From positions 1-58,892 of the forward strand of contig JAJTHN010000014.1 of NCBI GenBank assembly GCA_021297895.1: a stretch of DNA of 58,892 nucleotides, given 5' to 3'. The DNA is from Phycisphaeraceae bacterium. GTDB taxonomy: Bacteria; Planctomycetota; Phycisphaerae; Phycisphaerales; UBA1924. A program made the position numbers and the translations under genes. Within the stretch, counting starts at the first letter, position 1; each line of letters opens with the position of its first letter. Under the pieces are notes generated by a model. It saw nothing but the letters and a program-made list of their open reading frames with translations, was not told the origin of the DNA and did not search any database. Below, one piece after another: positions 1 to 58,892 of the stretch.

Positions 1-178
1 ACGGCGGGTGTCCGGCCCCGGGGGCGTGGTACTCCGGGAGCGATCGGATCGGAGCCGCGAGCGTGGCCCACGGCGTGGCCGCGTCCAGCCGCTCCAGGAG
101 CGCCGCCGACCGCGGCCCCCCCAGCCCGTCGAGCGCCGCGTACACAAACCCCATCGACTCGTTCTTCCGAACCGCCAT
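1..178 (-). CDS. IS5-like transposase, N-terminal part (runs off window)
   Basis: Reading leftward from an ATG at 178-176, the frame is open to the window edge and begins MAVRKNESMGFVYAALDGLG, followed by a Leu-rich segment ending LPEYHAPGAGHPP. This layout resembles the start of IS5-type transposases, which carry a short N-terminal region (DUF772-like) before the DDE domain; the catalytic part lies outside the window. A GGAGG ribosome-binding site sits about six bases before the ATG, which supports a real start. The family call rests on recall of similar N-termini and is not certain. Together with the transposase at the other end, mobile DNA borders this window on both sides. Confidence 0.6.
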   Translation of the reverse strand, partial: MAVRKNESMGFVYAALDGLGGPRSAALLERLDAATPWATLAAPIRSLPEYHAPGAGHPP

Positions 179-338
179 GATCGCCTCCAGACCGGCCCGG
201 CACGGGCCGCATTCCGGTACGATCATTCACGTGCGACGGTTGCGCGATTGTTCAGAGATTCCTATTTTCTAGAATCGCAAGCGTTTTGTGTTCCGTCACT
301 TGATGATGTTTATCAAACGCTTTCCGGAGATCGAAGCG

Positions 339-857
339 ATGAAACCCTCAAATCTCGGGTGCTGTTCTGGTGTCTTGTTGATGCTGAGTGGTTTAACTGG
401 ATGCAGAGTGGGCCCGGCTCAGGTACTACCGCAGTTGTCCAAAGAGCCGAACGGGTTGAGCGACATGCGGGAAGGTCTCAATGATCAGCGATCAGCTGTT
501 TTCGGCGTCCAGATGCTTGCTCCAGAGCAAGTGGATCGAATGCCAGCTGCGCTCGGATGGACGGTGTTTAAGTTAACCAGAGAGCATCCTTCTGGGTTCA
601 TCGGGTGCTTTGTGATTGAGCTGAGCCGAGGTGCGAACTACGGAGTTGATGGACCAAAGGAGGCCGTCGGCTTTCGAAATTGGGGCGAGGCGGAGCAACT
701 GCTCAAGAAGATCCGGAAGGAAACCCCGGTGTGGGTTCCAATCGGATCTGGGTTTTGGCATCACGAGTCCGTATCACCTTTTACCCCGGACGAGATTCCA
801 CCGACATTCCAGAAGTTTATACCCCGACATGAGACTGACCTGCCCCCCGAATCCTGA
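339..857 (+). CDS. Putative lipoprotein of unknown function
   Basis: 172 residues from the ATG at 339, chosen over an upstream in-frame GTG (288) because it puts a signal peptide at the N-terminus and has GGAG about ten bases upstream. The start MKPSNLGCC leads into a hydrophobic stretch ending LTGC, a good lipobox, so the mature protein is probably lipid-anchored at Cys-22. The rest is soluble and I recognise no domain. Two 60-base lines just upstream and at the start (241-360) have only 26 and 27 G+C, about 44%, against about 65% in core genes here, which suggests foreign origin. It lies between a transposase fragment and a YD-repeat remnant. Confidence 0.6.
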   Translation: MKPSNLGCCSGVLLMLSGLTGCRVGPAQVLPQLSKEPNGLSDMREGLNDQRSAVFGVQMLAPEQVDRMPAALGWTVFKLTREHPSGFIGCFVIELSRGANYGVDGPKEAVGFRNWGEAEQLLKKIRKETPVWVPIGSGFWHHESVSPFTPDEIPPTFQKFIPRHETDLPPES

Positions 858-902
858 TCCAGCAACTATGGGAGTCCCGGGAGCGTGGCACCGGTCCCGT
901 GC

Positions 903-936
903 CACCGACTCCACGGGCTTTGGCGTGGAGTCGGTG
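903..936. repeat. Perfect 12-bp inverted repeat (hairpin)
   Basis: Bases 903-914 (CACCGACTCCAC) are the exact reverse complement of 925-936 (GTGGAGTCGGTG), with a G-C pair closing the loop, giving a strong stem with an 8-10 nt loop. A competing smaller stem (885-890 with 900-905) overlaps it. It lies 46 bases after the lipoprotein stop and could end that transcript, but no T-run follows, so a REP-like intergenic element is equally possible. Confidence 0.5.
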
Positions 937-1010
937 CGGCCGTTCCCGGGATCAAGGAGTCGGCGCTGTGTTGATCGAGCGCCCGAGCGCAATCGCTCAA
1001 GTTGGTCCCA

Positions 1011-1530
1011 ACGGCCCGACGAATCTTCGATGTGTCGGTGGCACCGACGGCAACGCGATCGCCACGGGGCACCTGCTGCGTGAGACGATCAACCCGGCTC
1101 AGTCTTCGGGGCAGTCCGCGGCCGACCGCACCTCCAAGCAGAGTTACAACGCGCTGGGCGAGGTGATCCGCTCGTATGGCCCTGCGGGCAACCGCATCGA
1201 TACGACGTACAGCACCGCCGGGCGTGTGGTGCTGCGCGAGGTGCACACGTTCGCATCGGGCTTCGACACATCGGTCAAGTCGATCGAGACGACGTACGAC
1301 GGCATGGGCCGATTGGCCCGTGCGCGGTCGCTGTCGAGTTCGAGCGCGACGCTGAACGATGAGGTCTTCGCGTACGACGGGTGGGGCAACCTCAGCCAGA
1401 CGACGGTCGATGCCGACTCGGCGTACGACGCGAGTTCCGGCACGCCGCCGATGGTCACGACCATGACCTGGACCCGCAACACGACCGCCAATGGCTGGCA
1501 GCGGCTGCGGCCGCTCCGACTGCACGCCGA
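1011..1530 (+). pseudogene. YD/RHS-repeat protein remnant
   Basis: The forward frame here encodes clear YD-type motifs in order: QSYNALGEVIRSYGPAGNRI, TTYSTAGRVVL, IETTYDGMGRL, and VFAYDGWGNLSQTTVD. These are the Y-D/N-x-x-G-R/N-x repeats of RHS and tRNA-associated wall proteins, which form a large hollow shell and normally span more than 1000 residues. Here there is no signal peptide, no plausible N-terminus, no RHS core box, and the frame turns into low-complexity sequence after about 1530 and stops at 1573. I therefore read it as a decayed internal fragment. Its presence beside a transposase and tRNA-Val fits an accessory or recombination-prone site. Confidence 0.6.
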
Positions 1531-1722
1531 AGCCGCTCGATTCGTCGGAACGACTCCCGTCCACCGCCGATGATGATGATGATCGCGCCGGTACGAGAAT
1601 CGTGCCACGCGACCCGTGCACGGGCCGTGGCTCACCGCCGCGTTGCTTTCGATCCCCCTCCACCCCCACTCGCAACCGCACCCCCACCCGCGCACCCGCC
1701 CCCGGAACCCGAATCCACTCAG

Positions 1723-1796
1723 TGGGCGATACAGGGCTCGAACCTGTGACCTCATCCGTGTCATGGATGCGCGCTAGCCAACTGCGCCAATCGCCC
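1723..1796 (-). tRNA. tRNA-Val (GAC)
   Basis: The reverse strand folds as a full cloverleaf: acceptor GGGCGAT pairs with ATCGCCC, D-stem GCGC/GCGC, anticodon stem CATCC/GGATG around loop ATGACAC (anticodon GAC, valine), and T-arm ACAGG-TTCGAGC-CCTGT. The discriminator base is A. CCA is not encoded and must be added after transcription. Confidence 0.93.
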
Positions 1797-1929
1797 GAAT
1801 GCACCGAGTATATCCCGCCGCCCGTCTGATGGCCACTGCCGCGGCCCGCCAACAGGGCCGCGCACGATCGCCGAATTGCTGCCCGACGGCGACCGGAACC
1901 AGGAGCATCGCGAGCGCTCCGCCGAACGC

Positions 1930-2049
1930 GAGTATGGCCGCGAGCCCGGGCTCGAGTCCGGCCGCGGGTCCGGCCGCGAGTCCGGCCGTGAGTCCGGCCG
2001 CGAGTCCGGCCGCGGGTCCGGTCGCGAGTTCAGCCGCGAGTTCAGCCCC
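1930..2049. repeat. 12-bp tandem repeat, about ten units
   Basis: Ten head-to-tail units of GAGTCCGGCCGC; the first two and last two are degenerate and the central six nearly identical. The period is a multiple of three, so long open frames exist on both strands, giving Ala/Gly/Pro/Ser-rich peptides, but the reverse one ends inside tRNA-Val. I treat the array as non-coding. Confidence 0.75.
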
Positions 2050-2067
2050 CTCGGGGGCCGCAAATGA

Positions 2068-2096
2068 CAACGCCCCGGGACGAGCCCGGGGCGTTG
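2068..2096 (-). terminator. Rho-independent-type terminator hairpin
   Basis: Perfect 12-bp stem CAACGCCCCGGG (2068-2079) with its complement at 2085-2096 and a 5-nt loop. It lies 113 bases past the stop of the leftward PEP-CTERM-like gene. The following T-tract is weak (TCATTT on the reverse strand), so termination is likely but unproven. Confidence 0.55.
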
Positions 2097-2208
2097 CGGA
2101 AGGAATCAGGTTCTCGCTGCTTGTCCCGGCCGCGGTGCTGGTGGTCCCAAAGGGGTCAGCGGCGGACGAGTCGGGTCAGCGGGAGTGCTGGCCCACATCA
2201 GGCCCACA

Positions 2209-3519
2209 TCAGGCCCGGCGGCGACGGCCGGCGACGACCATGCCCAGGCCCAGGACCGCCATCGCGCCCGGGGTGGGGATGATGTCGATGCCGCGGACGC
2301 GGACGCCCTGCGCCAGCACGGTGTAGCCCGTGCCGTCGAGGTTGATGCGCGACAGGCGGCCGTTGTTGTGGCCGGCCGCGGTGCCCGCGTACGTGCTGAA
2401 CGGGGAGAGGCGGGCCAGGTCGGCCTCGTAGCCCAGCTCGCTGAAGACCAGCGTGTTGGTGAACGGGTCGAAGCGGATGACCTCCGGGTCGAAGGCGATC
2501 GAGGAGTAGATCTGGCTCACGCCGACGACGCTGCTGCCGGTCGCGTCGAGCAGGACCTTCCAGATGCCCTGAGCGCCATCGGAGAGGTTGCCGCCGACGA
2601 TGCGGTTGCGGGCCATGTTGGTGATGTAGAGCTCATTGGAGCCGGGGCGGGCGATGATGCCGCGGACATCCGTGAGCAGCGGGAGCGTCTGGGTCTGGCC
2701 GTTGACGTCCGTGTAGGTGTTCACGCCGTTGAAGTCGGCGATGATCGTCTGCGTGGCAGCGCCCGTCGTGATCGAGGGGATGCTGGTGCGGGCGATGACC
2801 GACGACCAGTTGCGGTTGGCGGGCTGCAGCTGTGTGCCGCCGGCGACGGGGACGGACTGGCTGGTCAGGTAGGTGCCGCCGTTGGGGAACGCGGTGTAAT
2901 AGTCGCTGTTGCCCTGGCCCGAGGGGGTCAGGAAGGTGCCAAGGTTCGGGAACGGCGTGGGCGTGGCGTTGGGGGTCTGGTTCCACAGGCGGGTGGTCGC
3001 GCCGGTGCCCGGGTTGACGGCGTTGAGGCCGCCGTCGGTCGCGGGGAACGCGGTGCCGCCGCGGGCCGTCTGGTTCGTGCCGTTGATGTACAGCAGCGAG
3101 CCGCGGCTGTGGTCGTACCACATGCCCAGCGGGTTGATCGCCGGGACGTTGTTCGTCAGCATGCCGACGACCGGCGTGCCGAAGAGGTCATAGACCTGGC
3201 CGATCGAGGCGTTGCTGCTGGGGTTGGCGACCTGGGCCGGGCCGCTACCGAAGTACCAGAGGCCGTTGGCGCCGGCGCGGATGTCCGACAGACGCAGGTC
3301 GACCAGCTGCGGGTCATTGAAGCCCGCGTCGTTGGCGCCGACCGGGAAGAGCACGTGCGTGCTGACGGTGTTACCCGGTGCCCACGAGCGGATCGCCTGA
3401 CCGGTCGAGCCGGAGCCCGAAAGGTCGGTGAAGACGACGGTGCCGGGGGCCTGGGCCAGAGCCGAGCCAGCCAGAGCGAGCAGGGCGACGATCGACGCAG
3501 AATTACGAATCACATTCAT
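2209..3519 (-). CDS. Exported protein with PEP-CTERM-like tail
   Basis: 436 residues. The start at 3519 is preceded by a strong GGAGGAG site six bases upstream and gives an immediate signal peptide, MNVIRNSASIVALLALAGSA, with likely cleavage after ALAQA. The body is Asn/Gly/Thr-rich and looks like an extracellular beta-propeller-like fold (motifs such as GLWYFGSG, GIWKVLLD, RLSRINLDGTGYTVLA), but I cannot assign a family. The C-terminus IIPTPGAMAVLGLGMVVAGR plus RRRA is a PEP-CTERM-like sorting tail: short Pro motif, hydrophobic helix, Arg cluster. Such tails are processed by exosortases, none of which is in this window. The protein is probably secreted or surface-attached. Upstream is a long leader of over 200 bases. 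Confidence 0.75.
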   Translation of the reverse strand: MNVIRNSASIVALLALAGSALAQAPGTVVFTDLSGSGSTGQAIRSWAPGNTVSTHVLFPVGANDAGFNDPQLVDLRLSDIRAGANGLWYFGSGPAQVANPSSNASIGQVYDLFGTPVVGMLTNNVPAINPLGMWYDHSRGSLLYINGTNQTARGGTAFPATDGGLNAVNPGTGATTRLWNQTPNATPTPFPNLGTFLTPSGQGNSDYYTAFPNGGTYLTSQSVPVAGGTQLQPANRNWSSVIARTSIPSITTGAATQTIIADFNGVNTYTDVNGQTQTLPLLTDVRGIIARPGSNELYITNMARNRIVGGNLSDGAQGIWKVLLDATGSSVVGVSQIYSSIAFDPEVIRFDPFTNTLVFSELGYEADLARLSPFSTYAGTAAGHNNGRLSRINLDGTGYTVLAQGVRVRGIDIIPTPGAMAVLGLGMVVAGRRRRA

Positions 3520-3745
3520 CTCGTTCTCCTCCGAAAAAAGGATGGGCCTGAGTGGTGCGACACCTGCGACCGCAGGCGTGGGGTTCACGATCCAGCCGCT
3601 CTTGGCTCCGCGATCTCGGTGACGTGCCGAGCATTGAGCCCGGACAGGAACCAGAAACCGCATGAGCTCGAGAGCACTCGGACAAGCCGCACAAAGATGA
3701 CCGAGACTCCTGGCCCGTTTCCGAGCCCCCTCGACCATCTCAAAG

Positions 3746-3775
3746 AGTGTACTACAATGGTCCTAGAAGTGACAA
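3746..3775 (-). promoter_or_regulatory. Candidate sigma-70-type promoter
   Basis: On the reverse strand TTGTCA (3775-3770) is followed after 18 bases by TACACT (3751-3746), five and four matches to the -35 and -10 consensus, inside a locally AT-richer stretch. It would leave a leader of about 220 bases before the ATG at 3519. Confidence 0.35.
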
Positions 3776-3938
3776 CAACTCTTCGCTATTTTTACGCATC
3801 TTCACCGAAGTAGTTGCAGTTCTCGGCTCAGACCAGGGGTTTTCTGGGGCCCGTTTGGCCCCTTGGCCGAAGTGGACGAATCTCTTGGAGTCTGCGGCGC
3901 TCGAGCACCCGCTCGATCCGCCATCAATGCAAACAAAA

Positions 3939-3959
3939 ACCCCGGGCGTGGCCCGGGGT
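3939..3959 (-). terminator. Rho-independent terminator of the OmpA-like gene
   Basis: Stem ACCCCGGGC/GCCCGGGGT with a 3-nt loop, followed on the reverse strand by GTTTTTGTTTG, a good T-tract. It lies 62 bases after the stop of the leftward gene at 4021-4650. Confidence 0.8.
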
Positions 3960-4020
3960 GAAATAGACTCGCAGTCGGTTTTTGGGGGAGAGCCGAAGGC
4001 TGTGCCCAGCACCCGATCGC

Positions 4021-4650
4021 TCAGTTCAGAACCTTGATCTCGACGCGGCGGCTGGCGGCGTCGGTGCTCTTGAGGTTCGATGCACCGCGGCCGACGGTCT
4101 CGATCCGTCCGGCAGAGATGCCCCGGCTGACGAGGTGTCGCTTGACCGACTCGGCACGGGCGGCCGAAAGGGCCTCGTTGGTGCCCCAGCGGCTCTTGCG
4201 GATCGGGTGGCGGTCCGTGAAGCCCTCGATCAGCAGGTTGCTGCCCGGGTGATCGCGGCGGATGCGGCTGGCGATCGAGTCCAGCTCGCGGCGGCCCGCG
4301 GCGGTCAACTCCGCCTGGCCCGATGCGAAGCTCACATCACCGGCGAGGACATACTCGCGGGTGGACGCCGGGCGAGGCGCGGAGCCCGAGTCCGTCGGCG
4401 GAGCGGTGCGGGTCTCGGCCTGGGTCTTGAGCTGAGCGAGCTGGTTCTCCGCCTCAGCGCGACGGGCCTCGCTGGCGGCCAGTTCCTGCGAGCGGGTGTC
4501 GAGGTTCTGACGCAGCGAGGCGTTCTCCTCGCTGAGCTTGGCAACCTGCTCCTTCTCGGCATTGTTGCAGCCGCCCGCGACGATCGCGGCCAGAGCCACG
4601 CCGGCGAGCATGAGACCACGGGAAAGACGCGAACCGATCGTGCGAGCCAT
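4021..4650 (-). CDS. OmpA/Pal-family peptidoglycan-binding lipoprotein
   Basis: 209 residues from the ATG at 4650, chosen because GGAGGG lies about six bases upstream and a signal peptide follows directly (MARTIGSRLSRGLMLAGVAL). The lipobox-like AGGC near residue 28 suggests a lipid anchor, although Ala rather than Leu at -3 is less usual. Residues about 35-75 form a heptad-rich coiled coil (EKEQVAKLSEENASLRQ onward). The C-terminal 110 residues are an OmpA-C domain: VSFASGQAELTAAG, LLIEGFTDRHP, LSAARAESVKRHL, and IETVGRGASN. This domain binds diaminopimelate peptidoglycan and tethers the envelope. The gene ends in its own terminator and stands 209 bases from the prepilin peptidase gene. Confidence 0.85.
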   Translation of the reverse strand: MARTIGSRLSRGLMLAGVALAAIVAGGCNNAEKEQVAKLSEENASLRQNLDTRSQELAASEARRAEAENQLAQLKTQAETRTAPPTDSGSAPRPASTREYVLAGDVSFASGQAELTAAGRRELDSIASRIRRDHPGSNLLIEGFTDRHPIRKSRWGTNEALSAARAESVKRHLVSRGISAGRIETVGRGASNLKSTDAASRRVEIKVLN

Positions 4651-4858
4651 GCAACCCTCCATGTGCTGCCCCTGGCCATGCGCCGGGGCGAGTGCGTTCA
4701 GGCCCGCGTGCATCATGCACGCCAGAGGCCCAGACTGATGCGAATGAGCGGACACAGCGTCCGAGTGCAGCCATTTCACGCGGGCAAAGGCCCGCTGTCA
4801 ACTTCGGGGGCAGTTTGGTGGATGAAGTTGTGCCGCAATTCGGCGCAACCGTCGGAAC

Positions 4859-6319
4859 CTACGGCAGGTTTATCGGCACGGGCGTGACAAAGAGGTGAGA
4901 AAGCCCGCGTTCGATGAGCGGCTTGCCGACGAACACCAGCGCGGTCGCGATGGCCAGGAACGGGCCGTACGGCATCGCGCGTGCGTTCGAGCCGATCGCC
5001 ACGCGGGCCAGGATCGCCCACGCCACGCCGACAAACGCCGCGAGGAAGAACGCCAGCACCGCATCGACCCAGCCGAGTGCCGCGCCGACCGCGGCCATGA
5101 GGTGCACATCTCCCAGGCCCATGGCCTCCTTGCCGAAGGCGAGCGAGCCGAGGATGCGGACGAACCACACCACGCCGCCGCCGACAAGAAAGCCCAGCAG
5201 CACCCCCGCGAGAACTTTCAGCCAGAGCGGGGCGATCCAGCCGCCCTGACCGGCCAGGTGCAGCATCAGGATCGCGCCGAGGTACGCCAGCCCCACCGGC
5301 GGGCCGAGGAAGGCGAGCTCGCGGAGCATTTCCCGCCTGGCGTGCGGATAAGCGACCCACAGGTCGGTGGGGTTTGCGAAGGCGGCGTGCGCGTCGGTCC
5401 CAGTCGGCGTGGCCGGGGGCGTCAGAGCGGTCGATGCCGTCGGCGGGGCATCCAGATTCGTCAGCGGGCCGGTTTCGGCCGCGCGGTCGGAACCGGATGC
5501 GGCCGATGCAGCGGGCCCAGCAGCGGTCGGTGCCGCGCCATGCAGCGTGCTGGCGTGCTGGGCTTCCCATTCGGCGTAGTCCTCGAACGAGCGGCGGAGC
5601 AGGCCGACACGCAGGAGCAGAAGCGAAAGCCCGAGGCCGATGGTGCCGCCGAGGCTTGCGCCGACCCACTGCCAGCCCCCCCAGGCCTGGCCGATGCCCC
5701 AGCCCCACGGCGTGGCGATGGCCCAGTCCCAGTCCCGTGCGACAAAGGCAAGCCCACCCCCGGGCGAGAACTCGACGACAACGGCCCACGCCGTGTGCAG
5801 CAGGAGCGCCACAGCGCTGGCGAACCAGGCCAGTTCAAGGGGAATGGTGAACGTGCGGGCATCGACGATCGTCATGGCCGTCAGCGAGGCAAAGAGCACG
5901 GCAACGACGATGAACACGGGCCAGACACCCACGAACCCGTTCAGCCCCCACTCCGGCCGGATCATGCCGATGGGAACGCCCGCGAGGTTCGCGTTGGGCG
6001 AGATGAGGAAACACATCGCATAAAGGCCGACGAACAGAAGGCCGACGAACGCCTCGACGAGCGGGTATTCGGGGCTGATTTTCGACCTGCAGAACCGGCA
6101 CCGGCCGCGGAGCAGGAGCCAGCCGAGGACCGGGATGTTCTCGCGCCAGGTCAGCCGAGTTTCGCACGACGGGCACCGCGATGGCGGCGTGATGACGCTC
6201 AGACCGAGCGGGAGGCGGTACACCAGCACATTGATCAACGACCCGACGCACGCGCCGAACGCGAACGCGAATGCCAGCGGCACGATGATGCTCAGGGTCT
6301 CCGCCAGATCGAGGCTCAT
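4859..6319 (-). CDS. pilD: Type IV prepilin peptidase with large insertion
   Basis: 486 residues. This bifunctional A24 aspartyl peptidase/N-methylase cleaves prepilin leaders and methylates the new N-terminus. Seen in order: a first membrane helix with GACVGSLINVLVYRLP, two zinc CxxC pairs (CPSC at 49-52, CRFC at 74-77), the first catalytic Asp in IVDARTFTIP (D153), and the GxGD motif GLGDVHL (D404). Family members are usually 250-290 residues; the excess is an insert around residues 185-340, containing an extra hydrophobic part and an Ala/Pro/Thr-rich stretch. Its substrates are probably the pseudopilins at 20191-31294. It ends a leftward run that starts with xseA/xseB, 57 bases after xseB. 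Confidence 0.9.
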   Translation of the reverse strand: MSLDLAETLSIIVPLAFAFAFGACVGSLINVLVYRLPLGLSVITPPSRCPSCETRLTWRENIPVLGWLLLRGRCRFCRSKISPEYPLVEAFVGLLFVGLYAMCFLISPNANLAGVPIGMIRPEWGLNGFVGVWPVFIVVAVLFASLTAMTIVDARTFTIPLELAWFASAVALLLHTAWAVVVEFSPGGGLAFVARDWDWAIATPWGWGIGQAWGGWQWVGASLGGTIGLGLSLLLLRVGLLRRSFEDYAEWEAQHASTLHGAAPTAAGPAASAASGSDRAAETGPLTNLDAPPTASTALTPPATPTGTDAHAAFANPTDLWVAYPHARREMLRELAFLGPPVGLAYLGAILMLHLAGQGGWIAPLWLKVLAGVLLGFLVGGGVVWFVRILGSLAFGKEAMGLGDVHLMAAVGAALGWVDAVLAFFLAAFVGVAWAILARVAIGSNARAMPYGPFLAIATALVFVGKPLIERGLSHLFVTPVPINLP

Positions 6320-6376
6320 GATGCGGGCATCCTTGCCGGGGTCGAAGGAGTGGACGCGGGAAAGTTCAGGGAGAGA

Positions 6377-6649
6377 TCAAGCCTTTGGAGGCTTGGGCAC
6401 ATCCGCGTTCATCTGCGCGGTCAGGTCTGCGAATCGCTGCTCGGCTCTGGCCAGCAGAGTCTGGCAATGCCGCTCCAGCGCTTTGCCCCGCTCGTACGCG
6501 GCCAGTTGCTCCTCAAGGCCCATTTCGCCAGACTCGATGCGCTGAACAATGGACTCGAGTTCCGCGATGGCGGACTCGTAAGGCATGTCGGCCGGAATGG
6601 GCGCGGGGCCCGAAGACGAGCCGGATGATGGTTGGTCGGGCGGGGCCAT
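6377..6649 (-). CDS. xseB: Exodeoxyribonuclease VII small subunit
   Basis: 90 residues from the ATG at 6649. Its partner XseA carries catalysis; several copies of the small subunit bind XseA to form the nuclease that degrades single-stranded DNA into oligonucleotides. The family core is plain: YESAIAELESIVQRIESGEM, then LEEQLAAYERGKALERHCQ and LLARAEQRF. The first 18 residues (Pro/Ser-rich) are a non-conserved extension. A longer in-frame start exists upstream, but it would lie inside xseA and adds only Arg-rich sequence. The gene begins ten bases after the xseA stop; no clear Shine-Dalgarno is seen, so translational coupling is likely. Confidence 0.9.
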   Translation of the reverse strand: MAPPDQPSSGSSSGPAPIPADMPYESAIAELESIVQRIESGEMGLEEQLAAYERGKALERHCQTLLARAEQRFADLTAQMNADVPKPPKA

Positions 6650-6659
6650 GACGGAGAGA

Positions 6660-8189
6660 TTAGCCGAAGAGACCCGGAGCGGTCGACTCTCCCGGGGGAC
6701 GCTTGCGGGCCGGACGCGGCGAAGGCGTGAGCGGCCGGGCCGTCTGGCCGTCACTCTGAACCGTCGAGCGCAGATCGCCATCGGCCAATCGGGTCGTCAG
6801 CACCTGTCCCGGGCTCGCGGCGTGGATCGAGCGCAGCACCGTGCCGTCACTGGCAAGCGTCACGGAGAATCCGCGGCGAAGCACGCCAGCAGGGCCGACG
6901 AGTTCGAGCTGACGCGCCAGATCGACCCGGCGCTGGCGACGGAGGGCGATCGAATCGCCGGTGAGTCGCCGCAGATCGAGGCGAGCATCCTCGAGGCGTC
7001 GCCGCCGCATTTCGAGCACCTGGCCCATGGCCACCGAGAGCCGAAGAGAAAACCCACGGAGTGCCGAGCGTCGGCGCTCATAGACCGCCGAAGGCCGCGC
7101 GCGTTCGAGGCTTGCCCCGAGTGTCGCCAGCCGCCGCCCGGAAACGCCCAGGGAGCGGAGCGCGGCGGCGTTCATGGCCCGAGCGGTGGCGCGAAGTCGC
7201 TCGGCGAGCAGCGCGTGCGAACGCGAGATGAGCGAGGCCAGGCGCTCGCTGGTCATGCGGACCTGCTCGCTGAGCGCAGCGCGATCGGGCGTGAGCCGCA
7301 TCGCGGCCTGCGTGGGCGTGGCGCAGCGCTCATCGGCGACGAGTTCGGCGATGGTGGTGTCGGTCTCATGGCCGATCGCCGCGACGACCGGGACGGACGC
7401 ATCGACGATCGCCTGAGCGACGATCTTCTCGTTGAAGGCCCAGAGGTCCTCCATGCTTCCGCCGCCGCGGGTGACGATGATGGCATCGATGCCCAGGGCG
7501 CGGGCGTTGGCAGAGGCCCAGTTGATCGCCCGGGCGACGTGCGGCGCGGCGTCGGGGCCTTGCACGAGCGTGTCGATCAGCAGCAGATCCACCGCGGGGC
7601 AGCGGCGCCGCATGGTGTCGCGGACATCGGCCAGCGCAGCGCCGGTCCGGCTGGTGATGACCACGATGCGCGCGGGGAACGCCGGAAGCGGTCGCTTGCG
7701 GTCGGCATCGAACCATCCGAGCGCTCGAACTTCCTGCACCAGCGCGCGGTATCGCAGTTCCAGAGCGCCGACACCGACGGGCTCGATGCGCTCGACGTAG
7801 AAGCTGACCTGCCCGCGCGGTGCGTAGTACTCCACGCGGCCGGTGACGACGACCTCCTGACCCTCGGCGAGTTGGAATCCGACCGAGCGGATGCGCCCGG
7901 CGAACATCACGCAGTTGAGCACGCTCTGGCTGTCCTTGATCGCGAAGTACCAGTGCGTGCGGTGCGTGAAGTTGCTGACCTGACCGATGACGCGGATGCC
8001 CGAGACGATGCGGTCCTTCAGCGCCCCATCGATCAGCGCCGCCAGCGCCGAAACACTGATAGCCGGAGCAACAGCCGGACCCGACCCCGCGGCGGAATCG
8101 GACGAGGGGCCGGTCGCCGCGTCGGCGCTCGCGGGCGCGGGCGACGCGGGGCGCGCCGGCGCCGCGCCGCCGGCGGTCGGGCGGATCAT
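6660..8189 (-). CDS. xseA: Exodeoxyribonuclease VII large subunit
   Basis: 509 residues from the ATG at 8189. Residues about 1-40 are an Ala/Pro/Ser-rich tail; then comes the OB-fold that binds single-stranded DNA (RVIGQVSNFTHRTHWYFAIK). The catalytic exonuclease VII domain follows, with PLPAFPARIVVITSRTGAAL, DTLVQGPDAAPHVARAI, TRGGGSMEDLWAFNEKIVAQ and GHETDTTIAELVADERCATP, all hallmark motifs. A long helical region leads to RRGFSVTLASDGTVLRS. The start is chosen because it falls just after the stop of the glycosyltransferase gene (8200) and precedes the OB-fold; a much longer frame upstream is only overlap. Makes the nuclease with XseB. Confidence 0.93.
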   Translation of the reverse strand: MIRPTAGGAAPARPASPAPASADAATGPSSDSAAGSGPAVAPAISVSALAALIDGALKDRIVSGIRVIGQVSNFTHRTHWYFAIKDSQSVLNCVMFAGRIRSVGFQLAEGQEVVVTGRVEYYAPRGQVSFYVERIEPVGVGALELRYRALVQEVRALGWFDADRKRPLPAFPARIVVITSRTGAALADVRDTMRRRCPAVDLLLIDTLVQGPDAAPHVARAINWASANARALGIDAIIVTRGGGSMEDLWAFNEKIVAQAIVDASVPVVAAIGHETDTTIAELVADERCATPTQAAMRLTPDRAALSEQVRMTSERLASLISRSHALLAERLRATARAMNAAALRSLGVSGRRLATLGASLERARPSAVYERRRSALRGFSLRLSVAMGQVLEMRRRRLEDARLDLRRLTGDSIALRRQRRVDLARQLELVGPAGVLRRGFSVTLASDGTVLRSIHAASPGQVLTTRLADGDLRSTVQSDGQTARPLTPSPRPARKRPPGESTAPGLFG

Positions 8190-8199
8190 CTTCGCGGGA

Positions 8200-9393
8200 T
8201 CAAATGGAAGTCGATCCACTCTGCACCTCCGCGAGCCGGGCGATGCCGGCGCGATAGCCATCGAGCACGCACGCGATGGATGCGCTCGCCAGGCGGTCCT
8301 GTCTGATGGCCTCGCGGGCCGAACGCGAAAGGGCGCTCCAGGAGCCGGGTGATCGCATGAAGCCGATGATCGCCGAAGCCCACGACTCGGCCCAGGCTTC
8401 GCCCGTGCTCCGCGGGATGACCATCGCCGTCGTCCCGTTGACGATCGCGCTGCTGGAGTCGTCCGGCCCGGCCAGCACGGGAACGCCCGCGGCCATCGCC
8501 TCGAGCATGATCGATCGCTGCTCTCCCGAGGACTCCGGGGCCAGCAGCAAGTGCGTCTGGAGCACCAGTTCTCGCTGGGACTCCAGATCGGCGATGAGCG
8601 AGATCGCCCCGCGCACGTCCCCGATGCCCGAGCCGCGGCCGGCCCAGCGGAGAATCGGGACCGTTCGTGCCAGGTCCGCATCGACGAACAGCAGCACGTC
8701 GACGCCGGCCTGTCGCACGCGCGACACGCCGCGGATCACGGCCTCGATCGCGGCCGGATCGCGGCCCGACGCGGCGAGTGTGCAGCAGAGCGAGCGGTCG
8801 CTGGTCCATGGGTCGCGGGGCGACTCGGGAATGTGCACACCCCACGGCGCCAGACGCACGTGCTGCGGGCCGAATGCCGATGCGCACTCATCCATCAGCG
8901 CCGGGTCGGCGGCGAAGGCCAGCACGTGCGCCAGAGGTTTGGCGCTCGCCGCAGCTCGGGCCAGCACGCGGGCCTGGCCCCGGCGCCAGACCTCCACCGC
9001 CAGAAGAACATCACCGGCCAGCGGCGAGGCCAGATCCTCCGGCGGAGCGGCGCTGATGCGGGCGATCGCCCGTGCGATGCTCGAACCGGTGGTCACGGCC
9101 TGATCGCCGAAGCAGTGAATCACATCCAGCAGGCGCTCGCCCGGATCTGGCGGCGCGAGGGCCAGCAGCGATCGCACGAACGCGTCGGCTCGCAGCGATC
9201 GTGTGAAGGGCAGGCCCGTGTCGGCGTAGGTGATGGGCGTGCTGTAGACCGCGGAGAATTCCACGGTGTTCATCGACGCGGGCAGGGCGTGCAGCACGCG
9301 GAAGCCATCATCCGCCAGGCCGACCTCCAGCCGAGCGAGCAGTTGGCGCTCGCGGGAGAGGAACGCACGGTCTGGGAGGATGAGTGCTCGCAT
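8200..9393 (-). CDS. Glycosyltransferase, GT4-like
   Basis: 397 residues, GT-B fold inferred. The N-terminal half starts MRALILPDRAFLSRERQLL and resembles the acceptor-binding domain; the C-terminal half carries the donor-site region with the E-x7-E pattern in APESSGEQRSIMLEAMAAGV followed by PVLAGPDDSSSAIVNGTTAM, typical of nucleotide-sugar GT4 enzymes. Donor and acceptor cannot be told. It sits between the ABC-transporter ATPase gene (13 bases upstream) and xseA (10 bases downstream), so it is probably co-transcribed, but the neighbours say nothing about its product. It is more divergent than most GT4 members in the N-terminal domain. Confidence 0.7.
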   Translation of the reverse strand: MRALILPDRAFLSRERQLLARLEVGLADDGFRVLHALPASMNTVEFSAVYSTPITYADTGLPFTRSLRADAFVRSLLALAPPDPGERLLDVIHCFGDQAVTTGSSIARAIARISAAPPEDLASPLAGDVLLAVEVWRRGQARVLARAAASAKPLAHVLAFAADPALMDECASAFGPQHVRLAPWGVHIPESPRDPWTSDRSLCCTLAASGRDPAAIEAVIRGVSRVRQAGVDVLLFVDADLARTVPILRWAGRGSGIGDVRGAISLIADLESQRELVLQTHLLLAPESSGEQRSIMLEAMAAGVPVLAGPDDSSSAIVNGTTAMVIPRSTGEAWAESWASAIIGFMRSPGSWSALSRSAREAIRQDRLASASIACVLDGYRAGIARLAEVQSGSTSI

Positions 9394-9405
9394 GGAAGCG
9401 CGGGC

Positions 9406-10560
9406 TCAGGACTTGGCGCGCGTGGGGTCATCGGAGATGCGATAGTCCAGATCGGGCATGCGTTCGACGGCCTCGCCAACGCCGCGGGTGCGCCAGACGC
9501 CGACCCAGTGGTTGGGCTTGGCCTCGATGAGGGCGTATTCACCGGCAGGACCGGGCTTTGCCGCGAGATCCGCCGGCGGCTCATGCCAGGGCCACCAGGG
9601 ACGCACGCCCTTGTCGGCGCCGGGCAACTTGCGGAACTGTTCCTCGTTCTCGACAACCTCGCGAATGGTGACGAGGCGGTCGGACTTCTCACGTGTGTGC
9701 GGGATGCTGCGCAGGAGGCCGCGGGTGTACGGGTGCATCGGCTCGTCGAAGAGGTCGAAGACGTTCGCGTACTCGACCACGCGTCCGGCGTACATGACGC
9801 AGACGACGTCGGCGTTTTCCGCGACCACGCCGAGGGCGTGCGTGATAAGCATGATCGCCATCTGGCGGCTGGCCTGAAGCTCGCGGAGCAGCTCGAGGAT
9901 CTGGGCCTGGATCGTCACATCCAGCGCCGTCGTGGGCTCATCGGCCAGCAGCAGCTTGGGCTGGCAGGCGAGGGCCATGGCGATCATCACACGCTGACGC
10001 ATGCCGCCGGAGAACTGATGCGGATACGCGGAGAGTCGCTCTTCGGGTCGGGGGATGCCGACCTCGTTCATGGCCTGCACGGCGATCTGGCGAGCGACAT
10101 CGGGCGTGACGCGCTGGTGCAGGAGGATCGCCTCCATGATCTGATCGCCGATGGTGTAGACGGGGTTGAGGCTCGTCATCGGCTCCTGGAAGATCATCGC
10201 GATGTCGTTGCCGCGGATCTTGCGGATCTGCGACTCGGAGTACGTGACAAGATCGGCCTGGCCGGCGTCGGTCTGGAAGAGGATCTGACCACGATCGAAC
10301 CGGCCCGGCGGACGGGGGACCAGGTGGAGCGTGCTCATCGCGGTGACGGACTTGCCGCAGCCGGACTCGCCGACGACGGCGAGAGTCTGGCGCGGGTAGA
10401 TCGTCATGCGCACGCCGTCGACGGCCTGGATGCGCGGGCCGGAGCGATTATCGAAACTGACGGCAAGGTCCTTGACCTGCAGCAGCGGCGTGCGCTCATC
10501 GAGTTTCGGCGCGGGCTTGGCGCTGAGCGGGGCGGCGGGGTTTGCGGGAGCGATGCTCAT
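9406..10560 (-). CDS. Peptide ABC transporter ATP-binding protein (OppD/DppD-like)
   Basis: 384 residues. Cytoplasmic ATPase driving peptide import. Walker [20 protein letters not shown]-loop [12 protein letters not shown], signature [19 protein letters not shown], Walker [13 protein letters not shown] and switch His ([11 protein letters not shown]) are all present, followed by the C-terminal oligopeptide-type extension beginning [13 protein letters not shown]. In Opp systems this extension usually carries a Cys-rich Fe-S motif; here I see no such Cys cluster. The tail after residue 290 is longer than usual and ends in lysine/serine. It is last of the transporter genes; no OppF partner is encoded here, so it may act as a homodimer or pair with an ATPase elsewhere. 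Confidence 0.88.
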
Positions 10561-10591
10561 GGTGTGTCTGCTCGCGGATGATCGCGTCGGC

Positions 10592-12559
10592 TCAGACGCG
10601 GGCCTTCTTGAGTTTGGGGTCGATCGCGTCGCGCAGGGCCTCGCCGATGAAGTTGTACGCGAGCACGGTCAGGAAAATCGCGCCGCCGGGGAACACGGCC
10701 AGCCACCACTTGAACTCGCCCTCGGAACTGATGGCGCTGCTGAGCAGCTTGCCCCAACTGGCGCTGTCGACCGGGCCCAGACCGAGGTACGAGAGCGTGG
10801 CCTCGATGCTGATCGCCGCGGCGATGGCGAAGCTGGTGTCGACCAGCACCGGCGCGACGCCGTTGGGCAGCATGTGGCGGAAGAGCACCGAGCGGAGCGA
10901 CAGGCCCGAGGCCTGCGCCGCCTGAACGAAGTCCTGATTGCGGAGCTTCATGAACTCCGCCCGCGTGAAGCGGGCCATGCCGGTCCACGAGAACATGCCG
11001 ATGATGGCCATGGTCCAGTATGTGCTGCGGAACTCCGACGGCAGGACCGACGCGGCGACGATGAGCAGGAACAGCAGGGGCACGGCCATGAAGACCTCGA
11101 CCACGCGATAGAGCATGATGTCGATCCACCCGCCGAAGTACCCCATGATCGCGCCGATCGTCACGCCGATGACAAGGGCGATGCTCGTGGAAACGAACCC
11201 GATGGAAATGGACAGTCGCGAGGCGTGCAGAAGCTGCGAGAGCACGTCCGCGCCGTCCTTGTCCGTGCCCAGCGGGAAGGTCGGACCAAGGGGTGCATCG
11301 ATCAGGTCGATGAGCTCCGCGCGGCTCAGCGGCGGCGATCCGGCGGTGGCCGCACGCTCGCGCGCGCGGGTCAGGGCTTCGCCGGCACGCTCGCGGACCG
11401 GTAGCGGTGCCCCCGTGCGTTCAAGGGCCGCGGCGAGCTCGTCCCGGATGGACTCCACCTCGTCGGCGTTGAGCGGGAGCGACTGGCGCAGCAGCGTGAA
11501 GGAGGTCAGCACCTCGGGGGGGAGCCCCGCCGGGCCGATCGCCTCACCGGCAAGGCGTGCGTACTCGGCGATCTCCCGCCGCGTGGCACCCTGCTTGGTC
11601 GCCTGGCTCCACCGGAACGAGAGATCCGCCCGGACGGCCTCCGGCAGCAGCGGCAGCGCCCGGTTGACCTTGGCGTTGAGTTCGACTTCGAGGGCGGGCG
11701 TCAGCGGCACGCCGCGGGGCAGTGTCCGGGTGGACTCCTCGATCGCGCCGATCCATCTTGAAGCGCCGGGGGGCTTGCGGCTCAGTTCGCTGAAGCGCTG
11801 CATCGGCGACCACGGCAGCACCGTCCACGTTCCCGTCGCGTCGCCCCGGTAGACGCGGCTGGCGGCGTCGAAACTCCCGGGCGTCTGCTGCCACGTCACG
11901 CCGGATGAGTACGCGACGAGCACACCGGCCAGAGAGAGCACGACGACGCGGCGAACCATCTGGCCGTACGGCGCGAGCAGCATCAGCGCGCCGACGATGA
12001 TCGAGACGACCGCACCGACGATGTACCCCGCGCCGGGCTGATCCACGAAAAGGGAGACGCTCTCGACGGGCTGGCCGGTGCGCTTGGCCTGCGTGCTCAG
12101 GTCCGCGAGCGTGTCTCGGGCGGCGTTGCCGATGTACGACTGGACATACGACGCGACGGCGAGCATCGCGATCGCGGCGATGAGGCCGGCGATAACGCTC
12201 CAGGCGCGCGTGGCGATGGTCGCTCGCGGGCCAAAGAACGTGTACAGGCCGCCCGCGGTGACCCACACCAGCAGCAGAATGTCGAGCGCTTCGAGCTGAT
12301 CGAATAGCGGGAAGGAGGTCTGATCGTTCTGACGCAGGATGAGCGGATAGCCGCTGGCAAGGAGCGGCGCATAGACGCCGAAGAACGCGACGATGCAGAG
12401 CCAGACGATGGCGAAGACGGCGGTGGGTCGCTTGAGGACCTGCGAGAAAGCATCGGCCCAGAAGCCCTTGGCGGGTACGTGGCCGATGCCCTGCATGAGT
12501 TGAACGCCGGTGACGCGTTCGAGTTTGGCCGGTGCGGGTTGGGGGGTGCTTGGGGGCAT
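10592..12559 (-). CDS. ABC transporter permease, OppC-like, enlarged
   Basis: 655 residues, about twice the usual 300. The N-terminal cytoplasmic segment and first membrane helix ([20 protein letters not shown]) are OppC-like, and the C-terminal 250 residues form the BPD_transp_1 core, from [20 protein letters not shown] to the EAA loop [20 protein letters not shown] and the end [20 protein letters not shown]. Between them lie about 350 residues with roughly four extra hydrophobic helices and a long soluble, helix-rich domain (about residues 240-400). It should form the channel with the OppB-like protein. It begins 19 bases after that gene and ends 31 before the ATPase gene. Confidence 0.85.
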
Positions 12560-12578
12560 GGGGAGTCGCGGCGGGGCG

Positions 12579-14114
12579 TTACTTGTACGTGATGCGCGGG
12601 TCGGCCGCGGCGTAAAGGATGTCTGCCAGCAGAAGGGCCATGAGGTTCACACAGGCGATGATGGTCGTGTTCGCCAGGATCAACTCGCGGTCGCGCTGGT
12701 TGATGGCGTCGATCAGCAGCGAGCCCATGCCCGGGACGGAAAAGATGCGCTCGATCACCACCGAGCCGGCGAGCATCGCCGGGAAGATGGTCACGAACAT
12801 CGTGATCAGCGGCAGCAGGCTGTTGCGGAACACGTGGGCGAGCAGAACGTCACCGGGCGCGACGCCCTTGGCCTTTGCCGTACGGACGTAGTCTGCCGAG
12901 AGGTTCTCGAGCATCGCGGCACGGGCCTGCTTGCTGAGCACGGCGAACCCGCCGTACACCAGGCACGCCACGGGCAGAACCATGTGCCAGAGCGCATCGA
13001 CGACATAGCCCGGGCTGCCGTCGGACGGCCAGAAGGTCATCGAGTCGGCGTCCTTGCTGAAGCGGCCGGCGGTTGGGAACAGGTTGAGGTGCTCCGGCGT
13101 TGCCAGGTACCCCAGCAGCAGCACGCCCGCCAGGACGACGGGGACGGAGTACAACCCGATGAAGATGCCGCCCAGCCCCGTATCGGCCCACGTCCCCTTT
13201 CGCACCGCGGCGAGCACGCCGCAGGGCACGGCGATGAAGTAGATGATCGGGAACGCGACGAGGTTGAGCAGCAGCGTCACGGGAAGGTGGTCGGCGATGA
13301 GGCTCGCAACCGGCTTGCCCGTGCTGAAGGCCACTCCAAGATCCGGCGGCGCGACGCTGAGCACGCCGGGGATGATCGCCAGGCCCGCCCCGGGGAACGG
13401 CTCGCTGGCCATCGCGGCAACAAGACGCTGACGAACCTCGACCGCGGCGGCCCAGGACGTGATCGCGGCGGGGCCGAGGCGCGAGAGTTCCTGCCACACG
13501 GGCGATGACTTGTTGGGCGTGAGCCCGGCCACGCGGCCGACGCGGAGCTTGTCGCCGGAGATGTAGTTCCCCCACTGCCCTCGCGGGAACTCGCCCTCGA
13601 TGTACCGCTTGAGCGCATCGCGGAGCAGGGCCTCATCGGCGACCGCCGCGCTCCGGGCATTGACGTACTCGCGTTCGAGGCGGGCGAACGCCGCGGCGCG
13701 TTCGGCGTCGGGGGCATCGCGGAAGGTGCTGTTGATCGCAGACTTGTCGAGGGGCGTCGGCTCCGGCAAGGTCTCGGCGAACCAATTCCATGCGGGGGGG
13801 CGGGCGATCTCACGCGGCCGGGAGACGAGTTCGCCATCGGGCTTGACCAGGTCGCGCTGGCCGAACTTGATCGGGTTGATGCGCGTGAACCAGCGGACGT
13901 ACTGCACCGGCCAGGGCTCATTGAGCCCGTAGCGGTCCTCGAGCTTGGCGCGGGTGACGGCGATCGAGTTGGCGCTGGTCATGTTGCCGCCGGCAACCTG
14001 CAGCGAGGCACCGATGCCACCGGGGGACATGGCGATCAGAAAGAAGACAAGGAACGTGATCCCGATGATCGTCGGGATCATGAGCAGCAGGCGTCGGATG
14101 ATGTAGTTCGTCAT
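12579..14114 (-). CDS. ABC transporter permease, OppB-like, enlarged
   Basis: 511 residues against about 310-340 normally. The start MTNYIIRRLLLMIPTIIGIT is the classic OppB/DppB N-terminus. A soluble insert of about 200 residues follows helix 1, then the BPD_transp_1 core with LPVTLLLNLVAFPIIYFIAV, a C-terminal EAA-like loop in ARAAMLENLSADYVRTAKAK, and the ending LLADILYAAADPRITYK, typical of the family. The insert lies on the periplasmic side by homology and may contact the binding protein. Sits 54 bases after the binding-protein gene and 19 before the OppC-like gene, clearly one operon. Confidence 0.9.
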   Translation of the reverse strand: MTNYIIRRLLLMIPTIIGITFLVFFLIAMSPGGIGASLQVAGGNMTSANSIAVTRAKLEDRYGLNEPWPVQYVRWFTRINPIKFGQRDLVKPDGELVSRPREIARPPAWNWFAETLPEPTPLDKSAINSTFRDAPDAERAAAFARLEREYVNARSAAVADEALLRDALKRYIEGEFPRGQWGNYISGDKLRVGRVAGLTPNKSSPVWQELSRLGPAAITSWAAAVEVRQRLVAAMASEPFPGAGLAIIPGVLSVAPPDLGVAFSTGKPVASLIADHLPVTLLLNLVAFPIIYFIAVPCGVLAAVRKGTWADTGLGGIFIGLYSVPVVLAGVLLLGYLATPEHLNLFPTAGRFSKDADSMTFWPSDGSPGYVVDALWHMVLPVACLVYGGFAVLSKQARAAMLENLSADYVRTAKAKGVAPGDVLLAHVFRNSLLPLITMFVTIFPAMLAGSVVIERIFSVPGMGSLLIDAINQRDRELILANTTIIACVNLMALLLADILYAAADPRITYK

Positions 14115-14168
14115 GCGTGCTCGCGTGCGGGGGGCGTGATGATCGGACGCTCGACGGCTGATGATCCA

Positions 14169-16163
14169 TCAATTCGCCGGCTTGGGCGTCGACGCTCCGG
14201 CGCGGAAGTACTCGGCGGGCTCAAGACCCTTGGGATACATCACGACGTTCCCGACCTCTCGACGCACGAACCGGGTCCACGGCGGAACGCGAACGAACGT
14301 GTAGGGCTGCTCGTCGTGCAGCACCGCTTCGAGCTGACGCCAGATCGCCGCACGCTTGTCGGGGTCCAGTTCGGCGCGGCCCGCATCGATGAGACGATCG
14401 GCCTCTGCGTTGGACCACTGCGCGAAGTTGTCGCCCTGGTTCTTGATGCTCGAGGAGTGGAAGATCTGCATCGGATCGCTCTCGGGGGCGTTGGCGCCCC
14501 AGCCGAGGGTGATCGCGTCGAAGTCGCGCTGCTTGAGCAGGTCCTGGTAGACGGACCAGTCCACGCTGCGCGGCTCGACGACGATGCCGATGGCCTGGAA
14601 TGAGTCCTTGACGAAGCGCGCGACGCGATCGGAGATCTCGCTGCCGCCGGCATAGGTGTACTCGAACTGGAACTTCTCGCCCAGTTCGTTCTCGAGCACA
14701 CCGTCGTTGTTGCGGTCCTCCCAGCCGGCGCTCTTGAGCAGTTCGCGGGCGCGAGCCTGATCGAACGGCCACGGCTTGATGTCGGGGTTGGAGCCCGGGC
14801 CGTCGATGGGCTGGTTGCCCTTGGCGACGACGCCGATGCCCTTCCAGATGTCGCGGATCATCTTCTCGCGGTCCAGCGCGTGGGTCATGGCCTGACGAAC
14901 GCGCTTGTCGCTGAACTTGGTGAGCTTGCCGTTTCGCTCGCCGCAGTTCCACGCGATGAAGGAGTAGCCCGAGCGCATGTTGACCCACTTGTTGAAGCGG
15001 GTGATGACCTGCCACTCCGGATCCTCGCTCTTGGAGACGAACTGCGGCGCCGACGGCGTGATGATCTCGGCGTTGCCGGCGAAGAACGAATTGAGCCGGC
15101 CGATTTCCTCGTTGACGGCCTTGTAGCGCAGCGATGCCAGAGCGGGACGCGGGCCCCAGTACTGCTCGTTGCGCTCGAGCACGATGTCCTCCGGCGGGGC
15201 CCACTGCTTGTCCACGCTCAGGTCGCGGAGGCGGAACGGGCCGGAGCCCATCAGCAGGCCCGAGCTGCGGTTGATCTGCGCGGGCGTGAACTGCGAGTAG
15301 AAGTGCTTGGGAAGCACGAACATGCCCAGCGCATTGTCGACGTTCGTGAACAGCCGCTTGCGGAACGTGAACTCGACGGTGCGGTCGTCGATCGCCTCGA
15401 CCCTTTCGATCGAGTCGCGCAGGATCGAGCGCGTGCGCTCGGCCTCGATCTGCTCGTTCATGATGTACTCGTGGAACGTCCAGCGGAAGTCCTCGGCCGT
15501 GATCGGCCTGCCATCACTGAACCGCACGCCCTCGCGCAGGCGGGCACGCAGCCACGTTCCCTCCGGATCAACCTGCCACGCCTCGGCCAGCAGGCCCTCG
15601 GTGCGAAGCGTCCTGGGGTTCAGCGTCGCAAGGCTCTCGTTGGTCAGTTCCTGCACGCGGCGCGAGTACACGTCGGTGGAAATGAACGGCGTGATCTGCT
15701 TGGTCTGGGCCTCCCAGATCTCCGTGATCTCGCCGCCATCCTGGAAGCCGGGCTGCTTGCGCGGGTCGCTCGCCAGACCCAGCGGCGGCTGACGCAGGAT
15801 CTCGACACCGGGGCGGGCCCAGGAGTCGGCGGACGTCGGCGCGGACTTGGTCGCGGACGCCGAAGTGCCCGCGGTCGCCCCCGACGCGTTTGCCTGGTCC
15901 GAACCCGAGGGCACGACCATCACGCGGGGCTGCGAGCCGAGCCGCTCGACGACGCGTGTGTTCTCCGCGATCGACGCGGCGACGGCGGCGAGGGAGTTGT
16001 CGAGCCTGCCGACCTGCCCCTCGAGGCTCCGGATGCGCTCGAGCATGATGGTGTTCTGCTGCCAGGCCCGATCGATCTGCAGCCCGCTGAGAATGACCAG
16101 CAGGGCGACGATGGCGAGCATAACCAGCGAGACGAAGTCCTTGATCCCAAAGCGGTTCTGCAT
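14169..16163 (-). CDS. Peptide ABC transporter substrate-binding protein, membrane-anchored
   Basis: 664 residues from the ATG at 16163 (MQNRFGIKDFVSLVMLAIVA), chosen because the first helix then starts near the N-terminus; a longer frame adds 22 unlikely residues. There is no lipobox; the helix at 10-30 looks like an uncleaved anchor, followed by a coiled coil (LERIRSLEGQVGRLDNSLA) and a Ser/Thr/Ala linker. The SBP_bac_5 domain runs from about residue 130: VQELTNESLATLNP, LREGVRFSDGRPITAEDFRW, VRQAMTHALDREKMIRDI and PYTFVRVPPWTRFV. It captures peptides or similar ligands for the permeases that follow. The coiled-coil stalk is unusual and would hold the binding domain away from the membrane. 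Confidence 0.9.
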   Translation of the reverse strand: MQNRFGIKDFVSLVMLAIVALLVILSGLQIDRAWQQNTIMLERIRSLEGQVGRLDNSLAAVAASIAENTRVVERLGSQPRVMVVPSGSDQANASGATAGTSASATKSAPTSADSWARPGVEILRQPPLGLASDPRKQPGFQDGGEITEIWEAQTKQITPFISTDVYSRRVQELTNESLATLNPRTLRTEGLLAEAWQVDPEGTWLRARLREGVRFSDGRPITAEDFRWTFHEYIMNEQIEAERTRSILRDSIERVEAIDDRTVEFTFRKRLFTNVDNALGMFVLPKHFYSQFTPAQINRSSGLLMGSGPFRLRDLSVDKQWAPPEDIVLERNEQYWGPRPALASLRYKAVNEEIGRLNSFFAGNAEIITPSAPQFVSKSEDPEWQVITRFNKWVNMRSGYSFIAWNCGERNGKLTKFSDKRVRQAMTHALDREKMIRDIWKGIGVVAKGNQPIDGPGSNPDIKPWPFDQARARELLKSAGWEDRNNDGVLENELGEKFQFEYTYAGGSEISDRVARFVKDSFQAIGIVVEPRSVDWSVYQDLLKQRDFDAITLGWGANAPESDPMQIFHSSSIKNQGDNFAQWSNAEADRLIDAGRAELDPDKRAAIWRQLEAVLHDEQPYTFVRVPPWTRFVRREVGNVVMYPKGLEPAEYFRAGASTPKPAN

Positions 16164-16351
16164 GCGTATCCCGTCACAAGGGCCGACTGAATGGAAGGAA
16201 ACAAACGCCCCCGATGGCCAACGCCGCATCCCATGACGCGGGATGAGGCAGCGAGGATCCGCAGTTTAGCGTCCCGCTCGTCCGCCGGCGGGTTCCCCGC
16301 CGCGGCGGCCGGTCCTGCGCCGAGCGGTCCGGGGACCACTCCGCGGCAAGT

Positions 16352-17710
16352 TCAGCGCGGCCGGCGGCGGGGGTCCAGCGCCTCGCGGAGCCCCTCGCCA
16401 ACAAAGTTCAGCGACAGCAGCGCCAGCCCGAGCAGCACGCACGGCCACAGCAGCAGCCACCACTGGCTGTTCACCAGGTTCAGCTCCCCCAGCCCATCGG
16501 CGGCGAGTTTGCCCCAGCTCGGCAGCGGATCATCCACGCCGATGCCCAGGAAACTCAGGAACGACTCCTGAAGGATCGCCTGCGGCACCGTGAGCGTCGC
16601 GTACACAATGATCGGCCCAACGAGATTCGGCAGAAGGTGCCGCGTGAAGATACCCCCGGGTGAAACACCGATGGCGCGCGCGGCCTCAACAAACGGTTGA
16701 GCCTTCAGGCTCAGGACCTGCCCCCGGATGACCCGGGCCATGGTCAGCCAACTGACCCCGCCGATCGCGACCAGGAGCGTGACGACGTTGATGCTCAGAC
16801 GCTGGGCCTGCGAGAGTTCGCCGACGCCGAAACGCTCGCGGGCCTGCACCTCCAGCCGGGCGCGGGTCTCGGGGGTTCGCTGGGCCTCGGGCGTGCGGGC
16901 GAGTTCGACGTCGATGAACGCGACGGAGCGGGTCTTGGTCTCGCGGGCGCGGGCCTGCTGCCACGCGTCGAGCGTGCCGTCCACGGCGACGGCCAGAAGA
17001 ACAACCAGCAGGATGTACGGCAGGCCGTAGAGCACATCGACGATGCGCATCATCACGCCGTCGATCCGCCCGCCGAGGTACCCGGCCAGCGCCCCGTACA
17101 TGGTGCCCAGGAACACGGCGATCGTGGCCGCGGCCAGGCCGATGCCCATCGAGATTCCCCCACCGACGAGGCACCGCACCATCACATCGCGCCCGAGCAC
17201 ATCCGTGCCGAGCAGGTACGTCGGCAGCGCGGCCATCGCCTGGTCGTACGTCACGACAGGCTTGGTCGCCAGCAGGGCATCGATGGTCACGCCCGTCTCA
17301 TCGGCCCGCTGGCGGAGGGCCGAGTCGACCGCCAGCGACCAGATGCGGCCCTGAAGCGTGCCGGGGGCAAGCTCCGGCTCCGTCGCGCCGCCGGCGGGCC
17401 GCGGGATGTCGGGCCATGTCCAACTCGGCGGCAGGCGGAGCGCCTGGCGGTTCTGCAGATCGAAGCGCACGACGCGCGGGGCATCATCGCCCGCGGCCTT
17501 CAGTCCCGGCGGCACCACGGCACTGACCGTCCACGGAAGCGAGCCCAGGCACAGCAGGCCGATGATGGCGAGCATGCCCAGGCCGATCACACCGGGAACG
17601 CTGCGAAAGAGCAGGCTCATGCCCGGCAGCGAGGCCGAGCGGGCGCGATCGAGCGTCGGCGCGAGGTCGCGCGGGCGCGGGGGGATGGGTGAGGCTGCGG
17701 GAGAAGACAT
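16352..17710 (-). CDS. ABC transporter permease, DppC/OppC-like (second copy)
   Basis: 452 residues from the ATG at 17710 (MSSPAASPIPPRPRDLAPTL); longer starts add Arg/Pro-rich sequence. First helix PGVIGLGMLAIIGLLCLGSL, then a periplasmic segment, then the transporter core with YLLGTDVLGRDVMVRCLVGG, GALAGYLGGRIDGVMMRIVD, the EAA loop MARVIRGQVLSLKAQPFVEA and the end LNFVGEGLREALDPRRRPR. An insertion of about 60 charged residues lies between core helices (ARETKTRSVAF onward). It is the first gene of the transporter set, 188 bases before the binding-protein gene. A system with two C-type permeases and one B-type is unusual; the two may be alternative partners. Confidence 0.87.
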   Translation of the reverse strand: MSSPAASPIPPRPRDLAPTLDRARSASLPGMSLLFRSVPGVIGLGMLAIIGLLCLGSLPWTVSAVVPPGLKAAGDDAPRVVRFDLQNRQALRLPPSWTWPDIPRPAGGATEPELAPGTLQGRIWSLAVDSALRQRADETGVTIDALLATKPVVTYDQAMAALPTYLLGTDVLGRDVMVRCLVGGGISMGIGLAAATIAVFLGTMYGALAGYLGGRIDGVMMRIVDVLYGLPYILLVVLLAVAVDGTLDAWQQARARETKTRSVAFIDVELARTPEAQRTPETRARLEVQARERFGVGELSQAQRLSINVVTLLVAIGGVSWLTMARVIRGQVLSLKAQPFVEAARAIGVSPGGIFTRHLLPNLVGPIIVYATLTVPQAILQESFLSFLGIGVDDPLPSWGKLAADGLGELNLVNSQWWLLLWPCVLLGLALLSLNFVGEGLREALDPRRRPR

Positions 17711-18135
17711 CGCCCGCGAGCGTAGCCGAAGTGTGAAGAGCTGTGCGCGCGGGCCGAGTCCGCGAAGTGTCCAGCGCATCGCGCACGACAACGCCGGTGG
17801 ACTTGATCCACGAAACCAAGCTGCACCGCGCGGCGCTCCACCGCTCGGCGTGAACCCGATCCGGAGTTCACGAACGCGCCGTGTGGCCGGACCGACGCTG
17901 CCGCGGACTTTGGCCATTCGGAAATCAGCGAGGCATTGCTCCGAGCCAGCGAACCGTCGGGGTCGAATTACGGCCGGTGCGAGCTCTCGATGCGGACGTT
18001 TCTCGCGCGAGCCTTCGACGGAGCGATCCGGGAAGGCGCCACATCAGATCAGAGCGATCGTCCCCCGGTTGCTACCGGGAGAGGTGCGGCCCGGGGGAGG
18101 GGGCGAGCCCTCGAGGCGGAAGGGGGCGAGCGCCG

Positions 18136-18224
18136 ACCATCCCCCCACCCATCCCCCCACCCAGCCGCCACCCAGCCGCCACCCAGCCGCCACCGGGCCG
18201 CCGTCCAGCCGCCATCCAGCCCCC
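18136..18224. repeat. 11-bp tandem repeat, eight units
   Basis: Eight head-to-tail units related to ACCCAGCCGCC, one of them 12 bases long. The three central copies are identical. The strand bias (C-rich on the + strand) is extreme. Because 11 is not a multiple of three, the array shifts frame with each copy and argues against a coding role. Confidence 0.75.
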
Positions 18225-18389
18225 CGCACTCCCCTCCCCCGCACGTTCCCCGCCGATCCCTCCAGACTCTCAGCACGTTCGCCGCGCAATCCCCGCGCGA
18301 TCGCACACACGATCGCGAGCGTTCGACACCTGATCCCCCAAAAATCGACACAAAACCGAACACCAGACGACCAAAAATGGAGAATTTTG

Positions 18390-18598
18390 GTCCACAAGTG
18401 CGGCTCACGCGTCCACAAATGCTCTCCACGCGTCCACAAGTGCCGCATTTTGGTCCACGCGCAGAGCCCACGCGTCCACAAATGCCGCGCACGCGTCCAC
18501 AAATGCTCTCCGCGCGTCCACGGATGCTCTCCACGCGTCCACAAGCGCGGCATTTCGGTCCACGCGCAGAGCCCACGCGTCCACAAACGCAGCATCCG
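18390..18598. repeat. 21-bp tandem repeat, ten units
   Basis: Ten consecutive units, exactly 21 bases apart, each starting GTCCAC. Most read GTCCACAAATGC followed by a variable 9 bases ending ACGC. Units 4 and 9 are identical to each other (GTCCACGCGCAGAGCCC plus ACGC), and units 3 and 8 share a GCATTT(T/C) variant, so the order 3-4 recurs as 8-9: a higher-order duplication of five units (105 bp). In frame this gives a 7-residue peptide repeat on either strand, but no start site or family supports a gene. Confidence 0.85.
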
Positions 18599-18881
18599 AG
18601 GACGCGCGGAGCGGTCCCCAGGCCGACGGAGAATCCGGACACAAGCCGAACCTGTGGCGACAAACCTCACGACCGGCGACCCGGGCCGGCCCGGCGCGAC
18701 CGGCCCAGCGCGACCGGCCCAGCGCGCCGGGCCGATCGCTCCGAGAGAACGGGCGGTCCGGTCCGCTCAGCGGCCTGCCGAAGCGAAAGGGACCGGGCGC
18801 GGTCGTCTCCACATACCGGCAAGGACGGGCGTGTGGCACCGGTCCTGACCTTGCCCGAGTCACCCGGACGTTCTTCGCTCA

Positions 18882-19289
18882 TCATTGCCCAAGGCGTGCG
18901 CGAAGATCCTCCACCGCAGCGTGCCACTCCTTGGCATTTTCGCTTTCATCCCAGAGCTCGCGGAGTTCCGAGTTCTCACCGGCAACACGCGTAATCGCGT
19001 GGCGGGCGCGATCAAGGAGTGCCTTCGATGGCTTCAGCTTGTGCCGGTCAACCCAGTTGTCGACATCTTCGGTGTAGGAGTTCCTGACTCCGCCGCCGCC
19101 GCTCGCTCTGGCGAGAACCTCGCACGCCGCCAGCGCGATACACGCAGCCGGTGCTTCGAGATCGTCCCCGCTTGATTCCACAGAATCAAAGGCGGCCTGG
19201 ATCAAGCTGAAGTCGTCAACCAACTCGAGTTCGAACGCCCAGTCACAAGCGTCATCATTGTCGAAAGCGAAAGCTCCCCATGCGCCCAT
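18882..19289 (-). CDS. DUF4259 domain protein
   Basis: 135 residues from the ATG at 19289; GGAGAA lies about eight bases upstream. The start MGAWGAFAFDNDDACDWAFE is the diagnostic N-terminus of DUF4259, small cytoplasmic proteins of unknown function; the rest has the expected Ala-rich middle (AACIALAACEVLARASGGGG) and helical end. No signal peptide or membrane segment. It lies just downstream (in its own reading direction) of a truncated copy of tRNA-Pro and the CbrC-like gene, so it belongs to an accessory patch. Members often occur as solitary accessory genes; I would not assign a role. Confidence 0.8.
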   Translation of the reverse strand: MGAWGAFAFDNDDACDWAFELELVDDFSLIQAAFDSVESSGDDLEAPAACIALAACEVLARASGGGGVRNSYTEDVDNWVDRHKLKPSKALLDRARHAITRVAGENSELRELWDESENAKEWHAAVEDLRARLGQ

Positions 19290-19329
19290 GGACAAGTTCT
19301 CCTTCCGCTCGCGGCTGACAAAGTCGGAA

Positions 19330-19361
19330 GAATCAGGGTGACAGGATTCGAACCTGCGACC
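19330..19361. repeat. Perfect 32-bp copy of the tRNA-Pro 3' end (att-like)
   Basis: Bases 19330-19361 are identical to 20006-20037, which span the last 29 bases of tRNA-Pro (T-arm and acceptor 3' strand) plus three flanking bases. Identity ends sharply on both sides. A tRNA 3'-end duplication of this kind is what site-specific integration of an island leaves behind. The two copies enclose about 640 bases with one gene. Confidence 0.85.
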
Positions 19362-19385
19362 CGATGCCACGCCCGCCGGGAATGT

Positions 19386-19931
19386 TCAGGTGCAGTCCTG
19401 ATACCCGCCGATAGCTCCGCAGCGGAGACACCTGAAGAGATAGGCCGTTGGGCCACTGTGCTTGTCCAGATCCTTGAAGAACTCTTCCCACTCAAGGTCG
19501 GAGGTGATTCCGGTCGACTCGCGAATGGCCGCGATCGCCCGCTCGCCGGCGGCCAGAAGTTCCTTGTGACCCGCGCGACCGATGAAGCACCCGGCCTCCT
19601 GGCAGTGCGACCACCACCGCTCCTGCTGCCACCCCGAGAAGCCCGGGGTTCGATGAGCGATCTCATCAACCGAGGCCTGTGGAACCGGATCCCACTCTCC
19701 GCCGCCAATTTCCACATCATCCTGGAATGTCGCTCCCAGTTTCTCATGCGCGGAGCCGTCGGCGATGCACCAAGGACAGATGCACTCGCTGTACTCTTCC
19801 TCCGAGTAAACCGGACCAACGTACACAAAGCCACGCGCTCGTTTGCAGCAAACGCAAACGTTCGTTGACTCCTCAACGGAGCCCGTGCCCAGAGGATCGG
19901 CGTGAAACCTGAAACTCGGCAACTGGTCCAT
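19386..19931 (-). CDS. CbrC (UPF0167) family protein
   Basis: 181 residues from the ATG at 19931, with GGAG about eight bases upstream. It starts MDQLPSFRFHADPLGTGSVE and carries two Cys pairs, CVCCKRARGFVYVGPVYS and CICPWCIADGSAHEK, then CQEAGCFIGRAGH, and a final LFRCLRCGAIGGYQDCT; these are the features of the CbrC/UPF0167 family, named after an E. coli gene linked to colicin E2 tolerance. The Cys pairs probably bind zinc. Biochemical role unknown. The gene is the only one between tRNA-Pro and the duplicate of its 3' end, so it is probably the cargo of a small integrated islet. Hand counts on three lines give 53-60% G+C, below its neighbours. Confidence 0.8.
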   Translation of the reverse strand: MDQLPSFRFHADPLGTGSVEESTNVCVCCKRARGFVYVGPVYSEEEYSECICPWCIADGSAHEKLGATFQDDVEIGGGEWDPVPQASVDEIAHRTPGFSGWQQERWWSHCQEAGCFIGRAGHKELLAAGERAIAAIRESTGITSDLEWEEFFKDLDKHSGPTAYLFRCLRCGAIGGYQDCT

Positions 19932-20008
19932 GAAGTCGCTCCGTGAATTGTCCCGGCGGCGCTCCACATCCACCGGTCGCGGATTGTCGCGGCGCGAGGA
20001 ACTGCGAA

Positions 20009-20083
20009 TCAGGGTGACAGGATTCGAACCTGCGACCTGGTGGACCCAAACCACCCGCTCTAGCCAAGCTGAGCTACACCCTG
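20009..20083 (-). tRNA. tRNA-Pro (TGG)
   Basis: Reverse strand: acceptor CAGGGTG pairs with CACCCTG, anticodon stem GGTGG/CCACC with loop TTTGGGT (anticodon TGG, proline), T-arm GCAGG-TTCGAAT-CCTGT, discriminator A, no encoded CCA. Its 3' 29 bases are repeated at 19333-19361, marking an integration site. Confidence 0.93.
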
Positions 20084-20190
20084 CTGACCGGCAACGGTAC
20101 GCCGTGTCGCCAGCGAACGCGGCCGGTGCATTCGCTCGGTTCGCGAAGGCATCGGCCGCGGCACGGGCGCATCAGAGCGGCACCGAGGGA

Positions 20191-23100
20191 CTACTCGCCG
20201 GGCAGTTCCTGGAAGAGCAGGATCCGGGGCTTCTGGCCGCGGGTGGTCACGTTCGAGCGATCGACGACCATGAAGTACCGCCGCTCGAAAGTCGGCACCA
20301 TCGGGTCGGCGAACCGCGGGTCCTCCTCAGAAGCCGTCGCCGTCGTGACGGGCGAGAGCCCCTCGACGTCCGACGGGGTGTAGCCCATGACCGTGAACCA
20401 CACGCCGAAGATGTCCGAGCGGACCGTGAGCGTTTCGACCGCGGACGCGGCGATGTCCAGCTGCCGCTGCCAGGAGCCGGGCGCGTTGCCGACGCCGATC
20501 TCTCCGCGCTGCGGCGCGCCCTCGGAGGTCCGCGGGATGTAGTAGTCGCTCAGGAAGCCGAAGAGGCCGTCACCGGTGGCGTTGTTGGGGGAGATCGGAG
20601 CGTCGGTCGGATTCCGCCGCGCGAGGTAGTCGATGCTGAGTTCGGCGCTGCGATCGGCGCTCTGCGAGGGGGAGGGGGGCGCGAAGTCGGCGTTCATCCG
20701 CGCGGCGAGCAACTCGCCGATGGACTGCAGGCCGGGCGTCTCACGGATGGGCTCATAGACGCGCGGACCGCCGACCGCCGCAAGGCTGTCGAAACGGAAC
20801 CCGGCGACTCGCCGGCCGTTGTCATCCCCCGGTCCGAAGGCATCACCGGAGGCGTCATTGTTGTCTCGGAAGTCCACGACCAGACGGTTGTTGAAGTCGG
20901 ACCCCACCGGACGCGTCTGCACACGCGCCTTGTCGCGATAGGCGATGATGGATGCGGCCATATCGAACGGCGTCGAGGCCGGATCGTACAGCGGATCGGC
21001 CATGTTGGCGGATGCGTTGCCGTAGACGCTTGCGCTGCTCGAGGCCCAGCCAGCGACATCGGGCGAGAGCAGACCCACGGTCCGCAGGACGCTCAGCGGC
21101 GCGGTGTTGACGTTGATGCGACCCTGATAAACGCGCTGGAGCGAGCCGTACGGCTGCGTGCGGAAGTTGTTGAGGATGTTCAGGGCAAAGGGGATGCCCA
21201 GACCGATGGGAGTTTCTGGTGGGTCTGTCCGAGGCAATCCTTCGTCATCAACGTCCAACACACCATTAGGCACGAGATCGTTGAACGGGATGAAGCGGTC
21301 GATGAACAGCTGGCCGCGGTCGAAGGCGCCCCTATCGATCGTCTTCTTACCGCTGCTGTCGACCTGATCGCTCGCCCCCGCGAAGGCGTAGACAAACTGA
21401 TCGGGTTCGAGCGTCCTTGACCCGCCGCCGACGGGTGATTCGGCGGTGACATCTCTGAAGAGGTGGCCGTCATAATCCGCGGCGAGCGCCAGTGCTTCGG
21501 ACAGGGTCGTCCACTGAAGGTCAAGATTGCGCGGATCCGTGCGCTCGGTCACATCGGTGAGCCGGAGCATCGGATCGTGCCACGGACCAACCGCCAGCGG
21601 GCGGAGCAGGTCCGTGCTCAGCAGCGGCGGGAGGTCGCCGGGCTCATCGGAACCGGTCGGCCCCGGCAGGCGGCGGCCCTGATAGATCTGGACGTAGCGC
21701 TCGTTGTAGTCCTGATTGCGGCCGGTACTGCCGCCGGCGATATTGTCGCCGGGCCTCTTTTCCAACGGACTACTGCGATCTTCACCACGGTTCTTGATCA
21801 ACTGCAGGACCAGAATGAGACGTACATCCGAGGTGCCGCTGAGTTCATTCACGACGTCGGCAATGTCACGAGAGAGGTAGACGCCCCGAGACGTGACAGC
21901 GCCATCGCTCTCCGGGAACTCATCGATGTCGAGCGATGGCCTCTGCGGATGCGGCGTTTCGGGCTCGGCCTGATTGAGCGACGACCGCGCGCGGATCCGA
22001 GAGCCATCGGACGCCTGGATGTTGCTCTTGACCTCAAGGCAGAATGCCGGGACCGCGCCGAGGGGGGTCTCGGACAGCGTCACGGGCGATCCGCGGTCAT
22101 TCGGACGGAAGATGGACGCGAAGCGAACGACCGAATAGCCGGTATTGTCCGCGGCCGTGGTCCGCGTGCCGCCCTGAGCATTGTCCGGCCCCGCGGCGGT
22201 GCGAGCGATGTCGAACTCGGTCGCGTCGAGCCGCACGGAGAGCGTTCCCGCGGCATCATCGCTCGGGGCGTTGAACGGATCACGCAGTCGGTCAACCAGG
22301 TAGTCGTTGCCCGGCTTCCTCGTCCACTGGGCGCTGTTGATGTTGTCGATGCCCGTGCGTGCCACGCTGGGATCGGGTGAGTCGACGCGCCGCCAGAGAC
22401 GCACCGTGCGGTTGGACTCGGCGGCGACCTTCGCCGCAGTGCTCTGGCGGAACGGGGCCGTGATCACGAAGTCGTAGTCCTGTTCTGAAATAGTGGTCGG
22501 ATCAACATCCGCGCCCGTCTCCGGGTTAAAGAGCACGCCCGTGACCATGCTGGTGTCATCGCCGGGGATAAGCACCTGACTGCGGATCATGCTCAAGACC
22601 GTTCTCGTGAACCGCTCCGTTCCGGGATTCAGCGTCCCGCGATTGAACGAGCCGCGGACCGCGGCACCGACACGACGGGCGATCTCATCGATGTCGGCGG
22701 GCAGGAGGATGACATTCACCGTCTTGCCGGCGCGAACAACCGCGCCGCGACGCTGCGAAGATCCATCAGGATCCGAGATGTCGTCGACCTGCAGCTTGTA
22801 CGTCCGGCTGGCAAAGTCGATGTAGTACCGGAAGTCCGTGCCGTTGATCGCATCGGTGCGGGCGGTGCCGAACTCATCGACCGCGCTCAGTGCGATGTCC
22901 TCGGACCACGGGTTGTGGATCTGGATGACCGCGAACTCAAAGAGGAAGTCGGCGTTGGAGTTCTCGACACCGCCCTGAATCGTGATCTCGCTGCTCGTTC
23001 CCGGATCGCCGGGTGCCGCGCCCGGCTGGAACTCTTCATCACCGCCCGCACCGCTCCACATGTCCGTGTAGAAGCCGAAGGTCGCGGCGCCGACGACAAA

Positions 23101-25770
23101 CGGCTGCGGCGTGACGGCGAAGATGTTGACCGCACGCGAGGTGAGGTTCTCGTTGTTCGGCGCGATCGCGAGCTTGCTCACCAGCGGTGTGCCCGAGTTG
23201 GTCCGCGGCACGCTGCGGTTGAGATCGAGCGGGAAACTGAACGCCACGTTGGCGTCACGGTGGCTCGTGAACGCCTGCCAGTACGGGAAGTCGGGCTGGC
23301 CGTCCTGGTTGATGTCGCGGCCCGCGCCGGGGAGCGGGTCGCCGTCGTTGTCCTCAAGGGCGGGACGGGAGCTCTCATCGATGAGCAGCGTCGCCGCGAA
23401 GAGCGTGTCGCGCGGGGCGAACGGCGCGATTCCCGCCGGCGCGCCGGCCGGCGGAAGCGGGATGTACCGCGAGGCGAGCAGATTCAGCGTCATGTGGGCC
23501 GAGGTGCGCAGAGCGAGCTCGGCGGGGTTGTTCTCAACGCCCCTGCGAGAGCCGCCGTAGTGCAGCACCCGCATGTTGTTGGCCGCGGGCTGCTCGGACC
23601 GCCACGCGGCGGCGAGCCGGCGCGATCCGTCGCCGGGGGCCGTGAGGCCGGCGAACGGCATGAGCGCATCGGCATAGCCCTGGAAGATCCGGTTGGCGGC
23701 CTCGGTCATCGAGGCCAGACGCGAGGCATGAACCGCGGGAGTGACCCGCGGGTCCTGGCCCGGATCGGCATCTCGATTGTTAACGCTCGGCAGGTCGCGG
23801 GCCACGTAGACGCGGCTCATCGCCTCGCTGATGTCCAGCCGCAGTTCGCCATCGGTCAGCGTCAGCGGGCTCGCGCCCGCCGGCAGAATCGTCGTCGCGA
23901 TCGGACGGTCGCCGCTGATGGTCGTGAGCCTGGAGCGGACATCCATGTTCGCGAGCGCACGCTGCGCCCGATAGTCCAGCGGCTGGTCGTGCTCGCTGCG
24001 GGCTCCGGCGGCCGAATCCGGCGTGAGCGACCGCTCGACGGCCAGCGGGCGGTTGCTCCGCATCGGGCCGAGGTTCCGATCGGCCGAAATGGGTTGATCG
24101 TTCAGGGACGGGCGCTCCTCGGCGGAGCGCCCGTCGAGAACGACCTCAAGGCGGGAGAGCGTCTCGCTGTTGTTGCGGCCGTTGAAGGTGCGAAGTTCGA
24201 GTTCATCGGCCAGGCCGAAGGTGCTCGAGAAGCCGAGCGTCACGCTGGCCGAGGCGGGCTGGCTGACCACACCCGCGGACGGATCGCTGCCGGTCACGCG
24301 GTACAACTCCGCACGCTGCAGCGGGGCAAGGCCGCCGACGACGCCGGCGTTCTGGTACGCCTGCGATGCGAACGCGGGCGCGGGAGGAACCCGCCCGGGC
24401 GCGAAAAACTCCGCCGGGCCGACGGACCCGCGCTGGGCCGCGAAGAGCAGGGACGAGAATGCCGACTCGCCGATTCGGGTCGCGCGTTGAACGTCGATGG
24501 ATTCGTACAGCGCAACGCCCTCACGCGGCGTCGGCTGCGGGATCTGGCCGAGCGGCTCGAGCGTGTTCTGGAAGACATCGCGAAGGGTCAGCAGCCGCTC
24601 GAGGCTGACATCCGCCGGAGTCAGGCCCACGGGAAAGAGCGGATCGGCGAACTGGCTATTGGTGGCGTTCGGCGTCCGCTGCGAGGCCTTGCGCACGTCG
24701 TTCCGCGCGGTGTTGACGTTGACGAGGCCGGAAAGGTCGATCGCGCGTGCGGCGACGAACGTGCGCACGCCGGGAGTCTCGGGGACGATCGGTCGGGCGC
24801 GATCGGGCTCGGAGGCATCGATGAGTTCGAAGATGCGGGCATCGGCGATGCCGTCGCCATCGGTATCGCGCCACTGGTTGTCGATGCGGCGAGGGTCGCC
24901 CGCGATGAAGCGGGGGTCGTTCATCGGCCGCGCGGCGCCACGCTGACGGGCGGAGAAGTGCGCGGGCCGATTGGGATCGGCGTTCTGATCGCCGCGATCG
25001 AGATTGCTGACATATCGGCCGGTCGGACCCGATGGCGCAAGAGGAGTGTCGAGGAGTGTGACCAGTTCGCTCGTGCGCGGCCGGCCCTGCCGGTCAGCGC
25101 CGAAGCCGACTTCGGCATTGAAGTTGCCGCGGATCGCCGCGAGGTTCACGAAGCGGCCATCGGGCGCGAAGTTCGAGATGTGCGCCCAGTCGGTGAAGTC
25201 GATGTAGAGCCGAGCCGGGTCGGTCGGAGCGTCTCCCTCATAGTTGAGGAACGTCGGCTCGGCCGCGGCGAGGAACGGCGTCCCGCCCGTGCGCGGGTCC
25301 GTCGGCTCGCCGGTGACCCACGGCGTGCTGATGTTGCCGCTCGGATCGAACCGGCGAGCCGGCCACTCCGGCGTTGGACCGGTGGCGATCTCCGTCGAAG
25401 TGAGTCCTGCCGGCGCGCCGGGATTGACCGACAGCATCTGCTCATCGGTCGACGGATAGTCCCACGCCTTGCGCACCACATGGTCGTTGCCGAGCACATC
25501 GCGCTGCAGCACCACGGACGTTGCACCATCCGCGATGACCTGCGCCAGATAGTCGCGCACGCTCTGGCTCTGCGTGGTCAGTTGCACCCGCGCCTGCGAT
25601 GCCGCGCCGCTGCGGCGATCGTTCTGACCGAGCGTGACGTACACCACGACCATGATCGACATGAGGGCCAGCACACCGACTGCCAGCACGAGGACTGAGC
25701 CCCTGCGTCGCGCTTGGGCGACGGGCAGCGAGGTGCCGGCGAGGTTCGTCAATGTCGTTGTGTTGATCAT
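20191..25770 (-). CDS. Giant GspK/PilX-like pseudopilin
   Basis: 1859 residues. The start MINTTTLTNLAGTSLPVAQA leads to ARRRG followed by SVLVLAVGVLALMSIMVVVY, a class III pilin signal with cleavage after Gly. There is no Glu at mature position 5, which is typical of GspK. GspK normally has about 320 residues, so this is nearly six times longer. Later parts show K-like features, such as short motifs on assembling helices (ARAIDLSGLVNVNTARNDVR, VYQGRINVNTAPLSVLRTVG: the NVNTA motif of GspK occurs twice). Large intervening regions are Asp/Asn/Arg-rich and have no clear match. It would cap a pseudopilus. It is the last gene of the cluster, 187 bases after the J-like gene. Confidence 0.75.
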   Translation of the reverse strand: MINTTTLTNLAGTSLPVAQARRRGSVLVLAVGVLALMSIMVVVYVTLGQNDRRSGAASQARVQLTTQSQSVRDYLAQVIADGATSVVLQRDVLGNDHVVRKAWDYPSTDEQMLSVNPGAPAGLTSTEIATGPTPEWPARRFDPSGNISTPWVTGEPTDPRTGGTPFLAAAEPTFLNYEGDAPTDPARLYIDFTDWAHISNFAPDGRFVNLAAIRGNFNAEVGFGADRQGRPRTSELVTLLDTPLAPSGPTGRYVSNLDRGDQNADPNRPAHFSARQRGAARPMNDPRFIAGDPRRIDNQWRDTDGDGIADARIFELIDASEPDRARPIVPETPGVRTFVAARAIDLSGLVNVNTARNDVRKASQRTPNATNSQFADPLFPVGLTPADVSLERLLTLRDVFQNTLEPLGQIPQPTPREGVALYESIDVQRATRIGESAFSSLLFAAQRGSVGPAEFFAPGRVPPAPAFASQAYQNAGVVGGLAPLQRAELYRVTGSDPSAGVVSQPASASVTLGFSSTFGLADELELRTFNGRNNSETLSRLEVVLDGRSAEERPSLNDQPISADRNLGPMRSNRPLAVERSLTPDSAAGARSEHDQPLDYRAQRALANMDVRSRLTTISGDRPIATTILPAGASPLTLTDGELRLDISEAMSRVYVARDLPSVNNRDADPGQDPRVTPAVHASRLASMTEAANRIFQGYADALMPFAGLTAPGDGSRRLAAAWRSEQPAANNMRVLHYGGSRRGVENNPAELALRTSAHMTLNLLASRYIPLPPAGAPAGIAPFAPRDTLFAATLLIDESSRPALEDNDGDPLPGAGRDINQDGQPDFPYWQAFTSHRDANVAFSFPLDLNRSVPRTNSGTPLVSKLAIAPNNENLTSRAVNIFAVTPQPFVVGAATFGFYTDMWSGAGGDEEFQPGAAPGDPGTSSEITIQGGVENSNADFLFEFAVIQIHNPWSEDIALSAVDEFGTARTDAINGTDFRYYIDFASRTYKLQVDDISDPDGSSQRRGAVVRAGKTVNVILLPADIDEIARRVGAAVRGSFNRGTLNPGTERFTRTVLSMIRSQVLIPGDDTSMVTGVLFNPETGADVDPTTISEQDYDFVITAPFRQSTAAKVAAESNRTVRLWRRVDSPDPSVARTGIDNINSAQWTRKPGNDYLVDRLRDPFNAPSDDAAGTLSVRLDATEFDIARTAAGPDNAQGGTRTTAADNTGYSVVRFASIFRPNDRGSPVTLSETPLGAVPAFCLEVKSNIQASDGSRIRARSSLNQAEPETPHPQRPSLDIDEFPESDGAVTSRGVYLSRDIADVVNELSGTSDVRLILVLQLIKNRGEDRSSPLEKRPGDNIAGGSTGRNQDYNERYVQIYQGRRLPGPTGSDEPGDLPPLLSTDLLRPLAVGPWHDPMLRLTDVTERTDPRNLDLQWTTLSEALALAADYDGHLFRDVTAESPVGGGSRTLEPDQFVYAFAGASDQVDSSGKKTIDRGAFDRGQLFIDRFIPFNDLVPNGVLDVDDEGLPRTDPPETPIGLGIPFALNILNNFRTQPYGSLQRVYQGRINVNTAPLSVLRTVGLLSPDVAGWASSSASVYGNASANMADPLYDPASTPFDMAASIIAYRDKARVQTRPVGSDFNNRLVVDFRDNNDASGDAFGPGDDNGRRVAGFRFDSLAAVGGPRVYEPIRETPGLQSIGELLAARMNADFAPPSPSQSADRSAELSIDYLARRNPTDAPISPNNATGDGLFGFLSDYYIPRTSEGAPQRGEIGVGNAPGSWQRQLDIAASAVETLTVRSDIFGVWFTVMGYTPSDVEGLSPVTTATASEEDPRFADPMVPTFERRYFMVVDRSNVTTRGQKPRILLFQELPGE

Positions 25771-25957
25771 GTGATTGCTCGATTCGTGAGAACTTCAGGA
25801 CCTTGGTCGTCGTCTCGGGGCCGGACTTGCCCGTCCGCACCCGCCCCCACTCTTCACCCTTCACCCCGCCGCTCCCGCGCGCTGCCTGCGCATCGTCCCG
25901 GGCCACGATCCGCGCCGCGATCCGGGCCGGCGGTTCGCCCAGCGGGCGAGTGCCGGA

Positions 25958-27553
25958 TCAGTTGGTCTGCCCCGCGGCCCGCTCGGGCAGGCGGAAGACG
26001 AACTGGAACGTCTGCTCGATGGTCGGATCACCGGCATCGGCGAGCGTGATCGACACGCGGAGCAGCTTGGGCCAGGGCCACTCGATCGTGTCGGGATCCT
26101 GCAGGCTGAGCCTTCCGGTCTGCGCCCGCCGCGCGGCCTCATCGGCCGACAGCGAGCGCTCAAAGTCGAACTCGTCGCGCTGTGGGCCGATCGTTCCGGG
26201 CTGGAAGGTCGGATCGGTGAATCCGAAGTAGTGATACTGAACCCCCGCGCTCGCCCCGGGAGAGATCGCAAACGCGAACTGCTCCATCTCGGTGCTGGAG
26301 GCGGGATCAGGGTGCGTGCCGATGCTGCCGTCCGGCCGCGCGTAGGTCTGCGAGAACGGGAACTGGGTCGTGGGAGCGAAGGGCCGATCGATGCTGTACC
26401 AGACGATCTGGTTGAACGTGGGCGAACTGGTCCGAGGATCGCGCTCGCCGAAAGACCATTCAACGATGAAGTCGGTGCAGCGCTCCATGAACGCATGGCT
26501 GGCCAGCATCAACTGATCGGCCCGCTGCGTTTCGGTGCGCTCGGCCCAGCCGATGCCCAGAAGGTTGGGCGGACGGGCTTCGACGCGGATGCGCTGCGGG
26601 ACGGTGCCGTCGGAATCCGCCGGCATCGCGTCGCGCATCCACGCCTGCTGATTGGTGATCCGCTGCACAACACCGGCGAGACTGGTCTGGTTCGAGGCGG
26701 TGTACGTGCCCGTGAACAAGAGCGGGCTCTGCGACTCCTGAACGATCGTTCGCACGGTGGCCAGATCAACCGAGGCGATATCGACCAGCCCGCTGGAGAA
26801 CAGCGGCCGTTCCCGGGCGTCGCGCATGGGCTGATTCTCGATGCTCGAGGTCTCGGCGAACCTGCGGAAGATGTGGCTGGCCGCGGGCTGCAGCCCAACC
26901 TGCATGGTGTTGTCTTCCTCGCTCGCGTCGTTGATGTTCGGGTCGTCGATCCGACGGATCGAGCCCGGCGGGAGCAGCAAGGTCGCGTGACGCGCGAGGA
27001 TCCACTCCGACGCGTACAGGTTCCCGCCCGGCTGACCCAGCGCCGGCGGAACCGTCGGGTCCGGGCGATCGTTCGTATCGTCGAGCCTGAGCGGCTCGGC
27101 GAACTCGGCATTGGCCGGATTGCGACGGTGGCCGTGACCCCACCAGATGCGTGCCTCGTTGCTGACCGGCTCGACGAACCTGCTGCGGGCCGGGCGCTGG
27201 CTGCGGAACTCGCCGCTGGCGAAGAACATCAGTTCGTCCGCCCGCCGCGGCCGCGGGTTGGCATCGCCCCGATAGCCCTGCACCGCCGCGCCGTTGTTGA
27301 CACGCTGATTGCGGATGACCAGAAACCCGTCGCGCGTCATGCTGGCGATGTCCGACGCCAACTGGCGCTCGAGCGCCGCGGCGGTGGACGTGAGCGTGCT
27401 CAGTCGCTTGCCTTGGCTGACGGTCTGTCCCGTCGCGCGGAAGATCTGCGCGATGCCCACGGCCAGAAGGGCCACGGACACCAGCGCGATCGTCAGCTCC
27501 ATGAGCGTAAAGGCCCGACGCTCGCACGGACTGTGTGTGTGTTTGCTGCTCAT
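25958..27553 (-). CDS. GspJ/PilW-like minor pseudopilin
   Basis: 531 residues. N-terminus MSSKHTHSPCERRA then FTLMELTIALVSVALLAVGI, a type III pilin signal with Glu at mature position 5 but Ala, not Gly, before the cleavage site. The rest is a large soluble domain with Asp/Arg/Pro-rich segments; near the C-terminus VSITLADAGDPTIEQTFQFV resembles the end of GspJ/PilW proteins (a beta-strand pair). Usual GspJ length is about 200 residues. The start codon is 5 bases after the I-like stop, so translation is probably coupled. Naming by position and by the N-terminal helix is tentative. Confidence 0.72.
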   Translation of the reverse strand: MSSKHTHSPCERRAFTLMELTIALVSVALLAVGIAQIFRATGQTVSQGKRLSTLTSTAAALERQLASDIASMTRDGFLVIRNQRVNNGAAVQGYRGDANPRPRRADELMFFASGEFRSQRPARSRFVEPVSNEARIWWGHGHRRNPANAEFAEPLRLDDTNDRPDPTVPPALGQPGGNLYASEWILARHATLLLPPGSIRRIDDPNINDASEEDNTMQVGLQPAASHIFRRFAETSSIENQPMRDARERPLFSSGLVDIASVDLATVRTIVQESQSPLLFTGTYTASNQTSLAGVVQRITNQQAWMRDAMPADSDGTVPQRIRVEARPPNLLGIGWAERTETQRADQLMLASHAFMERCTDFIVEWSFGERDPRTSSPTFNQIVWYSIDRPFAPTTQFPFSQTYARPDGSIGTHPDPASSTEMEQFAFAISPGASAGVQYHYFGFTDPTFQPGTIGPQRDEFDFERSLSADEAARRAQTGRLSLQDPDTIEWPWPKLLRVSITLADAGDPTIEQTFQFVFRLPERAAGQTN

Positions 27554-27558
27554 GGTTG

Positions 27559-29115
27559 TTACTCGTTGACCGTAAAGACCAGCACCGCCGCGGGCACCTG
27601 CGGCACCATCACCACCTCACCCAGCGCATCGAACTGGTCGGCTTGCACGGTCGGCAGACCGCGAATCCCCGCGGGAATGGGCTTGGACAATCGCAGCGAC
27701 CGCGGCCCGGCCCCAGAACGCGTGTCCACGCCGATGACCGTGTGCGTGTTGCCGAGATTGTCGACGAGGATCTGCCCGGGCTGCGACGCCTGACGCCACT
27801 GCGCATCGGTGGCCCGCACGAGCGTGAGCCGGTCACGAATCGCCCGGCCGGCGCCATCGATCTGGTTCTCGTTGAATTCCGCCGAGATCACGACCGGCGT
27901 GCTGTACTCATCGGTCGCCAGCCCGTTGTTCGTGGCCCATCCGTCGGCATCAACCGCGACCGGCCACCGGCGATCGATCACCGGGAGCGAGAAGTCGAGA
28001 ATGGACTGCCGAAGCGTCAGACCTCGCGGCGGCTCGATCCGCGGCGAGAGCCGACGCACAAACACCGCGACCTGCACCTTGCGTGAATCGCTCGTCGTCG
28101 CCTGATCGGTGCCCTCAACCGGCAGCGACCGCAGACGGCGAACGGCCATATCCCACACAAACTGCGGCGTGGGCAGCGACGGATCGCCCAGCGATGCCGA
28201 GGGCTTGCTCGCGACCGGCAGCAGCCGCTGATCGAGCGGAATACTGAAAAAGCCGTTCACGGGGTTGTTCGCGACCAGCGCCCGCTGCGGCCCGAGCGCT
28301 GCGCGCCCACGCCGCAGCGTCGGAACGCCATAGTTCGGATCAAGCGGCTGGGGAACATCCGTGTCCACCGCCAGCCATCTGCCCGACGACGGAATGAGAT
28401 TGTCACGACGCTCCTGCGCAAGCACCGACGCGACCACGCGATCGTCGGTCGGCAGCGCGGTCTCATCGGCCCACGATGTCCAGAACGCCGAGTCGAGCCC
28501 TCGCGAAGGCGCGACCGTCTGCTCGAACGCCAGAGGCGGCCCCGCCGGACCCTCGCCGATGACCTGCGAGGAGTCCACCGTGAGAAGCTCATTCGGTACA
28601 TCCAGCCCCGCGAACCGACCCGTGAACCGCACGCTGATGGTCACTTCGCCGTTCTCGATCGGGTCGCGCCGCGTCGATCGGCTCGAGCGGCTCGCCCGCA
28701 CGTTGCCGGGGCCGATGGTGCTCAGCGACTCGAGCGCCGCCGTGATCTCGCCACCGCTGGCGTTGATCGGCAGACGGGGCGTCTGCTCACCGGCAAAGCC
28801 GAGCCGGAACTGGCCACCGATCGCACGCTCGCTCGGCGAACTCACGCTGCGTGGGCGGATCCGCAGGACCTGCACCTCATCGACCGTGCGCCGGCCGGAC
28901 TCGAGCTGCTCGCGGGCCGTCTGCGCCGCCGCGAAGCCCGTGACCGCGTCGTTGCCCGCTCGCTGCTGCTTGATCACCACCGGCAGCAGCGCCCCGAGCC
29001 CGAGCAGGCCGATCGCCATGATCAGCACCGCCATGAGCACCTCGAGGATCGTGAACGCTCGCGGCATCGGATGTTGACGCGTGCGAGCGCTGATGGAGAC
29101 GATGTTCATGTTCAT
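27559..29115 (-). CDS. GspI/PilV-like minor pseudopilin
   Basis: 518 residues. The ATG at 29115 overlaps the stop of the upstream gene as ATGA, so the longer upstream frame is rejected. N-terminus MNMNIVSISARTRQHPMPRA then FTILEVLMAVLIMAIGLLGL, a classic PilV/GspI helix with Glu5 and with Ala before the cleavage site. The usual length is about 120-150 residues; here a large domain follows with strand-rich sequences such as TISVRFTGRFAGLDVPNELL and the end VPQVPAAVLVFTVNE. Probably part of the pseudopilus tip complex with the H-, J- and K-like proteins. Confidence 0.75.
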   Translation of the reverse strand: MNMNIVSISARTRQHPMPRAFTILEVLMAVLIMAIGLLGLGALLPVVIKQQRAGNDAVTGFAAAQTAREQLESGRRTVDEVQVLRIRPRSVSSPSERAIGGQFRLGFAGEQTPRLPINASGGEITAALESLSTIGPGNVRASRSSRSTRRDPIENGEVTISVRFTGRFAGLDVPNELLTVDSSQVIGEGPAGPPLAFEQTVAPSRGLDSAFWTSWADETALPTDDRVVASVLAQERRDNLIPSSGRWLAVDTDVPQPLDPNYGVPTLRRGRAALGPQRALVANNPVNGFFSIPLDQRLLPVASKPSASLGDPSLPTPQFVWDMAVRRLRSLPVEGTDQATTSDSRKVQVAVFVRRLSPRIEPPRGLTLRQSILDFSLPVIDRRWPVAVDADGWATNNGLATDEYSTPVVISAEFNENQIDGAGRAIRDRLTLVRATDAQWRQASQPGQILVDNLGNTHTVIGVDTRSGAGPRSLRLSKPIPAGIRGLPTVQADQFDALGEVVMVPQVPAAVLVFTVNE

Positions 29116-30350
29116 TGGGTCACCCGGGGAACCTGTTCCCCAATCCGTGCCAGCGGCGGAGGCTGGACGGCCCGAAGCGTTGCCGAGAATCGATCGACCA
29201 TGTAGATCCGGTTCGGCGCGATCCGAACGAGGCGCTCGCCGCGGGAAAGGTCGCTGCCCTCGATCCACCGGTTGATGCGGCGGGACATGTCACGCTGATC
29301 GGCCGCGGGCGGTCCGTTCGGCGGGTCGCCCTGCCACGGCACCAGCGCGGGGAACAACTGCCGGGCCTGTCCGGAGCCCGGACGCAGCCATTCGGGATCG
29401 ACCCAGTACAGCGACTTGCTGATCGGATCGACACGCACGCCCAGAGACGCGGCCAGGGCGAGTTCATCGTAAAGAACAACCTGCTGAACAGGCCGCACGA
29501 GCACCATGTCGCTGCTCTGGCCGCCGATGACCTGACGGCGAATGACCGTGTCGGCGCCGGCCGGCGAGAGGGCATTCTCGATCGCGCCATCACCGTTGAG
29601 GTCGCGCGCTGTCAGCACCCGCGTCGCCCAGCGGACCAGGCTCGTCGGCGGCTGCGGCGACGCGTTGTTGCCCCGGAACCCATCGGGATTCAGCCACAAC
29701 TCCCTCAAATCGGTGCGGCGATCGACCGATGACGGGCGAACACTCAGGACAAGGGCCTCATCGATGCTCGAGGACTTGACCACGCCCGTGCCGCCCTCAA
29801 AGCGGATGATGAAGCTCTGGCGGTTGTCGCCGTCGTTCGCCTCGGCTGCGTTGTAAAAGCCGGTTTCCGGGAAGACCCACGCGCCCTCGTTGGCGTCGTA
29901 TCGCTGCGTGACACCGAACGTGCTCGGCTGGTTGTACCAGTCGCCACGGATCATGCCGGGCGCGGCGTAGCCGCGGACCATCCAGCTGCCGGAGAGCTGC
30001 ACAGGATCAAGACCATCGATCGGGATGAACACATCCCGACGGATGGGGCGAAGGTTCGCATCGGTTTCCGAAGCCTGCTCGTCGTCGATGCTCGCGACCT
30101 GCACGCACGCCGTGATCGTCATGCGCCCGCCGGGCTCAAAGGAGAAGAACGCGGCGGTGTCACGCCCCTCGGATGAGCGAAGTGCCGCGTCGCGTGCCTG
30201 CAGAATGCCGGCCTGCAACTGGCCCTCGGCGGCGGAGGAGCTCTCCGTCCGGGTGAGCGAGCGCATCGCCGGGACGGTCAGCAGAATCAGCACCGTCGCG
30301 ATGACGATCACCGCGAGAATCTCGATCAGCGTGATGCCGCGACGGTTCAT
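29112..30350 (-). CDS. GspH/FimT-like pseudopilin
   Basis: 412 residues. N-terminus MNRRG then ITLIEILAVIVIATVLILLT: short leader, Gly before the cut, Glu5. The following LTRTESSSAAEGQLQAGILQ ARDAALRSSEG-type helix and a strand-rich domain fit GspH/FimT, which are normally about 170 residues, so this copy is more than twice as long. Its ATG overlaps the stop of the G-like gene by four bases (30347-30350) and its stop overlaps the I-like start in the same way, showing tight translational coupling across the three genes. Confidence 0.76.
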   Translation of the reverse strand: MNRRGITLIEILAVIVIATVLILLTVPAMRSLTRTESSSAAEGQLQAGILQARDAALRSSEGRDTAAFFSFEPGGRMTITACVQVASIDDEQASETDANLRPIRRDVFIPIDGLDPVQLSGSWMVRGYAAPGMIRGDWYNQPSTFGVTQRYDANEGAWVFPETGFYNAAEANDGDNRQSFIIRFEGGTGVVKSSSIDEALVLSVRPSSVDRRTDLRELWLNPDGFRGNNASPQPPTSLVRWATRVLTARDLNGDGAIENALSPAGADTVIRRQVIGGQSSDMVLVRPVQQVVLYDELALAASLGVRVDPISKSLYWVDPEWLRPGSGQARQLFPALVPWQGDPPNGPPAADQRDMSRRINRWIEGSDLSRGERLVRIAPNRIYMVDRFSATLRAVQPPPLARIGEQVPRVTQ

Positions 30351-31294
30351 TGCGCCCCCTCCAGAATCACGATGTTGTCCATGTTAACCGGCGCATCGGT
30401 TTCAACGTCGTCGATTCGCTTATCAGGTCCGGCGCTAACGATTGCCCATCGAGCAGCCCGAGCCGCAGGGTTGAATCGCACATCACAACTCCACGGCGAG
30501 CCCACAGCGCGAGGTATATTGAAAGAACGAACCTGACCGGCTGCCGCAGGCCGATTTCGGACTTCGCTAGACCGTATGCGTCCGTCGCACATCAGTCGAG
30601 AGTCGCTGGCGTCCGGATGAAACAGGGGAGCTTCAACAGGTTGATGAAATGTTGGCAACCAACTGTAAAATCTAATCTCAGTTCCCCAGCGGTCTGTAAA
30701 CGCGAGCTGCTCGTTCACATCGGACACAACCGGCTGCGTCCCTGAACGACGCTTCAGCCTCTCCGGATTTGCCGTATCGACATAAAGGGGTTCGATTGGC
30801 TCGCCCCGCCGACTGAAAGATCCGTCGATCAGTGGCCTCGTTAACCCAACGCCTGCGGCACCATCCACCGTCTGGCCTAGGGCACCGGCCAGAAAATACG
30901 GAAGCGTGAGCTCGCTGTACCGTTGACCTCTCGGATTGCTAACTTCATATCTCAGGAACTGAACAGGCCCCGCTTCCCCAAGCTGTGAGCCCTTGATGCG
31001 AGCCCTGAAAGTATTCGTTGCTGACAACAGTTCAATGGCACCAGCGGGCGAACTGTCGTCGACCAGCGGCGGCACGAAACCGAACGTCCGCGTGAACTGC
31101 TCAACGCCCATGCCCATCGAGCGGAGCGCCTGTCGCTCGCCCTGCACTCGAGCGTTCCGCACCAGGCCCGTCAGGCCGACGAGAATCAGCGATGAGAGCA
31201 CGAGCATGATCGCGAAGGTGATCAGCACTTCGACGAGCGTGTAGCCCCTGGCCCGCGGCGAGGCGATCGGTCGTGTTTGTTCTGCGTAGCACAC
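30347..31294 (-). CDS. GspG/PilE-like pseudopilin
   Basis: 315 residues if translation begins at the GTG at 31294, which has GGAG nine bases upstream and gives a normal 16-residue leader ending RARG before YTLVEVLITFAIMLVLSSLI. An ATG at 31360 would lengthen the leader to 38 residues and lacks a good site. Glu5 is present. The domain after the helix contains GVEQFTRTFGFVPPLVDD, like the Pro-rich helix end of GspG, and ends SAGPDKRIDDVETDAPVNMD, a GspG-type D-rich C-terminus (calcium-site-like). Hand counts show lower G+C in its 3' half (29 of 60 at 30661-30720) than in the 5' part (40 of 60 at 31141-31200). Usual GspG length is 140 residues. Confidence 0.72.
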   Translation of the reverse strand: MCYAEQTRPIASPRARGYTLVEVLITFAIMLVLSSLILVGLTGLVRNARVQGERQALRSMGMGVEQFTRTFGFVPPLVDDSSPAGAIELLSATNTFRARIKGSQLGEAGPVQFLRYEVSNPRGQRYSELTLPYFLAGALGQTVDGAAGVGLTRPLIDGSFSRRGEPIEPLYVDTANPERLKRRSGTQPVVSDVNEQLAFTDRWGTEIRFYSWLPTFHQPVEAPLFHPDASDSRLMCDGRIRSSEVRNRPAAAGQVRSFNIPRAVGSPWSCDVRFNPAARAARWAIVSAGPDKRIDDVETDAPVNMDNIVILEGAQ

Positions 31295-31501
31295 CGCTTG
31301 GCACTCCTGCAATCCCGCCCCACCCGCATTGGGGCCGATGGGGCACTCCGACCACTTCATTCACTGCACGCGGCCCGCGTCCATCACCCGCCACGGATCC
31401 GCCATAGCCCAGCCCGGACCGCCGCTCAAACCCGCTCCCGACCGAACATCCCGATCCGCCACCACCCCCACCACCACCTCGCCGCCGCATCGCCATCGGG
31501 T

Positions 31502-31621
31502 TCAACTCAGCGAAGCGATCAGATTCCTGACCAGCCGAACGACCCCCGCCGCGATCCACACCGTCATGCCCAGAAGCACCAGCCCGACGGCGATGGAAAC
31601 AAGCAACTCGAGAAGCGTCAT
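31502..31621 (-). CDS. Tiny orphan prepilin-like peptide
   Basis: Between gspF and the G-like gene the reverse strand encodes VRARG followed by MTLLELLVSIAVGLVLLGMT, then a short basic tail ending RNLIASLS and a stop at 31502. This is a textbook prepilin cleavage motif and helix (Glu at mature position 5 counting M as 1), but with no soluble domain. The only in-frame ATG is the one at 31621, which would give 39 residues and omit the leader; the frame is open further up (to the end of gspF) but only non-standard starts such as CTG occur, while GGAGG sits at 31644-31648. It could be a real micro-pilin with an unusual start, or the surviving N-terminus of a decayed pseudopilin. Confidence 0.45.
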   Translation of the reverse strand: MTLLELLVSIAVGLVLLGMTVWIAAGVVRLVRNLIASLS

Positions 31622-31692
31622 GCCGCGGGCACGAACGATGCACCTCCGATCCGACCCCGCGGCACGTCGCCGCGGGGGCCGGAGCAGCCGGC

Positions 31693-32979
31693 TCAGCCGC
31701 CGGACTGCTGCAGCTTCTCGATGATGGCCACCAGAGGAAGGAACATGGCGATCACGATGCCGCCGACGACGATGCCAAGAAAGAGCACCAGCAGCGGCTC
31801 GATCAGCTTGACCAGCGAGTTCACCGCAACGTCGACCTCTTCGTCGTAGTTGTCGGCGATCTTCATGAGCATGGAGTCCAGGTCACCGGTCTCCTCGCCG
31901 ACGTCGATCATGTTCACGACGATCGAGTCGACGACCTTCGCCTCGCGCAGCGGCGCGGCGAACGTCTCGCCCTCGCGGATCGAGTCGTGCACCTTTCCCA
32001 GCGCCCGCTCGTACACGTAGTTGCCCGACGTTTCCTTCGTGATCGTGATCGCGTCGAGAATCGGCACACCCGCGTGGATCAGCGTCCCAAGCGTCCGCGT
32101 GAACTTCGCGACCGTGGTCTTGGAAATCAGGCTGCCGATGACCGGTGTCCAGAGCACCAGCGTGTCCGTGATCGCCCGCCCGAACGCGGCCATTCTCGCG
32201 ACCTTCCACACGACGAAGAACACGCCGGGCAGCAGCGCGATGAAGATCCAGCCCGGCCAGTTCTGTCCCGGCTGCAGGCCCGCCAGCCAGTTGGAGCTGT
32301 CGACCAGGAACTGCGTCAGCGCGGGCATCTCAACGCCGAACTCCTCGAAGATCTTGGAGAACTGCGGGATGATCTTGACCATGATGAACATCACGATGCC
32401 GATCGCAACGATCATCACGACCACGGGATAGAGCATCGCGCCGACGATCTTCCTCTTCAGCCGCTGGGCCTTCTCCAGGAAGTCCGCAAGACGCTGGAGG
32501 ATGACGTCCAGCACGCCGCCGACCTCGCCCGCGGCCACCATCTTGACGTACAGGCGATCGAACGCCCGCGGGTGCTTGGCCATCGACTCCGAAAGGCTCA
32601 TGCCGCCCTCGACATCCTCGCACACAGTCTGGAGAACGCTCTTGAGCTTTCCGGGCTTCTGCTGCTCTTCGAGGATCTGCAGCGATCGCAGCAGAGGCAG
32701 ACCGGCGTCCTGCAGCGTCGAGAGCTGACGCGTGAAGTTCGTCAGCTGCTTGCCGCTGACGCCGCCGATGGTGATGGCGATCTCGCCCTTCTTCTTTTTC
32801 TTCTTGCCCGGGGCCTCGGCCTTGCCCTTCTTGTCGGATTCCTTCTGCTCACGGACCTGCATCGGGTGGAAACCCTGCGACTTGATCTTCTCGATCGCTT
32901 CCTTACTCGAGGTCGCGTCCACGGTGCCCTTCTGGGGCTTGCCCGCCGCATTCAACGCTTCGTATGCAAAGGTCGCCAT
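31693..32979 (-). CDS. gspF: GspF/PilC-type inner-membrane platform protein
   Basis: 428 residues with a good GGAG site. N-terminus MATFAYEALNAAGKPQKGTV is typical, followed by a basic Lys-rich patch (GKKKKKKG, about residues 57-65) and two T2SSF domains: first with LTNFTRQLSTLQDAGLPLLR and EDVEGGMSLSESMAKHP, second with KFTRTLGTLIHAGVPILDAI and VHDSIREGETFAAPLREAKV. Three membrane helices are visible (LYPVVVMIVAIGIVMFIMVK, PGWIFIALLPGVFFVVWKVA, and the C-terminal LLVLFLGIVVGGIVIAMFLP). It anchors the assembly ATPase to the pseudopilus base. Begins 57 bases after gspE. Confidence 0.93.
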   Translation of the reverse strand: MATFAYEALNAAGKPQKGTVDATSSKEAIEKIKSQGFHPMQVREQKESDKKGKAEAPGKKKKKKGEIAITIGGVSGKQLTNFTRQLSTLQDAGLPLLRSLQILEEQQKPGKLKSVLQTVCEDVEGGMSLSESMAKHPRAFDRLYVKMVAAGEVGGVLDVILQRLADFLEKAQRLKRKIVGAMLYPVVVMIVAIGIVMFIMVKIIPQFSKIFEEFGVEMPALTQFLVDSSNWLAGLQPGQNWPGWIFIALLPGVFFVVWKVARMAAFGRAITDTLVLWTPVIGSLISKTTVAKFTRTLGTLIHAGVPILDAITITKETSGNYVYERALGKVHDSIREGETFAAPLREAKVVDSIVVNMIDVGEETGDLDSMLMKIADNYDEEVDVAVNSLVKLIEPLLVLFLGIVVGGIVIAMFLPLVAIIEKLQQSGG

Positions 32980-33036
32980 CGCAGTGTCTCCGATTCTCTG
33001 GTCCGGTCCGTCGAATTCGTTCTCGCCCTCTGGCGA

Positions 33037-34773
33037 TTACTCGTCGTCGCCCATGGTCTCGCGCACGATCTCATCGATCGTCGTCTGGCCCTCGTACAGC
33101 GCCAGCAGGCCGCACTCACGCAGCGTTCGCATGCCGTTGCGGCGGGCGATCTGGCGGAGGATGTTCGTGCTGGCCTTCTTCATGATCTGGTCGCGCAGCT
33201 CGTCGTTGATGGCCATGATCTCGAAGATCGCCATTCGCCCCTTGTACCCGGAGCCGAAGCAGCCATCGCAGCCCTTGCCGCGGAAGAACTTCCGTCCGGC
33301 GACGGACTCGGGCGTGAGGCTCAACTCCATGAGCTGCTCCTCGCTGGGCACGAACTCCTGCCGACACTTGGGGCAGATGGTGCGCGTCAGCCGCTGGGCC
33401 AGCACGCCCTCCATTGTCGCCGTGAGAAGGAACGGCTCCACGCCGAGGTCCACCAGACGGATGACGCTCGAGGGCGCGTCGTTGGTGTGCAGCGTCGTCA
33501 GCACAAGGTGGCCGGTCAGCGATGCCTGGATGGCGATCTCCGCCGTCTCAAGGTCGCGAATCTCGCCGACAAGAATGACGTCCGGGTCCTGACGCAGGAA
33601 GCTGCGCAGCGCCTTGGCGAAGGTCAGCTCGACCTCCGGGTTCACCTGCACCTGGCAGAGCCCATCGATGTCGTACTCGACCGGGTCCTCGCACGTGAGG
33701 ATCTTGGTTTCCAGGTCGTTGAGCTCCTGGAGCGCCGCGTACAGCGTCGTCGTCTTGCCGGAGCCCGTCGGGCCCGTCACGATCACGATGCCGTTGGGCC
33801 GATTGATCAGCTTGCGGAACGATGACATGTCGTCGTCGCGAAGCCCCACGCGATCGAGCGCGAGCTTGACGTTGCTCCGATCGAGCACACGCATCACGAC
33901 GCTCTCGCCCCACATCGTCGGCAGCACGCTCACGCGAAGGTCCACCGGCGCCCCGCCAACCGTCAGCTCGATACGCCCGTCCTGCGGCAGCCGACGCTCG
34001 GCGATGTTCATCTTCGCCATGACCTTCACGCGGCTGGTGATGGCCGTGCCAAGATGCTTCGGCGGCGGCACCATCTCGTACAGCACGCCGTCGATGCGGT
34101 ACCGCATCTTGAACTCCTCCTCGAACGGCTCGAAGTGGATGTCCGATGCGCGGTCCTTGATCGCCTGCAGCAACACGAGGTTCAGCAGCTTGATGACCTT
34201 GTTGTCCTCCGCGGCCTCCATCACCGCATCAAGGTCGATCGAGTCGTTGCTCTTGCCCTGAAGGCTCTTGAACTTGTCGTCCGCCGCGAGCTCGCTGACG
34301 ACCTCCGTCACCGACTCCTGCTTGGAGTAGTACTTCTTGATCAGCGCATCGACCTGCGCCTCATCGGCGACAACGGCCTCGACATTGAACCCCATCAGCA
34401 ACTTCAGGTCGTCCACCGCCCGGAAGTTGTTCAGGCTCTTCATCGCGATCTTGAGTTTCCGCCCCGCGGCCTTGTACTCGATCGGCACGACCTGATACGA
34501 CTGCACCGTCTCGGCCGGAAGCGACTCGACCACCTCCGCCGGCAGCTCGCCCATGTTCAGGTCAACAAACCCCAAACCCGCCTGCGCCGCCAACGCCTCA
34601 TCCACATCGCGCTTGTTGCAGTACCCAAGCTCAACCAGGAGTTCACCCAGCAGCTTCCGACGGGTCTTCTGGACCTCCAACGCCTCGTGCACTCGCTCAC
34701 GAGACACCACCCCCATCTTCGTGAGGATCCGCCCGAGCTTGCGTCCCTTGCTGTCGTTCAGGTCCAGTGGCAC
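33037..34773 (-). CDS. gspE: GspE/PilB-type assembly ATPase (first)
   Basis: 578 residues from a GTG start with GGAG seven bases before it. N-terminal MshEN-type domain (GRKLGRILTKMGVVSRERVH, LLGELLVELGYCNKRDVDEA) of the kind that can bind c-di-GMP, then the ATPase domain with Walker A GPTGSGKTTTLYAALQELND, Asp box EDPVEYDIDGLCQVQVN, Walker B LVGEIRDLETAEIAIQASLT and His box TTLHTNDAPSSVIRLVDLGV. The C-terminal zinc-binding four-Cys region is present (CPKC, then GCDGCFGSGYKGR). It powers pseudopilin addition. It directly precedes gspF, so it is the likely ATPase of this apparatus. Confidence 0.93.
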   Translation of the reverse strand: MPLDLNDSKGRKLGRILTKMGVVSRERVHEALEVQKTRRKLLGELLVELGYCNKRDVDEALAAQAGLGFVDLNMGELPAEVVESLPAETVQSYQVVPIEYKAAGRKLKIAMKSLNNFRAVDDLKLLMGFNVEAVVADEAQVDALIKKYYSKQESVTEVVSELAADDKFKSLQGKSNDSIDLDAVMEAAEDNKVIKLLNLVLLQAIKDRASDIHFEPFEEEFKMRYRIDGVLYEMVPPPKHLGTAITSRVKVMAKMNIAERRLPQDGRIELTVGGAPVDLRVSVLPTMWGESVVMRVLDRSNVKLALDRVGLRDDDMSSFRKLINRPNGIVIVTGPTGSGKTTTLYAALQELNDLETKILTCEDPVEYDIDGLCQVQVNPEVELTFAKALRSFLRQDPDVILVGEIRDLETAEIAIQASLTGHLVLTTLHTNDAPSSVIRLVDLGVEPFLLTATMEGVLAQRLTRTICPKCRQEFVPSEEQLMELSLTPESVAGRKFFRGKGCDGCFGSGYKGRMAIFEIMAINDELRDQIMKKASTNILRQIARRNGMRTLRECGLLALYEGQTTIDEIVRETMGDDE

Positions 34774-35037
34774 TCGAAAACTCCAGAGCCCGCGTACGCT
34801 CGGCCGCAGTTCAGGCCGGCCAAACCAAAAACGTCGAGCCCTGAGTCTACACGATCGGCGGGCCCGATCGGATCCTCAGCACTCGCGCAACCACCGCAAA
34901 ATTTCAATGCGTCAACCAACAAACGGTGATAACTGTTTGCTTTCCGATAGGATGCCACCAGCGGGAAACCTATCGAAACACGAACGTGCGGCCCAGCCAA
35001 AACACCGCCGAGGTCGTCGTCGACCCCGGTCCATGCA

Positions 35038-36159
35038 TCATGCCTTCGGCGCATCTTCGGATTCGTCAAGCTCGGTCCGGCCCACCGTTCGGCCAAGGCG
35101 ATGGACCTTGTCGGTGAGCTCGCCGGGGTTCTTTGAACGGTCGATCATCTCCTCCGCGCTGATCTTGTCGCTCATGTAGTGCTGCCAGAGGTGGTCATCA
35201 AGCAGCTGCATACCGAACTTCTTCCCGGTCTGGATGAAGGAGTCGATTCGGTAGGTCTTTCCCTCACGAATGAGGTTCGCGATTGCGGGCGTCACGACGA
35301 GGAACTCGTACGCCGCGATCAGGCCGCTCGAGTCCTTCCGCGGCAGGAGCGCCTGACTGAGCACCGCGAGAAGGGCCGTGGACAACTGCACGCGGATCTG
35401 GTTCTGCTGGCTGACCGGGAACGCGTCAACCACGCGGTCAATGGTCTTGGCCGCGCCGGTCGTGTGGAGCGTACCGAACACAAGGTGACCGGTCTCGGCG
35501 GCGCGAATCGCGGCCTCGATCGTCTCCAGGTCGCGCATTTCACCGACGAGGATCAGGTCAGGGTCCGACCGAAGCACGCGCCGCAGCGCCTCGGCGAAAC
35601 TGTGAACATCGGTGCCGATCTCACGCTGGTTCACCACCGACTTCTTGTGGTAGTGGTAGTACTCGATCGGGTCTTCCATCGTCACGATGTGCCGATCCAG
35701 CGTCATGTTCACGAAGTCGATCATCGTCGCCAGCGTCGTGGTCTTGCCCGAACCCGTCGGCCCCGTGACCAGGAACAAACCACGCGGGCGGCGGACCAGT
35801 TCGCGGCAGATCTCCGGCAGACCAATCTGCTCGAACGACAGCAGCTTGCTCGGGATCAGACGCAGGACCATCGCCAGATCGCCGCGCTGCTTGAAGATCG
35901 ACACGCGGAAGCGAGCCTTGTCGCCGTATGAGAAGCCGAAGTCGCAGCCGCCCTTCTCGGAAATCTCCTGCTGCTTCTGCTCGGGCGTGATGGACTTCAT
36001 CAGCGCGACCATGTCATCGCTGGCCAACACCTTGGTCTTGAGATTCTGCAGGTGACCATGCAGACGAACCGTCGGCGGACGGCCGACAGTCAGGTGAAGG
36101 TCGCTCGCGCCGGTCGTGACCACCGTATCCAGAAGGCGGTCCATTTGCATCGTTGACAT
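35038..36159 (-). CDS. pilT: PilT-type retraction ATPase
   Basis: 373 residues, the usual length. N-terminal PAS-like domain with TTGASDLHLTVGRPPTVRLH, Walker A GPTGSGKTTTLATMIDFVNM, Asp box VTMEDPIEYYHYHKKSVVNQ, Walker B LVGEMRDLETIEAAIRAAET and His box FGTLHTTGAAKTIDRVVDAF. The C-terminal ANLIREGKTYRIDSFIQT corresponds to the AIRNLIRE signature that marks PilT and separates it from PilB/GspE. PilT disassembles pili, so its presence argues for a dynamic type IV pilus rather than a pure secretion system. It lies between the two assembly ATPases, 99 bases after the upstream one and 264 before the next. Confidence 0.93.
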   Translation of the reverse strand: MSTMQMDRLLDTVVTTGASDLHLTVGRPPTVRLHGHLQNLKTKVLASDDMVALMKSITPEQKQQEISEKGGCDFGFSYGDKARFRVSIFKQRGDLAMVLRLIPSKLLSFEQIGLPEICRELVRRPRGLFLVTGPTGSGKTTTLATMIDFVNMTLDRHIVTMEDPIEYYHYHKKSVVNQREIGTDVHSFAEALRRVLRSDPDLILVGEMRDLETIEAAIRAAETGHLVFGTLHTTGAAKTIDRVVDAFPVSQQNQIRVQLSTALLAVLSQALLPRKDSSGLIAAYEFLVVTPAIANLIREGKTYRIDSFIQTGKKFGMQLLDDHLWQHYMSDKISAEEMIDRSKNPGELTDKVHRLGRTVGRTELDESEDAPKA

Positions 36160-36258
36160 GGGTGGCTCGCTTGTCGAAAGGGACGGGGAAACAGGTCAAA
36201 GAAACACTCAGCCGTCGACTCGTTTACGCGGCCCGCTCGGCGAGCTCGCACATCACGC

Positions 36259-38016
36259 TCAAAGCGTCGACATCTCCACCTGGGTCGAGCGAGCGACCTC
36301 ATCCGGAGTCGTGACACCCTTGAGAATCTTGATCTTGCCATCGTCGACCAGCGCCCTCATGCCGCCGGCCAGTGCAGCCTGGCGAATCTTGGCGATCGGC
36401 TCCTGACGGAACGCCAACTCGCGGATCTCGCTGGTCATCTGCATCATCTCGAAAATGGCCTTCCGACCGCGATACCCCGCGCCGTTGCAGTTATCGCAAC
36501 CCACGGCCTTGAGCACCTTGCCCCGGGCTTCATCGGGCGTGATGTTCGTCAGCGCGAGATACTTCGGATCCGGCTCGGGGTCCACAGCCTTGCACTTGGG
36601 ACACAGCACGCGGATGAGCCGCTGGGCCATGATCGCCTGAATGGCGCTGGCCACCAGGAACGGCTTGACACCCATGTCGATCAGACGCGTGATCGCCGAC
36701 GGAGCGTCGTTGGTGTGCAGCGTCGAGAACACAAGGTGACCGGTCAACGCGGCCTGAATCGCGATTTCCGCCACCTCTCGGTCACGAATCTCACCGACCA
36801 GGATGATGTTCGGCGCCTGACGCAGCATCGTCTTGAGGATGATGCTGAAGGTCAGGCCGATCTTCTCGCGGGTCTGGCACTGGTTGATGCCGCGGAAGTT
36901 GTACTCGATCGGGTCCTCGGCGGTGATGATCTTCTTGTCGGGCCGGTTGAGCACATCCAGCGCCGAGTACAGGGTCGTCGTCTTGCCCGAGCCCGTCGGC
37001 CCGGTGACCAGGAAGATGCCGTTGGGCCGGCGGATGATCTTGTTGAACACCGCAAGGTTGTCGTCCTCGAAGCCCAGGTTCGATAGACCGATCTTGACCG
37101 AATCTGGCCGCAGAATACGCAGCACGATGCTCTCGCCGTGATACACCGGGCAAGCCGAGACACGGAAGTCGATGAACACCTGCTCGTTGTTGGGCCCGAC
37201 GGGCTGCGCCGGGTCCGGGATCATGGAGATCTTGATGCGTCCGTCCTGAGGCAGTCGCTTCTCGGCGATGTTCATGCCCGCCATCAGCTTCACGCGCGAC
37301 AGGATCGAGTTCTGCATCCGCTTGGGCAGGTTGTCCCGCTCCATGCACACGCCGTCGATTCGGTATCGCAGCCGCAGCCGATCGCCGAAGGGCTCAAAGT
37401 GAATATCGCTCGCCCGCATCCGCACCGCTTCGCTCAGGATTCGCTGAACCAGTCGAACGATCGGCGCCTCATCGGCCGCGATGTCGATCGACTTGTCCAT
37501 CGACCGGTCGATCGACGCGGTCATCAGGGGCTTGCCGTCCTTGTCCTGCTGCGGCGCCTGGTCCGCGCTCGGAGACTTGCCCGACTTGAGCGACGTGTCG
37601 ATCCACTTCTTAATCGCCGCGCGGCTGGCCAGCCGGGGCTCGATCTGGGCCGATAGACGGAACTGCAGAAGGTCCAGCAGCTCAAGGTCCAGCGGATCGT
37701 GGATGATCACCTGCATCTTGCCCATACTCTTGGTCAGGGGCAGCACGAGGTGCTTGCGGATCAGATCCTCGGGGATAAGCGTCGGGTCGATCTTGTCCGC
37801 GATGTCGCTGTTGGCCAAGTCCACATATTCAACCGCGAACTGGTTGGCCAGGGCTTTGGTCACGGCCTCATCGCTGGCAAAGCCCAGTTCGATGATCGTG
37901 TCGCCCAATCGTTTGTTGGAGCTCTTGGCCTTCGCGACCGCTTCGTTGACCTGGTCGGGCGTGAGAACGCCCCAACCCACGAGAATATCGCCCAGTTTCT
38001 TGCGAGAACGTGCCAT
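36259..38016 (-). CDS. GspE/PilB-type assembly ATPase (second)
   Basis: 585 residues. Same architecture as the gene at 33037: MshEN-like N-terminus (MARSRKKLGDILVGWGVLTP, RLGDTIIELGFASDEAVTKA), Walker A GPTGSGKTTTLYSALDVLNR, Walker B LVGEIRDREVAEIAIQAALT, His box STLHTNDAPSAITRLIDMGV, and zinc-binding CPKC plus GCDNCNGAGYRGRKAIFEMM. A Lys/Ser/Asp-rich linker (about residues 145-180) separates the halves. The two copies are clearly different proteins, so they probably serve different conditions or two machines; with PilT next door this one may be the pilus extension motor. It heads the leftward cluster and is divergent from coaB. Confidence 0.9.
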   Translation of the reverse strand: MARSRKKLGDILVGWGVLTPDQVNEAVAKAKSSNKRLGDTIIELGFASDEAVTKALANQFAVEYVDLANSDIADKIDPTLIPEDLIRKHLVLPLTKSMGKMQVIIHDPLDLELLDLLQFRLSAQIEPRLASRAAIKKWIDTSLKSGKSPSADQAPQQDKDGKPLMTASIDRSMDKSIDIAADEAPIVRLVQRILSEAVRMRASDIHFEPFGDRLRLRYRIDGVCMERDNLPKRMQNSILSRVKLMAGMNIAEKRLPQDGRIKISMIPDPAQPVGPNNEQVFIDFRVSACPVYHGESIVLRILRPDSVKIGLSNLGFEDDNLAVFNKIIRRPNGIFLVTGPTGSGKTTTLYSALDVLNRPDKKIITAEDPIEYNFRGINQCQTREKIGLTFSIILKTMLRQAPNIILVGEIRDREVAEIAIQAALTGHLVFSTLHTNDAPSAITRLIDMGVKPFLVASAIQAIMAQRLIRVLCPKCKAVDPEPDPKYLALTNITPDEARGKVLKAVGCDNCNGAGYRGRKAIFEMMQMTSEIRELAFRQEPIAKIRQAALAGGMRALVDDGKIKILKGVTTPDEVARSTQVEMSTL

Positions 38017-38157
38017 GGATCGTCCGGTTCCTCTTCAGTCCTCGCGGGACAACGCCGCGTACCCGAGTGTCAACAATGACGCAGGCCAACAGGCCTGCGG
38101 GAGCGTACGCCCCTTCCCGCCACGTCAGCAGTCAGCCTCATCAGGATTCCCCGCCGC

Positions 38158-38865
38158 ATGAACGCCTCCGCCAGCCCACGTCGCGCATCTTCCCGGGCCG
38201 GCTTCGAGCACGACCTGCTCATCACGGCGGGGCCGACTCACGAGCCCATCGATGCCGTTCGATACGTCGCAAACCGATCCTCCGGTAGACTCGGCATCGC
38301 GCTGGCCGATGCCGCCGTCGACCGCGGGCTATCGGTTCTGCTCCTGCTCGGTCCGACACACCTGACACCCGCCGATCCGCGTGTTCAGACTCTTCGGTTC
38401 CAGTCCGTCGCCGACCTTCAACGACTGCTCAAGCGGCACTTCCGCAAGTCCCGCACGCTCGTCATGGCCGCCGCCGTCGCGGACTACACGCCGATAACGC
38501 CCCCCGCCGCGCGTTCCGGCAAACTGCGCCGATCGGCCTCGGGCCTGGTCCTGCGGCTCCGCCCCACACCCGATCTGCTCGCCGGTGTCGCCGCGGCCCG
38601 TCGTCCGGGGCAGACCGTCGTCGGCTTTGCCCTCGAGCCCGCACCACGCCTGCTGCGCTCGGCACGCGAAAAACTCCGCCGAAAGTCCCTCGACGCCATC
38701 GTCGCCAACGAACTTCGCACGATGGACTCGCCGACAATCTCCGCAACGCTGATCCTCGCCGACGGCACGACGCAGGCCACGCCCAAATCCATGCCGAAGG
38801 CCGACTTCGTCCGCTGGCTCCTCGACCGCCTGCCCGACGCGCGGGCAACTCGCCCACTACCTTAA
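38158..38865 (+). CDS. coaB: Phosphopantothenate--cysteine ligase (stand-alone CoaB domain)
   Basis: 235 residues. Joins 4'-phosphopantothenate to cysteine using CTP (or ATP) in coenzyme A synthesis. The nucleotide-binding start DLLITAGPTHEPIDAVRYVA followed by NRSSGRLGIALADAAVDRGL is the CoaB signature; later motifs include VMAAAVADYTP, GFALEP and LDAIVANEL. In most bacteria CoaB is fused behind the CoaC decarboxylase; here the decarboxylase half is absent, so it must be elsewhere. The product is about 20 residues longer at the N-terminus than the core. It is followed after four bases by the next gene, with which it is probably co-transcribed. Confidence 0.82.
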   Translation: MNASASPRRASSRAGFEHDLLITAGPTHEPIDAVRYVANRSSGRLGIALADAAVDRGLSVLLLLGPTHLTPADPRVQTLRFQSVADLQRLLKRHFRKSRTLVMAAAVADYTPITPPAARSGKLRRSASGLVLRLRPTPDLLAGVAAARRPGQTVVGFALEPAPRLLRSAREKLRRKSLDAIVANELRTMDSPTISATLILADGTTQATPKSMPKADFVRWLLDRLPDARATRPLP

Positions 38866-38869
38866 TGCC

Positions 38870-40894
38870 ATGCCCCAGCGCCCCGACCGCCCGCGTCGAC
38901 CTTCAGATTCCCCTTCAAGGCCGACGCTCGGCGGAAAGGTCCGCCCCATCAACGAACCTCACGGCTACCCCCCTCGCGGCCCCGCCCCAAGGCCGTTGCC
39001 CCCGTCTGCCGTTCCCGGACCAAAGCCCCTCAAGCCCACCCGCGCGCCGGTTCCGACACGCCCATCAACCCAGTCCCCACCCCCATCGCACCCGAGATCC
39101 GCGGCACCACGCCCGCCCGCGCCGGCCCGCGGATCGATCGGCCCGTCGTCTGTCCCGAGCCTCACACCCACACCCTCGGGCACGTGGACCGGTGCTCCGG
39201 GCGAGGCCCTGAGCCACTCCAGTCCGCGCCCGTTGCCCATGGGCATCCGCATCATCTACGAAGATGCGGACGTGATCGTCGTCGAGAAGCCCGTCGGTCT
39301 GATCACCGCGGGCCTGGGCGTGAACGTCGCCGAGGATTCCCTTCTGAGCGTCGTGAAGGACCACGTCCGCCGACAGAAGCCGCGCGGCCCGGGCCGCCAG
39401 CGCGTTCGCGATGAAGCCGACGCCACCGGCAACGCATTCCTGCTCCGCCAGCGCGGCCGCCCATATGTCGGTGTGATCCACCGCCTTGATCGCGAAGCAT
39501 CCGGCCTCGTGGTCTTCAGCAAGTCAAACACCGCCTTTGAAAGCCTCAAGGAGCAACTCAAGCTCCGCAAGGTTCACCGCCTCTACCTCGCCCTTGTCGA
39601 GGGCCAGGTCGGCCCAGAGGGCAGCGCGGGCACGATCCAGTCGCTCCTGCGCGAACTGCCATCAGGCCGCGTCGCGAGTATCGCCAGCGACACGTTCCGC
39701 GGCCCGCCACCAAGGACGCAACGTCCTTATCGCGGTCGCCCCGCCGACACCGACGACGAGGCACGCCCCGCCGTCACACACTTCCGCGTCGCACGCGTGG
39801 GCGCAGGTCGAACGCTCCTGCAGGTACGCCTGGAAACGGGCCGAAAGCACCAGATCCGCGTGCACCTTTCCGAGCGCGGTCACCCCATCGTGGGCGACGA
39901 GAAGTACGGCGCGACCATCAATCCCATTGGCCGGCTCGGGCTTCACGCCGTCGAACTTGGCTTCACGCACCCGGTCACCGGAAAGGACGTTCGCTTCCGC
40001 AGCGAACCGCCCGTGTCATTCGGTGCGTCGTCGCTCTCTCGCACCGCGGCCCCGACCGCCGCACCCAACAGCGAGGACGATGCCTCGGCTCGCACCAGCG
40101 CAACCGAGCAGGCGAACCAGCGCGCCATCGCCGAAACCGCTTGGGAGAACGTCGCGGGTTGGTATGACCAGCTCGTCGAGCAGGATCGCAACGACCACTA
40201 CGACAACGTGATCCTTCCCGGCGTCGTCCGTCTGCTCGCGCCCAAGCCGGGACAGACGATTCTCGACGTCGCCTGTGGCCAGGGCATCGTCGCTCGTCGA
40301 CTGATGGCCGAGGGCGCTCGCGTCGTCGGGGTGGATGCGTCGGCATCGCTCATCGAGAGCGCCCAAAGCCGCACGCCTCCGAAGGCCCCGGCGCGGTTCC
40401 TCGTCGCCGATGCGCGCAAGCTCACGGCCATCGACGCGGAGCCCGCATCGTTCGACAGCGCTTGCTGTGTCATGGGTCTGACCAACATCGACCCGCTCGC
40501 CGCGGTGCTCAAGGGCATCGCCTCGCTGCTCCGCGCGGGCGGCAACGTGGTGCTTGTCATTCAGCACCCGGCATTCCGCATCACGGGCCAGACTTCCTGG
40601 GGCTTTGATCCGAAGCTCGGCGTGCAGTACCGCCGGGTCGAGAGCTACCTCACGCCCAGCGCCAAGCCCATCAAGATGCACCCCGGCGCCAAGCCCGATG
40701 TGATCACGACCACCTTCCACCGTCCGCTCGGCGCATACGTCACGGCGCTCGCGTCTTCGGGTTTGCTCGTGGACGCGATCGAAGAGTGGTCCGGCCAGCG
40801 GGTCAGCCAGCCCGGCCCGCGTGCCGAGGCCGAGAATCGCGCCCGGCGAGAGTTCCCGCTGTTCATGGCGATCCGCGCCGTCAAAAATGCGTGA
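38870..40894 (+). CDS. RluA-family pseudouridine synthase fused to a methyltransferase
   Basis: 674 residues with three parts. Residues 1-125 are Pro/Arg/Ser-rich and probably disordered. Residues about 125-385 are an RluA-type pseudouridine synthase: DADVIVVEKPVGLITA, catalytic HRLDREASGL (Asp-207), HRLYLALVEG, and LETGRKHQIRVHLSERGHPI. Residues about 415-674 are a class I SAM methyltransferase: motif I TILDVACGQG (464-472), VVGVDASASLIESA, FDSACCVMGLTNIDPL and a C-terminal FHRPLGAYVTALASSG. The first half converts uridine to pseudouridine in rRNA or tRNA; the substrate of the second is unknown. No S4 domain is seen. Frame and codon use are continuous across the join, so it is a true fusion, not two genes. 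Confidence 0.88.
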   Translation: MPQRPDRPRRPSDSPSRPTLGGKVRPINEPHGYPPRGPAPRPLPPSAVPGPKPLKPTRAPVPTRPSTQSPPPSHPRSAAPRPPAPARGSIGPSSVPSLTPTPSGTWTGAPGEALSHSSPRPLPMGIRIIYEDADVIVVEKPVGLITAGLGVNVAEDSLLSVVKDHVRRQKPRGPGRQRVRDEADATGNAFLLRQRGRPYVGVIHRLDREASGLVVFSKSNTAFESLKEQLKLRKVHRLYLALVEGQVGPEGSAGTIQSLLRELPSGRVASIASDTFRGPPPRTQRPYRGRPADTDDEARPAVTHFRVARVGAGRTLLQVRLETGRKHQIRVHLSERGHPIVGDEKYGATINPIGRLGLHAVELGFTHPVTGKDVRFRSEPPVSFGASSLSRTAAPTAAPNSEDDASARTSATEQANQRAIAETAWENVAGWYDQLVEQDRNDHYDNVILPGVVRLLAPKPGQTILDVACGQGIVARRLMAEGARVVGVDASASLIESAQSRTPPKAPARFLVADARKLTAIDAEPASFDSACCVMGLTNIDPLAAVLKGIASLLRAGGNVVLVIQHPAFRITGQTSWGFDPKLGVQYRRVESYLTPSAKPIKMHPGAKPDVITTTFHRPLGAYVTALASSGLLVDAIEEWSGQRVSQPGPRAEAENRARREFPLFMAIRAVKNA

Positions 40895-40918
40895 GGCCCG
40901 CCGGACCGACGGGCCTCA
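40890..40918. terminator. Bidirectional terminator between convergent genes
   Basis: Stem GTGAGGCCCG (40890-40899) pairs exactly with CGGGCCTCAC (40909-40918); loop 9 nt. It begins inside the final codons of the fusion gene and lies between two convergent genes, 30 bases before the stop of the cytochrome gene, so it can serve both. No long T-run follows. Confidence 0.6.
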
Positions 40919-40947
40919 CGTCAATCACAGATTCCGGCCCTCAGACC

Positions 40948-43197
40948 TCACGGGCAGCCGATGAAGAACGCGCTGAAGAACAGCGTGAAGTCGCCGTTAT
41001 CGACCGTGCCATCGGCACCCGGATCGCCGTCGGTGTTGGCGACATCCGCCAGCAGCCGCGCCGGGTCGCTCTCATCGGCAAAGAACGCCGAGAAGAACAG
41101 GCTGAAGTCGCCGTTGTCGACCGTGCCATCGGGCCCCGCATCGCCGTCGGTGTTGGCGATGTCCGCCGGCGAGCAAGCCAGCAGAACACTGCCCGCATCC
41201 ATCTCAACCGGCGCGGACTTGCCCCACTTGTACCACTGCGCAAAGACGATGTCGCCCAGCGAGTACGGCGCCGCACCCAGCGGCGGGAACGGCCCACCGA
41301 TCGTCGGCAGCGTCCACGTGTCCACGCCCGGCTGCGGCACGATCGTCGACACATCCGTCGCGTGAGACCGCAGGAACTCGATGTACTCCCGCGTCGTCGT
41401 CTGGCCAAACACCGACACCTCCGCACGCACCGCGCCCGCGGGGATCGCAAAATCCGTGTCGTCCCAGAACTGACCATCCGCGTACGTCGCACCAACCGGC
41501 GCCGCGCCGATCGCCTCAAAGCCCGCGTTCGTAAAGCCCCGCGGCGGGATCCGATTGTCCAGATACGTCTTGTTGTTCAGGTCCAGGTGGAACGTCGGGC
41601 CCATGGGCAGCCCCGTCTCCAGGGCCATCGCCGCGTCCAGCCCGTGCTTGGCCTCGTAAACCTTGGTCGACGCCTCATCCAGGACCGCCGTTGCGCTGTC
41701 ATACGCACCGAGTTCCTGGACCACGCCGCCCGCTCCATTGAGGAACCGCACGTTGATCCACATCCGTCGCCCCTCGGCGAACCCACCGGGCAACTTGTGA
41801 CCCGTCTGGTTGATCACACGCACCCGCAGATTCGGCCCCACGCGCAACAGTTCCATGTCACTGGCCATCCGGCGCATGTGCAGGTTCCGCTGCACCGACG
41901 CGGTCACTTCCTCCGGACGCTCCATCAGCGTCTCGCCCGATGGATACAGGTCATTGACCGCATTGAGAACCCACGAGTTCGTCCCCGCGAAGTTGTGGAT
42001 CGGAACATTCCGGCTCTGCGGCCCCAGCGCCGGGTCGCACCCGGTGCCGATGCTCTTGGGCTGGTGGCACGACTGGCACGAGTCGTACGCCACCGGAACG
42101 TACCGGAAGCCATCCTCGTTGCGCTGCCGGAAGATCAACTTCTCGCCCGTCGTTTCGTCGATTGTCACACCGTCCATCTGGTACCGGCCGATCAGGGTCG
42201 GATTCGCCAGAGGCTCGGGTGGCGCCCCGGGCGTCGGATCTTCATTCGGCACCGGGATCGTGCTCGGGTTCGGAATCGTCAGCGTCACCGGTCCCTGTGC
42301 AAAGGCCGACTTCAGCCACTCGCTGTACGTCCGGTCCATCGGGTACATGTCGTACTTGTTGCCCGTCGGGTGCGGCTGGCCGTACGGCGTCAGCGCATAC
42401 GAACCGTCAGGCTGCTTCATGAACAACGCGTTGGACACATCGTGGCAACTGGCGCACATCGCCGACTGGCGATGAAAGTCCGACTCCAGCCACTGATGGT
42501 AGAAGAAGACTCCCAGGTCCACCGGTCCGCGCCGGCGATCCTCCGGATCGAACACCGCACCATTGGCCGCGATCGCCGAGCCCGGCCGCTCCCCCACCGC
42601 CGGGAAGTCCGGCGGCCGATCCGCGCCAAGCGCCGCCAGAATCTCCGCGTCAACCGCCGGCGCACCGGGGTTGTTCGCCGGGTCCACCTGTCGGTGGCAC
42701 GAGATGCAGTTCACACCCTGACGGTCCGGCGACTCGATCAACTCACCGTTCCGCCCCGACCCGTCCGGCTGCACGCCGCGATCCTGAACCCACCCCGCCG
42801 GCGCGTGACACCGCATGCACGAGTCGCTGCTCGCGACCGCCACCTTCTCCGTGACCTGCATCGCCGCGAGGAAAATGGGATCGCGGAACGACTGCGACAT
42901 CATCGAGTACGACCACCGGTTGTACGGCGTCGAGTAACTGAACGGCTGCTCGGTCACGCTGATGTCCGTCGCGTGGCACCCGGCGCAGTTCTCCACCGAG
43001 GTCATCTCGTTAAACCCCAGATCGCCCGGCAGGTTCGGCGGCCTTGGGGTCTGCGGCTGCGTTCCGTACAGATAGAAGTCGCTCAACTGCGTCGGCAGCG
43101 GCAGCCCCGTCCCCGCCAACGCGAGCGACCCGGCCGCCACACCGATCCCACCCAACCACAGCACCGGCGCCCACAGCCCACGCTTGCGAATCGACAT
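40948..43197 (-). CDS. Pentahaem cytochrome c with dockerin-like tail
   Basis: 749 residues. The start has GGAG and an N-terminal anchor or signal (APVLWLGGIGVAAGSLALAG). Five CxxCH haem sites: CAGCH (71), CMRCH (127), CISCH (164), CASCH (248), CQSCH (374). The layout resembles the multihaem cytochrome c family of the c554/nitrite-reductase type, but I cannot name the substrate. The middle (about 420-670) is strand-rich. The last 70 residues hold two near-identical units, DIANTDGDAGPDGTVDNGDF and DVANTDGDPGADGTVDNGDF, each followed by (S/T)LFFSAFF, which resemble calcium-binding dockerin-like repeats used as C-terminal tails in planctomycete surface proteins. It is exported and likely an electron-transfer protein. 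Confidence 0.82.
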   Translation of the reverse strand: MSIRKRGLWAPVLWLGGIGVAAGSLALAGTGLPLPTQLSDFYLYGTQPQTPRPPNLPGDLGFNEMTSVENCAGCHATDISVTEQPFSYSTPYNRWSYSMMSQSFRDPIFLAAMQVTEKVAVASSDSCMRCHAPAGWVQDRGVQPDGSGRNGELIESPDRQGVNCISCHRQVDPANNPGAPAVDAEILAALGADRPPDFPAVGERPGSAIAANGAVFDPEDRRRGPVDLGVFFYHQWLESDFHRQSAMCASCHDVSNALFMKQPDGSYALTPYGQPHPTGNKYDMYPMDRTYSEWLKSAFAQGPVTLTIPNPSTIPVPNEDPTPGAPPEPLANPTLIGRYQMDGVTIDETTGEKLIFRQRNEDGFRYVPVAYDSCQSCHQPKSIGTGCDPALGPQSRNVPIHNFAGTNSWVLNAVNDLYPSGETLMERPEEVTASVQRNLHMRRMASDMELLRVGPNLRVRVINQTGHKLPGGFAEGRRMWINVRFLNGAGGVVQELGAYDSATAVLDEASTKVYEAKHGLDAAMALETGLPMGPTFHLDLNNKTYLDNRIPPRGFTNAGFEAIGAAPVGATYADGQFWDDTDFAIPAGAVRAEVSVFGQTTTREYIEFLRSHATDVSTIVPQPGVDTWTLPTIGGPFPPLGAAPYSLGDIVFAQWYKWGKSAPVEMDAGSVLLACSPADIANTDGDAGPDGTVDNGDFSLFFSAFFADESDPARLLADVANTDGDPGADGTVDNGDFTLFFSAFFIGCP

Positions 43198-43375
43198 CCT
43201 GCATCTCCTGGCCTGCCAACTCCACCGAACAACTCACCGCACAGCGTCCGAGAACTCGGTCCGCTCGCAGAGACATCTCTGATATCTTCGGCAAGACTCT
43301 TGCCCGGATCCTTCTCAATATGGCACGGTCGGCTCGCGACGCAAACTTCCGGGCCATCACTCGGGCAACGTTCGG

Positions 43376-44290
43376 CTATTTCCCCATATCCGGCGAGACA
43401 AATTCGAACGTTTCCGAGTCAGGCAAAACCCCACTCTCCACACCCGCCGCCAGCAAAGCCCGCACGGCGGACGCCCCGGACTCCCCCGCATCAACGGTCA
43501 AGTCGTTCACATACATCGACACATACCGGTCCAGTTCCGAACGCTCCTTCAGCGGCGAGAACGTCGACGCGTAGTCCAGCGCCTCATCGCGATGGGCCAG
43601 TGCATGGTCGATGCTCGCCCGAAGCAGGGCAACAACCGTCCGCATGCTTCCCGGGCCGAACCTCGCATCCAAATCGCGCCGCACCGCGTTCGCGCCCAGG
43701 GGCAGCGGCATGCTCCGCTGCTGGGTCCACCATGCCCCCAGATCCGCGACCAGCTTCAGTCCCGCGCGAGCGAACATCAACTGCCCCTCGTGGATCACAA
43801 CACCCGCGTCGACCTCGCCGCTGACAACCCTCTCGATGATCCGATCAAACGGCGTCGGAACGGGCGTGAACCGCCCCGCCCCCACCAGCGCACTGAGCGT
43901 CAGAAACGCGCTGGTATTCAGCCCCGGCACCGCGACGCGCAAGCCCTCGAGATCGCTCGGCGACGCCAGCGACCGCGAAGGCCTGGCCACCAGTTTCGGC
44001 CCGTAGCCCTTGCCGAAACTCGAGCCGCAACTCGTCAGGGCGTAGCGCGTGCGGATGTGCGGGTACGCCGAGAAACTCACCGCGGTGATGTCCAGGTCGC
44101 CGACATCGATCGCACGCTTGTTCAGATCCTGAATATCCGCCGGCAGCGCACGAAAGCGCCACCCGCGCGTGTTGATGCAGGCGGGAGCGATCACCTCGTG
44201 CGGTGCGACCGCGCTGACCTTTCCCGTGATCGGCCACCACATGAACACATCGTCAGCATCGGCGGAATGCGCAAGCGTGAGCGTCGGCAT
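43376..44290 (-). CDS. mqnD: 1,4-dihydroxy-6-naphthoate synthase (MqnD)
   Basis: 304 residues, starting MPTLTLAHSADADDVFMWWP, the classic MqnD N-terminus, with the substrate pocket motifs NKRAIDVGDLDITAVSFSAY, CGSSFGKGYGPKLVARP, VPGLNTSAFLTLSAL and VDAGVVIHEGQLMFA. MqnD converts cyclic dehypoxanthinyl futalosine to dihydroxynaphthoate in the futalosine route to menaquinone. The other mqn genes are not in the window. Its GAGGAA ribosome-binding site overlaps the end of purF, ten bases upstream, so it is translated from the purF transcript. Confidence 0.92.
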   Translation of the reverse strand: MPTLTLAHSADADDVFMWWPITGKVSAVAPHEVIAPACINTRGWRFRALPADIQDLNKRAIDVGDLDITAVSFSAYPHIRTRYALTSCGSSFGKGYGPKLVARPSRSLASPSDLEGLRVAVPGLNTSAFLTLSALVGAGRFTPVPTPFDRIIERVVSGEVDAGVVIHEGQLMFARAGLKLVADLGAWWTQQRSMPLPLGANAVRRDLDARFGPGSMRTVVALLRASIDHALAHRDEALDYASTFSPLKERSELDRYVSMYVNDLTVDAGESGASAVRALLAAGVESGVLPDSETFEFVSPDMGK

Positions 44291-44300
44291 GGTTCCTCGT

Positions 44301-45947
44301 TCAGCGAGCCTCGAAAATCCTCTGCTGCGGCGTCACCACTTCATCCGTCGTCGGATGCTCAACATCGATCCGATAGTCGCCGCTGAAGCACGCGGTGCAG
44401 TACTGCCCCGGCGCTCGATCCATGCACGAGAGCAGCCCCTCAAGCGAGAGATACGCAAGAGAGTCCACCCCCAGGAACGCACGCACCTGCTCGACGGTCT
44501 TTCCCGCGGCGATCAACTGGTCTCGCGTCGCGAAGTCCACACCGAAAAAGCACGGATGCCGGATCGGCGGGCACGATATCCGCAGGTGGATCTCGCTCGC
44601 GCCGGCCTGCCGGATCTGCTCGATCTTGGCCTTGGTGGTCGTGCCGCGAACGATCGAGTCATCGACGATGATCAGCCGCTTGCCCCGCACGATGTCGCCG
44701 ACAACATTGAGCTTCAGTCGGACCGCGGCCTGTCGCTGGGCCTGCGTCGGACGAATGAACGTGCGCCCGACGTACCGGTTGGGAACGATCGCCTCACGCA
44801 GCTGGATGCCGCTGGCCCGCGCGTATCCCACCGCCGCGGAGCGTCCGCTGTCGGGCATCGGCACAACAAAATCCGCCTGCACCGGCGACTCGGCGGCGAG
44901 CCGCTCCCCGAGCCGCTCGCGCGTGACCTGCACATTCTGGCCAAAGACCTTGCTCGCGGGATGCGCGAAGTAGACATGCTCAAAGACACAGTGTGCCGCG
45001 GGCATCGCCGCGGGTGCGAACCGCCGTGACGCGATCCCGCCGGGAATCGTGTGCGAGAGTGTGACGATCTCGCCGGGCTCGACCTCGCGCACGAACGTCG
45101 CACCCACGACATCGAGCGCCACGGTCTCGCTCGCGACGACCCACGCTCCGCCGGGCGCATCACCCGGCGCATCATGCTCCCCGGGGATTCGGCCCAGCAC
45201 CAGCGGCCGCCAGCCCCATGGGTCGCGCGCCGCCTCGATCCGATCCTTGAACAGCAGCAGCAGCGAGAACGCACCCTGAAGGTGCCGGAGCGTCGCCGCC
45301 ACCGGATCGACACTCGACTGCTGCTCCGGGGAGGCCAGCAGATGAATCACACACTCGGTGTCGCTGGTGGTATGGAACAAGTGCCCGCGGCGTTCAAAGT
45401 CCTTTCGCAGCGCATCGGCGTTGACAAGGTTTCCATTGTGCGCGATCGCGACCTGCCCCCCCACATAACTCTCAAGAAACGGCTGCGCGTTGCACGCCAG
45501 CGACCCGCCCGCGGTTGAGTATCGCGTGTGCCCGATCGCCCCGTGCGTCGCGAACTTGTCGTAGTCCCGCACCACGCTCTCGGTCAGCACATCGGGCACA
45601 AGCCCCGTACCCGTGTGCACGCGCACCACACGGCCATCACTCCCGGCGATTCCCGCCGCTTCCTGCCCGCGGTGCTGCTGCGCATACAGACCCAGATACG
45701 TCAGCATCCCCGCCGTCGGCGCGTGCCCATTGCTCCCGCCCACCTGCTCCGTCCGCGTCCACACGCCGAAGACCGCGCACTTCTCCCGCGAATCACGCGG
45801 CCAGTCCGCGTGGCCGACCGAGGAACCGCGAGCAGACGATGCCAGCACAGCAAGCGGAATGTCCCCTCGCGCACGGGCCGCCTTGCCGGCATCGGAGCCT
45901 GCTTCCGCATGTCGATCTTGACCAGGTCCGCGGGCATCGGTCGGCAT
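44301..45947 (-). CDS. purF: Amidophosphoribosyltransferase
   Basis: 548 residues. First step of purine synthesis: PRPP plus glutamine gives phosphoribosylamine. The catalytic Cys-57 lies in REKCAVFGVW; the 56 residues before it must be removed to expose it, longer than the 11-residue propeptide of the Bacillus enzyme. Glutaminase motifs HRGQEAAGIA and GHTRYSTAG, PRPP loop RLIIVDDSIVRGTTTK. Fe-S ligand positions of the Bacillus type are present: AHCVFEHVYF, the CPPIRHPCFFG segment and YCTACFSGDY. Second of three co-oriented genes (pepA, purF, mqnD), 70 bases after pepA. Confidence 0.95.
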   Translation of the reverse strand: MPTDARGPGQDRHAEAGSDAGKAARARGDIPLAVLASSARGSSVGHADWPRDSREKCAVFGVWTRTEQVGGSNGHAPTAGMLTYLGLYAQQHRGQEAAGIAGSDGRVVRVHTGTGLVPDVLTESVVRDYDKFATHGAIGHTRYSTAGGSLACNAQPFLESYVGGQVAIAHNGNLVNADALRKDFERRGHLFHTTSDTECVIHLLASPEQQSSVDPVAATLRHLQGAFSLLLLFKDRIEAARDPWGWRPLVLGRIPGEHDAPGDAPGGAWVVASETVALDVVGATFVREVEPGEIVTLSHTIPGGIASRRFAPAAMPAAHCVFEHVYFAHPASKVFGQNVQVTRERLGERLAAESPVQADFVVPMPDSGRSAAVGYARASGIQLREAIVPNRYVGRTFIRPTQAQRQAAVRLKLNVVGDIVRGKRLIIVDDSIVRGTTTKAKIEQIRQAGASEIHLRISCPPIRHPCFFGVDFATRDQLIAAGKTVEQVRAFLGVDSLAYLSLEGLLSCMDRAPGQYCTACFSGDYRIDVEHPTTDEVVTPQQRIFEAR

Positions 45948-46017
45948 GCGCGCAGTGTAGCGCCATCCGGCGGTGCTCCACCCGATTGTGCGACCGAAGT
46001 TCAGCGAACTTCACGCA

Positions 46018-47526
46018 TCACGCATCGGCCAACAGGTCCGCCAGCAGCCGAACGCCCCAGCCCGTGCTGCCCTTGGCGTACATGCCGCCGTCGCTCTCGC
46101 TGACATGAACGCCCGCGATGTCCAGGTGGCACCACGGCGTGCCTTCCTTGACAAATGATGCCAGGAACGCCGCGCCCTGCCCGGCGTGCGCCTTGCGGTT
46201 CGGATTGCTGTTGAGAATGTCCGCGATCGGCGACTTCATCATGTCGGTGTACTCGCGGTGCATCGGCAACCGCCAGACACGCTCGCCGCTCGTGCTCGCC
46301 GCGGCCTCGACCCGGGCCCGCAGCGCGTCGTCCTCGCAGAACAGACCCGCAAACGTGCTCCCCAGAGCCACGATCACGCCGCCCGTCAGCGTCGCAAGAT
46401 CCACGATGTACGCCGGGTCGTCCTTCTCGCAGGTGTACGCGAGCGCATCGGCCAGAACCAGACGCCCCTCGGCATCGGTATTGGTCACCTCGACCGTCAC
46501 GCCGTTCCGATACGTGATCACGTCGTCCGGGCGATACGCCTCATCGCTGAGACTGTTCTCGGCAGCGCAGAGATACGCGATGACCTGCCGATCCGGCTTG
46601 ATGATCGTCGCGATCGCGTGCATCGCGCCGAGCACGGCACAGCCGCCGTCCTTGTCGCGCTTCATCCCCACCATCCCATTGTTCACCTTCAGGCTCAGGC
46701 CGCCCGTGTCGTACGTCATCGTCTTGCCGACGAGCACCGCGGGCTTGCTCTTCTTCTTCGACACCTTCTCGGGGTTGTACACAAGCCGGATCATGCACGG
46801 CTTGTTCTCGCTGGCCTTGCCGACGTTCAGGTGACCCGTCAGCTTCTCCTTCTCAAGGTCCTTGCCCTCAAAGACCATGAAGTCCAGCCCATGGTCCTTG
46901 GCCAACTTCTTGGCAAGGTCCGCGATGTACTTCGGCGTCGCGATGTTCGGCGGCGTCTCGCTCAAGCTGCGGCACATGTTCGTGCTCTCGGCCAGTCGCA
47001 GCCCGAACTCGATCCCCTTGCCCAGCGCCTTCTTGTCAGCGTCCAGCACGATGCTCGGACGCTCCTTGCGTGACTCGTCCGTCCCCTTGCCCTTGAACGT
47101 CAGGTTGTTCCACGACAGCAGGCCGAACGCCTCGCCCGCCGCTCGCCCACCGGCATCGCCCTTGATCCCCGCGGCATCCAGCGCCGCGGACACATGCAGC
47201 GCCGCCGACGACGCCTTGATCGCCGCCAACCGCCGCGCCAGCGCCGCAAACGCCGAACGCAGGCTCTCGCCGTTGACCTTCTCCTTCTTGCCCAGCCCCA
47301 GCACGATCACGCGCTCCGGCGATCCCTCCGCCGTCGGAAACGCCTCGGCGATCTTCCCGCTCTCCCCCGCGGCAAACTCGGACCGCTTGCTCGCCGCGAT
47401 CACATCGGCCGCGTAAGCCAGCTTCCGCGGCAGAACTTCCGCGATGTCCTGACCCTGAAGCACACCAAAGACAACCACCGCCGGCGAAGACACGGGAGAC
47501 GATGAGAGCGTGACACCTTTGAACAT
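46018..47526 (-). CDS. pepA: Leucyl aminopeptidase, M17 family
   Basis: 502 residues, the usual length, with GGAG eight bases before the ATG. Removes N-terminal amino acids using two metal ions; cytoplasmic hexamer. The C-terminal catalytic domain is intact: VGKTMTYDTGGLSLKVNNGM (metal-binding Lys and Asp), MKRDKDGGCAVLGAM, the signature NTDAEGRLVLADALAY, and DLATLTGGVIVALGSTFAGL. The N-terminal macro-like domain is also present. First gene of the leftward pepA-purF-mqnD set; divergent from the epimerase gene, sharing a 89-base spacer that should hold both promoters. Confidence 0.95.
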   Translation of the reverse strand: MFKGVTLSSSPVSSPAVVVFGVLQGQDIAEVLPRKLAYAADVIAASKRSEFAAGESGKIAEAFPTAEGSPERVIVLGLGKKEKVNGESLRSAFAALARRLAAIKASSAALHVSAALDAAGIKGDAGGRAAGEAFGLLSWNNLTFKGKGTDESRKERPSIVLDADKKALGKGIEFGLRLAESTNMCRSLSETPPNIATPKYIADLAKKLAKDHGLDFMVFEGKDLEKEKLTGHLNVGKASENKPCMIRLVYNPEKVSKKKSKPAVLVGKTMTYDTGGLSLKVNNGMVGMKRDKDGGCAVLGAMHAIATIIKPDRQVIAYLCAAENSLSDEAYRPDDVITYRNGVTVEVTNTDAEGRLVLADALAYTCEKDDPAYIVDLATLTGGVIVALGSTFAGLFCEDDALRARVEAAASTSGERVWRLPMHREYTDMMKSPIADILNSNPNRKAHAGQGAAFLASFVKEGTPWCHLDIAGVHVSESDGGMYAKGSTGWGVRLLADLLADA

Positions 47527-47615
47527 GCTGGCAACTCCGATGAAGGGGCGTTAGTCTAGCGGCACCGCCGTCGCCCGACCGCTCACCTGCACTCGTTCCA
47601 GGTCGCTCCACCATC

Positions 47616-48923
47616 ATGCCCCGCGCACGCTCGAGACCAAGCTCCCGAACCACGCCCGCGGCCCCGGATGCCGCCGCGCACAACACTCGCTTCCGCCGCC
47701 GGATCCTCGTGGTCACCGGCTCCCGCGCCGAGTTCGGGCTGCTCCATCCGGTCATGTCGGCAATCGCGGATCACCGCACGCTCGAACTGCTCGTCGCCGT
47801 CGCGGGCTCGCACCTCGTCCCGGCGTCGCCGGGTGCCACGCCTACCTGGCGTGACGTCGCCGCGGCAGGCTTTGCGATTCACGCCCGTGTCGCCATGCAG
47901 CGCCCCGGGCGCTCCGCGGCCGAGCGATCTCGACTCGATGACGCACGCGCCGTGGCCCGCGGCGTCGAGGGCTTCGCCCGCACCATCCAACTGCTCAGCC
48001 CCCACTGCGTGCTCGTGCTCGGCGACCGCATCGAGGCCTTCGCCGCGGCCAGCGCTGCCGCGATCATCGGTGTGCCGCTGGCCCACATTCACGGCGGAGA
48101 CCGGGCCGAGGGCATCGCCGACGAATCGCTCCGCCACGCCATCACACGCCTGGCGCACGTTCACTTCCCCGCGTCCTCGCAAAGCGCCGATCGGATCATC
48201 CGCTCCGGCGAGCCACCCTCCAGCGTGCACCTTGTCGGCTCGCCCGGCATCGATCACCTCGCGTCGATGCCCATCATGCCCGATGCGCAAGCCGGCCCGA
48301 TGGGCCCGCCGCGGGTCGTATCGCTGCTCCACCCCGCGGGCCTGACTCCCCGTGAGGAGACGGAAACCGCCCGAGCGATGATCCGCGCCATCGATCAGGC
48401 GAACCTCGGCCCGGCGCTCGCGCTGGCGCCGAACCTCGATCCGGGTCGCGAGGCCATCGACGCGCTCATCCGAAAACGCTGCGGCTCAAACACACGCGAT
48501 TCAACCCGCTGGTTCTACCGCTCGCACCTCCCCCGCGCCGACTTCGTCGGCGTGCTCAAGCGTCTGGCTCTGCCCGCAAGCCCCACCGACGCTCGCCGCG
48601 GCGTGCTCATCGGCAACTCCTCCGCCGGGCTCATCGAGGCCGGTGCGCTCGGCGTGCCAGTCGTGAACATCGGGCCGCGACAGGCCGGACGCGAGCGCAC
48701 GCCGAATGTCATCGATGTCCCCGACGCAGAGACCGAGGCGATCGCAAAAGCCCTCCGGTCGGCCGCGGCTCTGCCGCCCAAACGACTCGCCCCCACCACG
48801 GCCTTCGGTACCGGCGCCGCGGGCATCGCGATCGCGCGGATCCTGGCCGAGACGCCGATCATGCCCCGATCAGCGCGAGATCCGATCAATCCCGCGATGC
48901 TCCGGAAGCGGATGACCTTCTAG
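47616..48923 (+). CDS. UDP-N-acetylglucosamine 2-epimerase (NeuC/WecB family)
   Basis: 435 residues. RILVVTGSRAEFGLLHPVMS is the GT-B-like nucleotide-sugar epimerase start, followed by LVLGDRIEAFAAASAAAIIG, the catalytic HIHGGDRAEGIADESLRHAI and near the C-terminus GNSSAGLIEAGALGVPVVNI. The hydrolysing type (NeuC) that makes ManNAc and UDP fits best, given HGGD and SLRHA, but the sugar could differ (for example bacillosamine-derived). The first 25 residues are an Ala/Pro/Arg-rich extension with no conservation. The gene stands alone, so it gives no sialic-acid-type cluster here. Confidence 0.82.
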   Translation: MPRARSRPSSRTTPAAPDAAAHNTRFRRRILVVTGSRAEFGLLHPVMSAIADHRTLELLVAVAGSHLVPASPGATPTWRDVAAAGFAIHARVAMQRPGRSAAERSRLDDARAVARGVEGFARTIQLLSPHCVLVLGDRIEAFAAASAAAIIGVPLAHIHGGDRAEGIADESLRHAITRLAHVHFPASSQSADRIIRSGEPPSSVHLVGSPGIDHLASMPIMPDAQAGPMGPPRVVSLLHPAGLTPREETETARAMIRAIDQANLGPALALAPNLDPGREAIDALIRKRCGSNTRDSTRWFYRSHLPRADFVGVLKRLALPASPTDARRGVLIGNSSAGLIEAGALGVPVVNIGPRQAGRERTPNVIDVPDAETEAIAKALRSAAALPPKRLAPTTAFGTGAAGIAIARILAETPIMPRSARDPINPAMLRKRMTF

Positions 48924-49091
48924 CGTTGATAATCCATCCAAATACCAAACATTGTTCTCTGGCCCCGGCCATCAACCGCCCAAACCTCGGTCATCGCAAC
49001 GCCGCGGCACCCCCTCGGCGTTGCCCGGCTCAGCCGACGCGTCTACCATCTCGACCCCGTTTCAACCGGCCCCCGGCCCGAAGGACCGACC

Positions 49092-49343
49092 ATGAAGAGC
49101 AAGATCCATCCCAAGTACTTCGACTGCAAGGTGTTCCACAACGGCGTGCAGGTCATGACCGTCGGCGCCACCATCCCCGAGATGCACGTCGAAGTGTGGT
49201 CCGGCTCTCACCCGTTCTTCACGGGTCAGAAGGTCCTGATCGACTCGGCCGGCCGCATCGAGAAGTTCCAGCAGAAGTTCAAGGGCGACTACTTCAACAA
49301 GAAGTCCGAGCCCAAGAAGGTTCTGCCGCGCAACGACGACTGA
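49092..49343 (+). CDS. rpmE: 50S ribosomal protein L31
   Basis: 83 residues with a GAAGGA site six to eight bases upstream. MKSKIHPKYFDCKVFHNGVQ and SGSHPFFTGQKVLIDSAGRI are the L31 signature. The zinc-binding C+ form has four Cys; here only Cys-12 is present, so it is a C- (zinc-independent) type. The C-terminal tail FNKKSEPKKVLPRNDD is longer than the short form and basic. Single gene, 168 bases after the epimerase gene. Confidence 0.95.
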   Translation: MKSKIHPKYFDCKVFHNGVQVMTVGATIPEMHVEVWSGSHPFFTGQKVLIDSAGRIEKFQQKFKGDYFNKKSEPKKVLPRNDD

Positions 49344-49414
49344 TCGTCCGCCGATCCTCGCCGCATCGGGCGTCAGTCCGAGTTCCTTGACCTCCATTTG
49401 ATCGAGGCTCCCGC

Positions 49415-50410
49415 GTGAGCGATTCCGGCTCGCCGACCGCCGTGGCCACTCCTCGAAATCGTCGAGGACTACGCATATGGCTCGCGCGCTTCGCGGCCGT
49501 GTTCGTCGTGCTTCTCATCGCGCTGGAAGTCCTCTGCCGCGCGGTCCTTGGCCTCGGCGATCCGCCCATCTTCCGCACCGACCCCGTCCTTGGCTACATC
49601 ATGGAGCCCGGCGAGTACCACCGTTTCGGCCGGACCATCCGCTTCAACCGCTTCTCGATGCGCGGCGAGGAAGTCGAGCCCCGCAAGACCGACCCACGCG
49701 AACTCCGCATCCTGGTGATCGGCGACTCGGTTCCCAACGGCGGCGTGCTCACCAGCGACGAAGAACTCGCCACCACGATCCTGCAATCCCGCCTCGCCAT
49801 CGAGACCAACCGCCCCGTCCGCGTCCTCAATATCTCCGCCGGCTCCTGGTGCCCCGACAACTTCGCCGCGTACCTCGAGCGCTTCGGCACCTTCGACGCC
49901 GACATGGCGATCATCGTCATCAACTCCCTCGACTACGCCGAGATCCTCAACTCCGGCCCCCTGCCGCCCGATCAACCGACCAGTCGACCACTGCTGGCGC
50001 TTCAGGAGGCCTTGACAAACTACACGCCGCGGATGCTCCGACGCCTGGGCATCATCGCCATTCCGCCCGACAAGTGGGACCTGAACAATCCGCCGCCGGA
50101 AGTCGCCGCCCGCTCGACCGCATCGCTCGAACGCACCATCGAACTCCTTCGCGCGGCCAACGTCCGCGTCGCAGCGGTCCAGCATCTGCGGCAGTCCGAA
50201 GTGCTCGGCTCACCCATGAACGGCTTCCACGTCCTGGGCAACGTGCTCGCCCGCCTGAACGTCCCGACCGTCAACAACGCCGCGCGAGTCCGCGTCGGTC
50301 TGAACAGCGGTCGAGCGCTCTACCGCGATGACGTCCACCCGAGTGCCGACGGACAAGCCGTACTGGCCAATGTCCTTCACGACGCCGCGATGGCTGCGGA
50401 AATACCCTGA
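49415..50410 (+). CDS. Membrane-anchored SGNH/GDSL hydrolase
   Basis: 331 residues from a GTG start. An N-terminal anchor helix (FAAVFVVLLIALEVLCRAVL, residues 26-46) is followed by an SGNH fold: block I LVIGDSVPNGG with nucleophile Ser-105, a block V-type DDVHPSADGQ with Asp-305/306 and His-308. SGNH enzymes hydrolyse esters of lipids or acetylated glycans; the acyl substrate cannot be told. The catalytic domain would face the periplasm. It begins 71 bases after rpmE and ends 107 bases before metH. Confidence 0.8.
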   Translation: MSDSGSPTAVATPRNRRGLRIWLARFAAVFVVLLIALEVLCRAVLGLGDPPIFRTDPVLGYIMEPGEYHRFGRTIRFNRFSMRGEEVEPRKTDPRELRILVIGDSVPNGGVLTSDEELATTILQSRLAIETNRPVRVLNISAGSWCPDNFAAYLERFGTFDADMAIIVINSLDYAEILNSGPLPPDQPTSRPLLALQEALTNYTPRMLRRLGIIAIPPDKWDLNNPPPEVAARSTASLERTIELLRAANVRVAAVQHLRQSEVLGSPMNGFHVLGNVLARLNVPTVNNAARVRVGLNSGRALYRDDVHPSADGQAVLANVLHDAAMAAEIP

Positions 50411-50490
50411 TTCGGCATCCATTCGCAAACGCGGTCGACTGACGAAGGGTTTCTTCGGGCCTCCTCGACCTTGCCCCCACGATCGGGTAT

Positions 50491-50524
50491 TCTTCATCCA
50501 TTCATCCGCAAATATGGATGAAGA
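50491..50524 (+). promoter_or_regulatory. Perfect 11-bp inverted repeat overlapping the metH start
   Basis: TCTTCATCCAT at 50491-50501 is the exact reverse complement of ATGGATGAAGA at 50514-50524, with a 12-nt loop. The right arm contains the first ATG of metH (50518), so the hairpin could mask it or could favour the in-frame ATG at 50539. A regulatory role is inference. I see no riboswitch I can name. Confidence 0.35.
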
Positions 50525-53500
50525 GCGAGCCCCCACCTATGCCCAGCACTTTCGCCGACCATGCCCGCCGACGCACCCTCATCCTCGACGGCGGGATGGG
50601 CACCCAGATCTTCTCGCGTAACCTTTCGGTCGAGCACGACTACTGCGGCTGCGAGAACTGCACGGACATTCTCGTGCGCACACGTCCGGACGTGATTCAG
50701 GAGATCCACGAGGCGTACCTCGCCGCGGGCGCGGACGCCGTAGAGACCGATTCGTTCGGCGCGAACAAACTGGTGCTGTCGGAGTTCGACCTGACGCCCG
50801 AGACCTACTCGCTCAACAAGATGGCGGCGGAGGTCGCGCGTGCCGCGTGCGACAAGCACGCAACCAAGGACAAGCCGCGATTCGTCATCGGGTCGATGGG
50901 ACCGGGCACGAAACTCATCACGCTGGGCAACACCACGTGGGACGAGATGCTCGATTCCTACCGCGAGCAGGCGCGAGGCCTGATCGACGGCGGTGCCGAT
51001 GTTCTGCTGCTGGAGACCTGCCAGGACATCCTTCAGATCAAGTGCGGCATCAACGCGATCCTCGCGGCACTGAGCGAGCGCAGCAAGACCGTCGACGACA
51101 TCCCGATCATGGTCAGCGTGACGATGGAGACCACGGGCACGATGCTCGTCGGCTCGGCGATCGAAGCCGCGGTCACGGCGCTGTCGCAGTACCCGATCAT
51201 GTCCCTGGGCCTCAACTGCGCCACGGGCCCGGCGGAGATGGCCGACCACATCGCGTATCTTGGCCGGCACTGGGGCGTCGGCCGCACCGCGGGTCGAGTG
51301 GTCTCTTGCCTGCCCAACGCAGGCCTGCCCGTGCTCGTCGAGGGCCGCACGGAGTATCCGCTGCAGCCCGAACCGTTCGTCGAGGCGATGCTCAGGTTCG
51401 TGCAGCAGCACGGCGTGAGCATCGTCGGCGGGTGCTGCGGCACAACGCCGGCCCACATCCGCCAGCTCCACGACGCGATCCGCGATCATCGCCTGCTCTC
51501 GCCCACCGACCGCTCGACCCATGTGGTCGCGCCCGCGCCGGGCGTGACGAGCCTGTACCAGTCGCAGGACTACCGACAGGACAACTCGCTGCTCATCGTC
51601 GGCGAGCGCATGAACGCCTCGGGCAGCAAGAAGTTCAAGCAACTGCTCGAGGCCGAGGACTTCGACGGCATCGTCTCGCTGGCCCGCGAGCAGGTCCGTC
51701 ACGACTCGGCGCACGTCCTGGACCTGAACGTCGACTACGCCGGGCGCGACAACGCGCGGGACATGAGCGAAATCGTCAAGCGCGTGGTGCGTCAGGTGGA
51801 TGTGCCGCTGATGCTCGACAGCACGCAGATCAGAACGCTCGAAGCCGGCCTGAAGCACGCGCCGGGCAAGTGCATCATCAACAGCGCCAACTTCGAGGAC
51901 GGCGAGCACAAGTTCGACGAGGTCTGCCGGCTGGCGACTACGTACGGCGCAGGCCTTGTCATCGGCTCGATCGACGAGGACAAAGAAGCGAGCATGGCCC
52001 GCACCGCCGAGCGCAAACTCGCGATCGCTCAGCGGGCGTACGAGCGCGCGACACGCGTGCACGGCATCGCCCCCGAGGACTTGATGTTCGATCCGCTGGT
52101 GCTGCCCATCAGCACCGGCATGGCCAGCGATCGGCGCTCAGGGCTCGAGACCGTCGAGGGTGTCCGGCGGATCATGCGCGCCATGCCCGAGTGCCAGACG
52201 ACCGTCGGCCTCTCCAACGTGTCCTTCGGCCTGCGCCCGATGGCCCGCATCGTCCTCAACAGCGTCTTCCTCCATGAGCTCCGCGAGGCCGGCCTGACCA
52301 GCGCCATCCTGCACTTCAGCAAGATCCTGCCCAGGAACAAGATCCCCGATGAGCAGTGGGCCGCGGCACTGGACCTGATCTACGACCGCCGCGACACCAG
52401 CATCGGCGGCACCGGCCTGCCTGCGGGCGTCACGGATCCCAAGTTCGATCCGCTCTCACGCTTCGTCGAGCTCTTCAAGGACGCCGACAGCACCGCCGGC
52501 ACCGCCCGCGTGACAAAGAACCTCACGCTCGAGGAGCGCCTGCAGGCCCACATCATCGACGGCGAGAAGGAAGGCCTCGCCGTCACGCTGAGCGAGGCGA
52601 TGACAAAGTACAAGCCTCTGGACATCATCAACGACCACCTGCTCGCGGGCATGAAGGTCGTCGGCGACCTCTTCGGCTCCGGGCAGATGCAGCTGCCCTT
52701 CGTGCTCCAGTCGGCAGAAGTCATGAAGATGGCCGTCGCCCACCTCCAGCCGTTCATGGAAAGGGCCGAGGGCTCGACCAAGGGCTCGATCGTTCTGGCG
52801 ACGGTCAAGGGCGACGTTCACGACATCGGCAAGAACCTGGTCGACATCATCCTGTCCAACAACGGATACACGGTCCACAACATCGGCATCAAGCAGCCCA
52901 TCGCCGACATCATCAAGGCTTGGAAGGACACCGGCGCGCACGCCATCGGGCTCTCGGGCCTGCTGGTCAAGAGCGTCACCGTGATGGAGGAGAACCTCCA
53001 CGAACTCAACGCGCAGGGCATCGGCGTTCCCGTTCTCCTCGGCGGCGCTGCGCTGACGCGCCACTACTGCGAGGGTCACCTCCGCACGATCTACAAGGGT
53101 CGCGTCTACTACGGCAAGGACGCCTTCGAGGGCCTGCGGACGATGGACCACATCGTCAGCGATCGGCAGGAAGCGCTCAACATCGAGATCGACGAGCGGC
53201 TCGGCAAACGCACCGCCGCGGAAGAGACCATCGCCCGCTCGCGCGCCGAGAGCGCCAAGCGCATGGAGGCCTTCGAGCAGGGCAAGGCCGACGGCTCGGT
53301 CGCGGTGATCGAGCGCTCCGAGGTCCGCACAGACATCCCGATTCCGCGTGCGCCGTTCTGGGGCTCGCGTGTGGTCACCGACATCGATCTGGACCAGATC
53401 TTCCCCTTCATCAACAAGGTCGCGCTGTACCGGGGTCAGTGGCAGTTCAAGCAGGGCGCAATGGACGACGACCAGTTCGAGGCCCAGATCCAGGACACCG

Positions 53501-54135
53501 TCGGCCCGATCTTCGACCGCCTCAAGGACCGCTGCAAGCGTGAACGAATCCTCCGGCCCAGCGTCGTCTACGGCTACTTCCCCTGCAACAGCGACGGCAA
53601 CGACCTGATCGTCTACGACCCTATCGACCACAACCGCGAGATCGAGCGCTTCACCTTCCCGCGGCAGAGCGGACGCAAGCGCCTCTGCATCTCCGACTAC
53701 TTCCGCGATGTGTCCTCCGGCCAGCGCGATGTGCTGGCGATGCACTGCGTCACCGTCGGCAGGCAGGCCACCGAGGCGGCACAGGAGCTCTACAAGGCCA
53801 ACCAGTACAGCGAGTACCTGTATCTGCACGGCATGGGTGTGGAAACCGCCGAGGCCCTCGCCGAGTTCTGGCACAAGCGCATCCGCCAGGAACTCTCGAT
53901 CGCCAACGACGACTCGCCCAGGGTCAAGGACCTCTTCACCCAGAAGTACCGCGGCTCGCGCTACTCCTTCGGCTACCCCGCCTGCCCGGACATGTCCGAT
54001 CAGGAAAAGCTCTTCCGCCTGCTCGACCCGAGCCGGATCGGCTGCGAACTCACCGACAACTGGCAGATCGACCCGGAGCAGAGCACCAGCGCGATCGTCG
54101 TCCACCACCCCGAGGCGAAGTACTTCAACGTCTGA
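50518..54135 (+). CDS. metH: Cobalamin-dependent methionine synthase
   Basis: 1205 residues (E. coli 1227). Transfers a methyl group from methyltetrahydrofolate via cobalamin to homocysteine. Homocysteine domain with zinc ligands Cys-234, Cys-306, Cys-307 (GGCCGTTP); pterin domain about 345-620 (LLIVGERMNASGSKKFKQLL, VLDLNVDYAGRDNARDM); cobalamin cap and binding domain with KGDVHDIGKN, where His-768 is the cobalt ligand; C-terminal reactivation domain with AdoMet-binding ARPSVVYGYF-like RPSVVYGYFPCNSD. All four modules are complete. Two in-frame starts, 50518 and 50539 (MPSTFADHARRR); the second matches the family start better, but neither has a strong Shine-Dalgarno. Numbers count from 50518. 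Confidence 0.95.
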   Translation: MKSEPPPMPSTFADHARRRTLILDGGMGTQIFSRNLSVEHDYCGCENCTDILVRTRPDVIQEIHEAYLAAGADAVETDSFGANKLVLSEFDLTPETYSLNKMAAEVARAACDKHATKDKPRFVIGSMGPGTKLITLGNTTWDEMLDSYREQARGLIDGGADVLLLETCQDILQIKCGINAILAALSERSKTVDDIPIMVSVTMETTGTMLVGSAIEAAVTALSQYPIMSLGLNCATGPAEMADHIAYLGRHWGVGRTAGRVVSCLPNAGLPVLVEGRTEYPLQPEPFVEAMLRFVQQHGVSIVGGCCGTTPAHIRQLHDAIRDHRLLSPTDRSTHVVAPAPGVTSLYQSQDYRQDNSLLIVGERMNASGSKKFKQLLEAEDFDGIVSLAREQVRHDSAHVLDLNVDYAGRDNARDMSEIVKRVVRQVDVPLMLDSTQIRTLEAGLKHAPGKCIINSANFEDGEHKFDEVCRLATTYGAGLVIGSIDEDKEASMARTAERKLAIAQRAYERATRVHGIAPEDLMFDPLVLPISTGMASDRRSGLETVEGVRRIMRAMPECQTTVGLSNVSFGLRPMARIVLNSVFLHELREAGLTSAILHFSKILPRNKIPDEQWAAALDLIYDRRDTSIGGTGLPAGVTDPKFDPLSRFVELFKDADSTAGTARVTKNLTLEERLQAHIIDGEKEGLAVTLSEAMTKYKPLDIINDHLLAGMKVVGDLFGSGQMQLPFVLQSAEVMKMAVAHLQPFMERAEGSTKGSIVLATVKGDVHDIGKNLVDIILSNNGYTVHNIGIKQPIADIIKAWKDTGAHAIGLSGLLVKSVTVMEENLHELNAQGIGVPVLLGGAALTRHYCEGHLRTIYKGRVYYGKDAFEGLRTMDHIVSDRQEALNIEIDERLGKRTAAEETIARSRAESAKRMEAFEQGKADGSVAVIERSEVRTDIPIPRAPFWGSRVVTDIDLDQIFPFINKVALYRGQWQFKQGAMDDDQFEAQIQDTVGPIFDRLKDRCKRERILRPSVVYGYFPCNSDGNDLIVYDPIDHNREIERFTFPRQSGRKRLCISDYFRDVSSGQRDVLAMHCVTVGRQATEAAQELYKANQYSEYLYLHGMGVETAEALAEFWHKRIRQELSIANDDSPRVKDLFTQKYRGSRYSFGYPACPDMSDQEKLFRLLDPSRIGCELTDNWQIDPEQSTSAIVVHHPEAKYFNV

Positions 54136-54294
54136 TCCGCGTTAATCGGGCCGGATCGGCTCCAGTTGGACCCCATCGGGCCGCGGAGATCGAGCAACGC
54201 GCTCCCGCCCCGACGGCGGCGTTCGAGCATCACGGCTCCTATACTCTCCCCTCTGGTTTTCCCACCGCTGGTACGTTTTTTGTAAGGGCCACCC

Positions 54295-55344
54295 ATGGCA
54301 CTCAGTTCGATCGACTTTACCAAGCCGTTGCCCGCGTTCGAGGGTGATCGCGTCATTCAGTTCCGCGAGGCGCTCCGCGAGGCGATGAGCGAAGAGATGC
54401 GCAAGGACGACCGCGTGTTCCTCATGGGCGAGGAGGTCGCTTACTACAACGGCGCGTACAAGGTCAGCCAGGGAATGCTCGAGGAGTTCGGGCCGCAGCG
54501 GATCATCGACTCGCCGATCAGCGAGAACGGTTTCGCCGGTCTGGCCGTCGGCGCCGCGATGTACGGCCTGCGTCCGATCATCGAGTTCATGTCGTGGTCC
54601 TTCTCACTCGTTGCCGCGGACCAGTTGCTCAACAACGTGCCCAAGATGCTGTACATGTCAGGCGGCCAGTGGGGCTGCCCGGTCGTCTTCCGCGGCAACA
54701 ACGGCGCGGGCGGCCAGCTCGGCTCCACGCACTCGTGGACCGTCGAGGCGATGTACGCCAACGTGCCCGGCCTGAAGATCGCCATCCCTTCGTGTCCGTT
54801 CGATGCCAAGGGCCTGCTCAAGACCGCGATCGTCGATGATGACCCGGTCTTCTTCCTCGAGAGCGAGCGCATGCTGGGCGACAAGGCCCACGTGCCCGCC
54901 GAGCCGTACTACATCCCCTTCGGCAAGGCCGCACTCCGCCGCGGCACCTGGAGCGGCGAACGCGACAGCGATGTGACGCTCGTGTCCTTCGGCCGCCCGG
55001 TGAACTTCTGCGTCGAGGCGGCGGACGAGTTGGCCAAGGACGGCGTTGCGTGCGACGTGCTGGACATGCGCACGGTCCGCCCGCTGGACATCGACAGCAT
55101 CATCGAGAGCCTCAAGCGGACCAACCGCATCGTGGTCGTCGATCAGTGCTGGCCGTTCGCCAGCGTCGCCAGCGAGGTGATCACGCAGGTCTGCGAGCGC
55201 GCGTTCGACTACCTGGACCACCAGCCGGTCCGCGTGAATACCGACGACGTCCCGACGCCGTACGCCAAGAATCTGGAATCCGAGTACCTGCCGCACAAGG
55301 GGAAGATCGTCCGCGCCGTCCGGAGCGTGCTGGCAGGACGTTAA
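54295..55344 (+). CDS. pdhB: Pyruvate dehydrogenase E1 component, beta subunit
   Basis: 349 residues. With the alpha subunit (not in the window) it decarboxylates pyruvate and passes the acetyl group to E2. Typical motifs: VIQFREALREAMSEEMRKDD, LMGEEVAYYNGAYKVSQGML, RIIDSPISENGFAGLAVGAA, and C-terminal VSFGRPVNFCVEAADELA with VRPLDIDSIIESLKRTN. The preceding 159 bases carry a TATACT-like -10 at 54240-54245. Its TAA is shared with the first bases of an inverted repeat (55343), so the following ORF was placed exactly at the stop codon. Co-directional with E2 further on. Confidence 0.93.
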   Translation: MALSSIDFTKPLPAFEGDRVIQFREALREAMSEEMRKDDRVFLMGEEVAYYNGAYKVSQGMLEEFGPQRIIDSPISENGFAGLAVGAAMYGLRPIIEFMSWSFSLVAADQLLNNVPKMLYMSGGQWGCPVVFRGNNGAGGQLGSTHSWTVEAMYANVPGLKIAIPSCPFDAKGLLKTAIVDDDPVFFLESERMLGDKAHVPAEPYYIPFGKAALRRGTWSGERDSDVTLVSFGRPVNFCVEAADELAKDGVACDVLDMRTVRPLDIDSIIESLKRTNRIVVVDQCWPFASVASEVITQVCERAFDYLDHQPVRVNTDDVPTPYAKNLESEYLPHKGKIVRAVRSVLAGR

Positions 55345-55776
55345 GCAGCAAAGGGCAAAGCAGCAAACCGGTAATGAGGATGAGCAATGGGGCGAATCAA
55401 GGGGGACTTGCTGCCGAGAGTCGAGGACTTTGCGGACCGCGTCCTGGACGTAGCCTTTGCTTTACCGGAATCGGCCGCAACCCACAGAGTGATCGATCAA
55501 CTCGCGGGCGCCGGAACCGCCGTTGGAGCGAACGTCTGGGAATCTGACGATGCATTGAGCAGAGCGGACTTCTGCAAGTGCCTTGGAATCGCCCTCAAGG
55601 AGTTGAACGAGACAAGGTACTGGCTTCGCTTGATCGCCCGCCGCGATCTTCTCAAGCCCGCGCGGCTGCAAGGCGTCCTCTCGGACGCGGAAGAGCTTCG
55701 TCGCGTCATCGGATCCATGCTCGCTCGAACCCGTTCTGGCACCTAGTGTTTTTTGTTGTTTTGCCCTTTGCTGCTT
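55343..55776 (+). mobile_element. Candidate IVP cassette with inverted ends
   Basis: The left end AAGCAGCAAAGGGCAAA (55343-55359) is the exact reverse complement of 55760-55776, and over 25 bases (55343-55367 against 55752-55776) 23 match. They enclose one small ORF encoding a four-helix-bundle protein. The left end starts inside the pdhB stop codon; the right end stops 22 bases before the E2 start. No transposase is present. Mobility is inference from the flanks and from the gene's known occurrence as an insert in rRNA genes. Confidence 0.5.
55387..55746 (+). CDS. Four-helix-bundle protein (S23/IVP family)
   Basis: 119 residues with GAGG seven bases before the ATG. It begins MGRIKGDLLPRVEDFADRVL and shows helices with VIDQLAGAGTAVGANVWESD, CKCLGIALKELNETRYWLRL and LSDAEELRRVIGSMLARTRS, the pattern of the S23 / 23S rRNA intervening-sequence protein family, which fold as a pentamer-forming four-helix bundle. 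Function is unknown; relatives help diversity-generating retroelements (Avd) or are coded within rRNA inserts. Here it sits between pdhB and pdhC, inside inverted repeats, and has no metabolic link to them. Likely translated with the pdh transcript. Confidence 0.82.
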   Translation: MGRIKGDLLPRVEDFADRVLDVAFALPESAATHRVIDQLAGAGTAVGANVWESDDALSRADFCKCLGIALKELNETRYWLRLIARRDLLKPARLQGVLSDAEELRRVIGSMLARTRSGT

Positions 55777-55798
55777 TGCTGTTTTGAGGATCAGTGCT

Positions 55799-57166
55799 AT
55801 GCCAAAGAACCTCACCATGCCGCGCCTCTCCGACACCATGGAGCAAGGCACCATCGTCAAGTGGCACATCAAGCCCGGCCAGAAGGTCAAGAGCGGCGAC
55901 GTCATCGCCGACATCGAGACCGACAAGGCCACGATGGAACTGCAGACCTTCGAGGACGGCGTGGTCACCACGCTGAACGTCAAGGAAGGCCAGCAGGTCC
56001 CCGTCGGCACACTGATCCTCTCCTGGGAGGGCGGCACTGGCGGAGCAGAGGTCAAGGGCGGGGCTCCCGCCGCGGCGTCCGCGGCCGCCGCGGGCAGCTC
56101 GACGGCCTCCGCTTCCAGCACCGCATCGACCGCCGTGGCCGAACCGGCGCACGCCGGGCACGCCAACGGCTCGGCCGGGCACTCGCGCGTGTTCGCCTCA
56201 CCGCTGGCGCGAAAGATCGCCGCGGATTCGGGCGTTGACCTTTCGGGCATTCAGGGCTCCGGCCCCTCTGGCCGCATCATCCGCAAGGATGTTGAGGCCG
56301 CCCTCGGCTCATCGGCGCCGGTCCGCAAGGGCGACGATGCAACTCCCCCACCGGCTCCCGCGGTGCCGAGCCGCGCCGCTGCACCAGCCCGCGGCGTGCC
56401 CGCACCGAGCATCGTCCCGCCCGCCGGCCTCGCGCGGCGGCTGGTCCCGCTCTCGAACATGCGCCGCACCATCGCGGCCCGCCTGGTCGAGAGCAAGACG
56501 ACCATCCCCCACTACCAGGTCACCGTCAGCGTCCGCATGGACGCTCTCAGCGCCCTCCGCTCGCAGCTCAACGAACAGCTCGCGGCACAGGGCGTCAAGC
56601 TCAGCGTCAACGACTTCCTCGTCCGCGCGTGCGCCCTGGCCATGCACCAGCACCCGTACGTCAACGCCCGCTGGGTCGGCACAAAGGGCGCTGAAGCGAT
56701 CGAGTACCTGCCCTCGGTGAACATCGGCGTGGCCATCGCCCTGCCCGTCGCCGCCGACGGCACGGGCGGCGGACTGGTCGTCGCCACGCTCCGCAACGCC
56801 GACGCCATGGGCCTGCGGGCGATCAGCAGTACGACCAAGTCGCTCGCCGACAAGGCCCGCGGCAAGGGCCTGAGCATCGAGGAGATGTCCGACTCGACGT
56901 TCACGATCTCCAACCTCGGCATGTTCGGCGTCGATCACTTCACTGCCATCGTCAACCCGCCCAACGCCGCGATCCTGGCCGTCGGGGCCGCGATCGAAGG
57001 CCCCGTCGTCGAGACCGACGCCTCCGGTGCCAAGAAACTGGTCATCGGCACGACGATGTCCATGACCATGTCCAGCGACCACCGCATCATCGACGGCGCA
57101 ATGGCCGCGCAGTACCTCCAGACGGTCAAGGCCATGCTCGAGAAGCCCGCGACACTGCTGGTGTAA
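55799..57166 (+). CDS. pdhC: Pyruvate dehydrogenase E2 (dihydrolipoamide acetyltransferase)
   Basis: 455 residues from the ATG at 55799, with GAGGA nine bases upstream; five extra residues upstream are not family-like. One lipoyl domain with the attachment Lys-43 in ETDKATME, an Ala/Ser/Pro-rich flexible linker, an E3/E1-binding domain (ASPLARKIAADSGVDLSGIQ), a second linker, then the catalytic domain with NMRRTIAARLVESKTTIPHY and the active-site DHRIIDGAMAAQYLQ (His about 428). Forms the core of the complex and transfers acetyl groups to CoA. The four-helix-bundle ORF upstream separates it from pdhB; E1-alpha and E3 are elsewhere. Confidence 0.94.
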   Translation: MPKNLTMPRLSDTMEQGTIVKWHIKPGQKVKSGDVIADIETDKATMELQTFEDGVVTTLNVKEGQQVPVGTLILSWEGGTGGAEVKGGAPAAASAAAAGSSTASASSTASTAVAEPAHAGHANGSAGHSRVFASPLARKIAADSGVDLSGIQGSGPSGRIIRKDVEAALGSSAPVRKGDDATPPPAPAVPSRAAAPARGVPAPSIVPPAGLARRLVPLSNMRRTIAARLVESKTTIPHYQVTVSVRMDALSALRSQLNEQLAAQGVKLSVNDFLVRACALAMHQHPYVNARWVGTKGAEAIEYLPSVNIGVAIALPVAADGTGGGLVVATLRNADAMGLRAISSTTKSLADKARGKGLSIEEMSDSTFTISNLGMFGVDHFTAIVNPPNAAILAVGAAIEGPVVETDASGAKKLVIGTTMSMTMSSDHRIIDGAMAAQYLQTVKAMLEKPATLLV

Positions 57167-57362
57167 CCCCAGCTTCGCAGGGCCACGGTCCCAGGCCGAG
57201 CGCCCAGACGGCGCAACGCGCGGTGCCCGCGCTGGCCGCGTGGCTCGGTCGCGAAACTCGTCCAGCTTTGGCGGCAATATCGCGACGCACGCGTCGTTCG
57301 CTCCTCTGTCGATATCCCGGCCGTTCCGCCCGGGCGTGTCGGCTCAACTTGAGGAGAGAGAG

Positions 57363-58022
57363 ATGCACTCCCGTCGCTCAGTGTCGCCGATGTACGTTCC
57401 GGGCCTCTGCGCCCTCGCGTTCGCTCCGCTGCTGATCCCCACAGGCGTCGCGAACGCCGGGATCGTGGCCGCGTCGGGCCCTGTCATTCTCGGCGCGCCC
57501 GTGGACGGCTCCGTGCAACTGGGCTCAAGCGAGAACAACCTCGTCTCGCGGGCGTTTGATGAGCGGCAGTCGCTCGTGCTCACGGCGGGCCTGGAGTTGA
57601 ACATCACCGCGTCGGGCACGTCCGCCGCGACGTCCCCTTCACCCGGTCTCGTTCCCGCCGGAACGACGATCCACAGCCACTTCCTCCACGCCGATCCCGT
57701 GGACTCCACGCCGCGGATCTTCGAGGGCACGCTGACGTTCGACCGACCGATCCTCGGCCTCATCGTCACCACCGTGCGGCTCAACGCGACCGACTCGCTG
57801 CTGGGCCTGCCGGGCATCACGTACGAGAACGCCAGCGGCGGACGCGGGGCTGAAGGTTCGGATCGCTTCACCATTTCCGCCGATCGACTGAGGCTGGAGT
57901 TTCGCTTCTCGACCTCATCGAGCACCGACAACATCCGCATCATCACCCTGCCGACTCCCGGCGCATCGGCCGCGCTGCTCGGCCTCCTGCCGCTGGCTCG
58001 CCGCCGCCGACGCGCAAACTGA
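57363..58022 (+). CDS. Small exported protein with PEP-CTERM-like tail
   Basis: 219 residues from the ATG at 57363, chosen for the GAGGAGA site just before it and the signal peptide that follows (LCALAFAPLLIPTGVANA). The mature part is strand-rich and has no recognised domain. The C-terminus LPTPGASAALLGLLPLARRR plus RRAN is a PEP-CTERM-like tail: the same PTPGA box as in the protein at 2209-3519, hydrophobic helix, Arg cluster. It is therefore probably processed by an exosortase-type enzyme and displayed at the surface. Standing alone between pdhC and the thioredoxin-like gene. Confidence 0.7.
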   Translation: MHSRRSVSPMYVPGLCALAFAPLLIPTGVANAGIVAASGPVILGAPVDGSVQLGSSENNLVSRAFDERQSLVLTAGLELNITASGTSAATSPSPGLVPAGTTIHSHFLHADPVDSTPRIFEGTLTFDRPILGLIVTTVRLNATDSLLGLPGITYENASGGRGAEGSDRFTISADRLRLEFRFSTSSSTDNIRIITLPTPGASAALLGLLPLARRRRRAN

Positions 58023-58239
58023 CGTCAGAGGGGCGATCGCGGCGAGGGTTTCCCCCCTCAATACAGGCCAGCCGAACCCCACTCTGAAGGGCCCTGATTC
58101 GGGCAATCTGCAACGCCAGCCGCAAGTCCGCTGCGGAGAGGTGATCATCGCGCGCCGAATCGGTACAACATAGCGGTTGTCCCGACCCGCCTCAGGCCGT
58201 TCGTGAACGGCTTGGCGATCCACCCTTCGGAGAATAAAG

Positions 58240-58761
58240 ATGCGCACGCTGATCGTTTCGTCGGCCATGGCCCTGTTCACCCTGAGCCTGGCCTCCACGT
58301 CTGTTCTGGCCCAGACCGCCCCGACCGCCGCGGAAGACACCCCGGCCAAGGCTCCGGCGCGGGCCGCCAAGTCGCTCAAGGTCGGCGACAAGCCGCCGGC
58401 GCTGGAGGTCAAGGAGTGGATCAAGGGCGAGCCGGTGACGGGATTCGAGAAGGGCCGGATCTACGTCGTGGAGTTCTGGGCGACGTGGTGCCCGCCGTGC
58501 GAGCGGAGCATTCCGAAACTCACGGCGCTTCAGAAGAAGCACAAGGACAAGGTCTCGGTCATCGGCGTGAGCGTTTGGGAAGAGGATCAGGCCGACGTCA
58601 AGCCGTACGTCGAGAAGAAGGGCGACGTGATGGACTATCACATCGCACTGGATCTCGTGCCCAAGGACAAAGACGGCAACTCGGGCGCGATGGCGCTGAA
58701 CTGGCTCAAGGCCGCGGGACAGGACGGCATCCCATCCGCGTTCGTGATCGACCGTGTATGA
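58240..58761 (+). pseudogene. TlpA/AhpC-like thioredoxin, truncated by an insertion
   Basis: 173 residues to a stop at 58759-58761. GGAG seven bases before the ATG and a signal peptide (SSAMALFTLSLASTSVLAQ) point to export. The redoxin domain contains VVEFWATWCPPCERSIPKLT (Cys-84, Cys-87), VIGVSVWEEDQADVKPYVEK and, at its end, GIPSAFVIDRV. The family motif there reads FVIDR followed by D/N-G-x-I and a final helix of 20-30 residues; here the frame turns into the left end of an IS481-like element right after Arg. The last beta-strand and helix are lost, so the protein is probably inactive or unstable. Disulphide-reducing role is inferred from the family. Confidence 0.8.
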
Positions 58762-58892
58762 CCCACCCACATGGGTAACAGTTTCATCCGGGCACATGGG
58801 TAACAGGTCTACATCCAAGGCAAAGGAGCGATCCGATGCCGTGGAAGGAGACGTGTACCGTGGAACTGCGCGAGGCGTTGGTGTCGGCGATG
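58755..58892 (+). mobile_element. IS481-like element, left end
   Basis: From about 58755 (TGTATGACCC) the sequence leaves the thioredoxin gene. The 14-mer CACATGGGTAACAG occurs twice, at 58768-58781 and 58793-58806, 25 bases apart, as expected for transposase-binding repeats near an IS end. A transposase start with a GGAG site follows. The right end is outside the window, so the target duplication cannot be seen. Confidence 0.65.
58836..58892 (+). CDS. IS481-like transposase, first 19 residues
   Basis: The ATG at 58836 has GGAG about seven bases upstream and opens a frame MPWKETCTVELREALVSAM that runs off the window. MPWKE followed by a short helix is the usual N-terminus of IS481-type transposases (helix-turn-helix then rve integrase domain). 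Too short to show catalytic residues; the family name is by recall. Confidence 0.6.
   Translation, partial: MPWKETCTVELREALVSAM

Follow-up and report, generated by a model that had tools for sequence, protein, structure and literature searches.

A fusion of an RluA-type pseudouridine synthase with a class I methyltransferase, a candidate RNA-modifying enzyme of Planctomycetota

Introduction

Pseudouridine synthases of the RluA family (PF00849; TIGR00005) include Escherichia coli RluD, which makes Psi1915, and the methylation of pseudouridine is known from RlmH, a SPOUT enzyme that generates m3Psi1915 and whose fold is unrelated to that of the methyltransferase described here. Two modification domains in one chain are found in RlmKL, which contains two rRNA methyltransferase domains and no pseudouridine synthase domain. 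RlmB and RlmKL have roles in ribosome assembly that are independent of modification, according to the available part of PMC11194073. For a synthase that is needed without catalysis, the nearest precedent found is mt-LAF3 of Trypanosoma brucei, a synthase orthologue whose catalytic function is not required (available part of PMC11469412).

The protein analysed here resembles RlmKL in having two modification domains per chain, here a pseudouridine synthase and a methyltransferase. It differs from mt-LAF3, which is mitochondrial and for which the available part of the description mentions no methyltransferase. Its parts are of known kinds, but their join, the spread of this join and the altered state of the synthase half in some members did not appear in our literature search, which returned no title on an RluA–methyltransferase fusion; this search was conducted mostly at title level, with most subscription journals outside its coverage.

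Results and discussion

Both enzymes in a single reading frame

The window, i.e. the whole stretch of 58,892 nucleotides analysed from a Phycisphaeraceae bacterium, carries on its forward strand a single open frame of 674 codons, running from ATG to stop. Its features and the gene preceding it are as follows:

38158..38865, + strand: CoaB-like gene (DFP, PF04127) upstream of the fusion, with 4 bases between its end and the ATG (Pfam)
38870..40894, + strand: whole fusion ORF, 674 aa (frame analysis; 64 more one-frame fusions)
38870..39229, + strand: Pro/Arg-rich N-terminal tail with predicted disorder (residues 1-120) and an uncertain start codon (pLDDT <50 at 1-43 and 45-120)
39242..40027, + strand: RluA-type pseudouridine synthase domain, residues 125-386 (Pfam PF00849 at 134-334; fused-half profile at 125-386)
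39479..39490, + strand: HRLD motif, residues 204-207, catalytic Asp207 (sequence; role of the Asp from the available part of PMC3919597)
40028..40117, + strand: linker, residues 387-416, mostly predicted disordered (pLDDT <50 at 390-423)
40118..40891, + strand: class I SAM-dependent methyltransferase domain, residues 417-674 (Pfam Methyltransf_25/11; profile at 421-673; model pLDDT 91.5)
40262..40285, + strand: SAM-binding motif LDVACGQG, residues 465-472 (7 of 8 positions invariant in a 9-row alignment; pattern in 65/65 fusions)

A first-pass annotation, made from the letters of the window, had placed both enzymes in one polypeptide with complete motifs in each half. The join is real: the 64 other records with a one-frame fusion exclude chance and assembly error, and three of them are located in one-contig genomes (G114, G265 and G358); the window's own genome comprises 84 contigs (3.48 Mb, 97% complete). 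The completeness of the motifs was borne out for the window's species. PseudoU_synth_2 (PF00849) matches residues 134-334 (E 4.7e-28, 98.8 bits vs a cut-off of 26.8), and HRLD with Asp207, Tyr239, and motif III (residues 320-330) with Arg325 and Arg330 are all present, as is the SAM motif LDVACGQG, which is followed by the acidic Asp489. Since the Asp, Tyr and motif Arg residues are kept in this species, its synthase half probably isomerises uridine too. While the fusion of the window shares the domain, HRLD, Tyr and motif III with the RluA family, it differs from that family in several respects: it scores below the cut-off of the curated model TIGR00005 (152.3 vs 192.7 bits), forms a clade of its own, has a C-terminal methyltransferase and carries an altered HRLD in 21 of 65 fusions. 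No S4 domain was seen in the fusion protein.

In the C-terminal half, Methyltransf_25 matches residues 464-558 (E 1.6e-15, 58 bits vs a cut-off of 27), and other general methyltransferase models exceed their cut-offs at the same place (Methyltransf_25/11, 464-561). That this part is of Rossmann type, as had been proposed, is supported by its model, which has a class I fold (pLDDT 91.5) and matches solved SAM methyltransferases with Z scores of up to 26.0. The whole-protein model leaves the mutual placement of the two domains unpredicted (pTM 0.42). Given the Pro/Arg-rich composition and almost complete predicted disorder of residues 1-120, translation may begin later, with the in-frame ATG of codon 124 as one candidate. 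Taken over all 65 fusions together, the tails are basic: in the 45 residues before the synthase domain (2692 residues in total), K+R amount to 638 vs 215 for D+E. The linker is slightly acidic.

Distribution in Planctomycetota

How widespread the fusion is had been left as a point to check; it proved to be common to dozens of related species. The union of all sets comprises 65 one-frame fusions, all in Planctomycetota, and combines the overlapping counts of 8/21, 9/199 and 57/201 genomes with one further locus, L009. The 8 of 21 derive from a search with the whole protein. At phylum level, 28 of 199 genomes matched the methyltransferase profile at 1e-25 (9 fused, 15 standalone or split, 4 distant), and at order level 66 of 201 did so at 1e-35 (57 fused, 8 standalone or split, 1 distant). 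L009, from a Phycisphaerales MAG, carries the fusion at 51% identity and is no duplicate, since its identity to other fusions does not exceed 65%; for the closest fusion pairs, identity in the methyltransferase half is 95-96%. Within the window's family, the methyltransferase profile matched in 55 of 68 genomes, and since all 55 are fused, the fusion is the rule in this family, though it can be absent: the 13 genomes with no match indicate that the protein is dispensable.

A contig pattern scan reaching beyond Planctomycetota yielded 43 loci, at which both halves matched in L009 alone. The other loci come from 42 genomes, 11 of which matched the methyltransferase profile, and no synthase was found at the 5 of 10 returned loci that were checked. 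Both tests are weak, since the 42 genomes are no random sample and the flanks of the 5 loci span about 1.5 kb. One of these 5 loci, L260, from a Phycisphaerales genome, is another close standalone methyltransferase and stands outside all counts and trees. No plasmid record covered 80% of the query at a single place. In Chloroflexi, a methyltransferase relative (L261:1462-3114, 135 bits) is fused to a C-terminal portion, esterase-like by eye, and not to a synthase.

Standalone, two-gene and fused forms

In 19 of the 20 close non-fused relatives, the flank fetched around the methyltransferase gene contains no such synthase. Because contig ends limit the flanks, this negative is weak for G348 (some 130 bases of upstream sequence) and for G116 (a contig of 4 kb). 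The exception is G017, which encodes a 442-aa synthase and a 323-aa methyltransferase as two genes that follow the order of the fusion, with a 4-base overlap. Two findings had been named together in the first-pass annotation as evidence against its proposal, namely relatives that encode the halves far apart and a methyltransferase half that matches a known small-molecule family. The former applies to the 19 relatives in so far as their methyltransferase is encoded apart from a synthase; the latter was not found among the curated families listed, as described below. At their predicted starts, 18 of these 20 methyltransferases likewise have tails with K+R above D+E, the exceptions being G192 (K+R 9 vs D+E 11) and G098 (no tail).

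In the synthase tree, which holds 17 of the 65 fused halves, these 17 and the G017 gene form one clade (support 97/86) that stands apart from E. coli RluA, RluC, RluD and TruC. E. coli RluD falls outside the fusions, in a group (99/90) that it shares with 20 genes of the order; one of the 20 is the RluD-like gene of the window's genome (L002), which also encodes separate RluA-like (L005) and third-type (L003) synthases. The placement of one unfused gene (G013, L162, long branch) next to the fused clade is weakly supported (83/41). For the methyltransferases, a quick tree of 85 rows (65 fused and 20 other, with six distant rows left out: G049 twice, G138, G155, G212 and G372) needs two changes to explain the fusion, but a single fusion clade has the better likelihood and is not rejected (p-AU 0.92); an earlier 37-row tree needs one change, with weak support (36/81). 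The simple reading is that a two-gene unit would have fused once, an order that stays conditional because G017 could also be a later split.

Altered active sites in the synthase half

Alignment of the 65 fused synthase domains showed HRLD to be complete in 44 and altered in 21. Across all 65, the catalytic Asp is kept in 59, the Tyr in 56, the Arg two positions before the Asp in 46, and Q-x-R of motif III in 59. The Asp is replaced in six, by Lys in G005 and by Glu in G006, G268, G324, G341 and G238. Among the 21 altered halves, 19 lack that Arg, 8 the Tyr and 6 Q-x-R, while G259 keeps HRLD and has Phe in place of the Tyr. HRLD was present in 50 of 50 unfused paralogues examined, which were taken from the matches listed with those below 40 bits left out, both of which may favour an intact motif. 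According to the available part of PMC3919597, TruA, TruB, RluA and RsuA become inactive when the Asp is mutated, and the Arg has been implicated in flipping out the base; a title cited there reports that human PUS1 is still partially active with many substitutions of this kind. Some of the altered halves may still work, since 15 of the 21 keep the Asp and G262, whose sole loss is the His of HRLD, keeps all five residues counted. The methyltransferase half presents a different picture: the SAM-motif pattern, which is slightly wide, was found in all 65 fused and all 26 other methyltransferase rows.

For three pairs of altered synthase halves with dS <1, dN/dS was 0.037, 0.078 and 0.060, compared with 0.033, 0.057 and 0.083 for the methyltransferase halves of the same pairs and 0.02-0.10 for the synthase halves of intact pairs; in the other altered pairs, dS was well above 1 or undefined. 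Judged by the three usable pairs, the altered synthase domains are under purifying selection and not drifting. Repeated independent loss of HRLD was considered and set aside: the quick tree counts six changes, but these do not show repeated loss, because a tree with the 21 altered halves together is likelier and a single loss is not rejected (p-AU 0.73).

Altered synthase residues next to a kept SAM motif suggest that the methyltransferase is the constant part and that the synthase fold probably docks RNA. On the strength of these sequence patterns, we incline towards an RNA-modifying enzyme in which the methyltransferase would be the constant activity and the RluA-type fold an RNA-docking module. 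We propose the following hypothetical course, in which (i) the groove of the synthase domain would bind structured RNA, most likely rRNA; (ii) the tethered methyltransferase would modify a nucleotide close by; (iii) in the window's species, the additional isomerisation of uridine by the synthase half would probably result in two modifications of one RNA by one polypeptide; and (iv) in the most altered lineages, methylation alone would remain. More tentatively, an RNA methyltransferase may have taken over the synthase as a guide domain, which would have become a conserved non-catalytic RNA-binding module in part of the family, while other members, including the window's, would do both, at an RNA site that is not so modified in E. 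coli. Such a natural fusion would tie an orphan methyltransferase family to RNA and give a direct way to seek a new modified site in planctomycete RNA. The series from standalone through two-gene and fused forms to fusions with an altered synthase allows one to ask what role a synthase fold with an incomplete active site plays.

A protein that binds pre-rRNA as a ribosome-assembly factor, its chemistry being secondary, would be in line with the modification-independent functions of RlmB and RlmKL and with the dispensable catalysis of mt-LAF3. We regard this as very unlikely: the SAM motif in 65 of 65 fusions speaks for selection of methylation itself, and the 13 same-family genomes with no match also argue against an assembly role.

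RlmH and methyl-pseudouridine

The first-pass annotation had suggested that the fusion makes a methylated pseudouridine, or modifies two nearby sites, and had looked to the absence of RlmH as a link. RlmH (PF02590) indeed gave no match in any of 21 genomes of the order (G000-G020), while 8 of 14 control genomes did give one. However, it is missing whether or not a genome carries the fusion, so its absence tells nothing about the latter, and replacement of RlmH was dropped as uninformative. In these 21 genomes, m3Psi1915 is either missing or made otherwise; the RluD-type gene of the window's genome, as noted, is separate from the fusion, a second point against the RlmH link.

A sequential enzyme, in which a pseudouridine formed by the synthase half is then methylated on that base by the methyltransferase half through a Rossmann-type route, would agree with the single chain, with the complete motif sets of the window protein, with HRLD in 44 of 65 fusions and with the lack of RlmH. 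Yet RlmH is lacking even where the fusion is, and all 21 fusions with an altered HRLD, six of them with no Asp, retain the SAM motif, as do the 20 close non-fused relatives. Two of the fusions with a replaced Asp (G005 and G006) show no other member of that synthase clade among the matches listed. We therefore consider such an enzyme quite unlikely. Because the methyltransferase persists with an altered synthase or with none, self-made methyl-pseudouridine is unlikely as the general product, although it is possible in the window's species; modification of two nearby sites is possible as well.

Possible substrates of the methyltransferase

The methyltransferase half matches general Pfam domains only, and SPOUT_MTase (PF02590) is not among the 11 Pfam families matched by the fusion protein. 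Among the curated NCBI matches listed (25 of 38), all are below cut-off; CpaM and UbiE-type models rank at the top and BioC lower. With the UbiE/MenG model TIGR01934, the fusion scores 50.9 bits vs a cut-off of 158.35, while another gene of the same genome reaches 223.2 bits; with the BioC model TIGR02072, it scores 30.8 vs 184.95 bits. The best sequence match among solved structures is 3bkw (E 4e-25). Uncharacterised SAM methyltransferases of the 3bkw/3g5l/3e8s type share the fold of this half (Z 22.8-26.0), but are only 19-24% identical to it, and their entry titles name no substrate. The structure neighbours include the small-molecule enzymes ToxA, TleD and UbiG, and the RNA enzymes Bud23, METTL6 and CmoM appear in the same list at Z 20-21. 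With both kinds mixed among the matches, the fold does not decide the substrate.

A small-molecule substrate, with the fusion as a by-product of operon structure, could draw on the sub-threshold CpaM, UbiE-type and BioC matches, on ToxA, TleD and UbiG, and on an MqnD-like gene near the fusion in G000, L009 and G005. This gene, however, was found at only three of the first nine fusion loci, and a separate MenG/UbiE exceeds the cut-off in 20 of 21 genomes, including the window's. A quinone role is thus disfavoured despite the MqnD-like neighbour, because the true MenG/UbiE is encoded elsewhere in the genome. Nor does a chance join explain why the synthase domain of the fusion, even in its altered form, continues under purifying selection. 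On these grounds, a small-molecule enzyme appears unlikely, and the fusion, the basic tails and the neighbours would point to RNA as the substrate.

Gene neighbourhood

The CoaB-like gene and the fusion form a probable operon, and a CoaB-like gene precedes the fusion in L107 too. Diverging from the fusion is a pilus-type gene block (31693-38016, - strand), present at 11 of the 12 loci from this family for which wide flanks were inspected, whose genes we take to encode a type IV pilus-type ATPase and a PilC-like protein. Neither the CoaB-like gene nor this block hints at a substrate, and no common theme was evident by eye among the neighbours of the standalone methyltransferases. In three genomes from two genera of another family than the window's, a U32+DUF3656 gene lies downstream of the fusion, directly in G115 and within about 2 kb in G079 and G130:

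L109:9210-11906, L111:9717-12338 and L112:3876-6479: U32+DUF3656 genes of the three genomes, RlhA-like architecture

RlhA, a U32-motif protein, is needed for ho5C2501 in 23S rRNA and requires an E/C/C set (available part of PMC6599085). The E/C/C residues are readable with RlhA spacing in all three sequences. By analogy, these neighbours may be a hint, and no more, at the peptidyl-transferase region of 23S rRNA.

Downstream of the fusion in the window are, on the - strand, a 749-aa protein (40948-43197) with several CxxCH motifs and an MqnD-like menaquinone-biosynthesis protein (43376-44290; PF02621, E 2.7e-58); in L009, an MqnD-like gene and a similar CxxCH protein also follow the fusion. The 749-aa protein ends in two C-terminal repeats, DGDxGxDGTVDNGDFxLFFSAFF, which by eye resemble a dockerin-type or sorting repeat.
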